Source: an uncultured Erythrobacter sp. (lineage in GTDB: Bacteria > Pseudomonadota > Alphaproteobacteria > Sphingomonadales > Sphingomonadaceae). From it: DNA of 64,000 nucleotides. Numbering within the stretch: the first letter of the stretch is position 1; the number at the start of each line of letters is the position of its first letter. The position numbers were made by a program, and so were the translations under genes. Shown piece after piece: positions 1-64,000 of the stretch. The notes beneath the pieces were generated by a model that was not told the DNA's origin, did no database searches, and saw nothing but the letters and a program-made list of their open reading frames with translations. The stretch is from NCBI GenBank assembly GCA_947499095.1, contig CANMMR010000002.1:186001-250000 (forward strand), written 5' to 3'.

Positions 1-721
1 CCGCTTCGGTGCCGCCGAAGGGATCGGCGACGGTGGCCGACTTCACGAGCGAGACCTGGGCTACGCGAGCGATGAGCGAACCGTCTGCATCGGCATCGGC
101 ATTGGTGAGACCGACAACGGCATCGCTGCCGCCTTCGCCCTGGCCTGCGAACGTCGTACCCGGTGCGCCGGTGCCGGTGACGGCTTCGGCGAGCAGATTG
201 ACGTCGCTCGTCTGCCCGTCGGTCACGCCGCCGGGGGACGAAACGAGGACGAAGACCGTCAATGCTTCGTCGGCATCGAGCACGGGCGAAGCCTCGCCTG
301 CACCCAGCACGACATCGACTCCTTCGTCGTAAACGCCGTTTCCGTTCGTATCGTAAGCGATGCCATCGATGGTGACATCGAAATCGTTTCCTGTGCGACC
401 GGGGTCGGCAGTCAGATTGAATGCTTCCGGACCGTTGCCGGTGTTGGTAACTTCATAAGTGAGGACCGCCGAGCCACTGCCGATCGGCACCGCGCTGCCA
501 TCCTGCCACGTGGTCGTGACATTCAGCAGTTCGTCCACCTGGACTTCGACCGGGTTCGACACGACGGTGCGCGGCGTCACCCCGCCGTCGTCGTAGGTCG
601 CCGTCGCGATGTTCTCGATGATGGAGCCTGCAGGCACGCCATCGGCAAGCGCGGGTGAAGCAGCGAGGAGGGTTGCAAGGGCCAGCGTGCTGGCGGCGAG
701 CTGATGGCGTCGGTTATTCAT
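1..721 (-). CDS. exported repeat-type surface protein, N-terminal part (runs off the left edge)
   Basis: The frame is open from an ATG at 721 to the left edge, giving 240 codons without a stop. Residues 1-26 form a clear Sec signal peptide (MNNRRHQLAA start, cleavage after SPALA). The mature part opens with a GSIIENIATATYDD stretch and SNPVEVQV, then a TYEVTNTGNGPEAF stretch. This is the pattern of DUF11/CARDB-like beta-sandwich repeats in large secreted or surface proteins. Asp/Asn-rich turns (DTNGNGVYDEG) may bind calcium. The function is unknown and the C-terminus with any anchoring signal lies outside the window. No clear ribosome binding site precedes the start. Confidence 0.7.
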   Translation of the reverse strand, partial: MNNRRHQLAASTLALATLLAASPALADGVPAGSIIENIATATYDDGGVTPRTVVSNPVEVQVDELLNVTTTWQDGSAVPIGSGSAVLTYEVTNTGNGPEAFNLTADPGRTGNDFDVTIDGIAYDTNGNGVYDEGVDVVLGAGEASPVLDADEALTVFVLVSSPGGVTDGQTSDVNLLAEAVTGTGAPGTTFAGQGEGGSDAVVGLTNADADADGSLIARVAQVSLVKSATVADPFGGTEA

Positions 722-1058
722 GCCGCATACATTGCACGACGATGGTAAACGAACCGTTAGGAACTACGCATTTTTACGTAGGTGGAAGTTAATTGGTCTT
801 AAAGATTCTGGCGCAGCCCGACGCGATCCAGCCGATTACCTCCGCGCAGCAATGTTCACCCGCTTGCAAACGCCTCCGCCTCCCATCGAACAGCCGTATC
901 ACATGCAGGTTTAGGCAAATTAAAGCATGGGCAGCGCCTGGGATTGCAACGAACTTAACACTAGCCATCGTGCCGCAGCCTATCGCGGCCTTCGATTGCA
1001 GGGGTGTTCGCTCAGGGCATCGTGACTGAGCCGATGCGCGCAAAAATGCGGAAACCAC
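722..1058. other. intergenic region, nothing recognised
   Basis: This 337-base stretch lies between the surface-protein gene, which points left, and tRNA-Pro. Short reading frames exist on both strands but they overlap each other and show no recognisable protein pattern. The part nearest 722 is AT-richer and probably holds the promoter of the minus-strand surface-protein gene. Confidence 0.4.
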
Positions 1059-1135
1059 TGGTCGGGATGACTGGATTCGAACCAGCGACCCCCACACCCC
1101 CAGTATGGTGCGCTACCAGGCTGCGCTACATCCCG
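1059..1135 (-). tRNA. tRNA-Pro (anticodon GGG)
   Basis: The minus strand folds as a cloverleaf. The acceptor is CGGGATG/CATCCCG with an encoded CCA. The anticodon stem CCATA/TGTGG carries the loop CTGGGGG, giving anticodon GGG. The T arm contains GGTTCGAATCC. The flanks extend the acceptor helix: CCACTGGT lies just 5' of the mature end and ACCAGTGG covers the CCA and trailer, so the precursor could form a longer stem. Confidence 0.95.
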
Positions 1136-1368
1136 AAACCAGTGGAGGCGGCCCTATAGGCGGCAGGTCGGCACATGGCAAGCGCCAGTCTGACTCAAGC
1201 TCCCACGGAAGTTTGCGCGCGTCTTTGCGTCCAATTCGTTGCTAGTGCCCGGCATTGCTGCTAACCGCGCCCGCACTTCGGACGTGAGGGTGCGGGGCGG
1301 GCTTGAAGGGCCTGCATTCGCCGCCCATCTGCGACCGGTCGTTCATTCATTTCGACAGGTATATTTCA

Positions 1369-1695
1369 ATGCTCGATCTTCTCGCCGCCGCCGGTTCCGC
1401 TGGAAGCGCGCCTCCTGCATGGACCGGCTGGATCCTGCCGCTCGGCATGTTGTTGATCCTCTGGTTCCTGATCATCCGGCCGCAGATGCGCCAGCAGAAA
1501 CAGCATCGCGAGCGCGTCGCCAGCCTCCAGAAAGGCGATGAAGTCGTCACGCAGGGCGGCCTCGTCGGCAAGATCACCAAGGTCGAGGATCACTTCGTCC
1601 ATGTCGAACTCGCCAAGGGCATGATCGTGAAGGCGGTCCGCACCACCATCGGCGAAGTGCTGTCCTCGCGCGGTAAGCCCGCTGCGAACGACTGA
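1369..1695 (+). CDS. yajC: preprotein translocase subunit YajC
   Basis: YajC is the accessory inner-membrane subunit that associates with SecDF in the holotranslocon. The 108-residue product has one N-terminal membrane helix (about 18-37, WILPLGMLLILWFLIIRP) followed by the family's charged cytosolic segment QMRQQKQHRE and the conserved QKGDEVVTQGGLVGKI strand region. The ATG at 1369 is preferred over an upstream GTG at 1303 because the family starts directly before the helix and the extra residues do not resemble YajC. It is 19 bases upstream of secD, the usual yajC-secD-secF order, so the three are probably co-transcribed. Confidence 0.95.
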   Translation: MLDLLAAAGSAGSAPPAWTGWILPLGMLLILWFLIIRPQMRQQKQHRERVASLQKGDEVVTQGGLVGKITKVEDHFVHVELAKGMIVKAVRTTIGEVLSSRGKPAAND

Positions 1696-1714
1696 GCCGG
1701 GGACGCAAGCCGAC

Positions 1715-3313
1715 ATGCTCGATTTTCCCACCTGGCGTAAGGTCTGGCTGTGGTCGATCGCGATCATCGCCATGCTCGCCGCGCTGCCTTCGCTGCTGTC
1801 GGCGACTAGCGTTCGCTGGCCCGCTGCGCTGCCGCAGCCGATGGTCAACCTCGGCCTCGACCTTGCCGGCGGTAGCCACATCCTGCTCGAAGCCGATCCC
1901 GCCGATGTTGCGGCGCAGCGGCTCGAGAACATGGAAGAGAACGTCCGCAGCCTGATGCGCAATGCCGAGCCGCGCATCCGCATCGGCGACGTTTCGACCC
2001 GTGGCGGGCAACTGAGCTTCATCCTCGACGATCCTTCGCAGATGGACCGGGCGCGCGAGGTCATGCTGCCGTCGATCAACGGTACCGGCCTCGTGCGCGA
2101 GTGGGACCTGACGATGGAGGACGGCAATCGCATGATCCTCTCGCCCACCGCCGACGGCACCGACACTGCGGTAAACGACGCGATGGAAAGCGCGATCGAA
2201 GTCATCCGCAAGCGTATCGACGAGCTCGGCACGCGCGAGCCGACGATCATCCGCCAGGGCGACACGCGCATCGTGGTGCAGGTTCCGGGTCTCGAAGATC
2301 CCGAACAGTTGAAGGCGCTGCTGGGCGAAACGGCCGAGCTGGAATTCAAGCTGGTCGACCAGAACGCCCTGCCAAGCGATGTGGCCGAGGGCCGCGCTCC
2401 TCCGGGGAGCGAGATTTATCCATACGCCGCGACATCCGACTTTGCCGGACAGAACCTCGCCGTGCGTCGCCTCGGTGGCATCCGCGGTGACAATCTCACC
2501 GGCGCGCAGCAAAGCTTCGATCCGCAGACAAACGAGCCTGTGGTTACGATCCAGTTCGATAGCGACGGCGGCCGTCGCTTTGCCAAGCTGACGACCGAAA
2601 ACGTCGGCAAGCCCTTCGCCATCATCCTAGATGGCCAGGTCTTGTCAGCCCCCAATATCAACGAACCGATCCGTGGCGGGACCGCGCAGATTTCCGGTGG
2701 ATTCAGCGTCGAAACGGCTAACCGCCTCGCCATCTCGCTGCGCTCCGGCGCACTGCCGGTGGAACTGGCGGTGGTCGAGGAACGCACCGTCGGACCCGAT
2801 CTCGGCGCCGACTCGATCCGCAGCGGGATGCTGGCGATGGCCATCGGTTCGCTGCTGGTCATCGCGTTGATGATCGCGAGCTACGGCCGTTTCGGAGTCT
2901 ATGCCACGATAGCTCTGGTCATCAATATATTGATGTTGCTCGGGATCATGGCGGGCCTCGGCACGACGCTGACCCTGCCGGGCATCGCCGGCTTCGTGCT
3001 GACGATCGGTGCGGCAGTGGACGCCAACGTGTTGATCAACGAGCGCATTCGTGAAGAGCGCGCTCGTGGTCGCCGCGTGGTCGCTGCGGTCGAAACGGGC
3101 TATGCCGAGGCCAGCCGCGCGATCTACGATGCGAATATCACCAACTTTATCGCCGGTGTGTTGCTGTTCCTGTTCGGCTCCGGCCCGATCCGCGGCTTTG
3201 CGGTGGTGCTGGTGATCGGTCTGTTCACCAGCGTCTTCACCGCGGTGACGCTCACCCGAATGTGGGTCGCCGCGTGGCTGCGCAAGGCGCGGCCCAGCGA
3301 TCTGAACCTTTAA
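1715..3313 (+). CDS. secD: protein translocase subunit SecD
   Basis: SecD works with SecF to pull secreted proteins across the membrane using the proton gradient. The product is 532 residues. It has an N-terminal membrane helix, the periplasmic P1 domain starting with LGLDLAGGSHILLEAD, and the GALPVELAVVEERTVGPDLG stretch that precedes the five C-terminal helices. The transmembrane motif GAAVDANVLINERIREE carries the conserved Asp used in proton relay. Length and motif order are typical. It lies between yajC and secF with short gaps. Confidence 0.97.
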   Translation: MLDFPTWRKVWLWSIAIIAMLAALPSLLSATSVRWPAALPQPMVNLGLDLAGGSHILLEADPADVAAQRLENMEENVRSLMRNAEPRIRIGDVSTRGGQLSFILDDPSQMDRAREVMLPSINGTGLVREWDLTMEDGNRMILSPTADGTDTAVNDAMESAIEVIRKRIDELGTREPTIIRQGDTRIVVQVPGLEDPEQLKALLGETAELEFKLVDQNALPSDVAEGRAPPGSEIYPYAATSDFAGQNLAVRRLGGIRGDNLTGAQQSFDPQTNEPVVTIQFDSDGGRRFAKLTTENVGKPFAIILDGQVLSAPNINEPIRGGTAQISGGFSVETANRLAISLRSGALPVELAVVEERTVGPDLGADSIRSGMLAMAIGSLLVIALMIASYGRFGVYATIALVINILMLLGIMAGLGTTLTLPGIAGFVLTIGAAVDANVLINERIREERARGRRVVAAVETGYAEASRAIYDANITNFIAGVLLFLFGSGPIRGFAVVLVIGLFTSVFTAVTLTRMWVAAWLRKARPSDLNL

Positions 3314-3326
3314 GAGGAGGCGAGAA

Positions 3327-4304
3327 ATGCGACTTCTGAAACTCGTCCCCGACAATACGAACATCAAGTTCCTCAAATGGCGCATTCCGTTCTTCGTGGT
3401 CAGCATCCTGCTGATCGCGGCAAGTTGGGCGCTGGTGATGACCAAGGGCCTCAATTACGGCGTCGATTTCGCCGGCGGTCTGGAAGTGCGCGCAACCTTC
3501 ACGCAGAGCGCGGAGGCGCCGGTGACGGATCTGCGCGAGGACGTGGAGGCGCTCGGCTACGGCTCGCCGGTCGTCCAGCGTTTCGGCGAGGATAACCAGG
3601 TGTCGATCCGCGTGCGTCTGCCCGACGACGTGGCCGCGAACCAGGAGGCAGCGCAGGAAGCAGCCAACGAGGTGGTTCGGACCCTCCAGGCGGAATATCC
3701 TGACTTCCGGCTCGACGGGAACGACAACGTCTCCGGCAAGGTGTCGGGCGAGTTCCGGCAGACAGCAGTCTACGCGCTGCTTGCCGCCATGGCTGCGATC
3801 GCGCTCTACATCTGGATCCGGTTCGAATGGCAATTCGGCGTCGGCGCGCTGTTCGCGCTGTTCCACGATGTCAGCCTGACGCTCGGAATGTTCGCGTTGT
3901 TCCAGCTGGAATTCAGCCTCCAGATCATCGCCGCGATCCTGGCCATCATCGGCTATTCGCTGAATGACACCATCGTCATCTACGACCGGATCCGCGAAAA
4001 TTTGAAGAAATACCGCAAGATGCCGCTGCCGGAGCTACTGGATCTGTCGATCAACGAGACGCTGGCGCGCACTGTGATGACCTCGCTAACCCTGCTCGTC
4101 GCGCTGCTGCCGCTGCTCTTGTTCGGACCCGCCAGCCTGTTCGGCATGGTGGCCGGGATCACGTTGGGCCTGTTTGTCGGCACGTACAGTTCGGTCTATT
4201 CCGCGGCGCCGATCCTTGTGTGGTTGGGTGTGACCAGCGACAGCTTCGTGCCTGAAGAAACGGTGGCGGACGTGCAGGAGAAGAAAGCGCGCGGCGTCGT
4301 TTAG
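3327..4304 (+). CDS. secF: protein translocase subunit SecF
   Basis: SecF is the partner of SecD. The 325-residue product has a first membrane helix (about 17-36), the NYGVDFAGGLEVRATF motif at the start of the periplasmic domain, and a bundle of C-terminal helices. These include the signature IIGYSLNDTIVIYDRIREN with the conserved Asp and Arg. The start at 3327 is preceded by a strong Shine-Dalgarno (GAGGCGAGAA), 13 bases after the secD stop. The stop at 4304 is 9 bases from the end of the convergent glycosyltransferase gene. Confidence 0.97.
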   Translation: MRLLKLVPDNTNIKFLKWRIPFFVVSILLIAASWALVMTKGLNYGVDFAGGLEVRATFTQSAEAPVTDLREDVEALGYGSPVVQRFGEDNQVSIRVRLPDDVAANQEAAQEAANEVVRTLQAEYPDFRLDGNDNVSGKVSGEFRQTAVYALLAAMAAIALYIWIRFEWQFGVGALFALFHDVSLTLGMFALFQLEFSLQIIAAILAIIGYSLNDTIVIYDRIRENLKKYRKMPLPELLDLSINETLARTVMTSLTLLVALLPLLLFGPASLFGMVAGITLGLFVGTYSSVYSAAPILVWLGVTSDSFVPEETVADVQEKKARGVV

Positions 4305-4313
4305 GGTGTGAGA

Positions 4314-5504
4314 CTAAACCAGCGTATCGTAATAGGCGGCCAAGGCTTCGCCATTGGCCTCCCAGCTGAAATTCTCGACCGTCTGCGCGACTTTTTGCGG
4401 ATCGCGCGGCCGATCGAGAACGCGATAGATGCCTTCGCGCACGGCACGGGGTGTGCGGGCGACGATCACCCCCGCATCGGGCGATTGAACCACTTCGCGC
4501 GCGCCTCCGGCATCGGTGATGACCAGCGGCGTGCCGCAGGCGAGCGCCTCGATCCAGGCGTTGGCCAGTCCCTCGCTGCTCGACGGCAGCACCATGGCGT
4601 CCGCTGCCGACAGGATCGGCGGCAGGCTCGACGGCGGCTGGCTGCCGAGGAAATGCACCCGGTCGGCAATGCCGAGCTCGCCCGCGAGCTTTCGCAGGCA
4701 GTTTTCCTCCTCGCCCTTGCCGACCAGCAGGAGCCGCGCGCCGGGCAGATCGCCCAGCGCTTTCATGACTATGCCTTGACCCTTGCGCTCGATCAGCGCG
4801 CCGACGGCGACTAGCAGCCGCTCCTTCGGATCGTAGGGGTAGCCGTAAGTCTCGGCGATCGTGCGCCGCAACCCCGTATGGTCCAGCGGGCGAAACAGAT
4901 CGCGGTCGAGACCCGTGTAGTGGATGGCAATCGTTTCGCGCTGCATGCCCAGCGACGCCATATCGTCGGCCAGCGCCTCGCACACCGCGAGCAGGCCTGT
5001 TGCGCGCTTTCCGGTCTCGAGCAGCGCCTTGCGCCCGTAATTGCGCGAGCCCCAGTAATGGATGTCCGCCCCGCGCGCCTTCACGGTGAAGGGCAGGCCC
5101 AAGGCTTCGGCAATTGCCATCGCCGCCGGCCCGTCGGGATAGAAGAATTGCGCATCGACCAGATCGAACGGATTTTCGCGATGGAGCCGCTCTACTAGCG
5201 GCAACACGGCGCGGGCGATGCTTGCGGGGTTGAGCCGCCCGCCGACCTTGGGGATGAGCCGGAAGGTCGGGCGATGCACGGGTAGGCCGAACTCTTGGCT
5301 GTCGACGGCTGCGGCGCGCAGCGCGCGGTAATGGCCGAACACGATCGGCGGCAGTCCGATCGGATTGACGAGCGTGACGTCCCAATGCGTGTCGCGCTGC
5401 AGGGCCTCGAGCGACTTCGCGACAAAGATGCCGAAGCGGGGTTGGGTGGCATTGGGAAACAGCGTCGAAAGCGAGAGAAGCCGGCGGGTCTTGGAGACGC
5501 TCAC
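4314..5504 (-). CDS. GT4-family glycosyltransferase
   Basis: A 396-residue GT-B fold glycosyltransferase. The N-terminal half begins LLSLSTLFPNATQPRFGIF, the usual acceptor-binding opening. The C-terminal nucleotide-sugar domain contains VGALIERKGQGIVMKAL and the E-x7-E signature in SSSEGLANAWIEALACGTP (about 309-327), followed by DAGGAREVV. The sugar donor and acceptor cannot be read from the sequence; an envelope polysaccharide or glycolipid role is an inference. The start is GTG, overlapping the TGA stop of the upstream XRE gene (GTGA), so the two are probably translationally coupled. Confidence 0.85.
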   Translation of the reverse strand: MSVSKTRRLLSLSTLFPNATQPRFGIFVAKSLEALQRDTHWDVTLVNPIGLPPIVFGHYRALRAAAVDSQEFGLPVHRPTFRLIPKVGGRLNPASIARAVLPLVERLHRENPFDLVDAQFFYPDGPAAMAIAEALGLPFTVKARGADIHYWGSRNYGRKALLETGKRATGLLAVCEALADDMASLGMQRETIAIHYTGLDRDLFRPLDHTGLRRTIAETYGYPYDPKERLLVAVGALIERKGQGIVMKALGDLPGARLLLVGKGEEENCLRKLAGELGIADRVHFLGSQPPSSLPPILSAADAMVLPSSSEGLANAWIEALACGTPLVITDAGGAREVVQSPDAGVIVARTPRAVREGIYRVLDRPRDPQKVAQTVENFSWEANGEALAAYYDTLV

Positions 5505-6073
5505 AGCTTGCGGACCAGCATTTCGGCCACGGCAATCCAGGGGGCGTCCTTAATAACGTCCTGCTTTTGGCCCTGTCCCGGGGGAAGCACGCCGAGCAGA
5601 TCTCCCTGCCGGTCAATCAGCCGACCGAACGCGAAACGTCCGCCTTTCTTCGGCACCAGCACGTCGCGATTGATCGCGCGGGAGGCCTCGGACGGGTCGA
5701 GCTGGCGCAGCCAGAGCTGGTCGCCAGGGCGGTACTCGCCATGGGGATAGGCAATGTCGAGCACCATGAGCGCCCCTTCGCTGCCCAGATCGGTAGCGAG
5801 GATTGCGTCGCGCGGTGAAGCGAGCGCTTCGGGTCCGGCTTTCTCGAGCGACGCCACGATCTGGGGCTGCGCTGCCTTTTCGGAGCGGACCAGCAGTTCG
5901 GGATCGACATCGAGAGCGGCGGCGATGCGGTCCATCCATTTGATCGAAAGGTTGCGCATGCCCGTTTCTAGCCGCCCGACGGTTTGGGGGGTCGTCGGCG
6001 GATCGCAGGCTGCTGCGAGGTCGGCGAGGGTCATGCCCTTCTGCTTGCGAATGTCGCGTATGCGGTTGATCAT
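5501..6073 (-). CDS. XRE-family transcriptional regulator with S24-like C-terminal domain
   Basis: The 190-residue product starts MINRIRDIRKQKGMTLADLA, a helix-turn-helix of the XRE/Cro type (about 5-60, with the recognition region around TPQTVGRLETG). The C-terminal half (about 85-190) has YRPGDQLWLRQLDPSEASRA and INRDVLVPKKGGRFAFGRLI, a layout like the LexA/CI-type S24 peptidase fold. No convincing Ser-Lys dyad in the expected context is seen, so it may be non-cleaving. The ATG at 6073 is chosen because it starts the HTH directly. It is divergent from the DUF6456 gene (88 bases between starts) and overlaps the glycosyltransferase gene downstream. Confidence 0.8.
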   Translation of the reverse strand: MINRIRDIRKQKGMTLADLAAACDPPTTPQTVGRLETGMRNLSIKWMDRIAAALDVDPELLVRSEKAAQPQIVASLEKAGPEALASPRDAILATDLGSEGALMVLDIAYPHGEYRPGDQLWLRQLDPSEASRAINRDVLVPKKGGRFAFGRLIDRQGDLLGVLPPGQGQKQDVIKDAPWIAVAEMLVRKL

Positions 6074-6133
6074 CGCTCGTCCTAATAACCGATTTGGTTT
6101 TTCGTCTTTCCTACACGAACCTGTCCGACGCAA

Positions 6134-6160
6134 GTGGTTTCTCCAACCACAGGAGAAACC
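6134..6160 (+). promoter_or_regulatory. paired alternative hairpins covering the ribosome binding site of the DUF6456 gene
   Basis: GGTTTCTCC (6136-6144) and GGAGAAACC (6152-6160) form a perfect 9-bp inverted repeat with a 7-base loop, and the right arm contains the Shine-Dalgarno AGGAGA just before the ATG at 6162. An overlapping inverted repeat, GTGGTT (6134-6139) with AACCAC (6145-6150), cannot form at the same time and would free the Shine-Dalgarno. Alternatively the dyad is an operator for the divergent XRE regulator. The structure is seen; the function is inferred. Confidence 0.5.
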
Positions 6161-6161
6161 G

Positions 6162-6635
6162 ATGCCCCGCAAATTCGTCGAACGCGAACTGACTCCCGAA
6201 GGACCGCGCCGTGCAGGCAGCGCCCGCCCCCGCCGCCGAAGTGTCACCGTGAACCTCGCCGAATCGCCGCTGACATGGCTTCATTCGCGCGGCCATCTGT
6301 CCGACCGGCAGTTCGATGCCGGCGAGCGCCTTCGCGCGGATTACGAGCGCGCGCAACTCTCGCCGTCGGTGACCATGCGCTGGGACCCGGTCCGCGTGGA
6401 TGGCGGCGGTGGTGACGGGTTGACGCCATCGGAGCGCCAATTGTCGGCCAAGTCGCGCTTCGACGGCGCGATGGCGGAGGCGGGGCCGGGGCTGAAGGAT
6501 ATTCTGTGGCGCGTCGCCTGCGCCTGCGAGGGGCTGCCCTATGCGGAAAAGGCGCTCGAATGGCCCGCGCGTAGCGGCAAGCTGGTGCTCAAGCTCGCGC
6601 TCGATAGGGTGGCGGATTTCTACCGGATCCGCTGA
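6162..6635 (+). CDS. DUF6456 domain-containing protein
   Basis: The 157-residue protein has a basic N-terminus (PRRRSVTVNLAESPLTWLHSR) and a helical core containing HLSDRQFDAGERLRADYERA, then LKDILWRVACACEGLPYAEK and LKLALDRVADFYR. This matches the DUF6456 family found in alphaproteobacteria, which is thought to be DNA-associated; no biochemical role is established that I know of. The ATG at 6162 follows AGGAGAAACCG. The frame is open upstream to about 5754 but that part only mirrors the XRE gene. The 3' end overlaps the convergent UDG-like gene by 16 bases. Confidence 0.75.
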   Translation: MPRKFVERELTPEGPRRAGSARPRRRSVTVNLAESPLTWLHSRGHLSDRQFDAGERLRADYERAQLSPSVTMRWDPVRVDGGGGDGLTPSERQLSAKSRFDGAMAEAGPGLKDILWRVACACEGLPYAEKALEWPARSGKLVLKLALDRVADFYRIR

Positions 6636-7198
6636 GCGACTTCCCGGCGTAGTGCGGGCAGCACCTTCGCCTCGAACCATGGATGGTCGCGCATGAACAG
6701 CGTGCTGCGCCAGGCAGGGTGGGGGAGGGGCAGGAAGTGCGGTAGGAAGTCTCGCCAGTGCCGGATGCGCCGGGCCATCGTCCAGCTTTTCGTCTCCGGC
6801 AGATAGGCGCGTTGGGCGTAGGTGCCGACGAGCAGGGTCAGGCGGTCGGCGGGCAGTGCGGCCAGAATCCGCTCGTGCCATGTCGGCGCGCATTCGGGGC
6901 GGGGCGGCTTGTCGCCACCACTTGCCTTGCCGGGGTAGCAGAAACCCATCGGGACGAGCGCGACCCGGTCGGGATCGTACATCTGCGTCTTGGTCAGCCC
7001 GGTCCATTCCCGCAGCCGGTCGCCACTGGCATCATCCCATGGAATGCCGCTGGCGTGCACCTTCGATCCGGGGGCCTGACCGATGATAAGCAAGCGAGAC
7101 GCCGATGAGAAGCTCAACACCGGGCGAACGCCAAGCGGCAGGTGCTCCGCGCACAGTGTGCAGTCGCGGATTTCGCGTTTCAGCGCTTTTGCGCTCAT
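6620..7198 (-). CDS. uracil-DNA glycosylase family protein
   Basis: A 192-residue protein of the UDG superfamily, which excises damaged bases. It has an N-terminal CTLCAEHLPLGVRPVL with two Cys, then LLIIGQAPGSKVHASGIPW (about 36-54) containing the GQAPG active-site loop. It continues with DDASGDRLREW and the C-terminal LPHPAWRSTLFM loop with the conserved HP. It is shorter than family 4 enzymes, and only two N-terminal Cys are visible instead of an obvious four-Cys FeS set. Its ATG overlaps the stop of uup (ATGA), suggesting coupling. Confidence 0.75.
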   Translation of the reverse strand: MSAKALKREIRDCTLCAEHLPLGVRPVLSFSSASRLLIIGQAPGSKVHASGIPWDDASGDRLREWTGLTKTQMYDPDRVALVPMGFCYPGKASGGDKPPRPECAPTWHERILAALPADRLTLLVGTYAQRAYLPETKSWTMARRIRHWRDFLPHFLPLPHPAWRSTLFMRDHPWFEAKVLPALRREVAQRIR

Positions 7199-9000
7199 AT
7201 CGCCTCGACCTGCTCGGCCAACGCCAGCCAGCGCTCTTCCGCCGCATCCTTCTCGGCCCGCGCATTTTCGATGCCTTGCGAAATCGTGGCAAAACGCTGC
7301 GGGTCGGAGGTGTAGAGGTCGGGGTCGGAGAGGATCGTCTCGCCCTTCGCGATCGCGGCTTCCAACTCCTCGATCCGCGCGGGCAATTGCTCGAAGTCGC
7401 GCTGGTCCTTGTAGCTGAGTTTGGTCGGTTTCTGCGGCGGTGGGGGAGGGGGCGGCGCGTTCTCCGACTTGTCGGATTTTGTCTTGCCCTCGACCGGCTT
7501 CTGTCGCTTGGCCTGCCAGTCCTCGTAACCGCCCGCGACCACATCGACGCGGCCCGTGCCGTCGAGGCCGAGCGTCACAGTGACCGTGCGATCGAGGAAG
7601 TCGCGGTCGTGGCTGACGATCAGCACCGTGCCCTCGTAATCGGCGATCACTTCCTGCAGCAGATCGAGCGTTTCGAGGTCGAGATCGTTGGTCGGCTCGT
7701 CCAGCACCAGCAGGTTCGATGCCTTGGCGAATTCGCGCGCCAGCAAGAGACGGCTGCGTTCGCCGCCCGACAGCACCGCGACCTTCATGTCGACGATCTT
7801 GGGATCGAACAGGAACTCTTTGAGATAGCCCTGCACATGCTTGCGATTGCCGCGCACCTCGATCCAGTCGCCGCCTTCGGCCAGCACTTGCCGCACCGTC
7901 TTGTCGGCAGTGAGCAGCTGGCGCTGCTGGTCGATCATCACGCCGGTCAACGTCTTGGCGATCTCCACTGTGCCGCTGTCGGGCTCCAGTTCGCCGGTGA
8001 GCATCTTGAGCAGCGTTGTCTTGCCCGCGCCATTCGCGCCGACGATGCCGATCCGGTCGCCGCGCTGGATGCGCAGGCTGAAAGGCTTGATGATCGTGCG
8101 ATCGTCATAGCTCTTAGTGATATTTTCCGCGACGATGACCGACTTCGACTTGAAGTCCTCCTCCGTCGCCAGCTTCAGCTTGGCCGTGCCGCCCGCCGAA
8201 ATCATGGAAGCCCGCTGCGCACGCATCTGCCACAGCTTCTCCAGCCGCCCTTGGTTGCGCTTGCGCCGCGCGGTCACTCCGCGCTCTAGCCAGTGCGCCT
8301 CCAGCTTCAGCTTGGCATCGAGCTTTTCCGCCGCGCGCGCTTCTTCGGCATAGACCTGTTCTTCCCAAGCCTCGTAGCCGCCGAAGCCGACTTCTTTGCG
8401 GCGCAGGCTGCCGCGGTCGAGCCAGATGCTCGCGCGGGTCAGGCGCTTCAGGAAGGTCCGGTCGTGGCTGATGACGACGAAGGCGCCCTTGTAGCGGTCG
8501 AGCCAGCCTTCGAGCCAGTCGATCGCGCCGAGGTCGAGGTGGTTCGTCGGCTCGTCCATCAGCAGCAGGTCGGGGTCCTGCGCCAGCGCGCGGGCGATCG
8601 CGGCGCGGCGCTTTTCGCCGCCGCTGGCACCCTTCGTTTCGCGGCTCATATCGATGCCGAGCTGACCCGCGATGGCCTCCACCTCGTGTTCCTGCGGCGC
8701 GTGCGTGCCGTCGAGCGCCCAGTCCATCAGGGTGGCATGGCCGGTGAGGTCCGGGTCCTGGTCCAGCAGCACGATGCGCGTGCCGGGTTTGATCTTGCGC
8801 TCCCCCGCATCGGTCTCGATCTGGCCGTCGATCATGCGGAACAGCGTCGTCTTGCCGACGCCGTTGCGGCCGATCAGCGCAAGCCGGTCGCGCGGGCCGA
8901 TGTGGAGGTCGAGCGCGTCGTGGTCGGGACCGCCGAACAGCCATTTGCCGCCCTGCTGCAGGGCCATGCCTTCGAGGCTGAGGATCGGGGGTTGTGCCAT
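7195..9000 (-). CDS. uup: ABC-F family ATPase, Uup type
   Basis: ABC-F proteins carry two ATPase domains and no membrane part and act on the ribosome or in DNA maintenance. The product is 601 residues. The first domain has GRNGVGKTT (about 44-52), signature SGGEKRRAAIARAL and Walker B LLLMDEPTNHLDL. The second has GANGAGKTT (about 320), LSGGERSRLLLARE and LLVLDEPTNDLDLETLDLL. A Pro-rich linker (seven prolines in a row) leads to a C-terminal coiled coil (YKDQRDFEQLPARIEELE onward), the DNA-binding arm typical of Uup. It is followed directly by the UDG-like gene. Confidence 0.9.
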   Translation of the reverse strand: MAQPPILSLEGMALQQGGKWLFGGPDHDALDLHIGPRDRLALIGRNGVGKTTLFRMIDGQIETDAGERKIKPGTRIVLLDQDPDLTGHATLMDWALDGTHAPQEHEVEAIAGQLGIDMSRETKGASGGEKRRAAIARALAQDPDLLLMDEPTNHLDLGAIDWLEGWLDRYKGAFVVISHDRTFLKRLTRASIWLDRGSLRRKEVGFGGYEAWEEQVYAEEARAAEKLDAKLKLEAHWLERGVTARRKRNQGRLEKLWQMRAQRASMISAGGTAKLKLATEEDFKSKSVIVAENITKSYDDRTIIKPFSLRIQRGDRIGIVGANGAGKTTLLKMLTGELEPDSGTVEIAKTLTGVMIDQQRQLLTADKTVRQVLAEGGDWIEVRGNRKHVQGYLKEFLFDPKIVDMKVAVLSGGERSRLLLAREFAKASNLLVLDEPTNDLDLETLDLLQEVIADYEGTVLIVSHDRDFLDRTVTVTLGLDGTGRVDVVAGGYEDWQAKRQKPVEGKTKSDKSENAPPPPPPPQKPTKLSYKDQRDFEQLPARIEELEAAIAKGETILSDPDLYTSDPQRFATISQGIENARAEKDAAEERWLALAEQVEAI

Positions 9001-9042
9001 AGGCCGCGCGAGGTAGGCGTGCGGCCACGATGCTGCAAGCGG

Positions 9043-10608
9043 TTAGCGCGCCGCCTTCTGCGCCTCGACCATCGCGGCAACGCTTTCGAGCAGCCTGGGC
9101 GCGTCGTAGACGATGCCGTCCTTGACGGTCCAGCGCACCCCGCCGACCTGTTCGATCGCGCCGGTCTCGTAATTCAACCGCGTATGGCCGGTGCCGTACA
9201 GCACCTTGAGATTGGCGAGCGGGTTTTCCGGCGCGATCACGAGATCGGCCAGCTGACCGACCGCGATACGCCCCATCGGCGGCTCGACCCCGCGCGGCTC
9301 GTAGATTTCGCGCGCACCGTCCAGCGTCGCGGCACGGATTACCTCCAGCGGCGCAAGCCCCGCCTCGCGCAGCATTTCCAGCTCGCCGATATAAGCAAAG
9401 CCCCAGGTCTGGTAGATATAGCCGGGGTCCGAGCCGGCGGTGACGCGGCCGCCCTTGCGGTGGAAGTCTTTCGTCAGCCGGAACCACTTGTCATAGAAAT
9501 TGCGCCAGGCGACCTCGTCCTCCGTGGTCCAGTCCTTGTAATAGCTGCCGTGGTTGGTGGCGCTGGGGGCGTAGAAGTCCATCAGCGACGGCAGGCTGTA
9601 GCGCGAATGCCAGTCGCGATTCTTCGCTGCCATCACATCGCGGCTGGCGGAGTAGATGTTGAAGGTGGGGCTCAGCGTCACGCCGCTTTCGACCAGCGCA
9701 TCGACGTAAGCGTCCCATTCCTCGCTGCCCGGTTCGACCGCCTGCGGGGCCAGCCGTGCGACCCAGCCGAAGCGCGATTGCTCGTCGAAATAATTGTAGT
9801 CTTCGGGGTAATAGGGAAGCGCGCCGTCCTTCAGCAGGCTTTCGAAATGGCCGTAGAAATGCGTGACCCCGTCGAGGCCGAGATCGACTGCCTCGGCAGT
9901 GTGCATTTCGGCGACACCGGTTTGCGCGAGGTGGGCGACGGTGCCCATCTGCTGCGTCTCCGCCTCGTCCAGCGCAGCTTCCAGCACATCCGGCGTGGCG
10001 GAGTTGAAGAACTTGATCCCCCAATAGCCTTGCGCCTTGGCCCAGCGGACCCACTCGCGGGCCTTGGCGGGCGTGTCGGGCGCGCCGCGCGACCATTTAT
10101 CGCCGAACACGGCATAGGGTATCAGCCGCGGGGCGGTGATCGTGTTGGCTGCGCTACGGGCAGTGTCGGTCAGATCGGGCTGGTTCGGGCCGAAATAGAA
10201 ACTGACCCCGCGCACGGTCGTCACTCCGTGGGCCAGCCACAGCTTGTAGCCGTAGGACGGCTGGTTGGCCTTGGCCGGATCGCCATTGTGGCCATGCGTA
10301 TCGACGAAGCCGGGCAGCACATACATGCCTCCCGCCTCGACAACCTTGCTGGCCGAGCTGCGGACATTGGCAGGCGCGCCGCCAGGATAGAGGGCGGCGA
10401 TCCGGTTGTTCTCGACGAGAATGTCGATCGGTCCGGCGGGCGGCGCACCGCTGCCTTCGATTACTGTAGCACCCGCGATCAGCAAGCGCGGGAAGGGACC
10501 TTCGCCTTCGCCGGCCGCGCGGTCGGGCACGGCGTCCATCTGCTGCGCGTAAAGAGCTGCCGGGGCGAGCGCGAGCAGCGCCGCGAGTGCCAGTTTGCGG
10601 AATGTCAT
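9043..10608 (-). CDS. secreted metal-dependent amidohydrolase
   Basis: The 521-residue product has a signal peptide (MTFRKLALAALLALAPAALY, cleaved near AQQ), so it is periplasmic or exported. The amidohydrolase barrel shows VLPGFVDTHGHNGD (HxH at 105-107), GTVAHLAQTG, GVTHFYGHFE and TAGSDPG with the late catalytic Asp. It resembles imidazolonepropionase-like hydrolases whose natural substrates are often dipeptides or cyclic amides; the substrate here is unknown. The ATG at 10608 is preceded by GGGAGAATTCG, and an earlier in-frame start would only add sequence without a signal peptide. Confidence 0.8.
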   Translation of the reverse strand: MTFRKLALAALLALAPAALYAQQMDAVPDRAAGEGEGPFPRLLIAGATVIEGSGAPPAGPIDILVENNRIAALYPGGAPANVRSSASKVVEAGGMYVLPGFVDTHGHNGDPAKANQPSYGYKLWLAHGVTTVRGVSFYFGPNQPDLTDTARSAANTITAPRLIPYAVFGDKWSRGAPDTPAKAREWVRWAKAQGYWGIKFFNSATPDVLEAALDEAETQQMGTVAHLAQTGVAEMHTAEAVDLGLDGVTHFYGHFESLLKDGALPYYPEDYNYFDEQSRFGWVARLAPQAVEPGSEEWDAYVDALVESGVTLSPTFNIYSASRDVMAAKNRDWHSRYSLPSLMDFYAPSATNHGSYYKDWTTEDEVAWRNFYDKWFRLTKDFHRKGGRVTAGSDPGYIYQTWGFAYIGELEMLREAGLAPLEVIRAATLDGAREIYEPRGVEPPMGRIAVGQLADLVIAPENPLANLKVLYGTGHTRLNYETGAIEQVGGVRWTVKDGIVYDAPRLLESVAAMVEAQKAAR

Positions 10609-10750
10609 CGAATTCTCCCTGCCTCCCTTGCGCCCTAGATCAGGAGAAGGACGCTGTGAAGCTAGCGCCGATATGCAGCGGGGAACCGCTCGTTCACTCA
10701 GCTGTAACAAGGGCGGGCCGACCATGTGCGCTCAAACAGGAGATCCGCCG

Positions 10751-11485
10751 ATGAAACGTCTTGCCATAGCCTTGCTCGCCGCAACAGCCACCACCGTCGC
10801 CGCTCCGGCGCAGGCTGCGGAGGTGCAGATCACCACGCAGAACCCGGTCATCGAATTGTCGGTGTTCGAGCAGATCGAGGTCGAGCCGGACGTGGCGACG
10901 ATCTCTACCGGCGTGCAGACCGACGCGGACACGGCGGTCGAGGCGCTACGCCGCAATTCGGCGGAAATGGAGCGGGTGGTCGCGCTGATCCGCGCGCTGG
11001 GCATTCCCGCACGCGATATCCAGACGGCGAGCATCAATCTGAACCCGCGTTACGACTACAACAATCGCGGCGATCAGCCGCCGCGTTTCCTGGGGTATCA
11101 GGCCAGTAACCAGGTTACGGTGAAGTTGCGCAATCTCGACCGGGTCGGGGAAGTACTCGATGCCATGGTCGAAGCCGGTGCGACAAACATCAACGGTCCG
11201 CATTTCTCCATCGAGGACGATGAGGCTGCCAAGGTGCAGGCGCGTAGCAATGCGCTGGATCGCGGCCGTGGGCAGGCAGAAGAATATGCGCGGCTGGCCG
11301 GATATTCGGGCGTTCGCTTGCTGCAAGTTGCCGAAGCCATACGCGGGTCGAGCGGCTCGATGGCGAAGGACGAGGCGATCCTGGTGTCTGGCTCGCGCAT
11401 GGCTGCCGCACCACCGCCGCCGGTCGCACCTGGCGTCGTCTCGACTGGAGTCGGCATCGCATTGACCTATGAAATGACCCGCTGA
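10751..11485 (+). CDS. SIMPL-domain (DUF541) periplasmic protein
   Basis: The 244-residue protein has a signal peptide (MKRLAIALLAATATTVAAPAQA). The SIMPL (kinase-interacting, BP26/OMP28-like) domain follows: VELSVFEQIEVEPDVATIS-like opening, then TASINLNPRYDYNNRGDQPP, FLGYQASNQVTVKLRNLDRV, and a C-terminal ALDRGRGQAEEYARLAGYSG. Family members are periplasmic proteins linked to oxidative stress tolerance in some bacteria; the role here is unproven. The ATG at 10751 has a GGAGATCCGCC upstream. Confidence 0.85.
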   Translation: MKRLAIALLAATATTVAAPAQAAEVQITTQNPVIELSVFEQIEVEPDVATISTGVQTDADTAVEALRRNSAEMERVVALIRALGIPARDIQTASINLNPRYDYNNRGDQPPRFLGYQASNQVTVKLRNLDRVGEVLDAMVEAGATNINGPHFSIEDDEAAKVQARSNALDRGRGQAEEYARLAGYSGVRLLQVAEAIRGSSGSMAKDEAILVSGSRMAAAPPPPVAPGVVSTGVGIALTYEMTR

Positions 11486-11557
11486 TCCAGCCTGAACTCG
11501 GGTGAGAGCGAACATTCACACCTTGTTCAATGGGATAGGCTTAGGCAGGACGGCATC

Positions 11558-11860
11558 ATGAAACGCATCCTAGCCTCGATCCTCGCCGCCTGCCTCGTCG
11601 CCGGTCCGATCGCCTCTGCGCCTGCCTTCGCGCAGCGTAGCGAGCAGGGCGAGGCACGCCGAGAGATGAGCGCGGGCAATGCAATGAAGCTGCGCGACAT
11701 CGAACAGCGCGTGGTGCCGATCATGGGCGATGCCGAATATCTCGGCCCGGCCTACGATCCGACGGCCAAGGCCTATCGCCTCAAGTTCATCAAGAAGGGC
11801 CGTGTGATCTTCGTCGATGTCGATGCGCGCACCGGCCGCATCCTGCGTCGCAGTCGCTGA
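11558..11860 (+). CDS. PepSY-domain periplasmic protein
   Basis: A 100-residue exported protein. It has a signal peptide (MKRILASILAACLVAGPIAS, cleaved near AFA-QR) and a single PepSY-like module ending LKFIKKGRVIFVDVDARTG, the strand-turn-strand with a VDVDA-TG end that is typical of the family. It lies 97 bases upstream of a two-component system. PepSY proteins often sit beside PhoP/QseB-like regulators and may be part of the same signalling unit, which is an inference from position. Confidence 0.8.
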   Translation: MKRILASILAACLVAGPIASAPAFAQRSEQGEARREMSAGNAMKLRDIEQRVVPIMGDAEYLGPAYDPTAKAYRLKFIKKGRVIFVDVDARTGRILRRSR

Positions 11861-11891
11861 TCCCGGCGCCGCTTTTCATGCGCAGAAACCC

Positions 11892-11923
11892 CGTTCAGGT
11901 TGACGCGTTCATCTACATGAACG
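11892..11923 (+). promoter_or_regulatory. possible response-regulator binding region
   Basis: Upstream of the response regulator gene are two direct GTTCA copies 14 bases apart (11893 and 11907). The second belongs to a perfect inverted repeat CGTTCAT-CTAC-ATGAACG (11906-11923). This could be an autoregulatory operator of the OmpR-type regulator encoded 35 bases downstream. Only the repeats are seen; binding is a guess. Confidence 0.35.
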
Positions 11924-11957
11924 ACACGCGTCGCAACGAAACAGGGACAAAGCCTTC

Positions 11958-12635
11958 ATGAGAATCCTGATTGTCGAAGACGAGCCCACGCTCGGCCAGC
12001 AGTTGAAATCGACGCTGGAGCAGAACGGTTACGCCGTCGACCTCTCGGCCGATGGCGAGGACGGCCATTTCCTCGGCAGCACCGAGGATTACGACGCGGT
12101 GATCCTCGATCTCGGCCTGCCGGAGATCGACGGGCTGACCGTGCTCGGCATGTGGCGCAAGGAAGGGCGCGATTTTCCCGTCCTGGTGCTCACCGCGCGC
12201 GACAGCTGGAGCGACAAGGTTGCCGGCCTCGATGCCGGAGCCGACGATTACCTCGCCAAGCCGTTCCAGACCGAAGAGCTTATCGCCCGCCTGCGCGCGC
12301 TCATCCGCCGCGCCTCGGGCAATACCTCGTCCGAGCTGACGGCGGGCGACGTCCGCCTCGACACCCGGTCGGGCCGGGTCACGCTGGCGGGGGAGCCGGT
12401 CAAGCTGACCGCGCAGGAATACAAGCTGCTGAGCTACCTCATGCACCACAAGGGCAAGGTGGTCAGCCGCACCGAACTGATCGAACATATCTACGATCAG
12501 GATTTCGACCGCGATTCGAACACGATCGAGGTCTTCGTCACCCGCATCCGCAAGAAGCTGGGTGCGGAAGTCATCACGACCATCCGTGGACTCGGTTACA
12601 GCCTCGACGACCCCGCCGACCAGCCGCGCGCCTGA
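11958..12635 (+). CDS. OmpR/PhoP-family response regulator
   Basis: The 225-residue protein has an N-terminal receiver (MRILIVEDEPTLGQQL start). It carries the acidic pair, the phosphoacceptor Asp in YDAVILDLGLPEIDG (about residue 54) and the conserved Lys in DYLAKPFQ. The C-terminal winged helix (about 130-220) contains LTAQEYKLLSYLM and the recognition region DSNTIEVFVTRIRKKLG. It resembles PhoP/QseB regulators that sense envelope conditions or cations. The cognate kinase gene begins within or just after its 3' end, so the pair is co-transcribed. Confidence 0.9.
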   Translation: MRILIVEDEPTLGQQLKSTLEQNGYAVDLSADGEDGHFLGSTEDYDAVILDLGLPEIDGLTVLGMWRKEGRDFPVLVLTARDSWSDKVAGLDAGADDYLAKPFQTEELIARLRALIRRASGNTSSELTAGDVRLDTRSGRVTLAGEPVKLTAQEYKLLSYLMHHKGKVVSRTELIEHIYDQDFDRDSNTIEVFVTRIRKKLGAEVITTIRGLGYSLDDPADQPRA

Positions 12636-14064
12636 CGCCGACGCTTCTTCGGGAAGCGAGGCGCATGCCGCGCGGGCTGGCGAGCCTGCGGATGCGCCCG
12701 TCACGATAGACACGCCCAAGCCTGCGCGCCGCAGCCTTGCCGCGCGCATGATGGCGATTGCCGCGTTGTGGATCGGCGTGCTGCTGCTCGGCGGCGGCTT
12801 CGCACTCGATCGCACGCTGACGCGCATGGTGGAGCGCAATTTCGACGAACAGCTCGAATATCTGCTCAACGCGATGATCGTCACGGCGGAGATCGGCCCG
12901 GACGGCGAGGTCTACTTCAATCGTCCTTTGGGCGAGCCGCGATTCCTGGAGCCCAATAGCGGCCTCTACTGGCAGATCAGCGGGGCTGGGCAGCTCGACA
13001 CACCGTCGCGCTCGCTATGGGACACGCAGCTCGAACTGCAGGCCGACCATCTCGACATGGAGCCGCATTTCTACGATTCCGCCCAGTTCGACGCCGAACC
13101 GCTCCGCATCGTGGAGCGCACCGTACTGCTGCCCGACAGCGATACGCGCTGGACCTTCGCCGTCGCATCGGCTCGCGAGGAACTGGATTTCCAGATCAGC
13201 CGCATCCGCTCGATCCTGATCTGGAGCTTTGCCCTCCTCGCACTCGGCCTGATGGCGATGGCGATGGTGCAGAGCTATTACGGCCTTTCGCCCTTGCGCA
13301 GGGTGCGCGCCGCGATCCAGTCCATGCGCAGCCAGGGCAGCAATCGCATCACCGAACCGCTGCCGCTCGAAGTCGAACCGCTGGTCGAGGAAATCAATGC
13401 GCTGCTGGCCCATACCGAAAGACAGGCTGAGGAAGCCCGCATGCACGCCGGCAATCTCGCCCATGCGCTCAAGACGCCGTTGACCGTGCTGACCAATGCG
13501 GCGACGGCCCGCGATCCCAAGCTCGCCAGCCTCGTGTTCCGCGAAACGAAGACAATGCAGCGCCATGTCGAGCACCATCTGGCCCGAGCCCGCGCCGTCG
13601 GCCGCCGCGCCTCGGGGCATAGCCGTGCCGACGTCTGGCCAAGCGCCGAAAGCGTCCTGCGCGCCGTCACGCGCATTTACGAAGACACCCGCTTCGATCT
13701 CGACGGCAACAAGCTCGCCGCTGTCTCGATCGAGCGACAGGACCTCGACGAAATCCTCGGCAATCTGATCGAGAACGCCGCCAAATACGGTGGCGGCAGC
13801 GTGTTCGTCACCATCGATGCAGAACCCGAAGCGGAGTGCTGCACCATCTGGGTCGAGGACGACGGCAGGGGCATTCCGGCAAGCGAACGCACCCGGATCT
13901 TCGACCGAGGCGCGCGGCTGGACACGGGCAAGCCGGGCACCGGCCTCGGCCTCGCCATCGTGCGCGATGTCGCGGAAATCTACGGCGGCTCGGTCGAACT
14001 GGACGAGAGCGAGGATCTGGGAGGCCTGCTGGTCAAGCTTACCCTGCCGCGTGCCGGAATTTAG
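12586..14064 (+). CDS. sensor histidine kinase partner of the preceding regulator (start uncertain)
   Basis: Two membrane helices (MMAIAALWIGVLLLGGGFAL and ILIWSFALLALGLMAMAMVQ) flank a periplasmic sensor of about 150 residues. Then come a HAMP-like linker, the H-box NLAHALKTPLTVLTN with the phosphorylated His, an N-box LGNLIENAAKYG, and G-boxes VEDDGRGIP and GTGLGLAIV. PhoQ-like layout. The start is unclear: GTG at 12562 overlaps the regulator by 74 bases, GTG at 12586 by 50, and ATG at 12748 starts right at the first helix. None has a good Shine-Dalgarno. The stop overlaps the convergent chorismate mutase gene by 4 bases. Confidence 0.85.
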   Translation: MDSVTASTTPPTSRAPDADASSGSEAHAARAGEPADAPVTIDTPKPARRSLAARMMAIAALWIGVLLLGGGFALDRTLTRMVERNFDEQLEYLLNAMIVTAEIGPDGEVYFNRPLGEPRFLEPNSGLYWQISGAGQLDTPSRSLWDTQLELQADHLDMEPHFYDSAQFDAEPLRIVERTVLLPDSDTRWTFAVASAREELDFQISRIRSILIWSFALLALGLMAMAMVQSYYGLSPLRRVRAAIQSMRSQGSNRITEPLPLEVEPLVEEINALLAHTERQAEEARMHAGNLAHALKTPLTVLTNAATARDPKLASLVFRETKTMQRHVEHHLARARAVGRRASGHSRADVWPSAESVLRAVTRIYEDTRFDLDGNKLAAVSIERQDLDEILGNLIENAAKYGGGSVFVTIDAEPEAECCTIWVEDDGRGIPASERTRIFDRGARLDTGKPGTGLGLAIVRDVAEIYGGSVELDESEDLGGLLVKLTLPRAGI

Positions 14065-14369
14065 CTTTCTCGCGCCCGCTCGTGGTGGCGGATAACCTCG
14101 TCGATGATAAAGCGCAGGAATTTCTCGCTGAACTCGGGATCGAGCTCGCTTTCCTCGGCTAGCCGCCGTAGCCGCGCGATCTGTTCCTTCTCGCGGCCCG
14201 GATCGGCAGGCGGCAGGGCGGTCTTCGCCTTGTATTCGCCCACGGCCTGCGTGATGCGGAACCGTTCGGCGAGCATGTGGACCAGCGCGGCATCGATATT
14301 ATCGATGCTCTTGCGGAAGCCCGCCAGCGTCGCGTCTTCCGATCCCGATTGTTGCACGTCCTGCGTCAT
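14061..14369 (-). CDS. chorismate mutase (AroQ type)
   Basis: Chorismate mutase converts chorismate to prephenate, the first step toward Phe and Tyr. The 102-residue protein is all helical. It shows the AroQ pattern: FRKSIDNIDAALVHMLAERF with the N-terminal Arg and acidic residues, ITQAVGEYKAKTALPPADPGRE with the catalytic Lys, and the C-terminal FIIDEVIRHHERAR helix. The ATG at 14369 gives the normal length for a monofunctional enzyme. The frame stays open further upstream but that part mirrors the polyprenyl synthase gene. It faces the kinase gene and is divergent from the synthase gene. Confidence 0.9.
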   Translation of the reverse strand: MTQDVQQSGSEDATLAGFRKSIDNIDAALVHMLAERFRITQAVGEYKAKTALPPADPGREKEQIARLRRLAEESELDPEFSEKFLRFIIDEVIRHHERARES

Positions 14370-14436
14370 CTTTTGCCAGATTAACGCCAATCGCTCTCTT
14401 GCCAAGAAAGCATAGCAAGAGCATGGCCAAGCCGAA

Positions 14437-15453
14437 ATGACAGCCGACGTCGTACAATTGCCGCGCAGACAGCCCGAGGGCTCGATCGAACCCATGCTCG
14501 CGCTGACCGCGCAAGGCATGAACCAGGTCAACCAGGTCATCCTCGACCGGATGCAGAGCGAAGTGCCGCTGATCCCGGCGCTGGCGGGGCATCTGATCTC
14601 GGGTGGCGGCAAGCGCCTGCGTCCCATGCTGACGCTCGCCGGGGCCGAGCTGGTGGGGTACAGCGGCACGCGCCATCACAAGCTCGCCGCGGCAGTCGAA
14701 TTCATTCACACGGCGACGCTATTGCACGACGATGTGGTCGATGGCAGCGATCTCAGGCGCGGAAAGGCGGCAGCCAACATCATCTTCGGCAATCCCGCGA
14801 CGGTGCTCGTCGGCGATTTCCTGTTCAGCCGTTCGTTCGAGCTGATGACGGAAGACGGCAGCCTGAAGGTACTGAAAATTCTGTCCGGCGCTTCGGCGAT
14901 CATTGCCGAGGGCGAGGTCGACCAGCTGACCGCCCAGCGCAAGATCGACACGAGCGAGGAACGCTACCTCCACATCATCCGCGCCAAGACTGCCGCGCTG
15001 TTCGCCGCCGCCAGCCGTATCGCCGCCGTGGTGGCGGAATGCAGCGAGGAGCAGGAGCAGGCGCTCGACGAATACGGCCGCAATCTCGGTGTCGCTTTCC
15101 AGCTGGTCGACGACGCGCTCGATTACGATTCCAACGCCGCTGCTATGGGCAAGGACCGCGGCGACGACTTTCGCGAAGGCAAGATGACGCTGCCGGTGAT
15201 CCTCGCTTATGCGCGTGGCGACGAGGAAGAGCGCGCCTTCTGGAAGCAGGCGATCGGCGGCTTCAAAACATCGGACGAGGATCTCGACCATGCCATCGCG
15301 CTGATCGACAAGCATGATGCGGTTGCCGACACCAAGCTGCGCGCCCGCCATTTCGCGCAGCGCGCGATCGATGCGCTCTCGATCTTTCCCGACAGCCAGG
15401 CCCGCCGCGCGATGACCGAGGCCGCGCTGTTCGCGGTAGCGCGGGGATACTGA
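14437..15453 (+). CDS. ispB: polyprenyl diphosphate synthase (octaprenyl/decaprenyl type)
   Basis: This enzyme elongates farnesyl diphosphate to the long side chain of ubiquinone. The 338-residue product has GGGKRLRPML, the first Asp-rich motif HDDVVDGSDLRRGK (about 97-110), the second motif QLVDDALDYDSN (about 218-229), and GDDFREGKMTLPVI. Small residues ahead of the first motif and the overall length fit a long-chain synthase rather than FPP synthase; the exact chain length is not readable with certainty, though Sphingomonadales mainly make ubiquinone-10. Confidence 0.88.
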   Translation: MTADVVQLPRRQPEGSIEPMLALTAQGMNQVNQVILDRMQSEVPLIPALAGHLISGGGKRLRPMLTLAGAELVGYSGTRHHKLAAAVEFIHTATLLHDDVVDGSDLRRGKAAANIIFGNPATVLVGDFLFSRSFELMTEDGSLKVLKILSGASAIIAEGEVDQLTAQRKIDTSEERYLHIIRAKTAALFAAASRIAAVVAECSEEQEQALDEYGRNLGVAFQLVDDALDYDSNAAAMGKDRGDDFREGKMTLPVILAYARGDEEERAFWKQAIGGFKTSDEDLDHAIALIDKHDAVADTKLRARHFAQRAIDALSIFPDSQARRAMTEAALFAVARGY

Positions 15454-15646
15454 CGCAAGACTTTCCTACGTGCCGCGCGGTGTGGCAGATGCCGCCCATG
15501 TCCCGTCTACCGTTCACTTCTGGCGAGGCCGATCCGACGCTCGCTGTCGGCTTCGCGAAAGGTGACACATCGCGACCGGAGAGAAGCCCGTTTACGGATG
15601 GGGCGGGCCCTTTTCGAGTTTTTCAAGACATGGCTGTCAGTGGTCC

Positions 15647-18076
15647 ATGAAGATGAGCGAATTGCCCATCCATTCTGTCCTGCCAGAAGTCCTCGCTGCA
15701 CTCTGTGAGAGCACTTCCGCGGTGCTCGTCGCGCCGCCGGGGGCTGGCAAGACTACTGCGGTTGCCCCGGCTTTGATCGACCAAACGTGGTGCAGCGGCA
15801 CCGTCATCCTGACCTCACCCCGCCGTGTGGCAGCGCGCGCAGCGGCCGAGCGAATGGCGGAAGCCCTCGGCGAGAAACCGGGCGAGACCATCGGCTATGT
15901 CACCCGCCTCGACAGCAAGCGTTCGGCGAAAACCCGCGTGCTGGTGGTGACCGAGGCGATTTTCGTGAACATGATCCTGGCCGATGCGGAGCTGGACGGC
16001 ATCTCCGCCGTGCTGTTCGACGAGGCGCATGAACGGCATCTCGACAGCGACCTCGGCCTGGCGCTGGCGCTCGAAAGCCGGGCGGTTCTGCGCGAAGATC
16101 TTCGCGTGCTGGTGATGTCCGCCACCATCGATGGGGCGCGCTTCGCGGACCTGCTCGGCAGCGATGCGCCGGTGATCGAGAGCGAGGGCCGGGCGCACCC
16201 GCTCGATATCCGCTGGCTTGGCTCGTCCCCACAGGCGCGGATCGAAGACGCCATGACGGCAGCGATCGCGACGGCCTGGCGCGAGGAGGAGGGCGACATT
16301 CTCGCCTTCCTGCCCGGCGTCGGCGAGATCGAGCGGACCCGCGAGCGGCTGGAAGAGCGATTGCCGAGCGCGCTGGTCCTGCCGCTGCACGGTCAGGTCC
16401 AGCCGGCCGACCAGCGCGCCGCCATCCGCCGCGATTCCGATGGGCGCAGGCGCATCGTGCTGGCGACGGCGATTGCGGAAACATCGCTCACGCTGGACGG
16501 CGTCTCGGTCGTCGTCGATTCCGGCCTCTCGCGCCGCGCCGAGTTCGACCGGGCCGCAGGGACGACGCATCTCGTCACCCACCGCGCCAGTCAGGCTGCC
16601 GCTACGCAGCGGGCGGGGCGGGCTGCGCGGCAGGGCCCGGGCGTGGCCTACCGATTGTGGGAGCAAGGCGGCCATGCCGGGCGACCAGCCTACGATCCGC
16701 CGGAGATCACGACCAGCGATCTCGCGCCGCTGATGCTCGGCTTGGCGCGCTGGGGGACGACCGATCCAGGGACGCTCGCGTGGCTCGACAGCCCGCCGGA
16801 GCCGTCGGTGGCCGCGGCGCGCGAAACGCTCATGGCGCTCGGCGCGCTCGACGAGGAGGGGCGCATCACGCCGCAGGGCGAGCGGCTGGCACAGCTTCCG
16901 CTCGATCCGCAGAGTGCGGCCATGGTCCTTTTCGGGGCGCGGCATGGTGCGGCTGAGACGGCAGCGCGGATTGCCCTGCTGTTGCAGGAACGCGGACTTG
17001 GCGGACGCGGCGAGGATGTCGAAGCGCGGCTGTCTCGCTGGAACGGGGATCGCGGTCAGCGCGCGCAGGCGAGTCGCAAACTTGCCGAGCGTTGGGCGAA
17101 CACGGCACGCAAGCTGGTGAAAGAGGAAAACGGGGGCGAACCTTCGGCAGGCGTCATCCTCGCCGCAGGTCGGCCCCAGTTTCTCGCGAAACGGCGCGAT
17201 ACATCGGGCGAGCAATGGATTGCGGCGGGTGGACGCGGCTTCCAGCTCGATCCGGCATCGCCGCTTGCCCGCGCCGAATTCCTCGCCATCGGCGATGCGC
17301 AGGGTCAGGCCAAGGGCGCGCGGATCACATCTGCTGCGCCGCTCGACATTGCAGAGGTGGAGGAGTGGTTCGCCGACCGGATCGAGCGGCGCACGGTCCT
17401 GCGCTGGACGGGCCAGCGGGTCGAGGCGCTGAGCGAGCGGCGGCTGGGGGCGATCCTCCTCTCGAAAGGGCCGGATCCCGAGCCCGCCGAGGGCGCGATC
17501 TTGGACATGCTTGTGGAAAAGGCTCTGGAAAACCCGGCACAACTCATTCCGCAGGAGCTGGTGGCGCGGGCGGACTACGCCGGGATCGATGCACTGGCAC
17601 CGGAGCGGCTGGCCGAAACCGCCGAGCTCTGCCTCGCGTCTTTGCTGGCTGGGAGGCGCGATCTCGCGGTTCCGAAAGGCAAGGCGGTCGATGCGCTTCT
17701 CGGCCAGCTAGACTGGGATGCGCGGCAGGCGCTCGACCGGCTGGCTCCGCGCGAGTTCGTGTCGCCTGCGGGCACGCACCACGCAATCGACTACACCGGC
17801 GACGACGCGCCGTGCGTCGAGGTGCGGGTGCAGGCCCTGTTCGGCCTCGAACGTCATCCCATGATCGGCGAGACGCCGCTGCTGCTCAAGCTGACCAGCC
17901 CCGCCGGCCGCCCGATCCAGGCGACGCGCGACCTGCCCGGCTTCTGGCGCGGCAGCTGGGCCGATGTGCGCAAGGATATGAAAGGCCGCTATCCGAAGCA
18001 CCGCTGGCCCGAGGAACCTTGGACCGAAAAGCCGAGTTTGAAGACCAAGAACGCCTTCCAAAAATCGGGCGGCTGA
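15647..18076 (+). CDS. hrpB: ATP-dependent helicase HrpB
   Basis: An 809-residue DEAH-box helicase. The order is Walker A VAPPGAGKTT (about 27-36), LTSPRRVAARAAAERMAE (motif Ia), the DEAH box LFDEAHERHLDSDLGLALAL, motif III VMSATIDGARF, motif V region IVLATAIAETSLTLDGVSVV, and motif VI TQRAGRAARQGPGVAYRLW. The long C-terminal region ends with the HrpB-specific YPKHRWPEEPW. The substrate of bacterial HrpB is not settled. Two in-frame ATGs (15647 and 15653) are equally possible starts. Confidence 0.93.
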   Translation: MKMSELPIHSVLPEVLAALCESTSAVLVAPPGAGKTTAVAPALIDQTWCSGTVILTSPRRVAARAAAERMAEALGEKPGETIGYVTRLDSKRSAKTRVLVVTEAIFVNMILADAELDGISAVLFDEAHERHLDSDLGLALALESRAVLREDLRVLVMSATIDGARFADLLGSDAPVIESEGRAHPLDIRWLGSSPQARIEDAMTAAIATAWREEEGDILAFLPGVGEIERTRERLEERLPSALVLPLHGQVQPADQRAAIRRDSDGRRRIVLATAIAETSLTLDGVSVVVDSGLSRRAEFDRAAGTTHLVTHRASQAAATQRAGRAARQGPGVAYRLWEQGGHAGRPAYDPPEITTSDLAPLMLGLARWGTTDPGTLAWLDSPPEPSVAAARETLMALGALDEEGRITPQGERLAQLPLDPQSAAMVLFGARHGAAETAARIALLLQERGLGGRGEDVEARLSRWNGDRGQRAQASRKLAERWANTARKLVKEENGGEPSAGVILAAGRPQFLAKRRDTSGEQWIAAGGRGFQLDPASPLARAEFLAIGDAQGQAKGARITSAAPLDIAEVEEWFADRIERRTVLRWTGQRVEALSERRLGAILLSKGPDPEPAEGAILDMLVEKALENPAQLIPQELVARADYAGIDALAPERLAETAELCLASLLAGRRDLAVPKGKAVDALLGQLDWDARQALDRLAPREFVSPAGTHHAIDYTGDDAPCVEVRVQALFGLERHPMIGETPLLLKLTSPAGRPIQATRDLPGFWRGSWADVRKDMKGRYPKHRWPEEPWTEKPSLKTKNAFQKSGG

Positions 18077-18093
18077 ATTAAGGGACGGCCACT

Positions 18094-18372
18094 ATGGCAG
18101 CACGTATCTACCAGCGACCCAAGAGCGCAATGCAGTCCGGCAAGGCCCGGGTGGACGAATGGGTGCTCGAATTCGAGCAGTCCGAGGCGCGCCGCCCCGA
18201 TCCGCTCATGGGCTGGACCGGCAGCGGAGATACGCAGGCGCAGGTCCAGCTGACCTTCCCGAGCAAAGATGCGGCAAAGGCCTATGCCGAAAAATACGGC
18301 ATCACCGCCCGCGTCCACGCCACACCTCCCAAGAGCCTCAAGCTGCAAGCCTACGCGGACAATTTCCGTTGA
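18094..18372 (+). CDS. ETC complex I subunit of the NDUFS4 family
   Basis: The 92-residue protein starts AARIYQRPKSAMQSGKA and contains WVLEFEQSEARRPDPLMGWT, followed by QVQLTFPSKDAAKAYAEKYG and a basic C-terminus. This is the pattern of the small 18-kDa NADH dehydrogenase subunit (NDUFS4), present in alphaproteobacteria and mitochondria. It probably stabilises the complex I NADH module. It lies 17 bases after hrpB and ahead of the SRP RNA. Confidence 0.9.
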   Translation: MAARIYQRPKSAMQSGKARVDEWVLEFEQSEARRPDPLMGWTGSGDTQAQVQLTFPSKDAAKAYAEKYGITARVHATPPKSLKLQAYADNFR

Positions 18373-18475
18373 TGCGTTGACCGGTCATCGTGGCGGATGA
18401 CCTCGCGCGGTGCCAGGCTGGAACCGTGGCCAGCCGGAGGGCTGGACAAAACCCATCGAGGACTCCATATGGCGC

Positions 18476-18570
18476 CCCGGGAGTCGGGTGGACGTTTGCG
18501 TTCGCTCACCGGGTCAGGTCCGGAAGGAAGCAGCCCAGGTGAATTGCGGCGGGTCGCCCGGCTCCTTCTC
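18476..18570 (+). ncRNA. ffs: bacterial small signal recognition particle RNA (4.5S type)
   Basis: The conserved apical signature GGTCAGGTCCGGAAGGAAGC lies at 18512-18531, preceded by CACCG and followed by AGCCC, the Ffh-binding hairpin of SRP RNA. GGAGTCGGGTG (18480-18490) pairs with CGCCCGGCTCC (18555-18565) to close a rod of about 95 bases, the size of the small bacterial form. Exact ends are estimated from the closing stem. Its place directly before dnaX is common in alphaproteobacteria. Confidence 0.92.
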
Positions 18571-18664
18571 TTGAGGGGCTACGATCGGAACCGCTCCCAT
18601 TCACCCACATGTTGGATGAGATGTCTGCATGACATTCGGCGCGTCAGTGCCTACCTAACACCGC

Positions 18665-20506
18665 ATGGGTGATTCACCGGACAATCCCGACTCGCTGCCA
18701 TGGGAAAGCGAGGCCGAAGAGGCCGCGCCGAGCGCTGCCGAACTGGAGGCCGCGGGGCAGAATTCGATGTTCGGTGACGCGGTAGCGGATCCGGCCCCTC
18801 CCGCAGAGGTGGCGGCCGCTCCCGCGCCGGTCGCGCCGCCCGCTCCCGCCGAAACTCGCGCCGCGTCTCCCGCCACCACCGCGCAGCAGCCTTATCGCGT
18901 GCTTGCTCGCAAGTACCGTCCGCAGACCTTCGCCGAATTGATCGGGCAGGATGCCATGGTCCGCACGCTGGCCAATGCCATTGCGCGCGACCGACTGGCG
19001 CATGCCTTCCTGATGACCGGCGTGCGGGGGGTGGGGAAGACCTCGACCGCCCGCTTGATCGCCAAGGCGCTCAACTGCATCGGTTCCGACGGGCAGGGCG
19101 GGCCGACCATCAGCCCGTGCGGCGAATGCGAGCCGTGCCGCGCAATTGCGGAAGGCCGCCATATCGATGTGATCGAGATGGATGCCGCTAGCCACACCGG
19201 CGTCGACGACGTGCGCGAGATCATCGAAGCGGTGCGCTATGCGGCAGTGTCTGCGCGCTACAAGATTTACATCATCGACGAAGTCCACATGCTGTCGCGA
19301 AATGCTTTCAACGCTTTGCTCAAGACACTTGAGGAACCGCCCGCCCATGTGAAGTTCCTCTTCGCGACCACCGAAGTCGAGAAGCTTCCCATTACCGTCC
19401 TCAGCCGCACCCAGCGCTTCGACCTGCGCCGCATTCCGGCCGAGCTGCTCCAGTCGCACTTCGCCGAGATCTGCCGCAAGGAAGGCGTGGAAGCCGACGA
19501 GGAGGCGCTGCACATCATCGCCGGCGCGGCGGAAGGCTCTGTGCGAGACGGGCTGTCGATCCTCGACCAGGCGATCGCCCACGCCGATCTGGACACCGAA
19601 GGCAAGGTCTCTGCCGGTCGCGTGCGCGACATGCTCGGGCTCGCCGACAAATCCGCCCAGCGCCGCCTGTTCGGGCACATGCTTGAAGGCGATGGCTCTG
19701 CGCTGCTTGCGGCCATCGACGAACAATACGCGCTGGGCGTCGAGCCGCTGGCGCTCATGCGCGCGCAAATGGATATCGCACACCGGATTGCCTTGGCGCA
19801 GGTGTCGGGCGGGGATGCCGAGGGCGCGTCGCAGGACGAGCGCGAGGCGCTGGGCGAATGGGCCACCCGGCTCGATGTCGGACAAGTGCACCGGCTGTGG
19901 CAGTTGCTGCTGAAAGGGCATGAGGAAGTCCGCCTTGCGCCGGATCCGCTGGTATCTCTGCGGATGGCTCTACTGCGCGTGCTCCATGCCGGACAGATGC
20001 CGGATCCCGGCAAGCTCGCTAAGAAGCTCGAGACGCTGGCGGAGCGCGCGCCGGCAACGACTTCGACGCCTTCCTCGGCGTCCGAGCAAACTGCGCCCAG
20101 CGCCGAGGCCAGGCCGGACTGGCGTGCGCTGGTCGAGGCGATCGACGCCAGCGGCATGATGCAGGAAGCCAATGTGCTGCGCCTGCAGGTCCGCGTGGTG
20201 GAGCTGGGCGCCGGTATGCTACGCTATGGCCGCGATGCGAAATTCGGCGTCGAAATCCTGCCGATCGTCAAAGACACGCTATTCCGCCACACCGGCAAGC
20301 GCTGGGACGTCGAGGAAGTGCCAGGCGGAGAGGGAACTCCTTCGCTGGTCGAACAGGAAATCGCACAGCGCGATGCGGACGCGGCTGCACTTCGCGCGCA
20401 TCCGCTGGTAAAGGCCGCATTCGAGGCATTTCCCGATGCCGAACTGATCGAAGACGGCGCCGCTCCCCCTTCGCGGCGCGAAATACCCTGGAGTAGGAAC
20501 GCGTAA
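18665..20506 (+). CDS. dnaX: DNA polymerase III subunits gamma/tau
   Basis: The clamp-loader ATPase. The 613-residue product begins with an acidic then Ala/Pro-rich extension of about 75 residues, as in other alphaproteobacteria, before YRVLARKYRPQTFAELIGQ. It has Walker A GVRGVGKTSTAR (about 118-129), the zinc knuckle Cys set ending CGECEPC, Walker B KIYIIDEVHML, the SRC-like loop TVLSRTQRFDLRRI and the C-terminal tau region. ATG at 18665 is the only start before the extension. It is two bases from ybaB, a classic dnaX-ybaB pair. Confidence 0.95.
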   Translation: MGDSPDNPDSLPWESEAEEAAPSAAELEAAGQNSMFGDAVADPAPPAEVAAAPAPVAPPAPAETRAASPATTAQQPYRVLARKYRPQTFAELIGQDAMVRTLANAIARDRLAHAFLMTGVRGVGKTSTARLIAKALNCIGSDGQGGPTISPCGECEPCRAIAEGRHIDVIEMDAASHTGVDDVREIIEAVRYAAVSARYKIYIIDEVHMLSRNAFNALLKTLEEPPAHVKFLFATTEVEKLPITVLSRTQRFDLRRIPAELLQSHFAEICRKEGVEADEEALHIIAGAAEGSVRDGLSILDQAIAHADLDTEGKVSAGRVRDMLGLADKSAQRRLFGHMLEGDGSALLAAIDEQYALGVEPLALMRAQMDIAHRIALAQVSGGDAEGASQDEREALGEWATRLDVGQVHRLWQLLLKGHEEVRLAPDPLVSLRMALLRVLHAGQMPDPGKLAKKLETLAERAPATTSTPSSASEQTAPSAEARPDWRALVEAIDASGMMQEANVLRLQVRVVELGAGMLRYGRDAKFGVEILPIVKDTLFRHTGKRWDVEEVPGGEGTPSLVEQEIAQRDADAAALRAHPLVKAAFEAFPDAELIEDGAAPPSRREIPWSRNA

Positions 20507-20507
20507 G

Positions 20508-20843
20508 ATGGATATGGAAGAAATGCTGGCTCAGGCGCAGAAGGCCGCCGAGACGATCCAGAAGCAGATGAACGAAACGCAGGCTAAGCTCGACGAAATC
20601 GAAGTCGAGGGCGCGGCCGGCGGGGGTCTCGTCAAGGTTCGCGCCACTGCCCGCGGCCGCATTATCGGTGTGGCGATCGACGAAAGCATGATGAAGCCGG
20701 AAGAAAAGCAGATGGTCGAGGACCTCGTGGCCGCAGCATTCAATGATGCGCGCGACAAGGCGGACCGCGTTTCCGGTGAGGAAATGGCCAAGGTCCAGCA
20801 GGGCATGGGCCTTCCGCCGGGCATGAAGCTACCGGGAATGTAA
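20508..20843 (+). CDS. ybaB: nucleoid-associated protein YbaB/EbfC
   Basis: A 111-residue DNA-binding protein. It shows MDMEEMLAQAQKAAETIQKQ, VEGAAGGGLVKVRATARGRI and VEDLVAAAFNDARDKA, with the Met/Pro-rich tail GMGLPPGMKLPGM typical of the family. It forms dimers that bind DNA and is nearly always encoded next to dnaX, as here (1 base between stop and start, ATG at 20508). Confidence 0.95.
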   Translation: MDMEEMLAQAQKAAETIQKQMNETQAKLDEIEVEGAAGGGLVKVRATARGRIIGVAIDESMMKPEEKQMVEDLVAAAFNDARDKADRVSGEEMAKVQQGMGLPPGMKLPGM

Positions 20844-20905
20844 TTCGGCGCGGCGGAGCCTGCGCACGGCGGGCTCTGCCGTCCACACACTTCTGCCCGC
20901 GCTGC

Positions 20906-20934
20906 GTTGCGAAAGGGCAGTAGCGTCACCATAT
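20906..20934 (+). promoter_or_regulatory. possible heat-shock (sigma-32-like) promoter of lon
   Basis: GTTGCG at 20906-20911 and ACCATAT at 20928-20934 are separated by 16 bases and resemble the CTTGAA / CCCATNT elements of sigma-32 promoters, 40 bases upstream of the lon ATG. Heat-shock control of lon is established in other proteobacteria; the site here is a weak match and only a suggestion. Confidence 0.3.
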
Positions 20935-20973
20935 TCCCTCGGAACGGCTTCGGCCACATGACGGAATATTTCT

Positions 20974-23367
20974 ATGAGCAACGCATTTCCCCTCCTTCCC
21001 CTGCGCGACATCGTGGTGTTTCCCGGTATGGTCGTGCCGCTGTTCGTCGGCCGCGACAAATCAGTGGCCGCGCTCGAAGTGGCGATGGAGGGTTCGAAGG
21101 ACATCTTCCTACTCGCGCAGCTCGATCCGGGCTGCGACGATCCCGAACGCAGCGATCTCTACGAGGTCGGCGTGGTGGCGCAGGTGCTGCAATTGCTGAA
21201 GCTGCCGGACGGCACGGTGCGGGTCCTTGTCGAGGGTACGCGCCGGGCGACACTCGAGGCGCTAGTCGAGCAGGACGATCACGTGATCGCCGAGGTTTCC
21301 TCGCGCGATCCGATGACGGCTTCGGGCAGCGAAGTTATGGCGATGATGCGCCAAGTGGTCGAACAGTTCGGCGAATACGCTAAGCTCAACAAGAAGATCG
21401 GTGAGGACGCAGCCGACCAGCTGGCCGATATCGACGACGCCGGCGAACTGGCCGATACGATCGCTGCCGCCGTCAACGCCAAGGTCTCCGACAAGCAGGC
21501 CCTCCTTGTCGAGCACGATCCGCTGAAACGCCTCGAAATGGTGATGTCCTTCATGGAAGGCGAGCTGTCGGTGCTGCAGGTGGAGCGGCGCATCCGCGGC
21601 CGCGTGAAGCGCCAGATGGAGAAGACCCAGCGCGAATATTACCTCAACGAACAGCTCAAAGCGATCCAGAACGAGCTGGGCGATGGCGACGAGGACGGCG
21701 GCAACGAGATCGCCGAGCTGACCGAGAAGATCGGCAAGACCAAACTGTCGAAGGAAGCGCGCGAGAAGGCCGAGAGCGAGCTCAAGAAGCTCAAGAGCAT
21801 GCAGCCGATGAGCGCGGAAGCGACCGTGATCCGCAATTATCTCGACGTGCTGCTTGGCCTGCCCTGGGGCAAGAAAAGCAAGGTCAAGAAGGATATCGGC
21901 GAGGCGCAGAAGGTCCTCGATGCCGATCACTACGGCCTCGAGAAGGTCAAGGACCGGATCATCGAATATCTTGCCGTGCAGGCGCGTACGCGAAAGCTGA
22001 AGGGGCCGATCCTGTGCCTCGTCGGCCCGCCTGGTGTCGGCAAAACCAGTCTCGGCAAGTCGATCGCCAAGGCGACGGGGCGCGAATTCGTGCGCCAGTC
22101 ATTGGGCGGCGTTCGCGACGAAGCGGAAATCCGCGGGCATCGGCGCACCTATATCGGCTCGCTGCCGGGCAAGATCGTCAGCAATCTCAAGAAGGCCGGG
22201 AAGATCAACCCGCTGTTCCTGCTCGACGAGATCGACAAGCTCGGTCAGGACTTCCGCGGGGACCCGGCTTCGGCGCTGCTCGAAGTGCTCGACCCGGAAC
22301 AGAACAGCAAGTTCCAGGATCACTATCTGGAGCTCGATCTGGACCTGTCGGACATCATGTTCGTGACCACGGCGAACAGCCTGAATCTGCCGCAGCCGCT
22401 GCTCGACCGGATGGAGATCATCCGGCTGGAGGGCTACACCGAGGATGAGAAGGTGGAGATCGCCATGCGCCACCTCCTGCCCAAGCAGATCAAGGACCAC
22501 GGGCTCAAGGATGACGAGTTCGAGCTGACCGAAGACGGCCTGCGCGATCTCATCCGCTATTACACCCGCGAGGCCGGCGTTCGCACGCTCGAACGCGAAT
22601 TGGCGCGGCTGGCCCGCAAAAGCCTGCGTAAGATCCTCGAAGGCAAGGCGAACAGCGTCACGATCACGCCGGACAATCTCAGCGACTTCGCCGGGGTGCG
22701 CAAGTTCAAACACGGCATGAGCGAAGACGAGCCGCAGGTCGGCGCCGTCACCGGTCTGGCGTGGACCGAAGTCGGCGGCGAGCTGCTGACCATCGAGAGC
22801 GTCACCACGCCGGGCAAGGGCGAGGTCAAGACGACCGGCAAGCTGGGTGACGTGATGAACGAGAGCGTTGCTGCAGCCTTCAGTTTCGTGAAGGCAAGGG
22901 CGCCGCATTACGGCATCCGCCCGAGCCTGTTCCAGCGCCGCAACATCCACATCCACTTGCCCGAAGGCGCGGTGCCGAAGGACGGGCCAAGCGCCGGTGT
23001 CGGCATGGTCACCTCAATCGTCTCGACGCTGTCGGGCATTCCCGTGCGCGCGGATGTCGCGATGACGGGCGAGGTCACGCTGCGCGGTCGGGTGCTCGCC
23101 ATCGGTGGCCTCAAGGAGAAGCTGCTCGCAGCACTCCGCGGCGGGATCAAGAAAGTGTTGATTCCGGAAGAGAATGTGAAGGACCTCGCGGAAATTCCCG
23201 ATAATGTGAAGGAAGGTCTCGAGATCGTTCCGGTGAGCCATGTCGACGAGGTCCTTGCACACGCTCTTTGCGAGCTGCCCGAGCCGATCGAATGGTCCGA
23301 AGCCGACGATCTCGCCAGCCAGCCCGACCATGGTCAGAACGGCGGCCCTTCCGCGACAGCACACTAA
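20974..23367 (+). CDS. lon: ATP-dependent protease Lon
   Basis: Lon degrades misfolded and regulatory proteins in the cytoplasm. The 797-residue product has the N-terminal substrate domain ([20 protein letters not shown]), a long coiled-coil region, AAA+ Walker [14 protein letters not shown] (Lys 357) and Walker [13 protein letters not shown]. The proteolytic domain has the catalytic Ser 673 in [11 protein letters not shown] and Lys 716 in [14 protein letters not shown]. Length and dyad spacing match E. coli Lon. It is the first gene after a 130-base gap and is followed by HU, a common arrangement. Confidence 0.97.
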
Positions 23368-23440
23368 CAAAAGATATATTGCGTCGCAGCGACTCGTCGG
23401 TTCCGAGTGCGATCATTTTGAGTTGCAAATCAGGACTGCG

Positions 23441-23459
23441 TCACCGCTGCGAGCGGTGA
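23441..23459 (+). terminator. hairpin downstream of lon, possible weak terminator
   Basis: TCACCGCT-GCG-AGCGGTGA is a perfect 8-bp inverted repeat 73 bases past the lon stop. It is not followed by a run of T (ATGCGCCTTTAA), so it is at best a weak or factor-dependent terminator. Confidence 0.3.
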
Positions 23460-23526
23460 ATGCGCCTTTAACCGTGTTCGCGGTGAATTTCGCCCCGAAA
23501 ATCGCGCATTTTGGCCATATTTGCCT

Positions 23527-23555
23527 TTGACAGAGCCCAGAAAACTCTCTCAATT
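23527..23555 (+). promoter_or_regulatory. sigma-70-type promoter of the HU gene
   Basis: TTGACA (23527-23532), a 17-base spacer, and TCAATT (23550-23555) form a good housekeeping promoter. Transcription would start near 23562, leaving a 5' untranslated region of about 58 bases before the ATG at 23620. Confidence 0.6.
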
Positions 23556-23619
23556 CGTGCGCCTTCGGAGAGGCGATTCACCGAACAGTTTTCAAAAGTA
23601 TATTGAGGGGGTTCCCAGA

Positions 23620-23892
23620 ATGAACAAGAACGACCTGATCAGCGCGGTTGCCGATGCGAGCGGCCTTTCCAAGAGCGATGCATCGAGCGCCGTCGAAGGC
23701 GTTTTCGATTCGATTACCAAGGCACTGTCGAGCGGCGACGAAGTTCGCCTCGTCGGCTTCGGCACCTTTTCGGTTGCCAAGCGCAAGGCTTCGACCGGCC
23801 GCAATCCCCGCACCGGCGAACCGATGACCATCAAGGCATCGAACCAGCCGAAGTTCAAGGCCGGCAAGGGCCTCAAGGACGCGGTCAACTAG
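23620..23892 (+). CDS. hup: DNA-binding protein HU
   Basis: HU is a histone-like dimer that bends DNA. The 90-residue product is standard length: MNKNDLISAVADASGLSKSD, VRLVGFGTFSVAKRKASTGRNPRTGEPM (the DNA-gripping arm), and KFKAGKGLKDAVN. ATG at 23620 is preceded by GAGGGGGTTCCCAGA. It follows lon with its own promoter and a strong terminator. Confidence 0.96.
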   Translation: MNKNDLISAVADASGLSKSDASSAVEGVFDSITKALSSGDEVRLVGFGTFSVAKRKASTGRNPRTGEPMTIKASNQPKFKAGKGLKDAVN

Positions 23893-23950
23893 ACGATCCA
23901 AGATCTGTCCGGACCTGCCAACGCCTCGGCAGCGGCCGGAGATGCAAATT

Positions 23951-23983
23951 ACGCCGCGCCTCTCAAAGGGCGCGGCGTTTTTG
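23951..23983 (+). terminator. rho-independent terminator of the HU gene
   Basis: ACGCCGCGCC (23951-23960) pairs perfectly with GGCGCGGCGT (23969-23978) around an 8-base loop, followed by TTTTTG. It also separates HU from the convergent rlmB gene. Confidence 0.9.
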
Positions 23984-23990
23984 TATTGGT

Positions 23991-24788
23991 CTAGGGTTGC
24001 CGCGTAGCGATCGCATAAAGCGCGATCGCGGCGGCGTTCGAGACGTTGAGGCTTTCGACTGCATCGCCGATCGGGAGGCGAGCCAGCGCGTCGCAATGCC
24101 CCTCTATATTATGGCGCATGCCCGGACCCTCCGCGCCGAGGACCAGCGCCACCGGCCTTGTCGGCAAAGCTTCGGCCAGTGTGGCGTCCGCCGCTCCGGT
24201 TAGCCCGATCCGCCAGTACCCCGCATCGGCCGCCTGCTCGAGCGCGCGAGCGAGATTTACCACGCGAACCCATGGCACGGTTTCGAGCGTACCCGAGGCG
24301 GACTTGGCAACTACACCGCCTTCCGGCGGAGCGTGGCGATCCTGGGTGACGATCGCTGCAGCACCAAAAGCGGCCGCCGAGCGCATGATCGCACCGACGT
24401 TGTGCGGATCGGTCACCTGGTCGAGGAAGACCAGCGGAGCATTCGCTTCGGCGCCGAGGACTTCGTCGAGATGGACATCCTCCAGCGCCGCGCATTCGAG
24501 CACCAGGCCCTGATGCGGGGCATCCTTGGCCACAAGCCGCGCCAGGTCCGAGACATCGGCATATTCGACCGGGAAATCCGCGGGCAGCTCGCCGTCGAGG
24601 GTCTCGATTCCCTCACGCGTGGCCCACAGCTTGCGGTGCACCCGGTCCGGGTTCTTCAATGCGGCTTCGACCGCATGGCGACCCCACAGGCGCACATGCC
24701 CGGTGCTGGCCCGGCCACTGCCGCGCCCGCCCTTCATCCTGCCTGCCCGCCCGCGCAGGGCCCTTTTCCGTTCGCCTTTGGCCATCAT
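23991..24788 (-). CDS. rlmB: 23S rRNA (guanosine-2'-O-)-methyltransferase RlmB / TrmH family
   Basis: A SPOUT methyltransferase that modifies rRNA, probably G2251 of 23S rRNA. The product (265 residues) has a basic N-terminal tail, a substrate-binding domain beginning LWGRHAVEAALKNPDR, and the three SPOUT motifs: DPHNVGAIMRSAAAFG, LVLGAEGPGMR and ESLNVSNAAAIALY. The frame is open far upstream to 25283, through tRNA-Tyr, but the ATG pair at 24788/24785 follows AGGACGG and fits the family start. TrmH paralogues are close, so the exact target is a family-level inference. Confidence 0.88.
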   Translation of the reverse strand: MMAKGERKRALRGRAGRMKGGRGSGRASTGHVRLWGRHAVEAALKNPDRVHRKLWATREGIETLDGELPADFPVEYADVSDLARLVAKDAPHQGLVLECAALEDVHLDEVLGAEANAPLVFLDQVTDPHNVGAIMRSAAAFGAAAIVTQDRHAPPEGGVVAKSASGTLETVPWVRVVNLARALEQAADAGYWRIGLTGAADATLAEALPTRPVALVLGAEGPGMRHNIEGHCDALARLPIGDAVESLNVSNAAAIALYAIATRQP

Positions 24789-24937
24789 GTCCGTCCTGTG
24801 TGAAGCACTGGCTGCGGCTCCTGCCAGCGAGGGCATTGACAGGCAAGCGCGGCTTCGCCAAAGGGGCGCCTCTCGGCCGGGGAGCCATGCGGCTTCCCCA
24901 GCATTTCTCTCTCGATAGAGACTGAGCGAGCCCGTGT

Positions 24938-25023
24938 GGACAGGTGGCCGAGTGGTTAAAGGCAGCAGACTGTAAATCTGCCCGCGCAAGCGTACGCTGG
25001 TTCGAATCCAGCCCTGTCCACCA
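24938..25023 (+). tRNA. tRNA-Tyr (anticodon GTA)
   Basis: An 86-base class II tRNA. Acceptor GGACAGG/CCTGTCC with encoded CCA, a long variable arm (CCCGCGCAAGCG), T arm GGTTCGAATCC, and anticodon loop CTGTAAA giving GTA. Its 3' end is the integration site of the adjacent element, and the gene stays intact. Confidence 0.96.
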
Positions 25024-25025
25024 CC
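24999..25025 (+). repeat. left attachment site (attL) in tRNA-Tyr
   Basis: 27 bases covering the T arm, 3' acceptor strand and CCA of tRNA-Tyr. They match 30291-30317 except for G/T and C/A differences in the T arm. The shared 16-base core AGCCCTGTCCACCACC (25010-25025) is the likely crossover region. Confidence 0.88.
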
Positions 25026-25134
25026 GGCCCCTTCGCCAGCGTTCACCCCATACCGCCGAAAGCCACGGTTTTCTGCGAATAATCCGCCCGCTGGCCTCCG
25101 TCCGCGTTCATTGCCAGCCGCCTGAAACCTCGCT

Positions 25135-25204
25135 AAAGTGTGGGGGCAAAGTGTGGTGGACCTTCCCGGCGCTAGGCACATAGGCCGATATCCTCCCACA
25201 CTTT
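25135..25204 (+). repeat. candidate integrase arm-binding repeats, left side
   Basis: AAAGTGTGG occurs as a direct pair at 25135-25143 and 25148-25156 (13 bases apart) and inverted at 25196-25204, all between attL and the integrase start. Tyrosine integrases bind short repeated arm sites in this position. On the right side a similar pair TTTTGTGGG is found near attR. Inference from spacing and sequence only. Confidence 0.4.
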
Positions 25205-25230
25205 TTGCAAGCGGCGGAAAGGGCAGGGCA

Positions 25231-26442
25231 ATGGGCAAGCTTTCGGCAACGGCGGTTAAGGCGGCACTGGGCAAGCCGGGCACCTATCAGGACGGCGACG
25301 GCTTGTTCCTGAGGGTTGATAAGCGGGGCGGAGCTTCCTGGACCTTGCGGGTCCAACGCGACGGGAAGCGGAGCGATATCTCGCTTGGCAGCGCAAAGCT
25401 TGTGGGATTGGCGGAGGCGCGGAGCGCGGCGGTCAATGTTCGCCGGGCGGTGAAGGTCGAGGGGCGCGATATTGTCGCGGAGCGCCGCGCCAAAAAGGCG
25501 GAGGCGGTAACATTCCGCGAAGCCGCCGAACGATACTATGGCGAGAACAAGGGCGGCTGGAAGAGCAACGCCTATGCCGTGCAATGGCTATCGAGCCTAG
25601 AGCGTCACGCTTTTCCGAAATTCGGCAACCGCCCGGCGGGTGATATCGCGGCAGCGGATATCATCGCCGCGCTCGCCCCTATCTGGCAGGCATACCCAGA
25701 AACAGGCAGGCGGGTCCGCCATCGCATTTGCACTGTCCTGAACTTCGCTCACGCAAGGGGTTGGCGGGTAAGCGAAGCTCCGTCCACCACGGGAAGCCTT
25801 AAGGCCGGGAACGGATTGCCGAAGCAAACGGGCGAGCGCCAGCATCGCAAGGCCATGCCATACAAGGCGATCCCCGCGTTCATGACAGACCTTCGCGCGA
25901 AGCCTTCATTCGGGCGGCTGGCTCTTGAGTTTGTCGCGCTCACGGCGGCGCGAAGCCAAGAGGTTCGATTGGCGACTTGGGACGAATTCGACCTTGAGGA
26001 AAAGCTTTGGACGGTGCCAGCCGGGCACATGAAGCGGGGCAAGGCGCATATCGTCCCGCTGAGTGAGGCGGCAATGGCTGTGCTACGCAAGGCAGCCGCC
26101 TTGAAGCTGGCGGGGACGGAAATCGTCTTTCCCGGGGTGAGCGGCAAGGCAATGTCCGATATGACATTGCTCAAGGTGTTGCGCGATGCGGGCGAGCCGT
26201 TCCACGTGCACGGCTTCCGCTCGACCTTTACCGATTGGGCGGCGGACAAGACGAGCTTCGCTAATGCCGTGGTCGAGGCGGCGCTGGCCCACAAGACGCC
26301 GGACGCCACGCAAGCGGCCTATCGCAAGACAACCCACTTGGAAAAGCGGCGCGGCCTGATGGAAGCTTGGGGTGCCTATTGCGCGAGTGAGGCAGGCGGA
26401 AAGGTCATTGCCTTTCCGGCGGCAGGCGGGGCGGCAAAGTGA
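25231..26442 (+). CDS. int: tyrosine-type site-specific integrase
   Basis: The 403-residue integrase belongs to the P4-like/DUF4102 group. It has an N-terminal arm-binding domain (MGKLSATAVKAALGKPGTYQ, then GLFLRVDKRGGASWTLRVQR), a SAM-like core-binding domain, and the catalytic domain. The catalytic residues are visible: Arg 241 (AARSQEVRLATW), His 327 and Arg 330 (HVHGFRSTFTDWA), His 354 (LAHKTP) and Tyr 364 (AAYRKT). The ATG at 25231 is used; the longer open frame starts inside the arm repeats. It is intact, so excision and integration are possible. Confidence 0.93.
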   Translation: MGKLSATAVKAALGKPGTYQDGDGLFLRVDKRGGASWTLRVQRDGKRSDISLGSAKLVGLAEARSAAVNVRRAVKVEGRDIVAERRAKKAEAVTFREAAERYYGENKGGWKSNAYAVQWLSSLERHAFPKFGNRPAGDIAAADIIAALAPIWQAYPETGRRVRHRICTVLNFAHARGWRVSEAPSTTGSLKAGNGLPKQTGERQHRKAMPYKAIPAFMTDLRAKPSFGRLALEFVALTAARSQEVRLATWDEFDLEEKLWTVPAGHMKRGKAHIVPLSEAAMAVLRKAAALKLAGTEIVFPGVSGKAMSDMTLLKVLRDAGEPFHVHGFRSTFTDWAADKTSFANAVVEAALAHKTPDATQAAYRKTTHLEKRRGLMEAWGAYCASEAGGKVIAFPAAGGAAK

Positions 26443-26648
26443 GCCGGGCGCGGCTGTGGGTCGAGCGGATTGAGCAATTCGAGGGGACAGGGGGCGTTTT
26501 CATGCTGTCATTGCAAAGCGGAGATGAGACGCTCCGCTTCGCCATGTCGCCGCACATAGCAGGGAAACTTTGCGCGTATGGCGCGAAGGCATTGCGGGAT
26601 TGGGAGCGCGATCCGGCGCCCATAATCGCTTTTGCGAAGGGCGAGTAG
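26439..26648 (+). CDS. small hypothetical protein coupled to the integrase
   Basis: A 69-residue product starting at GTG 26439, which overlaps the integrase stop (GTGA). It has ARLWVERIEQFEGTGGVFML, SGDETLRFAMSPHIAGKLCA and LRDWERDPAPIIAFAKGE, an alpha/beta pattern without a membrane segment. I do not recognise the family. The overlapping start argues that it is translated with the integrase; a role in recombination control is only suggested by position. Confidence 0.5.
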   Translation: MSRARLWVERIEQFEGTGGVFMLSLQSGDETLRFAMSPHIAGKLCAYGAKALRDWERDPAPIIAFAKGE

Positions 26649-26792
26649 TCAGCCGAATCGACTCAATGGACGCCCGACAATCGACCTCGCCTTGGAAATT
26701 GCCTGTGCACAAGTGGCAACAAAAGATGAAGAATTTCATATGCTTAAGCGCGCAAGGGTGTGGATAACTTAAAATCACCGCCTACCCTCTTT

Positions 26793-26846
26793 CGTGCGAG
26801 TCGCCACGGCAGTATTGTTCCGCTTGTGTTCCAAAGTGCTCGCACG
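26793..26846. repeat. inverted repeat around the alpA promoter region
   Basis: CGTGCGAG (26793-26800) and CTCGCACG (26839-26846) form a perfect 8-bp inverted repeat with 38 bases between the arms, enclosing the LexA box at 26817. It could be a binding site for the AlpA-like protein or an excision factor. Function inferred. Confidence 0.35.
26817..26831 (+). promoter_or_regulatory. LexA (SOS) box upstream of alpA
   Basis: GTTC-CGCTTGT-GTTC matches the alphaproteobacterial LexA operator GTTC-N7-GTTC exactly. It ends 44 bases before the ATG of the AlpA-like gene, a position expected for repression. LexA itself is not in the window. Confidence 0.65.
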
Positions 26847-26875
26847 GTGCGGCACGGAACCGAGGGAAATACAAC

Positions 26876-27067
26876 ATGGCTGACTTAGCTGTCGTTCTGT
26901 GTAGCGTTGCCGACGCTGCGCGAAGCTTGGGAATTGGCAAAACGAAAGCTTACGAGCTGATATCCGACTGCCAACTTGAAACCGTCACCATTGGCACGCG
27001 GCGGCTGGTCAAGGTGGCCAGCATCAATCGCTTGGTCGAGCGCGCCAACATGGGCGAGGCCGCATGA
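26876..27067 (+). CDS. AlpA-like / excisionase-type DNA-binding protein
   Basis: A 63-residue helix-turn-helix protein: LCSVADAARSLGIGKTKAYE with the recognition helix, LISDCQLETVTIGTRRLVKV as the wing, and INRLVERANM. This is the MerR-like excisionase/AlpA fold. AlpA proteins activate the integrase or act as recombination directionality factors in P4-like elements. The ATG at 26876 follows GAGGG. A LexA box and an inverted repeat lie just upstream, so its expression is probably DNA-damage dependent. Confidence 0.8.
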   Translation: MADLAVVLCSVADAARSLGIGKTKAYELISDCQLETVTIGTRRLVKVASINRLVERANMGEAA

Positions 27068-27172
27068 TATGGCGGGCCGAACCTGTGGGCCGGAGGCCAT
27101 AGAAAAAGCCCCGCTTTCGATTGCAGTCGAAAGCGAGGCGGGGGTTGTCGAAGCTTGTAACCTGACAACCCC
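27068..27172. other. hairpin-rich region, candidate replication origin of the element
   Basis: Three foldable units follow the AlpA-like gene: a GGGCC/GGCC-rich repeat (27072-27098), the hairpin at 27109-27144, and GGGGTTGTC (27141-27149) pairing perfectly with GACAACCCC (27164-27172) around a 14-base loop. It lies between alpA and the operon for the HUH-type Rep. HUH initiators nick single strands exposed at hairpins, so this is a plausible origin. Structure seen, role inferred. Confidence 0.4.
27101..27144 (-). terminator. rho-independent terminator-like hairpin (minus strand)
   Basis: GCTTTCGA (27113-27120) pairs with TCGAAAGC (27127-27134), extended by CCCC (27109-27112) with GGGG (27141-27144) across a bulge. 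Read on the minus strand, the stem is followed by CTTTTTC. No minus-strand gene is seen to its right, so it either ends an unannotated antisense RNA or is part of the structured region described next. Confidence 0.45.
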
Positions 27173-27268
27173 ACATACCGCGCCAGCCGCACATCGGCAA
27201 ACGATTCCCTGCCTGATTGCGCTTCACCTTGGCGATCCTCTCCCGGCTGTCCTGGAAGGGGGTGGCCT

Positions 27269-27643
27269 TTGAAGCCGCTGTCATTGCGCGGGGCGATTGA
27301 TGCCATGTGCCGCGAATGTGGTGCCGCCGATGCCGGGGTGAACTGGCGGGAGCTAATCGCCTGTTGTTCGGCAACGGATTGCCCGCTCTGGCGAGCGCGC
27401 CCCCTGTCCCGCAATGCTCCGCCATGGCTAACCAGCCGGGACATTGCCACGCTTCCGCCCGGCTGGCGCTCGCTTCCGCAAGAGGCGGCGCTGGCAACTA
27501 TGCGGAACGTGGCCGATAGCGGCCCACGCGTAGCCGCCACAGTGTCTTGTGAGGCGAGGCCGGGCGTTCAAGGGGCAACAGGCCAGCCCCATGGCCGACG
27601 CGCCACGCGTGCCCTAGAGAGCGTCACGGAGGCATTGCCATGA
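27269..27643 (+). CDS. Cys-rich small protein of the element
   Basis: The 124-residue product starts with TTG after a strong GGAAGGGGG. The N-terminal part has SLRGAIDAMCRECGAADAGV, then WRELIACCSATDCPLWRARP: a C-x2-C ... C-x5-C arrangement (CREC, CCSATDC) that probably binds zinc. Short proteins with AI-x-AMC-x2-C and DCPLWxxRP are common in phages and islands of alphaproteobacteria; their function is not known to me. The C-terminal half is low in structure. The stop overlaps the next start (ATGA). Confidence 0.65.
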   Translation: MKPLSLRGAIDAMCRECGAADAGVNWRELIACCSATDCPLWRARPLSRNAPPWLTSRDIATLPPGWRSLPQEAALATMRNVADSGPRVAATVSCEARPGVQGATGQPHGRRATRALESVTEALP

Positions 27644-27879
27644 CGCTTTTCGAGCAAGAGCATCGCAATCACGTTTGGCGGCTTCAATCGACCGAATGGA
27701 ACGGGAAGCCCCGCCTGAACGTGTGGCCTTGGTATCATGACAAGGCCAGCGGCGAACTTCGCCCCTGCGCGCAACGCTATGGCGGCGGCTTCACGATCCC
27801 GCTCGACCGGGTGCCGGAGCTAATCGAGGCATTGCAGGCGGCGCTGGCAAACGACGCCGGGAGCGGAAAGCCTGCCTGA
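27640..27879 (+). CDS. PC4-like (transcriptional coactivator p15 type) protein
   Basis: A 79-residue product with a good Shine-Dalgarno (GGAGG) at ATG 27640. The sequence runs NHVWRLQSTEWNGKPRLNVW, WYHDKASGELRPCAQRYGGG, then FTIPLDRVPELIEALQAAL: beta strands followed by one helix, as in PC4/Sub1-type single-strand DNA-binding proteins. It is coupled to the Cys-rich gene upstream and precedes the Rep gene, so a single-strand DNA role in replication is a reasonable guess. Confidence 0.55.
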   Translation: MTLFEQEHRNHVWRLQSTEWNGKPRLNVWPWYHDKASGELRPCAQRYGGGFTIPLDRVPELIEALQAALANDAGSGKPA

Positions 27880-27965
27880 TAATACAGGCAATAACAGCGG
27901 GGGCGGGCATTAATGGCGCGTCCCCGCTTCGTTCCCGCTGGCGTTCACTTGAAAAACAAGATTGG

Positions 27966-28766
27966 TTGATGCCGATGCGAGGCAAGCTAGCTATCCAACG
28001 TCCGCAAAACACGGCGGATTTACAGGACTCGGCGGGCGCACCTCGCACAAGCGACCCGGAATCTCCCGACCCGATAGAAAACCACGCGATAACGGCGGCT
28101 TGCTCGACAAACGGTCCGGCTGGCACGCTCCATGCTAATTTACCTATACCTGTAGGGTGCGCGCCTTCCTCGCTCTCCGCATCCCGCTACAGGCATGGCG
28201 GTGCCCGCAATTCCGCCAGCCGCACGAGCGACGGCTTGACCCACAAGCAAGCGGAAAACCTGATACGCTCCGTGCGAAGGGCATCCGCGATGGGGAAACC
28301 GCTCAACCGCCATATCACGATCCATTGGGAGGCGGCTGGCCTTACCGATGGGGCGGCGATGCCCGCGACTACGGCTTTTCTCAAATACCTGCGCGAATGG
28401 GGCGGCGGGCAGGTCGCATACATTTGGGTGCGCGAGAACGGGGACGGGAAAGGCTCCCATGTTCACATCCTGGCCCACATCCCGGAGGCCAAAAAAATGA
28501 GCGGCGCGCGATCGAGGCGATGGGTCGAGCGGTGCACTTGCAAAGCGTATCGCGCGGGCGCGATCCAGTGCCGGAAGATAACCGGGTATGGCGGGGATGA
28601 TGGGAAGCTTTACGACGCCAATCTATCAGCCGTGCTTGCCTACGTGCTTAAGGGCGCTCAACCCGATACGGCGGCGAGGCTTGGCATCGCGCACGAACAT
28701 GGGGGTCGCGTTATCGGTAAGCGGTGTGGGACAAGCCGCAACCTTGGGGAAACGTCACAATGTTGA
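27966..28766 (+). CDS. HUH-type replication initiator-like endonuclease
   Basis: About 265 residues (TTG 27966 or ATG 27969). After a disordered N-terminus of about 75 residues come the three HUH motifs. Motif 1 is NRHITIHW, motif 2 is the metal-binding pair His 164 and His 166 in KGSHVHILAHIP, and motif 3 is Tyr 225 and Lys 228 in AVLAYVLKGA (numbering from ATG 27969). A basic C-terminal GGRVIGKRCGTSRNLG follows. This is the layout of single-Tyr Rep nucleases of rolling-circle replicons. It probably nicks the element's origin. The family name is not certain, and Rep activity is inferred from motifs. Confidence 0.7.
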   Translation: MMPMRGKLAIQRPQNTADLQDSAGAPRTSDPESPDPIENHAITAACSTNGPAGTLHANLPIPVGCAPSSLSASRYRHGGARNSASRTSDGLTHKQAENLIRSVRRASAMGKPLNRHITIHWEAAGLTDGAAMPATTAFLKYLREWGGGQVAYIWVRENGDGKGSHVHILAHIPEAKKMSGARSRRWVERCTCKAYRAGAIQCRKITGYGGDDGKLYDANLSAVLAYVLKGAQPDTAARLGIAHEHGGRVIGKRCGTSRNLGETSQC

Positions 28767-28779
28767 CTGCCAGCGGCTT

Positions 28780-28807
28780 TCTTTCGTGGAACCGCGAAAG
28801 AGTTTTT
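28780..28807 (+). terminator. rho-independent terminator after the Rep-like gene
   Basis: TCTTTCG-like arm CTTTCG (28781-28786) pairs with CGAAAG (28795-28800), followed by AGTTTTT. It lies 14 bases past the stop of the Rep-like gene and ends the element's plus-strand operon. Confidence 0.7.
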
Positions 28808-28894
28808 CGGCACCTTTACGCGCGTGCGCGTAGATAGGGAGGTATGCGAAGCCAGCTCTTAACGGAGTCAGATTTTGCCAATCCTCAGCAATTT

Positions 28895-28930
28895 GCAGAC
28901 GGTCAACAAACGACCCGAAAACGGACGTTC
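28895..28930. repeat. short interspersed repeat, copy A
   Basis: Contains CAAACGACCCGAAAACGGAC, shared with copy C at 29567-29606 (CAAACGACCCGATTGCGGAC, 17 of 20 bases identical). It lies just outside the 3' end of the lipoprotein gene. Confidence 0.5.
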
Positions 28931-28954
28931 AAATGCGCCAGCTAAGGATATGGG

Positions 28955-29500
28955 TTATCGTTGGACGTTGACGGGTTCGAGCGAGATAATCTGGTCAACG
29001 ATCATGAGGTGATTGTAGCTTGCGGTGTGGCCAAAGTTTCCAGGCACCTTGGTTCGTCTGCCGACAAACTCGATGCGATGGATACCATCAGGTAGGTTGT
29101 CATCCATCTCAATGTTTTCCGCAAACTCAAGCCAAATGCCGCGCTTAGCCATCCAGTCGCAAGTAATTGCTGGTTCAGGACAGAAGTTAGTCCATTCCCA
29201 GCCATGTTCCCAAAGCCCATTCCACCGCTGGGCTGGGAGCATCTCATAGCAGTCAGGGTCATTAGGGCGCCACTCAATGAAACCACCAAAGCGAACCTCG
29301 TCTAGACAGGCTTGGACCATGCCAGGATGAGATTCCCGGAACGCGATAAATTCATCATCCGAAATAGCAGGCTCAGGTTGCTCGCAACCGAGAAGTAGCG
29401 TCAGCGCAGGTAGTAAGAAGATAGCTTTCACCAAGCGACTATGAAACGCTTGGCTACCGATGACAATTAAACCCTCTGGCTTTGTCCGTTTTCCACCCAT
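28955..29500 (-). CDS. putative lipoprotein, cargo of the element
   Basis: The open frame of 181 residues contains a lipoprotein signal: VKAIFLLPALTLLLG followed by the lipobox Cys (LLLGC). The mature part is acidic and Trp/Cys-rich: EFIAFRESHPGMVQACLDEV, WNGLWEHGWEWTNFCPEP, ITCDWMAKRGIWLEFAEN. I do not recognise the family. The ATG at 29500 lies inside a repeat, and GTG 29431 or TTG 29434 would start right at the lipobox signal; the later start looks more natural, though no Shine-Dalgarno is clear. GC content is lower than in the surrounding chromosome, consistent with transfer. Confidence 0.55.
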   Translation of the reverse strand: MGGKRTKPEGLIVIGSQAFHSRLVKAIFLLPALTLLLGCEQPEPAISDDEFIAFRESHPGMVQACLDEVRFGGFIEWRPNDPDCYEMLPAQRWNGLWEHGWEWTNFCPEPAITCDWMAKRGIWLEFAENIEMDDNLPDGIHRIEFVGRRTKVPGNFGHTASYNHLMIVDQIISLEPVNVQR

Positions 29501-29508
29501 AATCAGAC
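29484..29508. repeat. short palindromic repeat, copy B
   Basis: GTCCGTTTTCCACCC-ATAATCAGAC, with imperfect complementary ends. It is closely similar to copy D (29992-30017), whose ends GTCCG/CGGAC are perfectly complementary. It overlaps the possible upstream start of the lipoprotein gene. Confidence 0.5.
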
Positions 29509-29566
29509 GATCGCACCTGGCTGCGCGCTCGGCAAAAGCCGACAGGCTGCTTTCACGCTTCGCGAC

Positions 29567-29606
29567 CTAAAATCGGACTGTCTGCAAACGACCCGATTGC
29601 GGACAT
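29567..29606. repeat. short interspersed repeat, copy C
   Basis: CTAAAATCGGAC followed by CAAACGACCCGATTGCGGAC. The first part matches the end of copy D, the second matches copy A. It lies between the two cargo genes. Confidence 0.5.
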
Positions 29607-29660
29607 CGCATCTAGGCAATAACCACGCTCAATGATCCTAAAGCAATCCTCTCGACAGGC

Positions 29661-29990
29661 GTGATCTACCTAGCCCGTCTTGTCATCCTGTTGTCTTTGT
29701 ACGCTGGCTCATTCCTATTGGCAGAGCGGACAGGCTATCTCGCAATTGCGGTTGTCGGGGGAGCCATCGCCGGAGTGCTCGAAGCCCTTATCCAGACGGG
29801 ACGGATCTTCGTAGTAGCGAAACAGGTATCAACACTCGCGAGGACCTTGAGTGCGATTCCCTTCTTGGCAGCCATCATAGTTGTCGTCGCTTTCGGCATC
29901 TCTTGGCCCACCTTATTCGCGTACGCAGTGCCGTGGTTTTTAGGCACAGTGGCCGTGTTCACGCTCGATGCTTATGAACGCGGAGCCTGA
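29661..29990 (+). CDS. small multi-pass membrane protein, cargo of the element
   Basis: A 109-residue product starting at GTG 29661. It is very hydrophobic with about four membrane segments: YLARLVILLSLYAGSFLLAE, YLAIAVVGGAIAGVLEALIQ, SAIPFLAAIIVVVAFGISW and FAYAVPWFLGTVAVFTLDAY. I do not recognise the family. Its stop directly abuts repeat copy D. A role in defence, superinfection exclusion or host fitness cannot be told from sequence. The Shine-Dalgarno is weak (GACAGGC). Confidence 0.5.
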   Translation: MIYLARLVILLSLYAGSFLLAERTGYLAIAVVGGAIAGVLEALIQTGRIFVVAKQVSTLARTLSAIPFLAAIIVVVAFGISWPTLFAYAVPWFLGTVAVFTLDAYERGA

Positions 29991-30020
29991 TGTCCGCTTT
30001 CCACCCCAAAATCGGACACT
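29991..30020. repeat. short palindromic repeat, copy D
   Basis: GTCCGCTTTCCACCCC-AAAATCGGAC, a palindrome closed by GTCCG/CGGAC and closely similar to copy B. It follows the stop of the membrane-protein gene directly. Confidence 0.5.
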
Positions 30021-30021
30021 C

Positions 30022-30471
30022 GCAAGGCGACAGGTCGACCCACAAAGCAGCCTGTCTAGATTTTCGCGCAAGCTGAAAACTGAAGGCAACCGATGCCGTC
30101 AACGTTTATACAGCTTCTCGCCCGCGCGTGTGTGGAATGCGCGATTGCTAAAATAGAGAAAAATAGACGTCGATCTCCCCAATCCCGGAAGCGGCAGCTG
30201 GCTGGTAACGCGCAAGTTTTGTGGGTGATTTTGTGGGCGGAATTCCAGTCGCTTGGAAAACAATCAATAAAAATCAATGCTTAGTGGAGCGGTTCTAATC
30301 AAGCCCTGTCCACCACCTCGCTTCACATCCACAACCGCAGAAATCCGGCAGCGCGATTTGCATTCCGCGGCCCTTTTCCTATGCTGGCCAGCGAACCGCG
30401 GGGGGCTCTCCCTACGCATCAGCCGACAGCATGAACGCATGGGCGCCAGGAAAGCGAGCACGATTCCGCAT
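30022..30471. other. right end of the element and upstream region of the BCCT gene
   Basis: No convincing gene. 30022-30290 is AT-richer and holds a direct pair TTTTGTGGG (30217-30225 and 30229-30237), similar to the AAAGTGTGG repeats at the left end and so a candidate integrase arm site. attR lies at 30291-30317. The rest is chromosomal DNA upstream of the transporter. Confidence 0.4.
30291..30317 (+). repeat. right attachment site (attR)
   Basis: A 27-base copy of the tRNA-Tyr 3' end with two changes in the T arm (TTCTAATCA instead of TTCGAATCC). It is not part of a complete tRNA. The last 16 bases equal attL. Confidence 0.88.
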
Positions 30472-32157
30472 ATGAGCCGCACCAACGACGCACCGATCGA
30501 TCCGCCGCTGGTCGATCTCCCAATCAGGACTGCCGACCGCGGGTTTTACGACGGGTTCAGCCGGGCGGTGACGATCCCTTCCAAGATCATCGTCTCGCTC
30601 ATCATCATGTGGGCGATCTTCTTCCCGGTCAGCGCGAACGAGACGCTGACGGCGGCCAATTCCACGATCATCCGTTCCTTCGCCGGCTGGTACGTCTATC
30701 TTGTGGCCTTCCTGATGTTCGCATGCTTCATAGTGGCGGTCATCCCGCAGTCGGGCCGCCTGCGCATCGGCGCCCCGGACGAGAAGCCCGAGTTCGGGCG
30801 CTTCTCGTGGTTCGCGATGCTGTTCGGCGCGGGAATCGGCATCGGCATGCTGACCTATTCGACAGGCGAGCCGCTGGCGCATTTCACCAACAATCCCGAC
30901 ATTATCCGCGGGACGATCGAGCCGCTGTCGCAGGAGGCCGTTCGGCCGGCCTACATCTACACCTTTCTCCACTGGGGACTCGCCGCTTGGGGCACTTACG
31001 CGCTGGTTGGACTGGCGATCGGCTATGTGGCCTATCGGCGGGGCCTGCCGCTGACCATTCGGTCCGCCCTTGCGCCGTTGTTCGGGCGCGTCCTGTCCGG
31101 TTTCTCCGGTCATCTGGTCGATATCGTCGCAGTCGTGGCCACGATCCTCGGCGTGGCCGTGACCATGGGGTTCGGCGTCGAGCAGTTCATCGCCGGGCTG
31201 GCGCGGCTTGGTCTGGGGGACTGGCTGCTGGCGGAAGACGGCACGTCGTCGGTTATCGCCATCGTACTGGCGCTGGTGCTGCTGGTCGGCGCCTCGACGC
31301 TCAGCGCGCTTTCTGGCGTGGGTAAGGGCATCAAGTGGCTCTCCAACCTGAATATGGGCCTCTCTTTCGCTTTGCTGGCGCTGTTCGCCATCGTCGGGTC
31401 GGGCCTTTACGGGCTGCGCCTGCTGGGGACCGCGCTGTGGGACTATTTCGTCACCCTCGTGCCCAATTCGCTACGGTTGTTCCCGGATATCGAGGGCGAG
31501 ACGGCGCAGGCGCTGCTGCAATGGCAGCTCGACTGGTCGGTATTCTACTGGGCTTGGTGGATCGCTTTCGCGCCTTTCGTCGGTATGTTCATTGCGCGTA
31601 TCTCGCGCGGGCGCACGGTGCGCGAATACGTCTTCGGCGTGGTCCTTGTGCCGTCGCTGATGTGTTTCGTCTGGATGGCCATCGTCGGTGGGACGGCTAT
31701 CGGCCTGGAGCTGAGCGGCGTCGCAGGCGGGACCATCGTCGAGACCGGCATATCCGACCAGCTCTACGCGACTTTTGCCGTGCTGCTGGACCCGGCCGTC
31801 GCCAGCCTGGTTTCGGGCCTCGTCGTGATCCTGCTGATGACCTATCTCATCACGTCTGCCGACAGCGCCATCCTGATCGTCAACACGATTAACGGGGCAG
31901 GCGAAACCGACGGGGAGCGGCGCCACCACATCCTGTTCTGGGGCGGGGCGTTGGCGTTCGTGGTCGGCAGCATGTTGATCCTTGGCGGGATCGACGCGAT
32001 CCGCATTACCATGGTCATCGGCGCGCTGCCATTCTCGTTCGTAGTGGCGCTGATGGCCGTCGCAATCCTCAAGGCGATCGCATTCGATCTGGTCCGGAAG
32101 CGTCATGGCGTACCGACAACTGCGGAAGGTTGCGCTGATCTCGCCCGAGGAGGGTAG
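30472..32157 (+). CDS. BCCT-family transporter (betaine/choline/carnitine type)
   Basis: The product of about 561 residues has 12 membrane segments. It shows the glycine-rich substrate motif GAGIGIGMLTYSTGEPLAHF, the family Trp-rich segment QWQLDWSVFYWAWWIAFAPF, VGMFIARISRGRTVRE, and YLITSADSAILIVNT. BCCT carriers import betaine, choline or similar compounds with Na+ or H+, often for osmoprotection. The start may be ATG 30472 or ATG 30439; neither has a good Shine-Dalgarno. The frame stays open into attR, but that part is not coding. It is the first chromosomal gene after the element. Confidence 0.88.
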   Translation: MSRTNDAPIDPPLVDLPIRTADRGFYDGFSRAVTIPSKIIVSLIIMWAIFFPVSANETLTAANSTIIRSFAGWYVYLVAFLMFACFIVAVIPQSGRLRIGAPDEKPEFGRFSWFAMLFGAGIGIGMLTYSTGEPLAHFTNNPDIIRGTIEPLSQEAVRPAYIYTFLHWGLAAWGTYALVGLAIGYVAYRRGLPLTIRSALAPLFGRVLSGFSGHLVDIVAVVATILGVAVTMGFGVEQFIAGLARLGLGDWLLAEDGTSSVIAIVLALVLLVGASTLSALSGVGKGIKWLSNLNMGLSFALLALFAIVGSGLYGLRLLGTALWDYFVTLVPNSLRLFPDIEGETAQALLQWQLDWSVFYWAWWIAFAPFVGMFIARISRGRTVREYVFGVVLVPSLMCFVWMAIVGGTAIGLELSGVAGGTIVETGISDQLYATFAVLLDPAVASLVSGLVVILLMTYLITSADSAILIVNTINGAGETDGERRHHILFWGGALAFVVGSMLILGGIDAIRITMVIGALPFSFVVALMAVAILKAIAFDLVRKRHGVPTTAEGCADLARGG

Positions 32158-32518
32158 GAAAACAGTCTCGAGCCGAGCTAGCCTTCACCCATTCGAAGTG
32201 AAAAATTTCGATACTCAAGTTTTATTTTTGAAAGCGTTTTGAGAGAAGAAGATTACCCAAAGATAAGCTCGCGCCGTAATTTAAATTAGTCACACGGAAT
32301 TGAAAATTATTCGATTAAATTTTTGGTGTGTGGACTCATTGCAACAGGCTGGATTGTATTCCGCAATTCTCCCCGGCGCCGGTGGCCTGAGCAATTTTCG
32401 ATTGCTATCGCCCCCCATCGCTTTCGTTGATTTTCCGAAAGCGGGACTATTCTCATGCGATGCCGCCTCAGCTGCCGCGTCGCTGTCTCTGAATATAGTT
32501 GGCTAGGGGCTATCCACC
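32158..32518. other. AT-rich intergenic region before the TonB receptor pseudogene
   Basis: 361 bases with long AT-rich runs (around 32210-32330), unlike the rest of the window. It probably held the promoter of the receptor gene. A short open frame at 32300-32506 has no recognisable protein features. Confidence 0.4.
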
Positions 32519-35163
32519 ATGAAGAAGTTTGTTAGCGGCGCATCGGCTGGTGCGCTGGCTGTGGCACTTGCAACTCCCGCGATGGCGCAGGATGCTGCGC
32601 CCGCAGCGCAGGAACGCCGCGGCGGCGTCGACGTGATCGTCGTGACCGCGCAGAAGCGCAGCGAGGATCTGCAGGACGTGCCCGTATCTGTCTAGGCACT
32701 GGGCGAAGACGGCCTCGAAGAGCTCAACATCGACACGTTCGAGGACTATCTCGACCAGCTGCCGACAGTCACCGCCGGCGGTAGCGGCCCGGGTCAGAGC
32801 ACGATCTACATCCGCGGTCTTGCATCCACCACGCCGAACCTGACCACGGCGGGTGTCGCCGGCCTTGCGCCGAATGTCGCGCTCTATCACGACGAGCAGC
32901 CGCTGGCGCAGCCTGGCCGCAACCTCGACGTGTATGCCGCCGACCTCGAGCGCATCGAAGTGCTCTCGGGTCCGCAGGGCACGCTGTTCGGCGCAAGTTC
33001 GCAGGCAGGCGTCGTCCGCCTGATCACCAACAAGCCCGACCTTGGCGGATTCGACGCCGGGGCGAGCGCCGGCGTGTCCTTCACCAAGAGCGCCGAGACC
33101 AGCTACAAGGCGGAAGCCATGCTGAACGTGCCGGTAACCGACACCTTCGGCCTTCGCGGCGTCTTCTACCTCGACGACCAAGGAGGCTACATCGACAATG
33201 TGCAGGGCACGCAGAACCTGCGCGACAGTGCGCGCTTCCGCCCGGCCGACACCGTCCGTTCGACGGCGTGCCGGTTAGGCCGCTGCGCGCCGGCTTCCAG
33301 TCGACCGCCGATTTGAGCGATGTCACTTTCCTCGATGCCGACAATGTCAGCCTCGTCGAGGAAGATTTCAACGACACGCAATATTCCGGCTTCCGAGCCA
33401 CCGCGCTCTGGGAAATCACGCCCGACTGGCGCGTGACGGTCGCCCATTCGCGGCAGAGCATCGAGAGCGGCGGCGTGTTCTTCGCCGATCCCGAACTCGG
33501 CGGTTTGGACGACCTCGAAATCCAGCGTTACGAGGAAGACCGGCTCGAAGACGATTTTTCGAACACCAGCTGGACGGTCGAAGGTCGCCTCGCGATGCTC
33601 GATATCGTCTACACCGGCGCCTACACCGATCGCGAGACGGAGCAGCGGGTCGATTACACCGACTACCTCTTCGTCGGTCAGTACCTGCCGTATTACATTT
33701 GCGACGGCTCGGTGAGCTATCCCGGCGCGGCAGATCCCAGCGGCACCTGCCAGGCACCGAACCTCTACGTGACGTCGGACAGCGAGACGACCGTGTTCAC
33801 GCAGGAACTTCGCTTCAGCACGTCGGCTGAAAACCGCTGGCGCGTCACCGCGGGCGGGTTCTATTCCAACCTCGAGCTGAAGGAACGGAACGACTTTAAC
33901 TATCCCGGGAATGTCGCAGCACAGCCCTTCGGTCCCTTCGCTCCGAACTTCCCGCAGGAAGGCTATACCAGCCAGCCCGGGCCGTTCCCCGCCGACACGA
34001 TCTTCCGCAGCGATATTCGCTGCACGGACGAACAGTTCGGCATCTTCGGCGAAGCAGCGTTCGACATCCTGCCTGACCTGCTGACAGTCACGCTGGGCGC
34101 GCGCTATTACGACATCGAAGTGGATTTCGAAGGCAGCGCCAACGGCAGTTTCTGCAATAGCGGCGCGGCCGAGGATGCGAATGCTTTCGGTACGGATCTG
34201 AACGATCTGTACGATGGCGACGGTAGTTACACCTTCATCGGCTCGTGCAACGCGGACCTGCGCCAGACCTTCACACTGGACGACAGCCTGCAGGATATTC
34301 AGGGCGCCGGTCTGAGCGCTTCTCAGGCACAGCAGGTGTTCAACGCGGTGCGCGCACCGGACACGGCCTCGACCGATGGGTTCATCTACAAGGGCACGCT
34401 GACGCTGACCCCGACCGAAGACCTGCTGTTCTACGCGATCTATTCGGAAGGCTTCCGCCCTGGATTGCTGAATCGTCCGGGCGGCGCGACCAACGGCGCG
34501 GGTTTCACCGTCCCGTTCGAGCTCGAAAGCGACGAAGTGAAAAACTACGAGCTCGGATGGAAGATGGACCTGCTGGATGGTCAGTTCCGATTCAACGGCA
34601 GCGCCTTCTGCGTCGATATCAGCCGGTTGCAGACGACGATTCTCGATCCGTCGATCACGAACCTGTTCTTCTCGGCCAATGCAGCGGATGCGGAGATCAA
34701 GGGGCTGGAAGCGGACTTCACCGTCGCGCCTTATTCGGCTCCGGGCCTGACGGTCGCGGGTGCATTCTCGATCCTCGACACCGAGATCACCGACGTGCTG
34801 ATCCCGACCGACGATGTCGTCGAGGGCTCCGATCTGGCGTTCGCTCCGTCCTTCCAGGGCAATATCCGCGTACGCTACGAATGGGACCTCAACGATACGC
34901 TGGGTGCCTACATCCAGCCGCAGGTCACCCATTCGGCTTCGAAGTTCACCGATGTGATCGAAATCAACAAGCTCAAGCTCGACGGCTACACGCTGTTCGA
35001 TCTGGCCGCGGGTATCACCTCGGCGAATTGGAAGTTCGAGCTGTTCGGCGAAAACCTGTTCGACGAGCGTGCGCAGATCTCGGGTAACTTCGTCAACGAC
35101 CGTGCGCGGATCGCCACCAACCGTCCGCTGACGGTCGGCCTCAGGGTCTCCTACGACTACTGA
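32519..35163 (+). pseudogene. TonB-dependent receptor, disrupted by a stop codon and a frameshift
   Basis: The reading starts MKKFVSGASAGALAVALATP (signal peptide) and continues with DVIVVTAQKRSEDLQDVPVSV, a TonB-box/plug start. Codon 59 is TAG (32693-32695), where homologues commonly have Gln, so CAG to TAG is likely. The plug continues (TIYIRGLAS, ERIEVLSGPQGTLFG) to about 33255, where the frame shifts by one base; from 33259 the barrel continues in another frame to YELGWKMDLLDG and the terminal VGLRVSYDY. The shift fits a one-base deletion. Both parts are otherwise well conserved, so inactivation looks recent. Outer-membrane uptake of an unknown ligand was the original role. Confidence 0.85.
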
Positions 35164-35242
35164 TCGATCGCGAACGCGAAATCAGGGCGGCGGGGGTGAA
35201 GCAAGGCTTCGCCTCCGCCGTTCGCTTTGATAGGGGCGAGGG

Positions 35243-37207
35243 ATGGCGTCACGGGAAGAGCAACTGGGTTCAGCGCAAAAGGCGTTGCAGGCGGGAGACT
35301 TTGCGCGTGGTCAGAGTGCCGAAGATTTGTTGCAAACCGATGCTGGCGATGGCGAGGCGCTCTACATCGTCGCAGTAGCTGCGCGGTATCTTGAACGATT
35401 CGAGCAGACCGAAGCGCATCTTGCGCGGCTCCACGCCGCCATGCCCGAATACGGAGGTGCGTGGCAGGAGACGGGCCATCTGGCGCGCGCACAAGGTGAC
35501 ACGGGTCGCGCCATTGCGGCCTACGCCAGAGCCACCCGCTTCAACCCCGCGCTGGATGCCAGCTGGCGTGCGTTGGCGGCGATCGAGACGGCGCGTGGTA
35601 ACGGCGCGGAGGCGCAAGTGGCGCAGGCGCAAGTTCGCAGAATTGCGGCGCTCCCGCGCGAACTCGTTGCGGTCACCCATCACCTGCACGAAAGGCGCAT
35701 TCTTCGCGCCGAAGAAATCTGCCGACATTTCCTGCGCGCCAATCCGCGTAATGTCGAAGGCATGCGCCTGCTCGCCCAGATCGGCATCAAGCTGGGCATA
35801 CTGGACGATGCGGAGTTCCTGCTGGAAAGCGCGCGGGCCTTCGAGCCGGACAATATTCAGGTCCACCTCGACTATATCGATGTGCTGCGGCGACGCCAGA
35901 AGTTCGACCGCGCGCGCGAGGAAGCGGAAGCACTTCATGCGCGCGATCGGGCTAATCCGCTGTTCCAGTCGCATCTGGCTATCGAAAGCATGCAGACAGG
36001 CGATTACGACCGCGCGTTCGAACTCTTCGATGCGGTGCTCGATCGGCTACCCGGAGATATCGCCACGCTGACGAGCAAGGGACACGCGCTGAAGACCACG
36101 GGTGCGCAGGAGGAAGCAGTGGCGAGCTACCGCGCTGCCGTCGCTGCGAAGCCCGATCACGGCGATGCATGGTACGCGCTCGCCAACCTCAAGACCTATA
36201 GCTTCACCGACGACGAAATCGTAGTGATGCGCGAGCGAGCCACGCGCGAAGACCTGGCCTTCATGGACCGCGTTCACCTGAGCTTCGCGCTCGGCAAGGC
36301 TCTTGAGGACCGCAAGGGGTACGGCGACAGCTTCGGCTTCTACGAAACTGGCAATGCACTGAAGCGCGCCCAGACCCGCTACAGCCCAGATGCCATGTCG
36401 CAGGAACTTGCCCTGCAGAAAGAGGTCTGCACCCGAGAATTGTTCGCCAAGCTTGAGGGCGCAGGCGATCCGTCACCCGACCCGATCTTCATCCTGGGCC
36501 TGCCGCGTGCCGGATCGACGCTGCTCGAACAAATTCTTGCCAGCCACAGCCAGGTGGACGGTACGCTGGAACTGCCGAACATCCTTGCACTTGCCCACCG
36601 TCTGCGTGGCCGCAAGGCAGGCCAGTCGCGCTACCCCGAAGTACTGCATGAACTATCCGACGGGCAGCTGTCGAAGTTCGGCCGGCAGTTCATCGAGGAT
36701 ACCCGCATCCACCGGCAGGGTGCACCCTTCTTCATCGACAAGATGCCGAACAATTTCCGGCACATCGGGTTGATCCACCTGATCCTGCCGAACGCGAAGA
36801 TCATCGACGCGCGCCGCGACCCGATGGATTGCTGTTTCTCCGGGTTCAAGCAGCTCTTCGCAGAGGGGCAGGAGTTCACTTACGGGCTGGCAGAGGTGGG
36901 CCGCTATTATGCGGATTACGTCGACCTGATGGACCACTGGGATGCGGTTCTTCCGGGCAAGGTTCTGCGCGTCCGGCATGAGGATGTCCTCGACGATCTG
37001 GATGGCCAAGTCCGGCGCATGCTCGATCATTGCGGGCTCGAGTTCGAAGACGCCTGCCTGGACTTCCACAAGACCGACCGCGCCGTAAGAACCGCGAGCA
37101 GCGAGCAGGTGCGTCAGCCGATCAACCGCAAGGGGCAGGGCGCGTGGAAGCCGTATGAGCCGTGGCTCGGCAACCTGAGAGACGCGCTCGGTCCGCTCGC
37201 GACCTAG
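35243..37207 (+). CDS. TPR-repeat sulfotransferase family protein
   Basis: A 654-residue protein. Residues 1-330 form tetratricopeptide repeats (for example RAIAAYARATRFNPALDASW and AVASYRAAVAAKPDHGDAWY). The C-terminal half is a PAPS-dependent sulfotransferase domain with the 5'-phosphosulfate loop IFILGLPRAGSTLLEQILAS (about 414-433), DKMPNNFRHIGLIHLILPNA and the 3'-phosphate region IDARRDPMDCCFSGFKQLF. Such proteins often stand next to TonB receptors in Sphingomonadales, as here. The acceptor is unknown. The stop overlaps the convergent CsaA-type gene by 4 bases. Confidence 0.88.
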   Translation: MASREEQLGSAQKALQAGDFARGQSAEDLLQTDAGDGEALYIVAVAARYLERFEQTEAHLARLHAAMPEYGGAWQETGHLARAQGDTGRAIAAYARATRFNPALDASWRALAAIETARGNGAEAQVAQAQVRRIAALPRELVAVTHHLHERRILRAEEICRHFLRANPRNVEGMRLLAQIGIKLGILDDAEFLLESARAFEPDNIQVHLDYIDVLRRRQKFDRAREEAEALHARDRANPLFQSHLAIESMQTGDYDRAFELFDAVLDRLPGDIATLTSKGHALKTTGAQEEAVASYRAAVAAKPDHGDAWYALANLKTYSFTDDEIVVMRERATREDLAFMDRVHLSFALGKALEDRKGYGDSFGFYETGNALKRAQTRYSPDAMSQELALQKEVCTRELFAKLEGAGDPSPDPIFILGLPRAGSTLLEQILASHSQVDGTLELPNILALAHRLRGRKAGQSRYPEVLHELSDGQLSKFGRQFIEDTRIHRQGAPFFIDKMPNNFRHIGLIHLILPNAKIIDARRDPMDCCFSGFKQLFAEGQEFTYGLAEVGRYYADYVDLMDHWDAVLPGKVLRVRHEDVLDDLDGQVRRMLDHCGLEFEDACLDFHKTDRAVRTASSEQVRQPINRKGQGAWKPYEPWLGNLRDALGPLAT

Positions 37208-37542
37208 CTCATTCGCGCGCCGTTAGGCACAGTCTCCCCCGGCGAGACGAGGACGATCCGTCCCTCGGCATCCGGGAAGCCCAGCACCAGTACTTCCGAC
37301 ATGAACGGCCCGATCTGGCGCGGCGGAAAATTGACCACCGCCATGACCTTGCGGCCGGGCAACGTAGCCGGATCATATAGCTCGGCGATTTGCGCGGAGG
37401 TCTTCCGCTCGCCAATCTCGGCGCCGAAGTCGATCCACAGCTTGATCGCGGGCTTGCGCGCCTCGGGAAAAGGCTCGGCGCGGATCACCGTCCCGCTGCG
37501 GATATCGACCTTGAGAAAGTCGGCGATGTCGATCTGGTCCAT
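37204..37542 (-). CDS. CsaA-type tRNA-binding domain protein
   Basis: A 112-residue OB-fold protein: IADFLKVDIRSGTVIRAEPF, EARKPAIKLWIDFGAEIGER, KTSAQIAELYDPATLPGRKV and VVNFPPRQIGPFMSEVLVLG. This matches CsaA, a secretion chaperone-like homologue of the C-terminal domain of MetRS. The ATG at 37542 gives the normal length. It is divergent from the MFS gene. Confidence 0.9.
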   Translation of the reverse strand: MDQIDIADFLKVDIRSGTVIRAEPFPEARKPAIKLWIDFGAEIGERKTSAQIAELYDPATLPGRKVMAVVNFPPRQIGPFMSEVLVLGFPDAEGRIVLVSPGETVPNGARMS

Positions 37543-37633
37543 GGTCGCATGGGTATGGGGTCCAAGCGCCCGTGTCCATTGCCGCCGAGCCACAAAGATT
37601 GCGCGGCAAGATCGCGGTGCTAAGGGCGCGAGA

Positions 37634-38854
37634 ATGATAGCGTCCGCCATCTCGGTCCGCACGATCCTCGCGGCAATCTTCATCCTTATGGCGGGGAGCG
37701 GTTTCCTGTCGACCCTGATTGCCATCCGTCTGGAACAGGGCGGCGCGAGTTCTCTGCTCATCGGTCTAGTGGCGACAGCCTATTTCGCCGGGCTGACAGT
37801 GGGCTCTGTCAGGGTCGCGGCCCTTATTTCGCGCATAGGCCACATCCGGGCGTTCGCCGCATTCGTCACCGTGTTCTCCGCCAGCAGCCTCGCTTATGCG
37901 ATACTCGATCTGCCGGCACTCTGGATCGGCCTGCGTCTCATCGACGGGTTTGCGATGGCGGGCGTTTTCGTCTGTCTCGAAAGCTGGCTCAATCAGCAGG
38001 CGCAGCCGCACAATCGCAGCGGTATCCTCGCCGCATACATGATCGCTCTTTACCTGGGGCAGGCGGTCGGACAGTTCCTGCTAAACACCGCGGAGATTTC
38101 GCCCGACTTGCCCTTCATGCTGTCTGCGATCCTTCTTTCGATCGCATTGCTCCCCGTCCTGCTCACCCAGATGGAGCAGCCGCGGATCGAACGGGTGGTA
38201 TCCTTCTCCATTAAACGCCTGTTTTCAGCTTCTCCGCTGGGGATGGTCGGCACGCTAGTCACGGGGGCCATACTCGGGGCCTTCTACGCGCTGGGTGCCG
38301 TCTATGTGCAAAGGACGGGCCTTGGCCTGTCGCAAGTCGCGCTGTTCACCTCGATGGTGATCGCGGGCGGCGTGGCCCTGCAATATCCGCTCGGCCAGTT
38401 GTCCGACCGCTTCGATCGCCGACGTGTGATTATTGCATGTTTGGCAGCCGTTGCGGCGATCTGCGCATTCCTGGCGTTCGCCCCGTTGTCCGCGTTCGGG
38501 ATCATTGCCACCGGTGCGCTCTTCGGCGGGTTCGCCTTCGCGCTCTATCCGCTTTGCGTCGCCCATTCGAACGACCATCTGGGCGAAGACGAGCGGGTGG
38601 GGGCAAGCGGAGGCCTCGTGCTCACGTACTCGGCGGGGGCGATGACCGGGCCGATCGTCGGCTCAACCGGAATGAGCATCATGGGGCCATCCGGCCTGTT
38701 CGTCGTGATCGGAGTGCTCGCCTTGATCGGTGCCCTTTACGGCTTCTGGCGCATGGCACGCAGCGCGCCAGTGCCTTCCGCGGAGCAGCAAGCTTTCCAG
38801 AGCCTCCCGCGCACGACCCCCATGGCGGCCGTGCTCGAGGCCGAAGACGAGTAG
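37634..38854 (+). CDS. MFS transporter (YcaD-like)
   Basis: The 406-residue product has 12 membrane segments. It starts SAISVRTILAAIFILMAGSG and has LRLIDGFAMAGVFVCLESWL between helices 3 and 5 and YPLGQLSDRFDRRRVIIACL after helix 7, typical of the YcaD/UMF2-type group of small-molecule exporters. The substrate is unknown. ATG at 37634 is chosen because it starts just before helix 1; the frame is open upstream but mirrors the CsaA-type gene. Confidence 0.85.
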   Translation: MIASAISVRTILAAIFILMAGSGFLSTLIAIRLEQGGASSLLIGLVATAYFAGLTVGSVRVAALISRIGHIRAFAAFVTVFSASSLAYAILDLPALWIGLRLIDGFAMAGVFVCLESWLNQQAQPHNRSGILAAYMIALYLGQAVGQFLLNTAEISPDLPFMLSAILLSIALLPVLLTQMEQPRIERVVSFSIKRLFSASPLGMVGTLVTGAILGAFYALGAVYVQRTGLGLSQVALFTSMVIAGGVALQYPLGQLSDRFDRRRVIIACLAAVAAICAFLAFAPLSAFGIIATGALFGGFAFALYPLCVAHSNDHLGEDERVGASGGLVLTYSAGAMTGPIVGSTGMSIMGPSGLFVVIGVLALIGALYGFWRMARSAPVPSAEQQAFQSLPRTTPMAAVLEAEDE

Positions 38855-38917
38855 CCTCAGCGCAGAACAATTCGGGTGGCTTGCCCAAGGCCGCCGGTCG
38901 GCCTAATCCCTCGCGCC

Positions 38918-40060
38918 ATGACACAACAGACATCGATGACAGGTCGCCCCGTCATTTCCGCCACCGGCCTGTTTACTCCCGAGCAGAGCATCAGCAACGA
39001 AGAACTGGTCGCAAGCTTCAACGCTTTCGTCGAGCGATTCAACGCCCAGAACAGCGACGCCATCGCTGCTGGCGAGGTCGATGCGCTGCAACCGAGTTCG
39101 GTCGAATTCATCGAGAAGGCGAGCGGGATCAAGGCGCGCCACGTCTTGTCGAAAGCGCCGATCCTCGACCCCGCGATCATGGAGCCTCGCTTGGAAGAGC
39201 GCGGCAATGACGAGCTGTCGCAGATGGCCGAAATCGGTGTGGCAGCATGCCGCCAGGCGCTCGAACGAGCGGGGCGCGATGCCGCTGATGTCGACGCCGT
39301 GTTGTGCGCGGCCTCCAATATGGAGCGGCCCTATCCGGCCATGGCGATCGAAATCCAGCAGGCGCTGGGAATCGATGGATTCGGGTTCGACATGAACGTC
39401 GCATGCTCCTCGGCTACCTTCGGCATCCAGACCGCGGCAGATTATATCCGGGCCGGCAATGCGAAGAGCGTGCTCGTCGTCAGTCCGGAAATTACGAGCG
39501 GCCATTTGAACTGGCGCGACCGCGACAGCCATTTCATTTTCGGAGACGTGGCGACGGCCGTGCTGGTCGAGGGCGCGGCAATCGCTCCTTCGGAGCATTG
39601 GGATATTCTCGGCACCAAGCTGAAGACGGTCTTCTCGAACAACATCCGCAACAATTTCGGCTTCCTCAACCGGGCTTCGCCCGAAGGCATGGGTAAGACG
39701 GACAAGCTCTTCGTTCAGGAAGGCCGCAAGGTGTTCAGGGAAGTGGTGCCAATGGTAGCCGAAATGATCGTGAGCGAGTCGGATCGGCTCGGCATCGATC
39801 CGCAGGGCTTGCGCCGCCTGTGGCTGCACCAAGCTAATGCAGGCATGAACCGGCTGATCGCCCAACGCGTGCTGGGCCACGAAGCCGACGCCGACGAGAG
39901 CCCGACCGTGCTCGACACTTATGGCAATACCTCGAGCGCCGGGTCGATCATCGCCTTCCACCTCCACAGCGAGGATCTGGCGGAGGGCGATACGGGGCTG
40001 ATCTGCAGCTTCGGAGCGGGGTACTCTGCGGGAACCGTGTTCGTGCGTAAGGCCGCGTGA
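38918..40060 (+). CDS. beta-ketoacyl-ACP synthase III-like enzyme
   Basis: A 380-residue thiolase-fold condensing enzyme. The catalytic triad is visible: Cys 163 (NVACSSATFGIQ), His 304 (LWLHQANAGMN) and Asn 337 (DTYGNTSSAGS). It is about 60 residues longer than housekeeping FabH, with an N-terminal insertion rich in acidic residues (SFNAFVERFNAQNSDAIAAG and VEFIEKASGIKARHV). This longer subgroup is found in gamma- and alphaproteobacteria and may use medium-chain acyl groups; specificity here is unknown. It precedes the psd-pssA pair. Confidence 0.88.
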   Translation: MTQQTSMTGRPVISATGLFTPEQSISNEELVASFNAFVERFNAQNSDAIAAGEVDALQPSSVEFIEKASGIKARHVLSKAPILDPAIMEPRLEERGNDELSQMAEIGVAACRQALERAGRDAADVDAVLCAASNMERPYPAMAIEIQQALGIDGFGFDMNVACSSATFGIQTAADYIRAGNAKSVLVVSPEITSGHLNWRDRDSHFIFGDVATAVLVEGAAIAPSEHWDILGTKLKTVFSNNIRNNFGFLNRASPEGMGKTDKLFVQEGRKVFREVVPMVAEMIVSESDRLGIDPQGLRRLWLHQANAGMNRLIAQRVLGHEADADESPTVLDTYGNTSSAGSIIAFHLHSEDLAEGDTGLICSFGAGYSAGTVFVRKAA

Positions 40061-40099
40061 CGCCTTGTGACGCCGCCATGCGGCGCGTAGGCTTATCCG

Positions 40100-40852
40100 A
40101 TGGCAGGTGACCTCCTCGACAATCAGGGCCGCGGCGACGTCCGTTGGTCGCTGCCGCCGATCCATCCCGAGGGGCGCAAATACGGCCTGATCGCTTTGGC
40201 GGTGAGCCTGATTTTCCTTGTCGGTCTCGACTGGGAGATCGTCGGCTGGCCGCTGCTTGCTCTCAGCGCAGGCATATTCGCCTTCTTTCGGGACCCCGAA
40301 CGCGTCGTTCCGCAAGACGATTCCGCAATTCTCTCACCGGCCGACGGTCAGGTGACCATGATTGCCGAGGTCGAGCCGCCGCGCGAGCTGGTCACCGACG
40401 ATGGCAGCGGTATCGGCGGATTGTCACCGGACACGGTGACGCGCGTCTCGATCTTCCTGTCGGTGTTCGACGTCCATATCAACCGCACGCCGATCGCAGG
40501 TACCGTGCAACGCGTCGTCTATATCCCCGGAAGTTTCGCCGATGCCAGTCTCGACAAGGCGAGCGAAGAAAACGAACGACAGCACATCCTTGTCGAGCGC
40601 AGTGACGGGACCAAGGTCGGCTTAACCCAGATCGCCGGATTGGTGGCGCGGCGGATCGTGCCGTTCGTGAAGCCCGGCGATACGCTCGGGGCCGGGCAGA
40701 GAGTCGGACTGATCCGGTTCGGCAGCCGGGTCGATGTCTATCTGCCAGCTGGTACCGGATCGGATGTGCTGCTTGGGCAGCGCGTCGTCGCGGGTGAGAC
40801 GGTTATTGCACGCCTCGGCGCGCGCAAGCTTCTGGAAGGTGTGTCGCAATGA
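40100..40852 (+). CDS. psd: phosphatidylserine decarboxylase
   Basis: Psd converts phosphatidylserine to phosphatidylethanolamine at the inner membrane. The 250-residue proenzyme is of the short alphaproteobacterial type. It has two N-terminal hydrophobic segments ([20 protein letters not shown]), [41 protein letters not shown] and the processing site [11 protein letters not shown], where Ser becomes the pyruvoyl group. Its stop overlaps the pssA start (ATGA), coupling the two consecutive pathway enzymes. Confidence 0.95.
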
Positions 40853-41676
40853 ATTTCGAACCTCGCAACGGGACCGATCAGCCCGAGGAACGCGCTCGGC
40901 TGGGGCCGAAGGCGGCGGAGGACGAACGGCCCGTGCTCGGTTCGTCCGGTCGGGGCCTGTCATTGCGGGCGATGGCGCCGAACGCGATCACCGCAGCGGC
41001 ACTCTGCTCCGGCCTGACCGGCATACGGTTTGCAATTTCCGAACAATGGGCGGCCGCCGCCGTGGCCATCATCATCGCAGGCATTCTAGACGGAATGGAT
41101 GGGCGGATCGCGCGCCTGCTGAAGGCGCAATCGCGTTTCGGGGCGGAGCTGGACAGCCTTGCCGATTCGCTGAGCTTCGGCACGGCGCCTGCGATCATCC
41201 TTTATCTCTGGTCGCTACAAACCGAACCGCGCTGGGGCTGGTTCGCCGCACTCGCACTGGCAATTTGTTGCGCGCTTCGGCTCGCACGCTTCAACGCGCA
41301 GATCGACACCGAAGACCAGCCGCACAAATCGCTCGGCTTCCTGACGGGCGTGCCTGCACCCATGGGGGCAGGACTCGCCTTCATGCCGTTCTTCGTGTGG
41401 TCGGCGACAGGGATAGACTTCTTTCGCGACCCGGCCTTCGTCGCGCCCTGGCTGTTGGCAACCGCGCTGTTGATGATTTCGAGCATGGCCACCCCGAGCT
41501 GGACTTCGCTGCGTCCGCGCCGCGGCATTCGGTTGTGGGTACTAGCCTTCGTCGGCCTGCTCTTCGCTGCGCTACTCGTCGAGCCTTGGTGGACCCTGAG
41601 CGCTATTGGGATAGGTTACCTAGCCCTGCTACCCTTGTCGCTGTTGCGGTATTCGCGCCTCAAGCGGCGCGCGTAG
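40849..41676 (+). CDS. pssA: CDP-diacylglycerol-serine O-phosphatidyltransferase
   Basis: PssA makes phosphatidylserine, the substrate of Psd. The 275-residue product has several membrane helices and the CDP-alcohol phosphatidyltransferase motif [20 protein letters not shown] followed by [12 protein letters not shown], with the D-x2-DG-x2-AR-x8-G-x3-D-x3-D pattern. It overlaps psd by 4 bases. Its 3' end overlaps a small minus-strand gene by 17 bases. Confidence 0.95.
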
Positions 41677-41902
41677 CCGGGCGGACAACCACTTCAGGCC
41701 GCGAGGGCAAGCGGCCGAAAGCCGCACCGCCTTGAGCGATCCCTGCGCGAAATGCGGGGAGTTCGGCAATGACCGACGTTCGCTTTGTTTCGCGCTGCAA
41801 CCGGCCGAAAGCGGACCACCAACGCAGTCCGCTATCGGCGAGTACGCCCATTGCGGCGACAGCCGTAAAGGTGACGAGAGCGACTAGGAACCATGCGAAC
41901 AT
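41660..41902 (-). CDS. small single-pass membrane protein under a LexA-type promoter
   Basis: An 80-residue protein with one N-terminal membrane helix (MFAWFLVALVTFTAVAAMGV) and a basic, mostly cytoplasmic or periplasmic tail (LRWWSAFGRLQRETKRTSVI). The ATG at 41902 has a good Shine-Dalgarno (AGGAG, 9 bases upstream). Its promoter (-35 TTGACT, -10 AACATT) contains a perfect GTTC-N7-GTTC LexA box. Small SOS-induced membrane proteins that block division, such as Caulobacter SidA, have this general form, but no sequence similarity was tested. It overlaps the end of pssA by 17 bases. Confidence 0.65.
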   Translation of the reverse strand: MFAWFLVALVTFTAVAAMGVLADSGLRWWSAFGRLQRETKRTSVIAELPAFRAGIAQGGAAFGRLPSRPEVVVRPATRAA

Positions 41903-42254
41903 CTCTAATTCTCCTGCCCCTTACTGTTCAAATCACTGTTGACAGGCCGGGGATAACTAGTGGAAAACCCTGACTGCCCGCCGGACGTTCCGGCGATGAG
42001 AACAATGTTCTCTTTTTGTTCTCGCTAGTCAAGTGCCTTTCGAGCCGAAGCCGCATTTTTTTGCGGCGAATGGAGGGTGGATTTATCGCTCTTCACCGGC
42101 TAAAGGCGCGCGGTTCGCAGTAGATTCGGCCATTTCGGGCGTTTCATCAGGCGGGCAAATCCACATGGAAGGCGCACATACCGGTGCCCGCCGCGGGATT
42201 TCTCCGCATTCGGGTTCCAGCTTTCCAGAGGCATAACCGGAAAGGAATTACACT
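41903..42254. other. divergent intergenic region between the small membrane gene and rpsB
   Basis: 352 bases. The left part carries the minus-strand promoter and LexA box; the right part must hold the rpsB promoter and leader. No gene is seen. An rpsB leader structure is possible, but no known S2-binding fold could be confirmed by eye. Confidence 0.45.
42004..42032 (-). promoter_or_regulatory. minus-strand promoter containing a LexA (SOS) box
   Basis: On the minus strand TTGACT (42032-42027) and AACATT (42009-42004) are 17 bases apart. Overlapping this, plus-strand GTTC-TCTTTTT-GTTC (42007-42021) matches the alphaproteobacterial LexA operator exactly, and GAGAACAATGTTCTC nearby is a 15-base palindrome. 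The operator lies between the promoter elements and would block RNA polymerase. The promoter points to the small membrane-protein gene, 102 bases from the -10 element. Confidence 0.65.
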
Positions 42255-43004
42255 ATGGCGGCTCCTACCGTCACGATGCAGCAATTGATCGAGGCCGGCG
42301 CGCATTTCGGCCACCAGACCCACCGTTGGAACCCGCGCATGAAGCCGTATATCTTCGGCGCGCGCAACGGCATCCACATCATCGACCTGTCGCAGTCCGT
42401 GCCGCTGTTCGCGCGCGCACTCGACTTCATCAGCCAGACTGCCCGTTCGGGCGGCAAGGTGCTGTTTGTCGGCACCAAGCGCCAGGCACAGGACGCGATC
42501 CGCGAAGCCGCACTCGCTTCGGGCCAGCATTTCGTCAACCACCGCTGGCTGGGCGGCATGCTCACCAACTGGAAGACAATCAGCGAGCGTATCAAGTACC
42601 TCAAAACGCTCGACGAGCGTCTTTCGGGCGACACGCAGGGCCTGACCAAGAAGGAAGTCCTCGACCTCACGCGCAAGCGCGACAAGCTCGAAATGAGCCT
42701 CGGTGGCATCCGCGACATGGGCGGCATTCCCGACGTGATGTTCGTGATCGATGCGAACATGGAAGACCTGGCCATCAAGGAGGCCAACGTTCTCGGCATC
42801 CCGGTCGTCGCCGTGCTCGACACCAATGTCGATCCGGAAGGCATCGCCTTCCCGATCCCGGGCAATGACGATGCCAGCCGCGCCATCAAGCTCTACTGCG
42901 ATGCGGTTGCCGAAGCGGCTCGCACCGGCAAGGGCGAAGGCGTGCAGGACAGCGGTGCAGACGTCGGCGCGATGGAAAATCCGCCGGAAGAAGCCGCGGC
43001 TTAA
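42255..43004 (+). CDS. rpsB: 30S ribosomal protein S2
   Basis: The 249-residue S2 begins [20 protein letters not shown], then [47 protein letters not shown] and [20 protein letters not shown], all characteristic. It is followed by tsf, the universal order. Shine-Dalgarno GGAAAGGAATTACACT precedes ATG 42255. Confidence 0.98.
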
Positions 43005-43121
43005 TGCCCAATTCGTGAGGCGGGAGCGCAATCCTCCCGTCACACAAGCGAATTATGCGCCGGGCCGCTGATACCAGCAGGCCCGGTGCCCCGCATTCAA
43101 GATACCAAGAAGGAAATCATC

Positions 43122-44048
43122 ATGGCTGCATTCACTGCTGCTGACGTAAAGGCCCTGCGCGAGAAGACCGGCGCGGGCATGATGGACGCCAAGAAGGCGC
43201 TCGAAGCCAGCAATGGCGACATTGAAGCCGCGGTCGACGCACTCCGCGCCAAGGGTCTCGCCACTGCCCAGAAGAAATCGAGCCGCACTGCGGCCGAAGG
43301 ACTCGTCGGGATCGCCGTAGAAGGCACCAAGGGCGTCGCCGTCGAAGTGAACTCGGAAACCGACTTCGTTGCCAAGAACGACCAGTTCCAGGATTTCGTG
43401 CGCAAGACCACGCAGGTCGCGCTAGGCACCGATGGCGACGATGTCGATACGCTGAAGGCCGCTGCCTATCCCGATGGCGGCACCGTGTCCGACAAGCTGA
43501 CCGATAACGTCGCCACCATCGGCGAGAACCAGCAGATCCGCCGCATCAAGACCGTCTCGGTCACCAACGGCGTGATCGTGCCTTACATGCACAATGCGGT
43601 GGCGCCCGACCTCGGCAAGATCGGCGTGCTCGTCGCGCTCGAAAGCGAAGGCGACAAGGCCAAGCTGGAAGAGCTGGGCAAGAAGCTCGGCATGCACATC
43701 GCGGCTGCTTTCCCGCAGGCGCTGACCGCCGAGGGCCTCGACGCCGAAGTGATCGAGCGCGAGCGCGCGATCGCCAAGGAAAAGGCTGCCGAAAGCGGCA
43801 AGCCCGAGAACGTCCAGGAAAAGATGGTCGAAGGCGCGGTCAACAAATACGCCAAGGAAAACGCCCTGCTCAGCCAGGTCTATGTGATCGACAACAAGAC
43901 CCCGATCGCGCAGGTCGTCGAGCAGGCGGGCAAGGATGTCGGCGCCAAGGTCGAGCTGGTGGACTATGTCCGCTTCCAGCTGGGCGAAGGCATCGAGAAG
44001 GAAGAAAGCGACTTCGCTGCAGAAGTGGCCGCTGCCGTCGGCGGCTGA
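43122..44048 (+). CDS. tsf: elongation factor Ts
   Basis: EF-Ts recharges EF-Tu with GTP. The 308-residue product has the N-terminal UBA-like domain ([39 protein letters not shown]) and [17 protein letters not shown]. The ATG at 43122 follows AAGGAAATCATC; an earlier in-frame start would add 12 residues not found in EF-Ts. It ends in a strong terminator. Confidence 0.98.
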
Positions 44049-44074
44049 GCCGAGCCCCGCATCCTACGGAATTG

Positions 44075-44106
44075 GGCCGCCGGAGTTCGCTTCGGCGGCC
44101 TTTTTC
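44075..44106 (+). terminator. rho-independent terminator after tsf
   Basis: GGCCGCCG (44075-44082) pairs perfectly with CGGCGGCC (44093-44100) and is followed by TTTTTC. It ends the rpsB-tsf operon. Confidence 0.92.
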
Positions 44107-44435
44107 TTGCGCGACGAGGCGAGTCGAAAGCCGAACTTCGCAAAACTTACGCGAGTGAACGCTGCAACTCCGTCAAGATAGCCGAATCACGATTTGAAAG
44201 AACCGTTGCGAGGCTAACGGGCGATGATCGTGTAGGAAATCGGGCATTCACCCGCCGTTGCGGGCGACCAGTTCTATCAGCCAATTCTCGAGCTGCGTGA
44301 ACAGGCGCATCGGCAGGATGCTGGTGCCATGACCGGCGAGCCACCTTTCCCCATCCAGGGCTTTCCCTTTGCGCGCGCCATGCATCATGGCTAAGGAGCC
44401 GCAGGCCTCTCACGCAACACGGATTCTTCGCCTCC
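44107..44435. other. intergenic region between tsf and pyrH
   Basis: 329 bases with no established gene. It holds a possible small minus-strand reading frame (44248-44388) and probably the promoter of the pyrH-frr-uppS operon. Confidence 0.4.
44248..44388 (-). CDS. possible small protein of 46 residues
   Basis: The minus-strand frame from an ATG pair at 44388/44385 contains [20 protein letters not shown] followed by [18 protein letters not shown]. The C-terminal half would be an amphipathic helix and the composition looks protein-like, but the Shine-Dalgarno is poor and I know no family. It is divergent from pyrH. Low confidence. Confidence 0.25.
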
Positions 44436-45161
44436 ATGCCCTTTTCCACGATGAAGCGCGTCCTGCTCAAGCTCTCGGGCGAGGTGCTCATGGGCGAGGG
44501 GCCGTTCGGCATCGACCCGGCTTTCGTCATGGAACTGGCCGAGGAAGTGAAGGCGGCGAAGGAAACCGGCCTCGAAATCTGCCTCGTCATCGGCGGCGGC
44601 AATATCTTTCGCGGCATGGCGGGCGCGGCGCAGGGGATGGACCGCGCGCAGGCCGATTACATGGGCATGCTGGCGACCGTCATGAATGCGCTGGCGATGC
44701 AGAACGCGCTGGAGCAGCTGGGCGTGCAGACCCGCGTGCAGAGCGCGGTGCAGATGGACCAGGTGTGCGAGCCGGTGATCCGTCGCCGCGCCGAACGTCA
44801 TCTCGAAAAAGGTCGCGTAGTGATCTTCGCCGCCGGTGTCGGCGCCCCTTATTTCACAACCGACAGCGGCGCAGCCTTGCGCGCGGCGGAAATGAACTGC
44901 GACGCGCTGCTCAAGGGCACCAGCGTCGATGGGGTCTATGACAGTGACCCGAAAAAGAACGCCGAAGCGAAACGTTTCGACACCGTCACTTACAGCCGCG
45001 TGCTGGCAGACGACCTCAAGGTGATGGATGCCAGCGCCGTGGCCCTGTGCCGCGACAACAATATTCCGATCGTCGTGTTCTCGATCCGCGAGAAGGGCAA
45101 TCTGGCCCGCGTTCTCAAGGGCGAGGGCGTGCAGACGGTCGTCACCAACGAAAAAAGCTAA
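44436..45161 (+). CDS. pyrH: UMP kinase
   Basis: PyrH phosphorylates UMP to UDP. The 241-residue product has the amino-acid kinase pattern: [74 protein letters not shown] and the metal/UMP region [13 protein letters not shown] 44436 or 44451 may be the start. First gene of the run to cdsA. Confidence 0.96.
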
Positions 45162-45173
45162 GAGGAAGCGATC

Positions 45174-45731
45174 ATGGCCAAATACGACAAAGCCGATATC
45201 GAGCGCCGCATGAAGGGCGCCGTCGAAAGCCTGAAGGGCGATCTTTCGGGCCTGCGCACCGGCCGCGCGAACACCAGCCTGCTCGATCCCGTGGTGGTCG
45301 AGGTCTATGGCTCGATGATGCCGCTCAGCCAGGTCGCGACGGTCAGCGCACCCGAACCGCGCATGCTGAGCGTGCAGGTATGGGACAAGGCCAATGTGAG
45401 CGCAGTGGAAAAGGGCATCGCCAAGGCCAATCTCGGCCTAAACCCGATGCAGGATGGCCAGACCATCCGCCTGCCGATGCCCGACCTGACCGAGGAACGC
45501 CGCAAGGACCTCGCCAAGCTGGCGGGCGAATACGGCGAGAAGGGCAAGATCGCCATCCGCAACGTCCGCCGGGACGGGATGGAAGCGCTTAAGGAAGACG
45601 AGAAGAAGAAGGAAATCTCCGAAGACGACCGCAAGCGGTCCGAAGACGAGGTCCAGAAGCTGACCGACAAATATGTCGCCGAGACGGACGAGGCGGTCGA
45701 GAAAAAGACGCAGGAAATCCTTACCCAGTAA
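45174..45731 (+). CDS. frr: ribosome recycling factor
   Basis: The 185-residue RRF has [40 protein letters not shown] and the C-terminal helix [20 protein letters not shown]. It separates ribosomal subunits after termination. Good Shine-Dalgarno AGAGGAAGCGATC. It follows pyrH in the usual order. Confidence 0.97.
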
Positions 45732-45755
45732 GCGGGTGAGGATCGGGGAGCAGGA

Positions 45756-46439
45756 ATGAGCGCGGAAGGGCAGCAAGCCCGCCATGTCGCCATCATCATG
45801 GATGGCAATGGTCGCTGGGCGAAGCGCCGGCACCTGCCGCGCGTAATGGGCCATCGCAAGGGCGTGGAGGCGGTGCGCGAGCTGGTGCGCAGCCTGAAGG
45901 ACACGCGGGTCGAATGCCTGACGCTCTACGCCTTCAGCTCCGAAAACTGGAAGCGGCCGGAGGACGAGGTCGACGACCTGATGGACCTGATGCGCAAGTT
46001 CATCAAATCGGACCTGCCCGAATTCATCGCCAATGATGTGAAGCTGCATATCCTCGGCGACTGGCAGGCGCTCGCGCCCGATATCGTTGCCATGCTGGAG
46101 GATGCGCTGGAGCGGACCAGCAAGGGCTCGCGCACGCTGGCGGTAGCGCTGAACTACGGCGCGCAGGCGGAGATCGTGGCGGCTGCGCGCAAGGCTGCGG
46201 CTGTAGGGGAAATCACCGAAGAAAGCCTCGCCGAGCACCTTTATACCGCGCCGCTGCCGCCGCTCGACCTGCTGATCCGGACCAGTGGCGAAGTGCGGCT
46301 GTCGAATTTCCTCTTGTGGCAGGCGGCCTATGCGGAAATGATCTTCACCGACGTGCTATGGCCCGATTTCACGCCCGCGATGTTCAAGCAGGCGCTGGCG
46401 GATTTCGGCGACCGGGAGAGGCGCTTTGGTGGACGGTAG
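45756..46439 (+). CDS. uppS: isoprenyl transferase (undecaprenyl diphosphate synthase)
   Basis: UppS makes the C55 lipid carrier for cell-wall synthesis. The 227-residue product has the cis-prenyltransferase motifs ARHVAIIMDGNGRWAKRR with the catalytic Asp, YAFSSENWKRP, LNYGAQAEIVAAARK, and PPLDLLIRTSGEVRLSNFLL with WQAAYAEMIF. It overlaps cdsA by 14 bases. Confidence 0.96.
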   Translation: MSAEGQQARHVAIIMDGNGRWAKRRHLPRVMGHRKGVEAVRELVRSLKDTRVECLTLYAFSSENWKRPEDEVDDLMDLMRKFIKSDLPEFIANDVKLHILGDWQALAPDIVAMLEDALERTSKGSRTLAVALNYGAQAEIVAAARKAAAVGEITEESLAEHLYTAPLPPLDLLIRTSGEVRLSNFLLWQAAYAEMIFTDVLWPDFTPAMFKQALADFGDRERRFGGR

Positions 46440-47133
46440 AGCAAGAGCGGCGCCCGCAAAGGTCAAGAACGCCGACCTTCCCGTGCGCGCGGCTTCCGCG
46501 TTGGTCATGGTGGCGGTGGCCGGGCTGGCCTTCTGGCTGGCGGGCATCTGGCTCGACCTGTTCATCGCAGGGGTCGCTCTCGCGACTCTCGTGGAGTTCG
46601 TCCTCCTCGTGCTGAAGGCGACGCAGCGGCAGGGTGCCCGGCTAACAGCCGTCACTGCCGGTGCGATCTACATTGGATTGGCAGGTTATGCCCTGATGAG
46701 CTTTCCTCTGGATGCCGTGATCGGGGTGATCGGAGCAGTCGTGTTCGTCGACACCTTTGCCTATTTCTTCGGACGGACGCTTGGCGGACCCAAGATCGCT
46801 CCGGCCATCAGTCCATCGAAAACCTGGGCGGGGCTGCTGGGAGGCACGGTCGGAGCGACGATCTGGGTCTTCGGGATCTTGTTCTTCGTCGCATCGATCG
46901 ATGGCCCTGTCTGGAGCGGACGCTTGCATGCCTGGCTGCAACTGATCGGCATCGGGGCCGCAATCGCGGTGGCCGCGCAGGCAGGCGATTTTCTTGAAAG
47001 CTGGATCAAGCGCAAGGCCGGGGTGAAGGACAGCTCGAACCTCATCCCCGGTCACGGCGGTGTTTTCGACCGGACCGATGGGATAATTCCCGTCGCTCTG
47101 CTGGCAGCAGCGACTTTCGGAGCGGCTTTGTGA
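46426..47133 (+). CDS. cdsA: phosphatidate cytidylyltransferase
   Basis: CdsA makes CDP-diacylglycerol, the precursor for PssA. The 235-residue product has about seven membrane helices, DTFAYFFGRTLGGPKIAPAI, SPSKTWAGLLGG, and the C-terminal signature KRKAGVKDSSNLIPGHGGVF followed by DRTDG. GTG 46426 is the likely start, inside the end of uppS. Its stop overlaps the dxr start. Confidence 0.95.
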   Translation: MVDGRARAAPAKVKNADLPVRAASALVMVAVAGLAFWLAGIWLDLFIAGVALATLVEFVLLVLKATQRQGARLTAVTAGAIYIGLAGYALMSFPLDAVIGVIGAVVFVDTFAYFFGRTLGGPKIAPAISPSKTWAGLLGGTVGATIWVFGILFFVASIDGPVWSGRLHAWLQLIGIGAAIAVAAQAGDFLESWIKRKAGVKDSSNLIPGHGGVFDRTDGIIPVALLAAATFGAAL

Positions 47134-48281
47134 TGCGCACCGTCTCCATCCTCGGCGCCACCGGCTCCGTCGGTACATCAACGCTCGACCTGATCCGCCG
47201 CGATGCGAAGGACTGGCGGGTGGTTGCGCTGACGGCCAATTGCAACGTCGCCGAGCTCGCCGCGCTCGCGAAGGAGTTCCGCGCAGAGATCGCCGTGGTC
47301 GCGGACGAGAGCTGTCTGGACGACCTGCGCGCTGCGCTCGCCGGCTCGGGGATCGAGGCGGCCGGCGGCAAGCAAGCGCTGTGCGAGGCTGCCGCGCGGC
47401 CTGTCGATATCACCGTCGCCGCGATCGTCGGCTGTGCGGGCCTCGGCCCGGTCATGGCGGCGATCGAGCAAGGCGGGATTATCGCGCTCGCCAACAAGGA
47501 AGCGCTTGTTTCAGCGGGCGAAGTGATGACCGCCGCGGTTGCCAAACACGGCGCGACGCTGCTCCCCGTCGATAGCGAGCACAATGCGATCTTCCAGTGC
47601 CTCGAAGGCGGGCGGATCGAGGATGTGCGCTGGATCACGCTCACCGCCAGCGGCGGCCCGCTACGCACCGTGGAGGATTTGTCTTCTGTCACTCCCGAGC
47701 AGGCGGTGGCGCATCCCAACTGGGACATGGGCGCGAAGATCAGCGTCGACAGCGCGACCATGTTCAACAAGGGGCTGGAGCTGATCGAGGCGCATCACCT
47801 CTTCCCGGTCGGCCTCGACCGCATCCGCATCGTGGTCCACCCGCAGAGCGTCATCCACTCGATGGTCGAGTATCGCGACGGCTCCACGCTGGCGCAGCTC
47901 GGCCCGTCCGACATGCGCGTGCCCATTGCCAGCTGCCTCGCCTGGCCGCAGCGCATGGATACGCCCTGCGAGCCGCTGGACCTGCCGATCATCGGCGAAC
48001 TCAGTTTCTTCCAGCCCGACGAAGAGCGCTTTCCCGCGACCCGTCTGGCGCGCGAGGCGGCAGAAGCGGGCGGGGCGGCCCCCGCCGTGCTCAATGCCGC
48101 GAACGAAGTGGCGGTAGCCGCATTCCTCGACCGTAAGATACCATTCAGCCGCATTCCGCTATTGGTCGAGCGCGTGCTGACGGAAGGAAATGTGTCCGAT
48201 GCTCCGCGTTCTCTGGACGAGGTGCTGATGGTCGACCACGCTTCCCGCAAGCGCGCCACCGAAATGCTGGAGCTCGCCTGA
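47130..48281 (+). CDS. dxr: 1-deoxy-D-xylulose-5-phosphate reductoisomerase
   Basis: Dxr is the second enzyme of the MEP isoprenoid pathway, feeding UppS and IspB. The 383-residue product has the NADPH-binding SILGATGSVGTSTLDLI, ALANKEALVSAGE, LLPVDSEHNAIFQCLEG with the metal Asp/Glu pair, LTASGGPLR and HPNWDMGAKISVDSATMFNK. The start is GTG 47130 or ATG 47133. Confidence 0.97.
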   Translation: MMRTVSILGATGSVGTSTLDLIRRDAKDWRVVALTANCNVAELAALAKEFRAEIAVVADESCLDDLRAALAGSGIEAAGGKQALCEAAARPVDITVAAIVGCAGLGPVMAAIEQGGIIALANKEALVSAGEVMTAAVAKHGATLLPVDSEHNAIFQCLEGGRIEDVRWITLTASGGPLRTVEDLSSVTPEQAVAHPNWDMGAKISVDSATMFNKGLELIEAHHLFPVGLDRIRIVVHPQSVIHSMVEYRDGSTLAQLGPSDMRVPIASCLAWPQRMDTPCEPLDLPIIGELSFFQPDEERFPATRLAREAAEAGGAAPAVLNAANEVAVAAFLDRKIPFSRIPLLVERVLTEGNVSDAPRSLDEVLMVDHASRKRATEMLELA

Positions 48282-48282
48282 C

Positions 48283-49425
48283 TTGGAAAACATGCTGCCC
48301 CTGTGGGTCTATTACGTCCTCGGCTTCCCGTTGTTGCTGGGGCCGCTGATCACCGTTCACGAGCTTGGTCATTATCTCGTCGGCCGCTGGTTCGGCGTGC
48401 AGGCGGAAGCCTTCTCGATCGGTTTCGGCAAGGAAATCTGGGGCTTCACCGACAAACGTGGCACGCGCTGGAAACTGAGTGCCCTGCCGCTCGGTGGCTA
48501 TGTCCAATTCAAGGGCGACATGAACCCGGCGAGCATTCCGGATACCGCCGCCGCCGAACAGGCAAGCGCCGAGGAACGCGCCGGCAGCTTCCACCACGCA
48601 GCCTTGTGGAAGCGCGCGCTGATCGTATTCGCGGGGCCTGCGACCAACATCCTCGTGACGCTGGCGATCTTCGCAAGCTTCTTCGCCTTTTACGGCAAGC
48701 CCGTGCCTGCCGATGCCGACAGCCAGCTGACGATCGCAGAATTCGCCGAAACCTCTCCTGCGCGCGAGGCCGGCTTGCGCGCTGGCGACCGCATCATCTC
48801 GGTCGAAGGCGAGACGATGGAGAGCTTCCGCGACGTCCAGAACGCGATCATGATGTACCCGGGCCGCACGCTCGACATCACCGTTCTGCGCGACGGTGCG
48901 CGCGAAACCTTCGCCGTCACCACGGAGAGCCGCGAGGTCGAAGACGGTTTCGGTAACAAGTCCAAGATCGGTCTCGTCGGCATTCAGGCGGCAGAAGCGG
49001 AAATGACCTACGAGCCGCAAGGGATCATCGGCAGCCTCGGCCTTGCCGTCGATCATTCCATCGGCGTGGTCGACATGATGATTACCGGTGTCGCACAGAT
49101 ATTTACTGGAGAACGCTCGGTCCAGGAGCTCGGCGGTCCGGTCAAGATCGCCAAATTTTCGGGCGAACAGCTGAGCATGGGAGCGCTGGCCTTTACCAAT
49201 TTCGTCGCCCTGATTTCGCTTAACTTGGCATTCATCAACCTCCTGCCAATTCCCGCGCTCGACGGCGGGCACCTGGCTTTCTACGCGGCAGAAGCAGTCC
49301 GCCGGAAACCCATCGGCCCCCGTGGAACGGAAGTGGCGTATCGCGCCGGCGTGGCCCTCGTGCTTGCGCTGATGGTATTCGTCACGATCAACGACCTGGC
49401 CGGTCTCCCGATCTTCGGGAATTAG
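48283..49425 (+). CDS. rseP: site-2 zinc metalloprotease RseP
   Basis: RseP cleaves anti-sigma factors and signal-peptide remnants in the membrane. The 380-residue product has the zinc motif LITVHELGHYLVGRWFGVQA (HExxH) in the first helix, one visible PDZ domain (about 145-230, PAREAGLRAGDRIISVEGE), and the third zinc ligand in LLPIPALDGGHL. The start is TTG 48283 or ATG 48292. It stands between dxr and bamA as usual in alphaproteobacteria. Confidence 0.95.
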   Translation: MENMLPLWVYYVLGFPLLLGPLITVHELGHYLVGRWFGVQAEAFSIGFGKEIWGFTDKRGTRWKLSALPLGGYVQFKGDMNPASIPDTAAAEQASAEERAGSFHHAALWKRALIVFAGPATNILVTLAIFASFFAFYGKPVPADADSQLTIAEFAETSPAREAGLRAGDRIISVEGETMESFRDVQNAIMMYPGRTLDITVLRDGARETFAVTTESREVEDGFGNKSKIGLVGIQAAEAEMTYEPQGIIGSLGLAVDHSIGVVDMMITGVAQIFTGERSVQELGGPVKIAKFSGEQLSMGALAFTNFVALISLNLAFINLLPIPALDGGHLAFYAAEAVRRKPIGPRGTEVAYRAGVALVLALMVFVTINDLAGLPIFGN

Positions 49426-49587
49426 CCGGGGAAAGCACAGCGCGGAGGCGGGCGTTCACGGTTGCAAAGCTTGATTGGCACAAGCGCTTAGGGCAGGGGA
49501 CTTTCGGGCCGCTGCATAGACAGCGGCTTTTGCCGATGGGCACAGCATCCACCGGCTCCGTAGCATTTTAACGAGGACGGGATTTCC

Positions 49588-52242
49588 TTGTCGATGACTG
49601 ATTTCGCACCCGCCGCCGCGCGCCGCAAAGCTTCGCCCGCACGGCTGGCCATGGGCCTCCTCGCCGGAACCATGCTCGCCGGCATCCCCCAGATCGCGCT
49701 CGCGCAGGACACCGAGGAGGCGGAAGCCGCCGCGCCGGCTCCCGCAGTCCAGCAGCAGACGGTGCAGACCATCGCGGTGAGCGGGGCCCAGCGCCTCGAG
49801 CCGCAGACGATCCTCTCCTACATCCGCCTGCGCCCGGGCGACGTCTGGACCCAGGCGGTCGGCGACCAGGTGCTGAAGGATCTCTACGCCACCGAATTGT
49901 TCGCCAATGCCAGCGTCGTCAACAACGGCGGCAATGTGGTGATCGAGGTGACCGAGAACCCGGTCATCAACCGCATCATCCTGGAGGGCAACAAGCGGAT
50001 CAAGAACGACAAGATCCTGCCCGAGATCAAGCTCTCGCCGCGCCAGATCTTCACCCGGTCCAAGGTCCGCGCCGACGTTGCCCGCATCATCGAGCTCTAC
50101 AAGCGCCAGGGCCGCTTCGCCGCCACGGTCGAGCCGAAGATGGTCCAGCTGAGCCAGAACCGCGTGGATGTGGTGTTCGAGATCAACGAAGGTCCGAAAT
50201 CCAAGGTCCGCCAGATCAACATCATCGGCAACGAAGCATTTTCTGACGGCAAGCTGCGCGGCGAAATGCTGACCAAGCAGGCACGCCTCACCAGCTTCTT
50301 CAGCTCCAATACCAGCTACGATCCCGACCGTCTGGCGTTCGACCAGCAGAACCTCCGGCTGTTCTACCTGACCGAAGGTTATGCCGATTTCCGCGTCGTG
50401 TCCGCCGTGGCCGAGCTGACGCCCGACAAGCGCGACTTCATCATCACCTATGTCGTCGAAGAAGGCGAACGCCACAAGTTCGGCGAAGTGACCGTCGACA
50501 GCCAGATTCGCGACTTCGACAGCGATGCGCTGGCCGGCCGGCTGCCCATGAAGAGCGGCGACTGGTACAACGCCAAGCAGGTCGAAGACACGGTCGAACA
50601 GCTGACCGAACTTGCCGGCACCTTCGGCTATGCTTTTGCCGATGTGAACCCGGAAATTCGTCGCGACGCCGACGATCTGACGATGGACGTCAATTTCGTC
50701 CTGCGCGAGGCGCCCCGCGTTTACGTGGAGCGTATCGACGTGAACGGCAACACGCTGACGCAAGACAAGGTGATCCGCCGTGAATTCCGTATCGCCGAGG
50801 GTGACGCGTTCAATTCGCTGGCCGTGTCCCGCTCCACCGCGCGCATCAATTCGCTGGGCTATTTCCAGGAAAACTTCGAAATCAACCAGGTCGAAGGCAG
50901 TGCGCCCGACCGCATCGTGCTCGAAGCGAATGTGGAAGAGCAGGCGACCGGCGAACTGCAGCTATCGGCGGGCTTCAGCTCGCTCGAAAGCTTCATCCTC
51001 GCAGGCTCTATCCGCCAGCGCAATTTCCGTGGTCGCGGGCAGACTGTCGGCCTGAGCGTCAACTACTCTCGCTATTCCAAATCGGCGCAGATCAGCTTCA
51101 GCGAACCTTATGTTTTCGACCGCAATATCTCTGCGGGTGTCGACATCTATCGCCGCGATTTCAACAGCTTCAACTTCCGCAACAGCGAACGCAATACGAC
51201 TTACGAGCAGTCGACGACGGGCTTCTCGCTGCGTGCGGGTGTGCCGCTGACCGAGTACCTCTCTGCCATCGGCAGCTACACGTTCAATTACGACGACGTG
51301 TCGCTGGGCGACGAGTTCTTCGAAAATGGCGAATGCCGCGCCACGCGCTTCCTGTGCGAAGCGATCGGCGAGCGTTCGAGCTCGATCCTCGGTCTTACGC
51401 TGAACTACAACACGCTTAACAGCAGGCTGCGGCCGAGCCGCGGCGAAACGATCAGCTGGACCAACGAGTTCGCCGGCCTCGGCGGATCGGAAAAGTACAT
51501 CCGCTCGCGTGCCCGCATGGCGAAATACTGGTCGATCGGCAGCGGCTTTGTATTCTCGCTGGCGGGCGAAGGCGGATGGATCCGCGGGCTGGAGGACAGC
51601 GACGAGCCCGGGCGTGACAGCATTCGCCTGACCGACCGCTTCTTCCTCGGCGAGCCGCAAATGCGCGGTTTCGATATTCGCGGCATCGGCCCGCGCATCG
51701 TGCGTCTCAATTTCGTGACCGATCCCGACAATCCCGATGGCCCGCGCATTCCGACGTCGATCGAGGACGCGCTGTCGTCCGACCAGCGCTTCGACGATGC
51801 CATCGGCGGCAAGGCCTATTACCTTGGCCGTGCCGAGCTCGAGATCCCGCTTGGCAGCGGCGCGAGCGAATTGGGTCTGCGCCCGTCGGTCTGGGTCGAT
51901 GTCGGGTCGTTGTTCTCGATTACGACCCCGACATTGGTGAACCAGCCTAATGGTCGTCAGGCTACGCAGGATGGGCAGCTGCTCTTCATCGATGAAGACG
52001 GACTGACCACGACCGACACGGTCGATGCCGACGGCAATCCGCTGCTCCCGTTTATCCCGGCGAGCTCGTTTTATCGCGAAGTTTTCGTTGGCGACACGGC
52101 TGCGCCGCGTATTTCGGCGGGTATCGGTGTCAACTGGAACTCGCCCTTCGGTCCGTTCAGGATCGATTTCGCCCAGATCATCAAGAAGGAAGTCGGAGAC
52201 GACACCAAGACCTTCTCATTCAACGTAGGAACACAATTCTAA
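49588..52242 (+). CDS. bamA: outer-membrane protein assembly factor BamA
   Basis: BamA inserts beta-barrel proteins into the outer membrane. The 884-residue product has a signal peptide (ARLAMGLLAGTMLAGIPQIA, cleaved near LAQ), five POTRA repeats (about 65-430, for example RIILEGNKRIKNDKILPEIK), and the C-terminal Omp85 barrel with FLGEPQMRGFDIRGIGPRIV, the conserved lid-loop motif. It ends with FSFNVGTQF. The start is TTG 49588 after AGGACGGG, or ATG 49594. The stop overlaps the next start (TAATG). Confidence 0.97.
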   Translation: MSMTDFAPAAARRKASPARLAMGLLAGTMLAGIPQIALAQDTEEAEAAAPAPAVQQQTVQTIAVSGAQRLEPQTILSYIRLRPGDVWTQAVGDQVLKDLYATELFANASVVNNGGNVVIEVTENPVINRIILEGNKRIKNDKILPEIKLSPRQIFTRSKVRADVARIIELYKRQGRFAATVEPKMVQLSQNRVDVVFEINEGPKSKVRQINIIGNEAFSDGKLRGEMLTKQARLTSFFSSNTSYDPDRLAFDQQNLRLFYLTEGYADFRVVSAVAELTPDKRDFIITYVVEEGERHKFGEVTVDSQIRDFDSDALAGRLPMKSGDWYNAKQVEDTVEQLTELAGTFGYAFADVNPEIRRDADDLTMDVNFVLREAPRVYVERIDVNGNTLTQDKVIRREFRIAEGDAFNSLAVSRSTARINSLGYFQENFEINQVEGSAPDRIVLEANVEEQATGELQLSAGFSSLESFILAGSIRQRNFRGRGQTVGLSVNYSRYSKSAQISFSEPYVFDRNISAGVDIYRRDFNSFNFRNSERNTTYEQSTTGFSLRAGVPLTEYLSAIGSYTFNYDDVSLGDEFFENGECRATRFLCEAIGERSSSILGLTLNYNTLNSRLRPSRGETISWTNEFAGLGGSEKYIRSRARMAKYWSIGSGFVFSLAGEGGWIRGLEDSDEPGRDSIRLTDRFFLGEPQMRGFDIRGIGPRIVRLNFVTDPDNPDGPRIPTSIEDALSSDQRFDDAIGGKAYYLGRAELEIPLGSGASELGLRPSVWVDVGSLFSITTPTLVNQPNGRQATQDGQLLFIDEDGLTTTDTVDADGNPLLPFIPASSFYREVFVGDTAAPRISAGIGVNWNSPFGPFRIDFAQIIKKEVGDDTKTFSFNVGTQF

Positions 52243-52931
52243 TGACCAGCAAGACCAAGATTCTCGCTGCCGCGGCTCTTGCAGGCGCGGCTATCGCCAG
52301 CACTCCCGCCACCGCGCAGGTGACCGGCGCAATTGCCACCAGCAGCCCGGAAGCAGTGATCGTGCGCTCGCAGGCGCGCATTGCCGCCTACCAGCAGATC
52401 GAGCAGCAATACACTGCGCAGCTCGCTCAGATCCGCACGCTTCGCCAGGAAGCCGCGACGCTGCAGCAGAGTCTCGATACCAATAACGACGGTCAGCTGA
52501 CCCAGGCCGAAGCGCAGGCCAACCCCTCGGTCGTGCAACAGGTCCAGCAGAAGGAACAGCAGATCCAGCAGGTTTCGCAGCCGATCGTGCTGGCGCAGAC
52601 TTATGCCATCGAGCAGCTGATCAACGATTACAGCAACGTCCAGCAGCAGGTCGTGCAGCAGAAGAACATCCAACTCCTGCTCTCGCCGGATGCAGTCCAG
52701 TGGGCACCCGAAACGCTTAACGTGACGAACGATTTGGTCACCGTCATGAACCAGCGCGTGCCGAGCGTGCAGATCACGCCGCCGGCGAACTGGCGTCCGC
52801 GCCAGGAATCGCTGCAGACCCAGCAGACGGTCTCGCAGATCCTCGTCGGTGTCGCGCAGCAACAGGCCGCCCAGCAAGCCGCACAGCAGCAGGGCCAGCA
52901 GCCCGCGCCGCAGCAGCCGGCCGGCCGCTGA
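52242..52931 (+). CDS. OmpH/Skp-family periplasmic chaperone
   Basis: The 229-residue product has a signal peptide ([20 protein letters not shown], cleaved at TAQ-VT) and a long coiled coil ([40 protein letters not shown]). It has a very Gln-rich C-terminus. Skp holds unfolded outer-membrane proteins for BamA, encoded just upstream. The C-terminal poly-Gln tail is longer than in E. coli Skp. Confidence 0.88.
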
Positions 52932-52953
52932 TCCTGACGACGGGAGCAAGGAG

Positions 52954-53412
52954 ATGAGCGAGGAAACCAGCGGTTTCGACGTAGTGCAGGTGCTGAAGCG
53001 CCTGCCGCATCGCTATCCCCTGCTCCTGGTCGACCGGGTGAAGGAACTGGTCGTCGACGAGCGCATCCACGCGATCAAGGCGGTCAGCTTCAACGAGGAT
53101 TTCTTCCAGGGCCACTTCCCCGGATCGCCGATCATGCCCGGCGTGCTGCAGATCGAAGCACTCGCGCAGGCTGCGGGCGTACTCGCGGTCGAAAGCCTCG
53201 GCCTCGCGGGATCGGGAAAGCTCGTCTATTTCATGGCGATCGAGAACGCGAAGTTTCGCGCACCCGTGACACCGGGGGTGCTGCTCGACCTCAAGGCCGA
53301 ATTTGTCCAGAAACGCGCGCGCGTCTGCAAGTTCGCTGGCGAAGCTTCGGTAGAGGGCAAGGTGACATGTGAGGTCAGTTTCACTGCGATGATCGCCGAC
53401 GCACCCGATTAG
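52954..53412 (+). CDS. fabZ: 3-hydroxyacyl-ACP dehydratase FabZ
   Basis: FabZ dehydrates 3-hydroxyacyl-ACP in fatty-acid synthesis. The 152-residue product has [20 protein letters not shown] and the catalytic His in [20 protein letters not shown], with the Glu on the same helix. ATG at 52954 follows GGAGCAAGGAG. It closes the bamA-ompH-fabZ run. Confidence 0.96.
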
Positions 53413-53455
53413 GCGGCCTGCGCCTCTCCTAAGCCTTCGGTAACCCTGTCTCGCT

Positions 53456-54439
53456 ATGTCCTGTGGCATGCGGGACGCACGCTACGCCACTCTCGACGCC
53501 ATGCGCGGTATCGCGGCAATCGCCGTGATGATGTGGCACACGCCCGACGGCGCAAGGCTGGTGCCTGCCGGGCATCTGGCGGTCGATTTCTTTTTTGCGC
53601 TGAGCGGCTTCGTCATCTCTATGGCCTATCAGGACCGTATGCGGGCAGGACTATCGGCCGGCGTCTTCCTGCGCCTGCGCATCGCCCGCTTGTGGCCGAT
53701 GCTCGCGCTCGCTGCGCTGCCTAGCGTGCTGGCGGGCGGATGGGCCGGCTCCCTGGTGCTCGTACCCGATATCCGCTCCACCTCGCTCTTTCCGCTGCTG
53801 CCGACTTACTGGTCGCTGCTGTTCGAGATGGCCGCATATGTGGCATTCGCTTTCGGTCTCTATCGGTTGACCACCCGGGTGTTGTGCCTTCTCCTTCTGG
53901 GCAGCTGCGTCGCCTATGTCAGCACAGCCTTCTCTTCCGGCATCCTTATGTACGAATATGGAGCATTTTGGTTTTCCATCCCGCACGGGCTAGTCCGGCT
54001 CGCCTTCCCCTTCCTGTTCGGGATGATCCTGTTTCGCGTGACCGGAAAGGGCCGGGCATACCGGACCACGCCGCTTGCTTGGCTGGCCCCGCTGGCGATG
54101 CTGGCACTGATGGCTTTCGTCCCGGGTGATGACAACCGGCTTGTGATCCTTGCTGTACTGCTCGGCATGCCTGCGATTGTCTGGCTGGCCGTGCGCTGGG
54201 AAGTGCCGCACTCCCGCCTTGCAGGATGGCTGAGCGACTTGTCCTATCCGCTTTATTGCATCCACATAACCGGGTTGCTCGTGCTCGATCAGTATGATGT
54301 GCCGGCACCGTTGGCGTGGTTGGCCTTGGCGGGTCTCGCGCTCTATCTCGACCGGATTTGGGACCGGCCTGTGCGGGCATGGCTACGCGATGTCCTGGCA
54401 AGCGGTCGATCGCGGCAAGTCACCGTGCGGCCCTCGTAA
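53456..54439 (+). CDS. acyltransferase family 3 membrane protein
   Basis: The 327-residue product has about ten membrane segments and the OafA/NodX opening RYATLDAMRGIAAIAVMMWH with the conserved Arg-Gly and His. It continues with HLAVDFFFALSGFVISMAYQ, RLRIARLWPMLALAAL and LSDLSYPLYCIHITGLLVLD. Such enzymes add acetyl groups to sugars or lipids of the cell surface. The acceptor is unknown. Confidence 0.85.
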   Translation: MSCGMRDARYATLDAMRGIAAIAVMMWHTPDGARLVPAGHLAVDFFFALSGFVISMAYQDRMRAGLSAGVFLRLRIARLWPMLALAALPSVLAGGWAGSLVLVPDIRSTSLFPLLPTYWSLLFEMAAYVAFAFGLYRLTTRVLCLLLLGSCVAYVSTAFSSGILMYEYGAFWFSIPHGLVRLAFPFLFGMILFRVTGKGRAYRTTPLAWLAPLAMLALMAFVPGDDNRLVILAVLLGMPAIVWLAVRWEVPHSRLAGWLSDLSYPLYCIHITGLLVLDQYDVPAPLAWLALAGLALYLDRIWDRPVRAWLRDVLASGRSRQVTVRPS

Positions 54440-54537
54440 AGCGCCTTGCCATTCGTGCCGCTGGTCGCTATGCGCGCGCCTTTCCCAAACACAGCTGGAC
54501 CGGTCGGAACCGCTCCGAAGCTTAAAGGACGACTACC

Positions 54538-54765
54538 ATGAAGACCGAAGGCCACCCCGACTATCACATGATCACGGTCAAGATGACCGATGGTACCGAA
54601 TTCCAGACGCGCTCGACCTGGGGCAGCGAAGGCGACACGCTGACGCTCGAAATCGACCCGACGAGCCACCCGGCGTGGACCGGTGGTAAGCAGCAGCTGC
54701 AGGAAGGCGGCCGCGTCGCAGCCTTCAACAAGCGCTTCGGCGGGCTCAGCCTCAAGAAGAACTGA
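54538..54765 (+). CDS. rpmE: 50S ribosomal protein L31
   Basis: The 75-residue L31 has [40 protein letters not shown] and [20 protein letters not shown]. No Cys residues are seen, so it is the zinc-free form of the alphaproteobacterial type. ATG 54538 follows AAAGGACGACTACC. A strong terminator follows. Confidence 0.95.
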
Positions 54766-54791
54766 GCGCACCGCGCCAGTCGCGAATGTTC

Positions 54792-54824
54792 AAAAGGGCG
54801 GTCCTGCGGGGCCGCCCTTTTTCG
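54792..54824 (+). terminator. rho-independent terminator after rpmE
   Basis: AAAGGGCGG (54793-54801) pairs with CCGCCCTTT (54812-54820), followed by TTCG. With A-rich sequence on the left it may work in both directions, also for the convergent oxygenase gene. Confidence 0.9.
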
Positions 54825-55460
54825 TTACCAACCCCACTCCTTCTCGCGATACCATTTCGTGATCACGTATTTCACGCCCTTGCGGACCTTCATGCCGTGG
54901 TGGATCGTGTTCGGATTCTCGCGGCCGTCGGGGCGGCGGTTGTTCCAGCCGAGCAGCTTGCCCGCTTCGGGCTGGAAGGTCTTGCCGATGGCTTTGAACC
55001 GCGTTGCGCCGCCAGCCTCCACATCGTTCAGATAGATCATGAACGTCCAGGACCGCTGGCCGGCGACCGAGCAGTATTTCTCCCAGTCCTGCCCGCCGGG
55101 ATTGAAATAGTCGCAATGCGGCTTGAATTCCTGGCCGACATCGTAACGCTGGCCCTGCAGCGGCTCGCCATGGGCCGGGTCGATTCCGGTCAGCTTAGTG
55201 AGCTTGTCTTCCAGCACCCGCACCGCGGGCTCGTCAGCCGACAGGTCGCAGGTCTCGCTGGTGCGGAAATAATGGTCATCGCCCGCATCGGCTAGGGTGG
55301 AGGGACGGCGGTCCGTCTCGATCAGCGCGATCAGCTCGGCGCACAGCTCCGGCGGCACAAAACCCCGTAGCTGGAACAGCTCTGCCTTCGGGCTCGGCAC
55401 GCGTTGCATGCCGTCTTGTGCGAGCAGTCGCTCTGCCGAAGATTCGCCCGACCCCGTCAT
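54825..55460 (-). CDS. 2OG-Fe(II) oxygenase (prolyl 4-hydroxylase type)
   Basis: The 211-residue product has FQLRGFVPPELCAELIALIE, the metal ligands His-x-Asp in QEFKPHCDYFNPGG, RSWTFMIYLNDVEAGGATRF, and the distal His in NTIHHGMKVRKGVKYVITKW, where the following basic residue binds 2-oxoglutarate. This is the prolyl 4-hydroxylase alpha-subunit-like group; the target is unknown. ATG at 55460 is chosen; a TTG at 55478 would add six residues. Confidence 0.88.
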   Translation of the reverse strand: MTGSGESSAERLLAQDGMQRVPSPKAELFQLRGFVPPELCAELIALIETDRRPSTLADAGDDHYFRTSETCDLSADEPAVRVLEDKLTKLTGIDPAHGEPLQGQRYDVGQEFKPHCDYFNPGGQDWEKYCSVAGQRSWTFMIYLNDVEAGGATRFKAIGKTFQPEAGKLLGWNNRRPDGRENPNTIHHGMKVRKGVKYVITKWYREKEWGW

Positions 55461-55653
55461 ACAGCGCAGACTAGCCAAGCCGAACCGACTGGCAAGTCAC
55501 GACATAATGTTGCGCGTTGTGGCGTCGTTGCGCTTTTTCGCTTCCCATTTGCGGAGTGTTGTGCAACAGGCCCACGCCGCTGCACGGGACGGGTTGACGC
55601 GCCATCGTGCGGGCGTATCAGACCCCCTTCCCGGGCGGTTCCGGGGGGTTTGT

Positions 55654-55731
55654 GGCGATCGTAGCTCAGTTGGTTAGAGCGCCGGTTTGTGGTACCGGAG
55701 GTCGGGGGTTCGAGACCCCTCGATCGCCCCA
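55654..55731 (+). tRNA. tRNA-His (anticodon GTG)
   Basis: Acceptor GCGATCG/CGATCGC with the extra G at position -1 facing C73, the hallmark of tRNA-His, and encoded CCA. Anticodon stem CCGGT/ACCGG with loop TTGTGGT gives GTG. T arm GGTTCGAGACC. Confidence 0.96.
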
Positions 55732-55781
55732 TTTCCCCCGAAATCATACCGCTCCGCACAGCTTGCAGGGGCATTTTGGCG

Positions 55782-56849
55782 ATGACGGCTTTCTGGACCG
55801 AAACGGATTACGACGATCACGAACTCGTGCATTTCGTGCGTGATCGGAACAGCGGCCTGACGGCGATTATCGCGCTCCATTCCACCCATCTCGGCCCCGG
55901 CGCGGGCGGCACGCGTTTTTGGCACTATGCCGAACCCGGCGATGCCATGCGTGATGCGCTGCGGCTCTCGCGCGGGATGAGCTACAAGAACGCCATGGCC
56001 GGCCTGCCCATGGGCGGCGGCAAGGCGGTAATCCTCGCGCCCGAAGATAAGAGCAAGACGCCCGAAATGCTCGGCGCCTTCGCCGATGCCGTCGAAGGTC
56101 TGGGCGGCAAATATGTCACCGCCGAGGACGTCGGCATCTCCGAAGCCGACATGGCTGCCGTCGCCGAACGCACGCAATATGTCTCCGGCCTTCCGGTCGA
56201 GGGCGAGGACGCTGCCGGCGGCGATCCTGGACCGTTCACGGCACTGGGCATCTTCCTCGGCGTCAAGGCCGCGGTGCAGCACAAGCTTGGCAAGAACAGC
56301 GTCGAAGGCGTGCATGTCGCAATTCAGGGCACTGGCAGCGTCGGTGGCGGTGTCGCGCGGCTCCTCGCCAAGGAGGGTGCGAAGCTGACGCTGTCGGACG
56401 TAAACCTGGACCGCGCCGAATCGCTGGCCACGGAACTCGGAGCCGATACCGCCGCGCCCGACGCTATCATGTCGGTCGCCTGCGACGTTTTCAGCCCCAA
56501 TGCCCTCGGCGCGGTGCTCGACGACGAGGGGATCGCGCGGCTCGACTGCAAGATCGTGGCAGGCGGCGCGAACAATCAGCTGCGTCGGCCCGAACACGGC
56601 CCGATGCTGGCAGAGCGCGGCATTCTCTACGCGCCCGACTACGTCATCAACGCTGGCGGCATCATCTCGGTGACGCTCGAATACCTTTGCCGCTGTGACA
56701 AGGCGCCGTGCGACATCAACGAGGTCCGCAAGCGCATTGCCCAGATTCCGGGTCGTCTCGAGCAGATCTGGACCGAGAGCGACGAAAGCGGCCTTTCTCC
56801 CGATCAGGTCGCCGATCGCATGGCCCAGCGCCTGATCGGGCGCGCCTGA
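55782..56849 (+). CDS. Leu/Phe/Val-type amino-acid dehydrogenase
   Basis: The 355-residue product belongs to the Glu/Leu/Phe/Val dehydrogenase family: IALHSTHLGPGAGGTRFWHY, the catalytic Lys in RGMSYKNAMAGLPMGGGKAV, VTAEDVGISEADM, and the NAD-binding VHVAIQGTGSVGGGVARLLA. It oxidatively deaminates branched-chain or aromatic amino acids. The motif set is closest to leucine dehydrogenase; specificity is not proven. It lies 50 bases after tRNA-His. Confidence 0.9.
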   Translation: MTAFWTETDYDDHELVHFVRDRNSGLTAIIALHSTHLGPGAGGTRFWHYAEPGDAMRDALRLSRGMSYKNAMAGLPMGGGKAVILAPEDKSKTPEMLGAFADAVEGLGGKYVTAEDVGISEADMAAVAERTQYVSGLPVEGEDAAGGDPGPFTALGIFLGVKAAVQHKLGKNSVEGVHVAIQGTGSVGGGVARLLAKEGAKLTLSDVNLDRAESLATELGADTAAPDAIMSVACDVFSPNALGAVLDDEGIARLDCKIVAGGANNQLRRPEHGPMLAERGILYAPDYVINAGGIISVTLEYLCRCDKAPCDINEVRKRIAQIPGRLEQIWTESDESGLSPDQVADRMAQRLIGRA

Positions 56850-56909
56850 GGCCCATCTTCACTTGCGGGTCAGGCGCGGGCCTGTAAAAGCGCCCGCACG
56901 GCTTACATC

Positions 56910-57632
56910 ATGCACGGCTTCGCCAATCCCAAACGGTTCTTAACGCTCGCCAGCTGGCTGACGCCGCTGCTGCTCGTGGCCGGTCTCGTCCTGAGCGCAG
57001 GCGCGCTGTGGTGGGGGCTGACGCAGGTGTCGCCCGACCGGCTGATGGGCGAGACGGTCCGCATCCTGTTCCTCCACGTGCCCGCAGCCTGGCTTGGCAT
57101 GGCGGGATGGACCGCAATTGCTATTTCGAGCCTTGTATACCTTGTCTGGCGGCACCCGCTCGCTGCGCTTGCCGCACGCGCGTCAGCAGTGCCGGGACTC
57201 GGCTTTACGCTCATCTGCCTTGTCACCGGCTCTATCTGGGGCCGGCCGACGTGGGGCACGTGGTGGGTATGGGACGGCCGACTGACCAGCATGCTGGTGC
57301 TGGCTTTCCTCTACGCCGCTTATATCGCGCTGGCGCAAGCCGCCGCTCGCGAAGGGGTGAGCGCTCGAATCCCTGCGATTTTCGGGCTGGTGGGTGCGAT
57401 CAACATCCCGATCATCAATCGCAGCGTCGTCTGGTGGAACTCGCTCCACCAGCCGCCTAGCATCACGATGGGCAACAGTTCAATCGACGGCGAGTATCTC
57501 GCACCTTTACTGGTCGCAGTAGTCGGCTTCTCGCTGATCTTCGGCGGAATTGTGCTGGCGCGCATGCGGGCGCTGCTGGCCGACATCCAGGCCGAGGCGC
57601 GCCTCCGCCGTCGGGCGAGCGAGGCCGTCTGA
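56910..57632 (+). CDS. ccmC: heme exporter protein CcmC
   Basis: CcmC loads heme onto CcmE in the periplasm. The 240-residue product has six membrane helices, the tryptophan-rich WGRPTWGTWWVWDGRLTSML motif, and heme-ligand His residues in ILFLHVPAAWLGM and NSLHQPPSI. It starts the ccmCDEFGHI operon. The heme-exporter ABC genes ccmA and ccmB are not adjacent here. Confidence 0.95.
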   Translation: MHGFANPKRFLTLASWLTPLLLVAGLVLSAGALWWGLTQVSPDRLMGETVRILFLHVPAAWLGMAGWTAIAISSLVYLVWRHPLAALAARASAVPGLGFTLICLVTGSIWGRPTWGTWWVWDGRLTSMLVLAFLYAAYIALAQAAAREGVSARIPAIFGLVGAINIPIINRSVVWWNSLHQPPSITMGNSSIDGEYLAPLLVAVVGFSLIFGGIVLARMRALLADIQAEARLRRRASEAV

Positions 57633-57772
57633 TGCGCGAAGCGCTCGACCAGTGGGATTTCGTGCTCGCTGCCTATGCGGTGGGCGTCGTCGGCACGCTG
57701 GCGATGATCGCCTGGGCGTGGGTAGACATGAAGCGGGCCGAACGGCGCCGCGCGGAAAGCCGGCGGAAATGA
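57632..57772 (+). CDS. ccmD: heme exporter protein CcmD
   Basis: A 46-residue product with one membrane helix (FVLAAYAVGVVGTLAMIAWA) after a short acidic N-terminus, followed by a basic C-terminus (MKRAERRRAESRRK), exactly the CcmD layout. Start ATG 57632 overlaps the ccmC stop (TGATG), and its stop overlaps the ccmE start (ATGA). CcmD helps release holo-CcmE. Confidence 0.9.
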   Translation: MREALDQWDFVLAAYAVGVVGTLAMIAWAWVDMKRAERRRAESRRK

Positions 57773-58239
57773 GCGCGCTCAAACCCAAGCATCAGCGGCT
57801 GATCCTCGTGGTCCTGGCTCTCGTGGCGCTAATCGGCGCGGGGCTGCTCGCGGCCTACGCGCTGCGCAATCAGGCGAACTATTTCTACTTGCCCGAGCAG
57901 ATGCAGGCCGATCCGCCTGCCGTGGGCCAGGCCGTGAGGCTGGGCGGGATGGTCGAACAGGGTTCGCTCACGACGGATAACGACGGCGTGACCTTGCGCT
58001 TTGCCGTTACGGGTAACGATGGCTCGCGCATCCCGGTACGCTTTAGCGGTATTGCGCCCGACCTGTTCGTCGAAGGCTCCGGCGTGGTTGCCGAGGGTCG
58101 GCTCGCCCCCGACGGCACCTTCGTGGCCGACAATTTGCTAGCCAAGCATGACGAGAATTACGTGCCCAAGGAACTCGAGGGCATGAGCGAGATGCAGGCC
58201 GCGAAGATGGCCGAAGAGACGACGGTCGGCATCGAATGA
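57769..58239 (+). CDS. ccmE: cytochrome c maturation protein CcmE
   Basis: CcmE is the periplasmic heme chaperone. The 156-residue product has an N-terminal anchor (RLILVVLALVALIGAGLLAA), an OB-fold with QAVRLGGMVEQGSLT, and the heme-attachment motif LLAKHDENYVP with the covalent-binding His 127 and Tyr 131. ATG 57769 overlaps the ccmD stop. Confidence 0.96.
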   Translation: MSALKPKHQRLILVVLALVALIGAGLLAAYALRNQANYFYLPEQMQADPPAVGQAVRLGGMVEQGSLTTDNDGVTLRFAVTGNDGSRIPVRFSGIAPDLFVEGSGVVAEGRLAPDGTFVADNLLAKHDENYVPKELEGMSEMQAAKMAEETTVGIE

Positions 58240-60191
58240 TCGCCGAACTCGGTCACGCCGCGCTGTGGCTCGCCGCCGCCCTTGCCGCGCTTCAGATGGC
58301 CGCCGGGTTCCTCGCCGTTCGCGCAGGCGAGGGGAGCGAGATCGCCAGGTTGGTGCGGCCGAGTGCGGTCGTGCAGGCCGCGCTCGCCAGCATCGCTTTC
58401 GCCATGCTGCTGTGGCTGTTCGCTATTACCGACTTATCGGTGAAGCTGGTCGCGGCCAATTCGCATTCATTGAAGCCGCTGGTGTTCAAGCTGTCGGGCG
58501 CATGGGGCAACCACGAAGGTTCGATGCTGCTGTGGGTGACGGTGATGTCGCTTTCCGGCGGGCTCATCGCGCTGGCCGAAAAGCGCCTGCCGGAGCGCAC
58601 GATGCAGGCGACGCTGGCGGCGCAGGGGCTCGTCTCGCTGGGCTTTTATGCCTTCCTGATCCTGAGTTCCAATCCGTTCGAGCGACTGCCGGTGCCCGCG
58701 CCGGAGGGTCTGGGCCTCAATCCTCTGCTGCAGGACCTCGGGCTCGCCTTCCATCCGCCGACGCTTTACATGGGCTATGTCGGTCTCTCGGTCGCCTTCA
58801 GCTTCGCCGTCGGCGCGCTACTGACGCGGCAGGTAACCCCGGACTTCGCCAGCGCGATGCGGCCGTGGGTACTGGGGGCATGGGTGTTCCTGACGCTCGG
58901 CATCGTAGCCGGATCCTATTGGGCGTATTACGAACTCGGCTGGGGCGGGTACTGGTTCTGGGATCCGGTCGAGAATGCCTCGCTTATGCCTTGGCTCGCC
59001 GCGACGGCTTTGCTGCATTCGACCAGCGTCCTCGCCAGCCGCGATGCCTTGCGGGTATGGACGATCATGCTCGGCGTCGTCGCATTTTCCATGAGCATGG
59101 TAGGGACGTTCCTCGTGCGCTCCGGCATCCTTACCAGCGTCCACGCCTTCGCCGTCGATCCTGAACGGGGGAGCTTCATCCTCGTGCTGCTAGGCCTTTT
59201 CATCGGCGGCGCGCTGTTGCTGTTCGCCCTGCGCGCCAACACAATCAGCGAGGGCCAGCGGTTCACTGCGACCAGCCGCGAAGGCGCGCTGGTGTTCAAC
59301 AATGTAATGCTGAGTGCCATCCTTGCGATCGTGCTGCTCGGCACGCTCTACCCGCTGCTGACCGAAGCCTTCGACGTGCGGGTGTCCGTCGGGCCGCCCT
59401 ATTTCAATCCGGTCTCGGCGATTTTTGCCGTGCCGATGTTGGTAGTCATGGCCGTCGGACCGCTGCTGCGCTGGCGGCAAGACCGTCTGGAGCGCATTCG
59501 GCCAGAACTGGCGCTGTTCGCCGCTCTCGTGCTCGTATCGCTGATATTCTTCGGCCTCGTCACCGGTGTCGCGATCCTGCCCCTGCTGGGGCTGGCGCTC
59601 GGGATCGGACTTGGCGTGGCCAGCTTACTTCCGCTGCGCGGCCGCAATCTGAAGCGCGTGCCGCTGGCGACGTGGGGCATGATCGTCGCCCATTTCGGTA
59701 TTGCGGTGGCCCTGATCGGCATGGCGAGCGAGAGCGCTTTCTCGAAGGAACGGCTTGCGGCAGTGGAAGCAGGGCAAAGCACGCAGGTCGGCCCCTGGAC
59801 CGTGACGCTGAGCGAGGTGATGCCGGTGGCAGGCCCCAACTGGACGGCCATCGAAGGTCGCCTCAGCGCTAGCTATGACGGCGGCGAGCCGGTCATTCTT
59901 ACTCCGCAGGCACGGCGGTTCTGGGCACCGCCGCAGGAAACGACCGAAAGCGCGCTGTCGACGCGGTGGAACGGCCAGCTTTACGCCGTCATCGGCGATC
60001 GCACGCCGGACGGGCGCTGGCAGCTGCGGTTGTGGTGGAAGCCGCTCGTCACGCTGATCTGGTACGGCGGGCTGCTGGTCGCGCTGGGCGGGGCGCTGGC
60101 GCTTGTCGGTCGCGTGATCGCCGATATTCGACGGCGACGCGTCGCGCGGCGGATCATCGAGCGGCGTGCGGAAATGGAGGCGATGGCATGA
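58236..60191 (+). CDS. ccmF: cytochrome c heme lyase subunit CcmF
   Basis: CcmF transfers heme from CcmE to apocytochromes. The 651-residue product has many membrane helices, SLKPLVFKLSGAWGNHEGSM, the WWD-type motif GWGGYWFWDPVENASLMPWL and histidines at AFHPPTLYMGYVG and LLHSTSVLASRD. It overlaps ccmE and ccmG by 4 bases each. Confidence 0.97.
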   Translation: MIAELGHAALWLAAALAALQMAAGFLAVRAGEGSEIARLVRPSAVVQAALASIAFAMLLWLFAITDLSVKLVAANSHSLKPLVFKLSGAWGNHEGSMLLWVTVMSLSGGLIALAEKRLPERTMQATLAAQGLVSLGFYAFLILSSNPFERLPVPAPEGLGLNPLLQDLGLAFHPPTLYMGYVGLSVAFSFAVGALLTRQVTPDFASAMRPWVLGAWVFLTLGIVAGSYWAYYELGWGGYWFWDPVENASLMPWLAATALLHSTSVLASRDALRVWTIMLGVVAFSMSMVGTFLVRSGILTSVHAFAVDPERGSFILVLLGLFIGGALLLFALRANTISEGQRFTATSREGALVFNNVMLSAILAIVLLGTLYPLLTEAFDVRVSVGPPYFNPVSAIFAVPMLVVMAVGPLLRWRQDRLERIRPELALFAALVLVSLIFFGLVTGVAILPLLGLALGIGLGVASLLPLRGRNLKRVPLATWGMIVAHFGIAVALIGMASESAFSKERLAAVEAGQSTQVGPWTVTLSEVMPVAGPNWTAIEGRLSASYDGGEPVILTPQARRFWAPPQETTESALSTRWNGQLYAVIGDRTPDGRWQLRLWWKPLVTLIWYGGLLVALGGALALVGRVIADIRRRRVARRIIERRAEMEAMA

Positions 60192-60712
60192 GCTGGCGCG
60201 TGTGGCTTCCGCTGTTCCTGTTTGCAGGATTCCTCGGTCTGGCAGCCTACCAGCTGACCCAGCCGAAAGATGATTTCGTGGGGAGCGGGATGATCGGCGA
60301 GGCGCTGCCCTATTTCGACTTGCCGGCCGCGACCGAGGGCGCGAGTGGTGCTGCGACTACCGATTTCAAGGACGGGACGCCCCGCTTGCTCAATATCTGG
60401 GCCAGCTGGTGCCTGCCGTGCATTGCCGAAGCACCGCAGCTTGAGCGGCTGAAGGAGGCGGGTGTGCCCATCGTCGGCATCGCGATCCGCGACCGGCCGG
60501 AGGATGTGGCGCGGTTCCTGGCGCAGCATGGCAATCCCTACACACGCATCGCGCGAGATGATCTGTCGGAAGTTCAGCTGGCCATCGGTTCGTCGGGTGT
60601 GCCCGAGACTTTCGTAATCGATGGCAGGGGCATCATCCGCTACCAGCACCTCGGCGACATTCGCGAAAGCGACGTGCCGACGCTGCTGGCCGAACTGGAG
60701 AAGGCGCGATGA
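60188..60712 (+). CDS. ccmG: thiol:disulfide interchange protein CcmG/DsbE
   Basis: The 174-residue membrane-anchored thioredoxin has an N-terminal helix (WLPLFLFAGFLGLAAYQL), the active site NIWASWCLPCIAEAP and the cis-Pro region GSSGVPETFVIDGRGIIRYQ. It reduces the heme-binding cysteines of apocytochrome c. ATG 60188 overlaps the ccmF stop (ATGA). Confidence 0.96.
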   Translation: MSWRVWLPLFLFAGFLGLAAYQLTQPKDDFVGSGMIGEALPYFDLPAATEGASGAATTDFKDGTPRLLNIWASWCLPCIAEAPQLERLKEAGVPIVGIAIRDRPEDVARFLAQHGNPYTRIARDDLSEVQLAIGSSGVPETFVIDGRGIIRYQHLGDIRESDVPTLLAELEKAR

Positions 60713-61119
60713 GCCGGTTTGTGCTCTGCCTGCTCGCGTTGAGCCTTGCGCTGCCGCTCGCAGCGCAGAACAGCATGCCGCCCGCGCCCTTCGCTTATCG
60801 CCAGCTCGACGAACCGGCACAGGAGGCTGCCGCGCAGGACCTGATGGAGACGTTGCGCTGCCTCAAGTGCCAGTCGCAATCCATCGCCGATAGCGATGCG
60901 CCGATGGCGGGCGACATGCGGCACCAGGTCCGCATCCGGATTGCCGCTGGCGAAGACCCAGAGGCGGTGCGTGCGTGGCTGGTCCAGCGCTATGGCGATT
61001 ATGTCAGCTATCGGCCCGAGGTAAGCGCGGTGACCTGGCCGCTGTTCGCGATCCCGGCGTTGCTGGTCCTGATCGCGGCGGCGGTGCTGGCGGGCCGCCT
61101 GCGGAGGCGCCAATCGTGA
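60709..61119 (+). CDS. ccmH: cytochrome c-type biogenesis protein CcmH
   Basis: The 136-residue product has a signal peptide (SRFVLCLLALSLALPLAAQ), the redox motif LRCLKCQSQSIADSDAPMAG with RCxxC, YGDYVSYRPEV, and a C-terminal membrane helix. It presents apocytochrome c to CcmF. It overlaps ccmG by 4 bases. Confidence 0.95.
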   Translation: MSRFVLCLLALSLALPLAAQNSMPPAPFAYRQLDEPAQEAAAQDLMETLRCLKCQSQSIADSDAPMAGDMRHQVRIRIAAGEDPEAVRAWLVQRYGDYVSYRPEVSAVTWPLFAIPALLVLIAAAVLAGRLRRRQS

Positions 61120-61772
61120 GTTGGTTGCCGATCCTCCTGCTGGCGCTGCTGACCTTCGTCGGGGCAGTCTTTCTGTTGAAGCTGCCGCGCAGCGTCTGGG
61201 CGCTGTTCGGGGCGGCGCTTCTTTTCGGCCTTGCCGGATATGCCATCCAGGGTTCGCCCGGGCAGGCGGGTGCGCCGCGTGCCGCGACCGAAGATGAAAC
61301 CGCGCGGTCTGGTGAGGCGATGGTTGAGGCCCGGCGCGAATTTTATGCCGAGGGCGCGCTGCCCTCCCGCTTCGTGGTGACCGCCGATGCCTTCGCGCGC
61401 CGCGGCCAGTTCGACCAGTCGGCGCGTTTCCTCAGCAACGCCCTCGCCGAGAACCCGAACGACTCCGAAGCTTGGCTGGCGCTAGGCAACTCGCTGGTCG
61501 AGCATGCTGAGGGGCAGCTGACGCCCGCAGCCCTCAACGCCTACGAACGTGCCGACGCGGTCGGGCGTGGCAATCCGGCGCCGATCTATTTCCTCGGTCT
61601 CGCATGGCTGCGGGCCGGTGAACCGCAGCGCACGCGCGAACTCTGGGTGGAGCTGCTGGCGAATGCACCGGAGGACGCGAACTGGCGCCCGCTGCTCGCC
61701 GAGCGCATCGCGCGGTTGGACGGCCTGTTCGGCGTCCCATCCGCTGGCGCAGCAGCCGAAGCAGCCGAATGA
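61116..61772 (+). CDS. ccmI: cytochrome c biogenesis TPR protein CcmI
   Basis: The 218-residue product starts at GTG 61116 overlapping the ccmH stop. It has two N-terminal hydrophobic segments (PILLLALLTFVGAVFLLKLP and WALFGAALLFGLAGYAI) and TPR repeats (RRGQFDQSARFLSNALAENP, SEAWLALGNSLVEHAEGQLT). It is the apocytochrome-handling end of the operon. It is shorter than E. coli CcmH, of which this corresponds to the TPR part. Confidence 0.88.
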   Translation: MSWLPILLLALLTFVGAVFLLKLPRSVWALFGAALLFGLAGYAIQGSPGQAGAPRAATEDETARSGEAMVEARREFYAEGALPSRFVVTADAFARRGQFDQSARFLSNALAENPNDSEAWLALGNSLVEHAEGQLTPAALNAYERADAVGRGNPAPIYFLGLAWLRAGEPQRTRELWVELLANAPEDANWRPLLAERIARLDGLFGVPSAGAAAEAAE

Positions 61773-61825
61773 GACAGCCACAACTGATCGTATTGCGGGC
61801 GGGCAGCCATGCTGCTAATCGGCGC

Positions 61826-61849
61826 GCCCTGCGCAGGGCAGTGCCCTGC
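61826..61849 (+). promoter_or_regulatory. alternative hairpins in the kup leader
   Basis: GCCCTGC-GCAGGGC (61826-61839, a perfect palindrome) and GCAGGGC-AGT-GCCCTGC (61833-61849, 7-bp stem) share the middle arm and cannot form together. They lie 43 bases before the kup ATG. A switch-like or attenuating leader is possible; only the pairing is seen. Confidence 0.35.
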
Positions 61850-61891
61850 CATTCAGGCGAATGACGCAATGCGGCCGGACATCTTTTCCTC

Positions 61892-63838
61892 ATGAGCGAT
61901 AGCGCAACCGTCCAGGACCCGGTGCCCGAGGGTGCTCCCTCCACCGGCGGCCACGGCAACGGCCACGGCGGCGCATCGCGCACGGCATTGGCGGTCGGTG
62001 CCATCGGTGTCGTCTTCGGCGATATCGGCACCAGCCCGCTCTACGCATTCCGCGAGACTTTCTCGGGGTCAGTGGGCATTGCCATCGACCGGATGCACGT
62101 GCTGGGCGTGGTCAGCCTGATCTTCTGGTCGATGACGGTTGTCGTGGCGATCCAGTATGTTACGATCCTGATGCGTGCGGACAACAAGGGGCAAGGGGGC
62201 AGCCTCGCCCTGATCGCGCTGATCAGTCGCCATATCGGGCAGACGAAATACGCCTGGCTGGTAGTGCTCCTCGGCGTATTCGCGACCTCGCTGTTCTACG
62301 GCGACAGCATGATCACGCCCGCAATCTCGGTCCTGTCGGCAGTCGAAGGCCTGACGGTGGTCGACAACCGGCTCGACCCCCTGGTGATTCCTATCGCGCT
62401 GGTGCTGCTGGTTGGACTGTTCCTGCTGCAGGCGCGTGGCACGGCCAAGGTCGGTGCTCTCTTTGCGCCGGTGATGATCGTCTATTTCGTGGTGATCGCC
62501 GGACTTGGGCTCAACCAGATCGTACAGAACCCGGACATCCTCTGGGCGCTGAATCCGTATTATGCAGTTATGTTCTTCGTGACCGACGGCGTAATCGCTT
62601 TCCTTGCGCTGGGCGCGGTCGTGCTGGCGGTGACCGGGGCCGAAGCGCTGTATTCGGACATGGGCCATTTCGGGCGCGGCCCGATGCGATTGAGCTGGTT
62701 CGGCTTCGTCATGCCGTGCCTGCTGCTCAACTATTTCGGGCAGGGCGCGATGATCGCAGGTCTGCCCCCGGAGCAGGCGGCCGAAGTCGTCCGCAACCCG
62801 TTCTTCCTGCTGGCGAGCGAAGAGTATCGCCTGCCGCTGGTGATCCTCGCCACCATGGCGACCTTCATCGCCAGCCAAGCCGTCATCTCCGGCGCATTCA
62901 GCATCACGCATCAGGCGATGCAGCTGGGCTTCATGCCGCGCCTCTCGATCCGCCACACCAGCGAGACCGAGGCGGGGCAGATCTACATACCGGTCATCAA
63001 CTGGGCGCTGATGGTCGCGGTGATCGTACTGGTGCTAACCTTCCAGACCTCGTCCAACCTCGCCGCGGCCTACGGCATCGCAGTGACCGGCGCGGTGACC
63101 ATCGATACGATCCTGATGGGCGTGCTGTTCGTCGGCGTGTGGAAATGGAAATGGTGGGTCGCGCTACCCATCGTGGTGTTCTTCCTGATCGTGGACGGGG
63201 CTTACTTTGCCGCAAACCTCGTGAAGGTGCCCGACGGAGGCTGGTTCCCGCTGGTCGTCGGCCTCGTCGCCTTCACGCTCCTCACCACTTGGGCGCGCGG
63301 GCGCAGGCTGATGCGCGAGCGGATGAGCGAGACGGCGCTGCCGATCGAAATCTTTGCCAAGAGCGCCAAAAACTCCGCCACCCGCGTACCCGGCACCGCC
63401 ATCTTCATGGCCAGCCAGACCGCCGGCGTCCCCAGTGCGCTGCTGCACAATATCAAGCATAACAAGGTGCTGCACGAGCGGGTTATCATCCTGACCGTGC
63501 TGATCGCCGACAGTCCTTATGTCGAAAGCGACAAGCGCTGCGAAATCCACGACCTCGGCGACGGCTTCTACCGCGCGATCCTGCATTATGGCTTCATGCA
63601 GGAAACCAATGTGCCCGAAGGGCTGAAGGAAATGGAGCGTTGCGGCGGCAAGTTCGACATGATGCACACCAGCTTCTTCCTCAGCCGCCAGACCCTGCTC
63701 GCCAGCGACAAGCCAGGCATGCCGATCTGGCGCGAGAAGATATTCGCGTGGATGCTGCGGAATGCCGCAACCGCGATGGATTTCTTCCGCCTGCCGACCA
63801 ATCGTGTGGTCGAATTGGGGAGTCAGGTCGAGATCTGA
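61892..63838 (+). CDS. kup: KUP-family potassium uptake transporter
   Basis: The 648-residue product has 12 membrane segments, then a cytoplasmic C-terminal domain. It has the motif [20 protein letters not shown] at the first helix, [40 protein letters not shown], and the C-terminal [20 protein letters not shown] with [13 protein letters not shown]. It imports K+ with protons. Start ATG 61892. Confidence 0.96.
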
Positions 63839-63859
63839 CTCTCCGGCGAAAGCTGCCGT

Positions 63860-64000
63860 TTGACATCGGCGGTCGACCCGTGGACCATCGACCCCGTGGA
63901 GACGCTTCCCCGCCCGCAGATCGACGTTCGCCAGTTCGGTGCTGATCGGCAGCCGGTGGTTGTAATCGACGGCTTCAGCGGTATGGCCGACAGGCTGCGC
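63860..64000 (+). CDS. DUF6445-like protein, N-terminal part (runs off the right edge)
   Basis: The frame from TTG 63860 is open to the edge (47 codons). It reads TSAVDPWTIDPVETLPRPQI, then GADRQPVVVIDGFSGMADRL. The VVVIDGF opening resembles DUF6445 proteins, often encoded near TonB receptors and 2OG oxygenases. The start is uncertain and the rest is outside the window. Confidence 0.45.
   Translation, partial: MTSAVDPWTIDPVETLPRPQIDVRQFGADRQPVVVIDGFSGMADRLR

Follow-up and report, generated by a model that had tools for sequence, protein, structure and literature searches.

SidA, SosA and YneA are small SOS-induced membrane proteins that inhibit cell division, according to published accounts (PMC4211646; PMC6851548; PMC13396833). 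In these, SidA of Caulobacter crescentus is described as a tiny inner-membrane protein of 29 residues, placed under LexA through GTTCN7GTTC, the published alphaproteobacterial LexA motif (PMC4211646; PMC12700426; PMC7987155). SosA of Staphylococcus aureus, with 77 residues and one helix, has a conserved stretch directly behind the helix and is to some degree conserved at its extreme C-terminus as well; its gene keeps a fixed chromosomal place in relatives with 25-60% identity. Its tail is extracellular, its turnover is proposed to act on the C-terminus, and CtpA is proposed to remove the protein (PMC6851548). YneA of Bacillus subtilis is SOS-induced and bitopic, interacts with FtsW, carries an extracellular LysM domain and is degraded by CtpA and DdcP (PMC13396833). 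The same account that covers SidA describes DidA, also from C. crescentus, as a DNA-damage division inhibitor of 71 residues with a single helix which, however, is SOS-independent and controlled by DriD (PMC4211646). When SOS control, a small bitopic form, proteolytic removal and divergence at a fixed chromosomal place are taken together, SosA has all four, YneA the first three and SidA the first two, as far as these accounts go. SulA of Escherichia coli plays an analogous role, as a proteolytically removed SOS division brake, but is a cytosolic inhibitor of FtsZ.

Here, we describe a small gene in a window of 64,000 nucleotides (positions 186,001 to 250,000 of contig CANMMR010000002.1, assembly GCA_947499095.1) from an uncultured Erythrobacter sp.; all coordinates below are window positions unless another contig is named. 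The gene (41660..41902, minus strand; 80 codons plus stop) is flanked by rpsB (42255..43004, plus strand; Pfam Ribosomal_S2), its divergent neighbour and our synteny anchor, and by a convergent gene for a CDP-alcohol phosphatidyltransferase (40849..41676, plus strand; Pfam PF01066), which overlaps its 3' end by 17 nt. On the minus strand, going from 42032 down to 41660, the locus consists of a -35 element, TTGACT (42027..42032), a LexA box, a weak putative -10 element, AACATT (42004..42009), proposed from sequence only, a leader of about 100 nt, a Shine-Dalgarno sequence, AGGAGA (41910..41915), 7 nt before the ATG at 41902, and the open frame. The spacing between TTGACT (42032-42027) and AACATT (42009-42004) is 17 nt; by eye, AACATT is not kept in other genera. 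The box, GAACAAAAAGAGAAC (42007..42021, minus strand; GTTCTCTTTTTGTTC on the plus strand), is an exact match inside TTGACT-N17-AACATT, and thus a GTTCN7GTTC operator overlaps the promoter, as in the LexA regulon. The architecture is that of the original prediction, which had placed a LexA box inside a minus-strand promoter, ahead of an 80-residue frame with one N-terminal helix and a good Shine-Dalgarno sequence. The second half of the box lies within a near-perfect palindrome, GAGAACATTGTTCTC (41998-42012, on the gene's strand), which is partly kept in the genus and may aid LexA binding.

The frame is under purifying selection, with whole-gene dN/dS values of 0.09-0.36 in 13 close pairs that are partly non-independent; in short sub-regions, where changes are few, individual values go up to 0.52 and 1.08. 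From its sequence evolution, the 80-codon frame is virtually certain to be a real coding gene. Its product has no family match in Pfam, and a Pfam/NCBIfam scan of 50 members of the group gave only weak, scattered matches, with no family found in more than two members.

Within the genus, a homology search (E<=4.5e-4) found homologues in 36 of 37 genomes, the sole miss being a genome that is 75% complete (G013). All 36 genomes that have the gene carry an exact GAACN7GAAC 55-137 nt before its start, and in 35 of them rpsB starts no more than about 430 nt away; it is also near in two further genus members. In the remaining genome (G031, L006), gene and box are kept and rpsB lies 1.3 kb off rather than about 0.4 kb. 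An alignment of 38 genus members shows TTGAC and both GAAC halves to be invariant, and the leader of about 100 nt is conserved in the same alignment. Qipengyuania and Erythrobacter are the named close relatives, the former being placed by NCBI in Erythrobacteraceae, Sphingomonadales. At three loci (L074, L106 and L110), three GAACN7GAAC boxes surround the promoter.

The gene extends well beyond the genus. By family we mean the GTDB family, which is wider than NCBI Erythrobacteraceae and which, for the genomes searched, we take to be Sphingomonadaceae. Searching 199 genomes of the family with a profile (E<=0.01) returned 39 matches, four from the genus, 33 from other genera and two (G108, G127) that were dropped as chance, having neither box nor rpsB; the exact box and a divergent rpsB accompany all 33 other-genus matches, which adjoin rpsB. 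A wider profile (E<=0.05) gave matches in 105 of the 199 genomes, the weaker of them unverified individually. The promoter pattern CTTGAC-N4-6-GAACN7GAAC occurs in 131 of the 199, vs 9 for a reversed control pattern.

We then turned to the 900 nt or so that precede rpsB in 60 genomes of the family (56 genera) that had no first-profile match of their own, 56 of these genomes belonging to genera without any such match; since they were chosen among the matches listed, best rpsB matches first, the most diverged family genomes are under-sampled. An exact box was present in 52 of the 60 regions. In 49 it lies less than 340 nt from rpsB, and in each of these a small transmembrane ORF of 50-100 codons, recognised by an N-terminal hydrophobic helix with start codons chosen by a script that favours an early helix, follows the box. 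These ORFs end in Ala-Ala in 43 of 49 cases, vs 0 of 34 non-hydrophobic ORFs from the same regions. Where the box lies farther from rpsB, G164 has a transmembrane ORF ending LRAAA, G122 has a profile match beyond the scanned stretch, and in the scanned stretch of G175 no such ORF was found. Among the eight regions without an exact box, two (G149, G126) have one-mismatch boxes beside a transmembrane ORF ending RAAA, and the stretches scanned in the other six contain no transmembrane ORF. In one of these six, G203 (L142; G203:C4, near 218279), the promoter pattern and a transmembrane ORF occur together about 3.9 kb from rpsB, the upstream region of which has no box; this suggests that the pair moved or was split from rpsB by an insert.

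In other families of the order, the box was found upstream of rpsB in 0 of 20 genomes, and these control regions yielded a transmembrane ORF in 1 of 40 tests, none ending in Ala-Ala. On the opposite strand of the family regions, used as a second control, 58 of 98 tests found a transmembrane ORF and 9 of 98 an Ala-Ala end. We think that this control is confounded by the membrane-protein gene on that strand, but by it a transmembrane ORF is, taken by itself, weak evidence. Against 289 genomes of the class, the A1 profile (E<=0.01) gave six matches, namely our own genome, one family member and four weak ones (two with a stop), and the A2 profile (E<=0.001) gave three, namely our own, one family member and one with a stop. 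Both profiles missed G072, which has box and transmembrane ORF beside rpsB, and absence outside the family is therefore weak evidence. The expectation that gene and box would be conserved upstream of rpsB in related genomes is thus confirmed, the frame being found beside rpsB across most of the sampled family genomes. The original prediction spoke of an inhibitor in Erythrobacteraceae; the gene is indeed found there, but a restriction to close relatives of Erythrobacter does not hold, as much of the GTDB family has it.

The reading we favour, with a probability of roughly 55%, is that the gene encodes a membrane checkpoint protein that is induced by SOS, rapidly degraded and works like SidA, SosA or YneA, and by analogy with these three we regard inhibition of division as, on balance, its likeliest role. 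LexA bound to GTTCN7GTTC just downstream of the -35 element would keep the gene off, and RecA-driven cleavage of LexA after DNA damage would turn it on, as suggested by the conserved box. The product would be bitopic and sit in the inner membrane (N-out/C-in); its single helix would continue into the conserved juxtamembrane segment, and behind this a disordered tail rich in Arg and Pro would lie in the cytoplasm, as the charge distribution and the structure model indicate. By analogy with SidA and YneA, which act with FtsW, helix and juxtamembrane segment would bind a membrane component of the divisome and stall septation.

The predicted transmembrane helix (residues 2-21; 41840..41899, minus strand) is N-terminal and uncharged, with no Lys or Arg in the first 20 residues of the members listed. 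It is followed by the juxtamembrane motif VLADSGLRWWSAFGRLQ (residues 20-36; 41795..41845, minus strand), conserved in alignment A1 (32 rows), whose 32 aligned members have VLADSGLRWWSAFGxLR after the helix in common and a variable tail. AlphaFold2 returned one helix (residues 2-45) and a disordered tail, with a mean pLDDT of 65.6 and values of about 90 at the start. For the counts that follow, 119 distinct members were assembled from 71 obtained by homology searches and 49 from rpsB regions, minus one duplicate; left out of these and of the leader counts over 120 were L031-L035, L037 and L068, which repeat or may repeat genomes already counted, and also L036, where the frame is partial. Summed over these members, Lys and Arg occur once ahead of the helix and 415 times in the 20 residues behind it, and all 119 members are assigned N-out/C-in, a count that leans toward C-in because the start codons of 49 members favour an early helix. 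Insertion of the protein in the membrane is predicted with hardly any doubt, and the C-terminus is, judging by the charge count, quite probably cytoplasmic.

A short, predicted bitopic membrane protein is the form of the division inhibitors described above. Homology to known division inhibitors was not found, SidA being compared by description only, and a search of the whole genome with PF03846 gave no match to SulA, the control search having found the E. coli protein. The locus has in common with SidA its alphaproteobacterial host, the LexA motif and a very small inner-membrane product, but the protein is longer (about 80 residues vs 29). Its size, single helix, conserved post-helix stretch, conserved extreme C-terminus and fixed chromosomal place are reminiscent of SosA as described (PMC6851548). 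The tail, however, differs: an extracytoplasmic C-terminal tail is a property of SosA and YneA, and here the charge count places the tail in the cytoplasm in 119 of 119 members, with an ssrA-like end in place of the link to CtpA and, unlike YneA, no LysM domain. DidA is close in size and form, yet the small gene here has a LexA box.

The tail itself bears on the strongest of the alternatives, that the SOS-induced membrane protein has a target other than the divisome; it might, for example, regulate the synthesis of the envelope or of phospholipids, modulate a protease or secretion, or serve as a membrane anchor that binds nucleic acid through its Arg/Pro-rich tail. SOS genes without a role in division are common, and after residue 45 the sequence is 16.7% Arg, 10.2% Pro and 19% Ala, with a mean net charge of +5.2, as might suit such an anchor; the PF01066 neighbour could be read as pointing to phospholipid synthesis. 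However, no domain backs any such target, and the PF01066 gene, being convergent, is not an operon partner of the small gene. We consider a target outside the divisome a possibility to be kept in mind, although an unlikely one.

For the checkpoint reading, the very end of the tail matters as well. The last residue is Ala in 116 of 119 members and the second last in 112, with the third falling to 65; Ala-Ala ends 110 members (41663..41668, minus strand, in the window) and Ala-Ala-Ala 60, most often preceded by Leu-Arg, and nine end otherwise. The genome's own ssrA tag reads ANDNEALALAA, and in Caulobacter CdnL ends in an Ala-Ala that is a ClpXP degron and whose replacement by DD stabilises the protein (PMC11034885). 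Because Ala-Ala stands at a C-terminus predicted to be exposed and cytoplasmic, and because of its likeness to ssrA and CdnL, it is best read as a ClpXP degron, which by this analogy it probably is. The C-terminal (L)RAAA would then remove the protein once LexA is restored, and division would restart. Alternatively, the Ala-Ala end might reflect another requirement, such as docking, or the drift of a GC-rich, Ala-rich tail; the tail's Ala content fits this, and rpsB also ends AAA. On the other hand, the final two residues vary far less than the remainder of the tail does, and Ala-Ala ends are missing from the 34 non-transmembrane ORFs and from 40 window ORFs (0/40, under a greedy choice of frames that misses rpsB and includes some wrong frames). 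We regard an end other than a degron as a minority reading, unlikely but with some claim to attention.

The leader invites comparison with TisB- and DinQ-like membrane-active toxins, whose SOS induction would depolarise the membrane and lead to dormancy, with the leader controlling translation. LexA control, a single helix and a conserved leader of about 100 nt would all suit such a toxin, as would the Shine-Dalgarno region, which by eye is paired in some predicted folds. Fold z-scores range, however, from -0.2 to -3.5 (nine sequences, mononucleotide shuffles), the consensus is a 4-bp stem (hairpin CGCCGGAACGTCCGGCG, 41979..41995, minus strand, a weak feature), and Rfam has no match in 41000-43200; given this stem and the lack of an Rfam match, we claim no RNA regulator. 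Moreover, the gene occurs as one syntenic copy in the examined genomes rather than scattered, and its product is some 80 residues long and contains the conserved juxtamembrane motif. A toxin of this type is improbable, and we rejected a mobile one, searches of plasmid and phage sequences having given no match to the window protein.

Other elements of the leader vary between lineages. The DnaA-box-like TTWTCCACA is present in 36 of 120 leaders, with two more in reverse, vs 0 of 120 on the rpsB side, and CTGTCAACAG (41936..41945, minus strand, in the window) in 41 of 120 vs 0 of 120. The window's own leader (41900-42003) has CTGTCAACAG and the element GTTTTCCACTAGTTATCCCC (41949..41968, minus strand) but no TTWTCCACA match, only GTTTTCCACT. 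The GC skew of the window, looked at for a replication origin, shows no clear switch.

GTTCN7GTTC by itself is not a rare motif, with 3 occurrences in the window vs 1.8 expected and 75 in the whole genome vs 49 for the reversed control pattern, and the box therefore carries weight because it is conserved. In spite of this mild enrichment, it is highly improbable that the box acts on rpsB or arose by chance and that the ORF beside it is irrelevant, given its exact conservation together with the small gene and a -35 element in that gene's orientation, its absence from the other-family rpsB regions, the purifying selection on the ORF and the joint occurrence of box and ORF away from rpsB in G203. 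We rejected a box for rpsB because the -35 element and box point toward the small gene, and a chance box because of conservation and the other-family control (0/20). On sequence grounds, the small gene is very probably under LexA control.

We also read 50 loci (52 boxes) of the 75 boxes in the genome, with AT-rich spacers as the main criterion for the second 20 loci. A good many of the boxes are internal to ORFs. Other boxes are followed, at a distance of 5-78 nt, by the start of an ORF, namely that of recA, of a ribonucleotide reductase, of an S24-peptidase regulator, of a RadA-like ATPase or of a radical-SAM gene; some of these boxes are overlapped by longer ORFs in other frames. The sole LexA_DNA_bind match in the genome, its lexA, is preceded by GTTCCGCATTCGTTC. 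At L116 (G000:C3:129813-131813), box GTTCCGCAAATGTTC lies between two divergent ORFs that we take to encode a RadA-like ATPase and a patatin-like protein. At L118 (G000:C3:292367-294367), box GTTCCATTTATGTTC is 5 nt before the radical-SAM gene, a possible LexA target. The S24-peptidase regulator, which is additional to LexA, is at L121 (G000:C4:154251-156251), with a LexA box 78 nt upstream and no match to a LexA DNA-binding domain. A helicase-like ORF at L059 had no Pfam match on the part scanned and was not counted.

Within the window, an integrated element (25138-27067) contains a phage-type integrase (25138-26442) and a small HTH_17 protein (26876-27067), presumably excisionase-like; upstream of the latter are a LexA box (26817-26831) and TTATCCACA (26759-26767), which we take to be the DnaA consensus. 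Excision of this element could possibly be triggered by the SOS response.

The CTTGAC-box pattern is shared with other genes. Loci were kept for 30 of the 131 genomes with the pattern, and in eight of these (L138, L143, L146, L153, L156, L158, L162, L163) the ORF behind it is, by our assignment, UvrA-like; in others it is the small membrane gene. The UvrA-like loci suggest that this SOS promoter architecture is common within the family. In Caulobacter, uvrA is an SOS gene (PMC12700426).

The proposal of a LexA-controlled, single-helix membrane protein is well supported by conservation, and the original interpretation, which added inhibition of division, is as a whole partly supported. Among the matches listed in the open full-text literature, judged by titles and the starts of abstracts, we recognised no paper on this gene, although it may have been listed earlier, in silico, as a LexA target. 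From its sequence conservation, the small gene is, by a modest preference, the founding example of a family-wide sphingomonad SOS gene. A bolder view, which we hold to be doubtful, is that sphingomonads have a checkpoint of their own, a C-in inhibitor with an ssrA-like degron, encoded beside rpsB and diverging except in its helix and last residues, with the leaders of some lineages tied to DnaA. If this were true, the DnaA-box-like leader element of those lineages, which the window's leader does not share, would allow one promoter to read both SOS and replication-initiation status. The tail otherwise varies freely; if its almost unchanging Ala-Ala is a degron, selection for fast removal would be among the features of a checkpoint protein that vary least. 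Coupling of DNA damage to division without SulA is known in only a few species, and an SOS membrane gene that is conserved across a large family of environmental bacteria offers a candidate for it that can be tested directly in many culturable strains.
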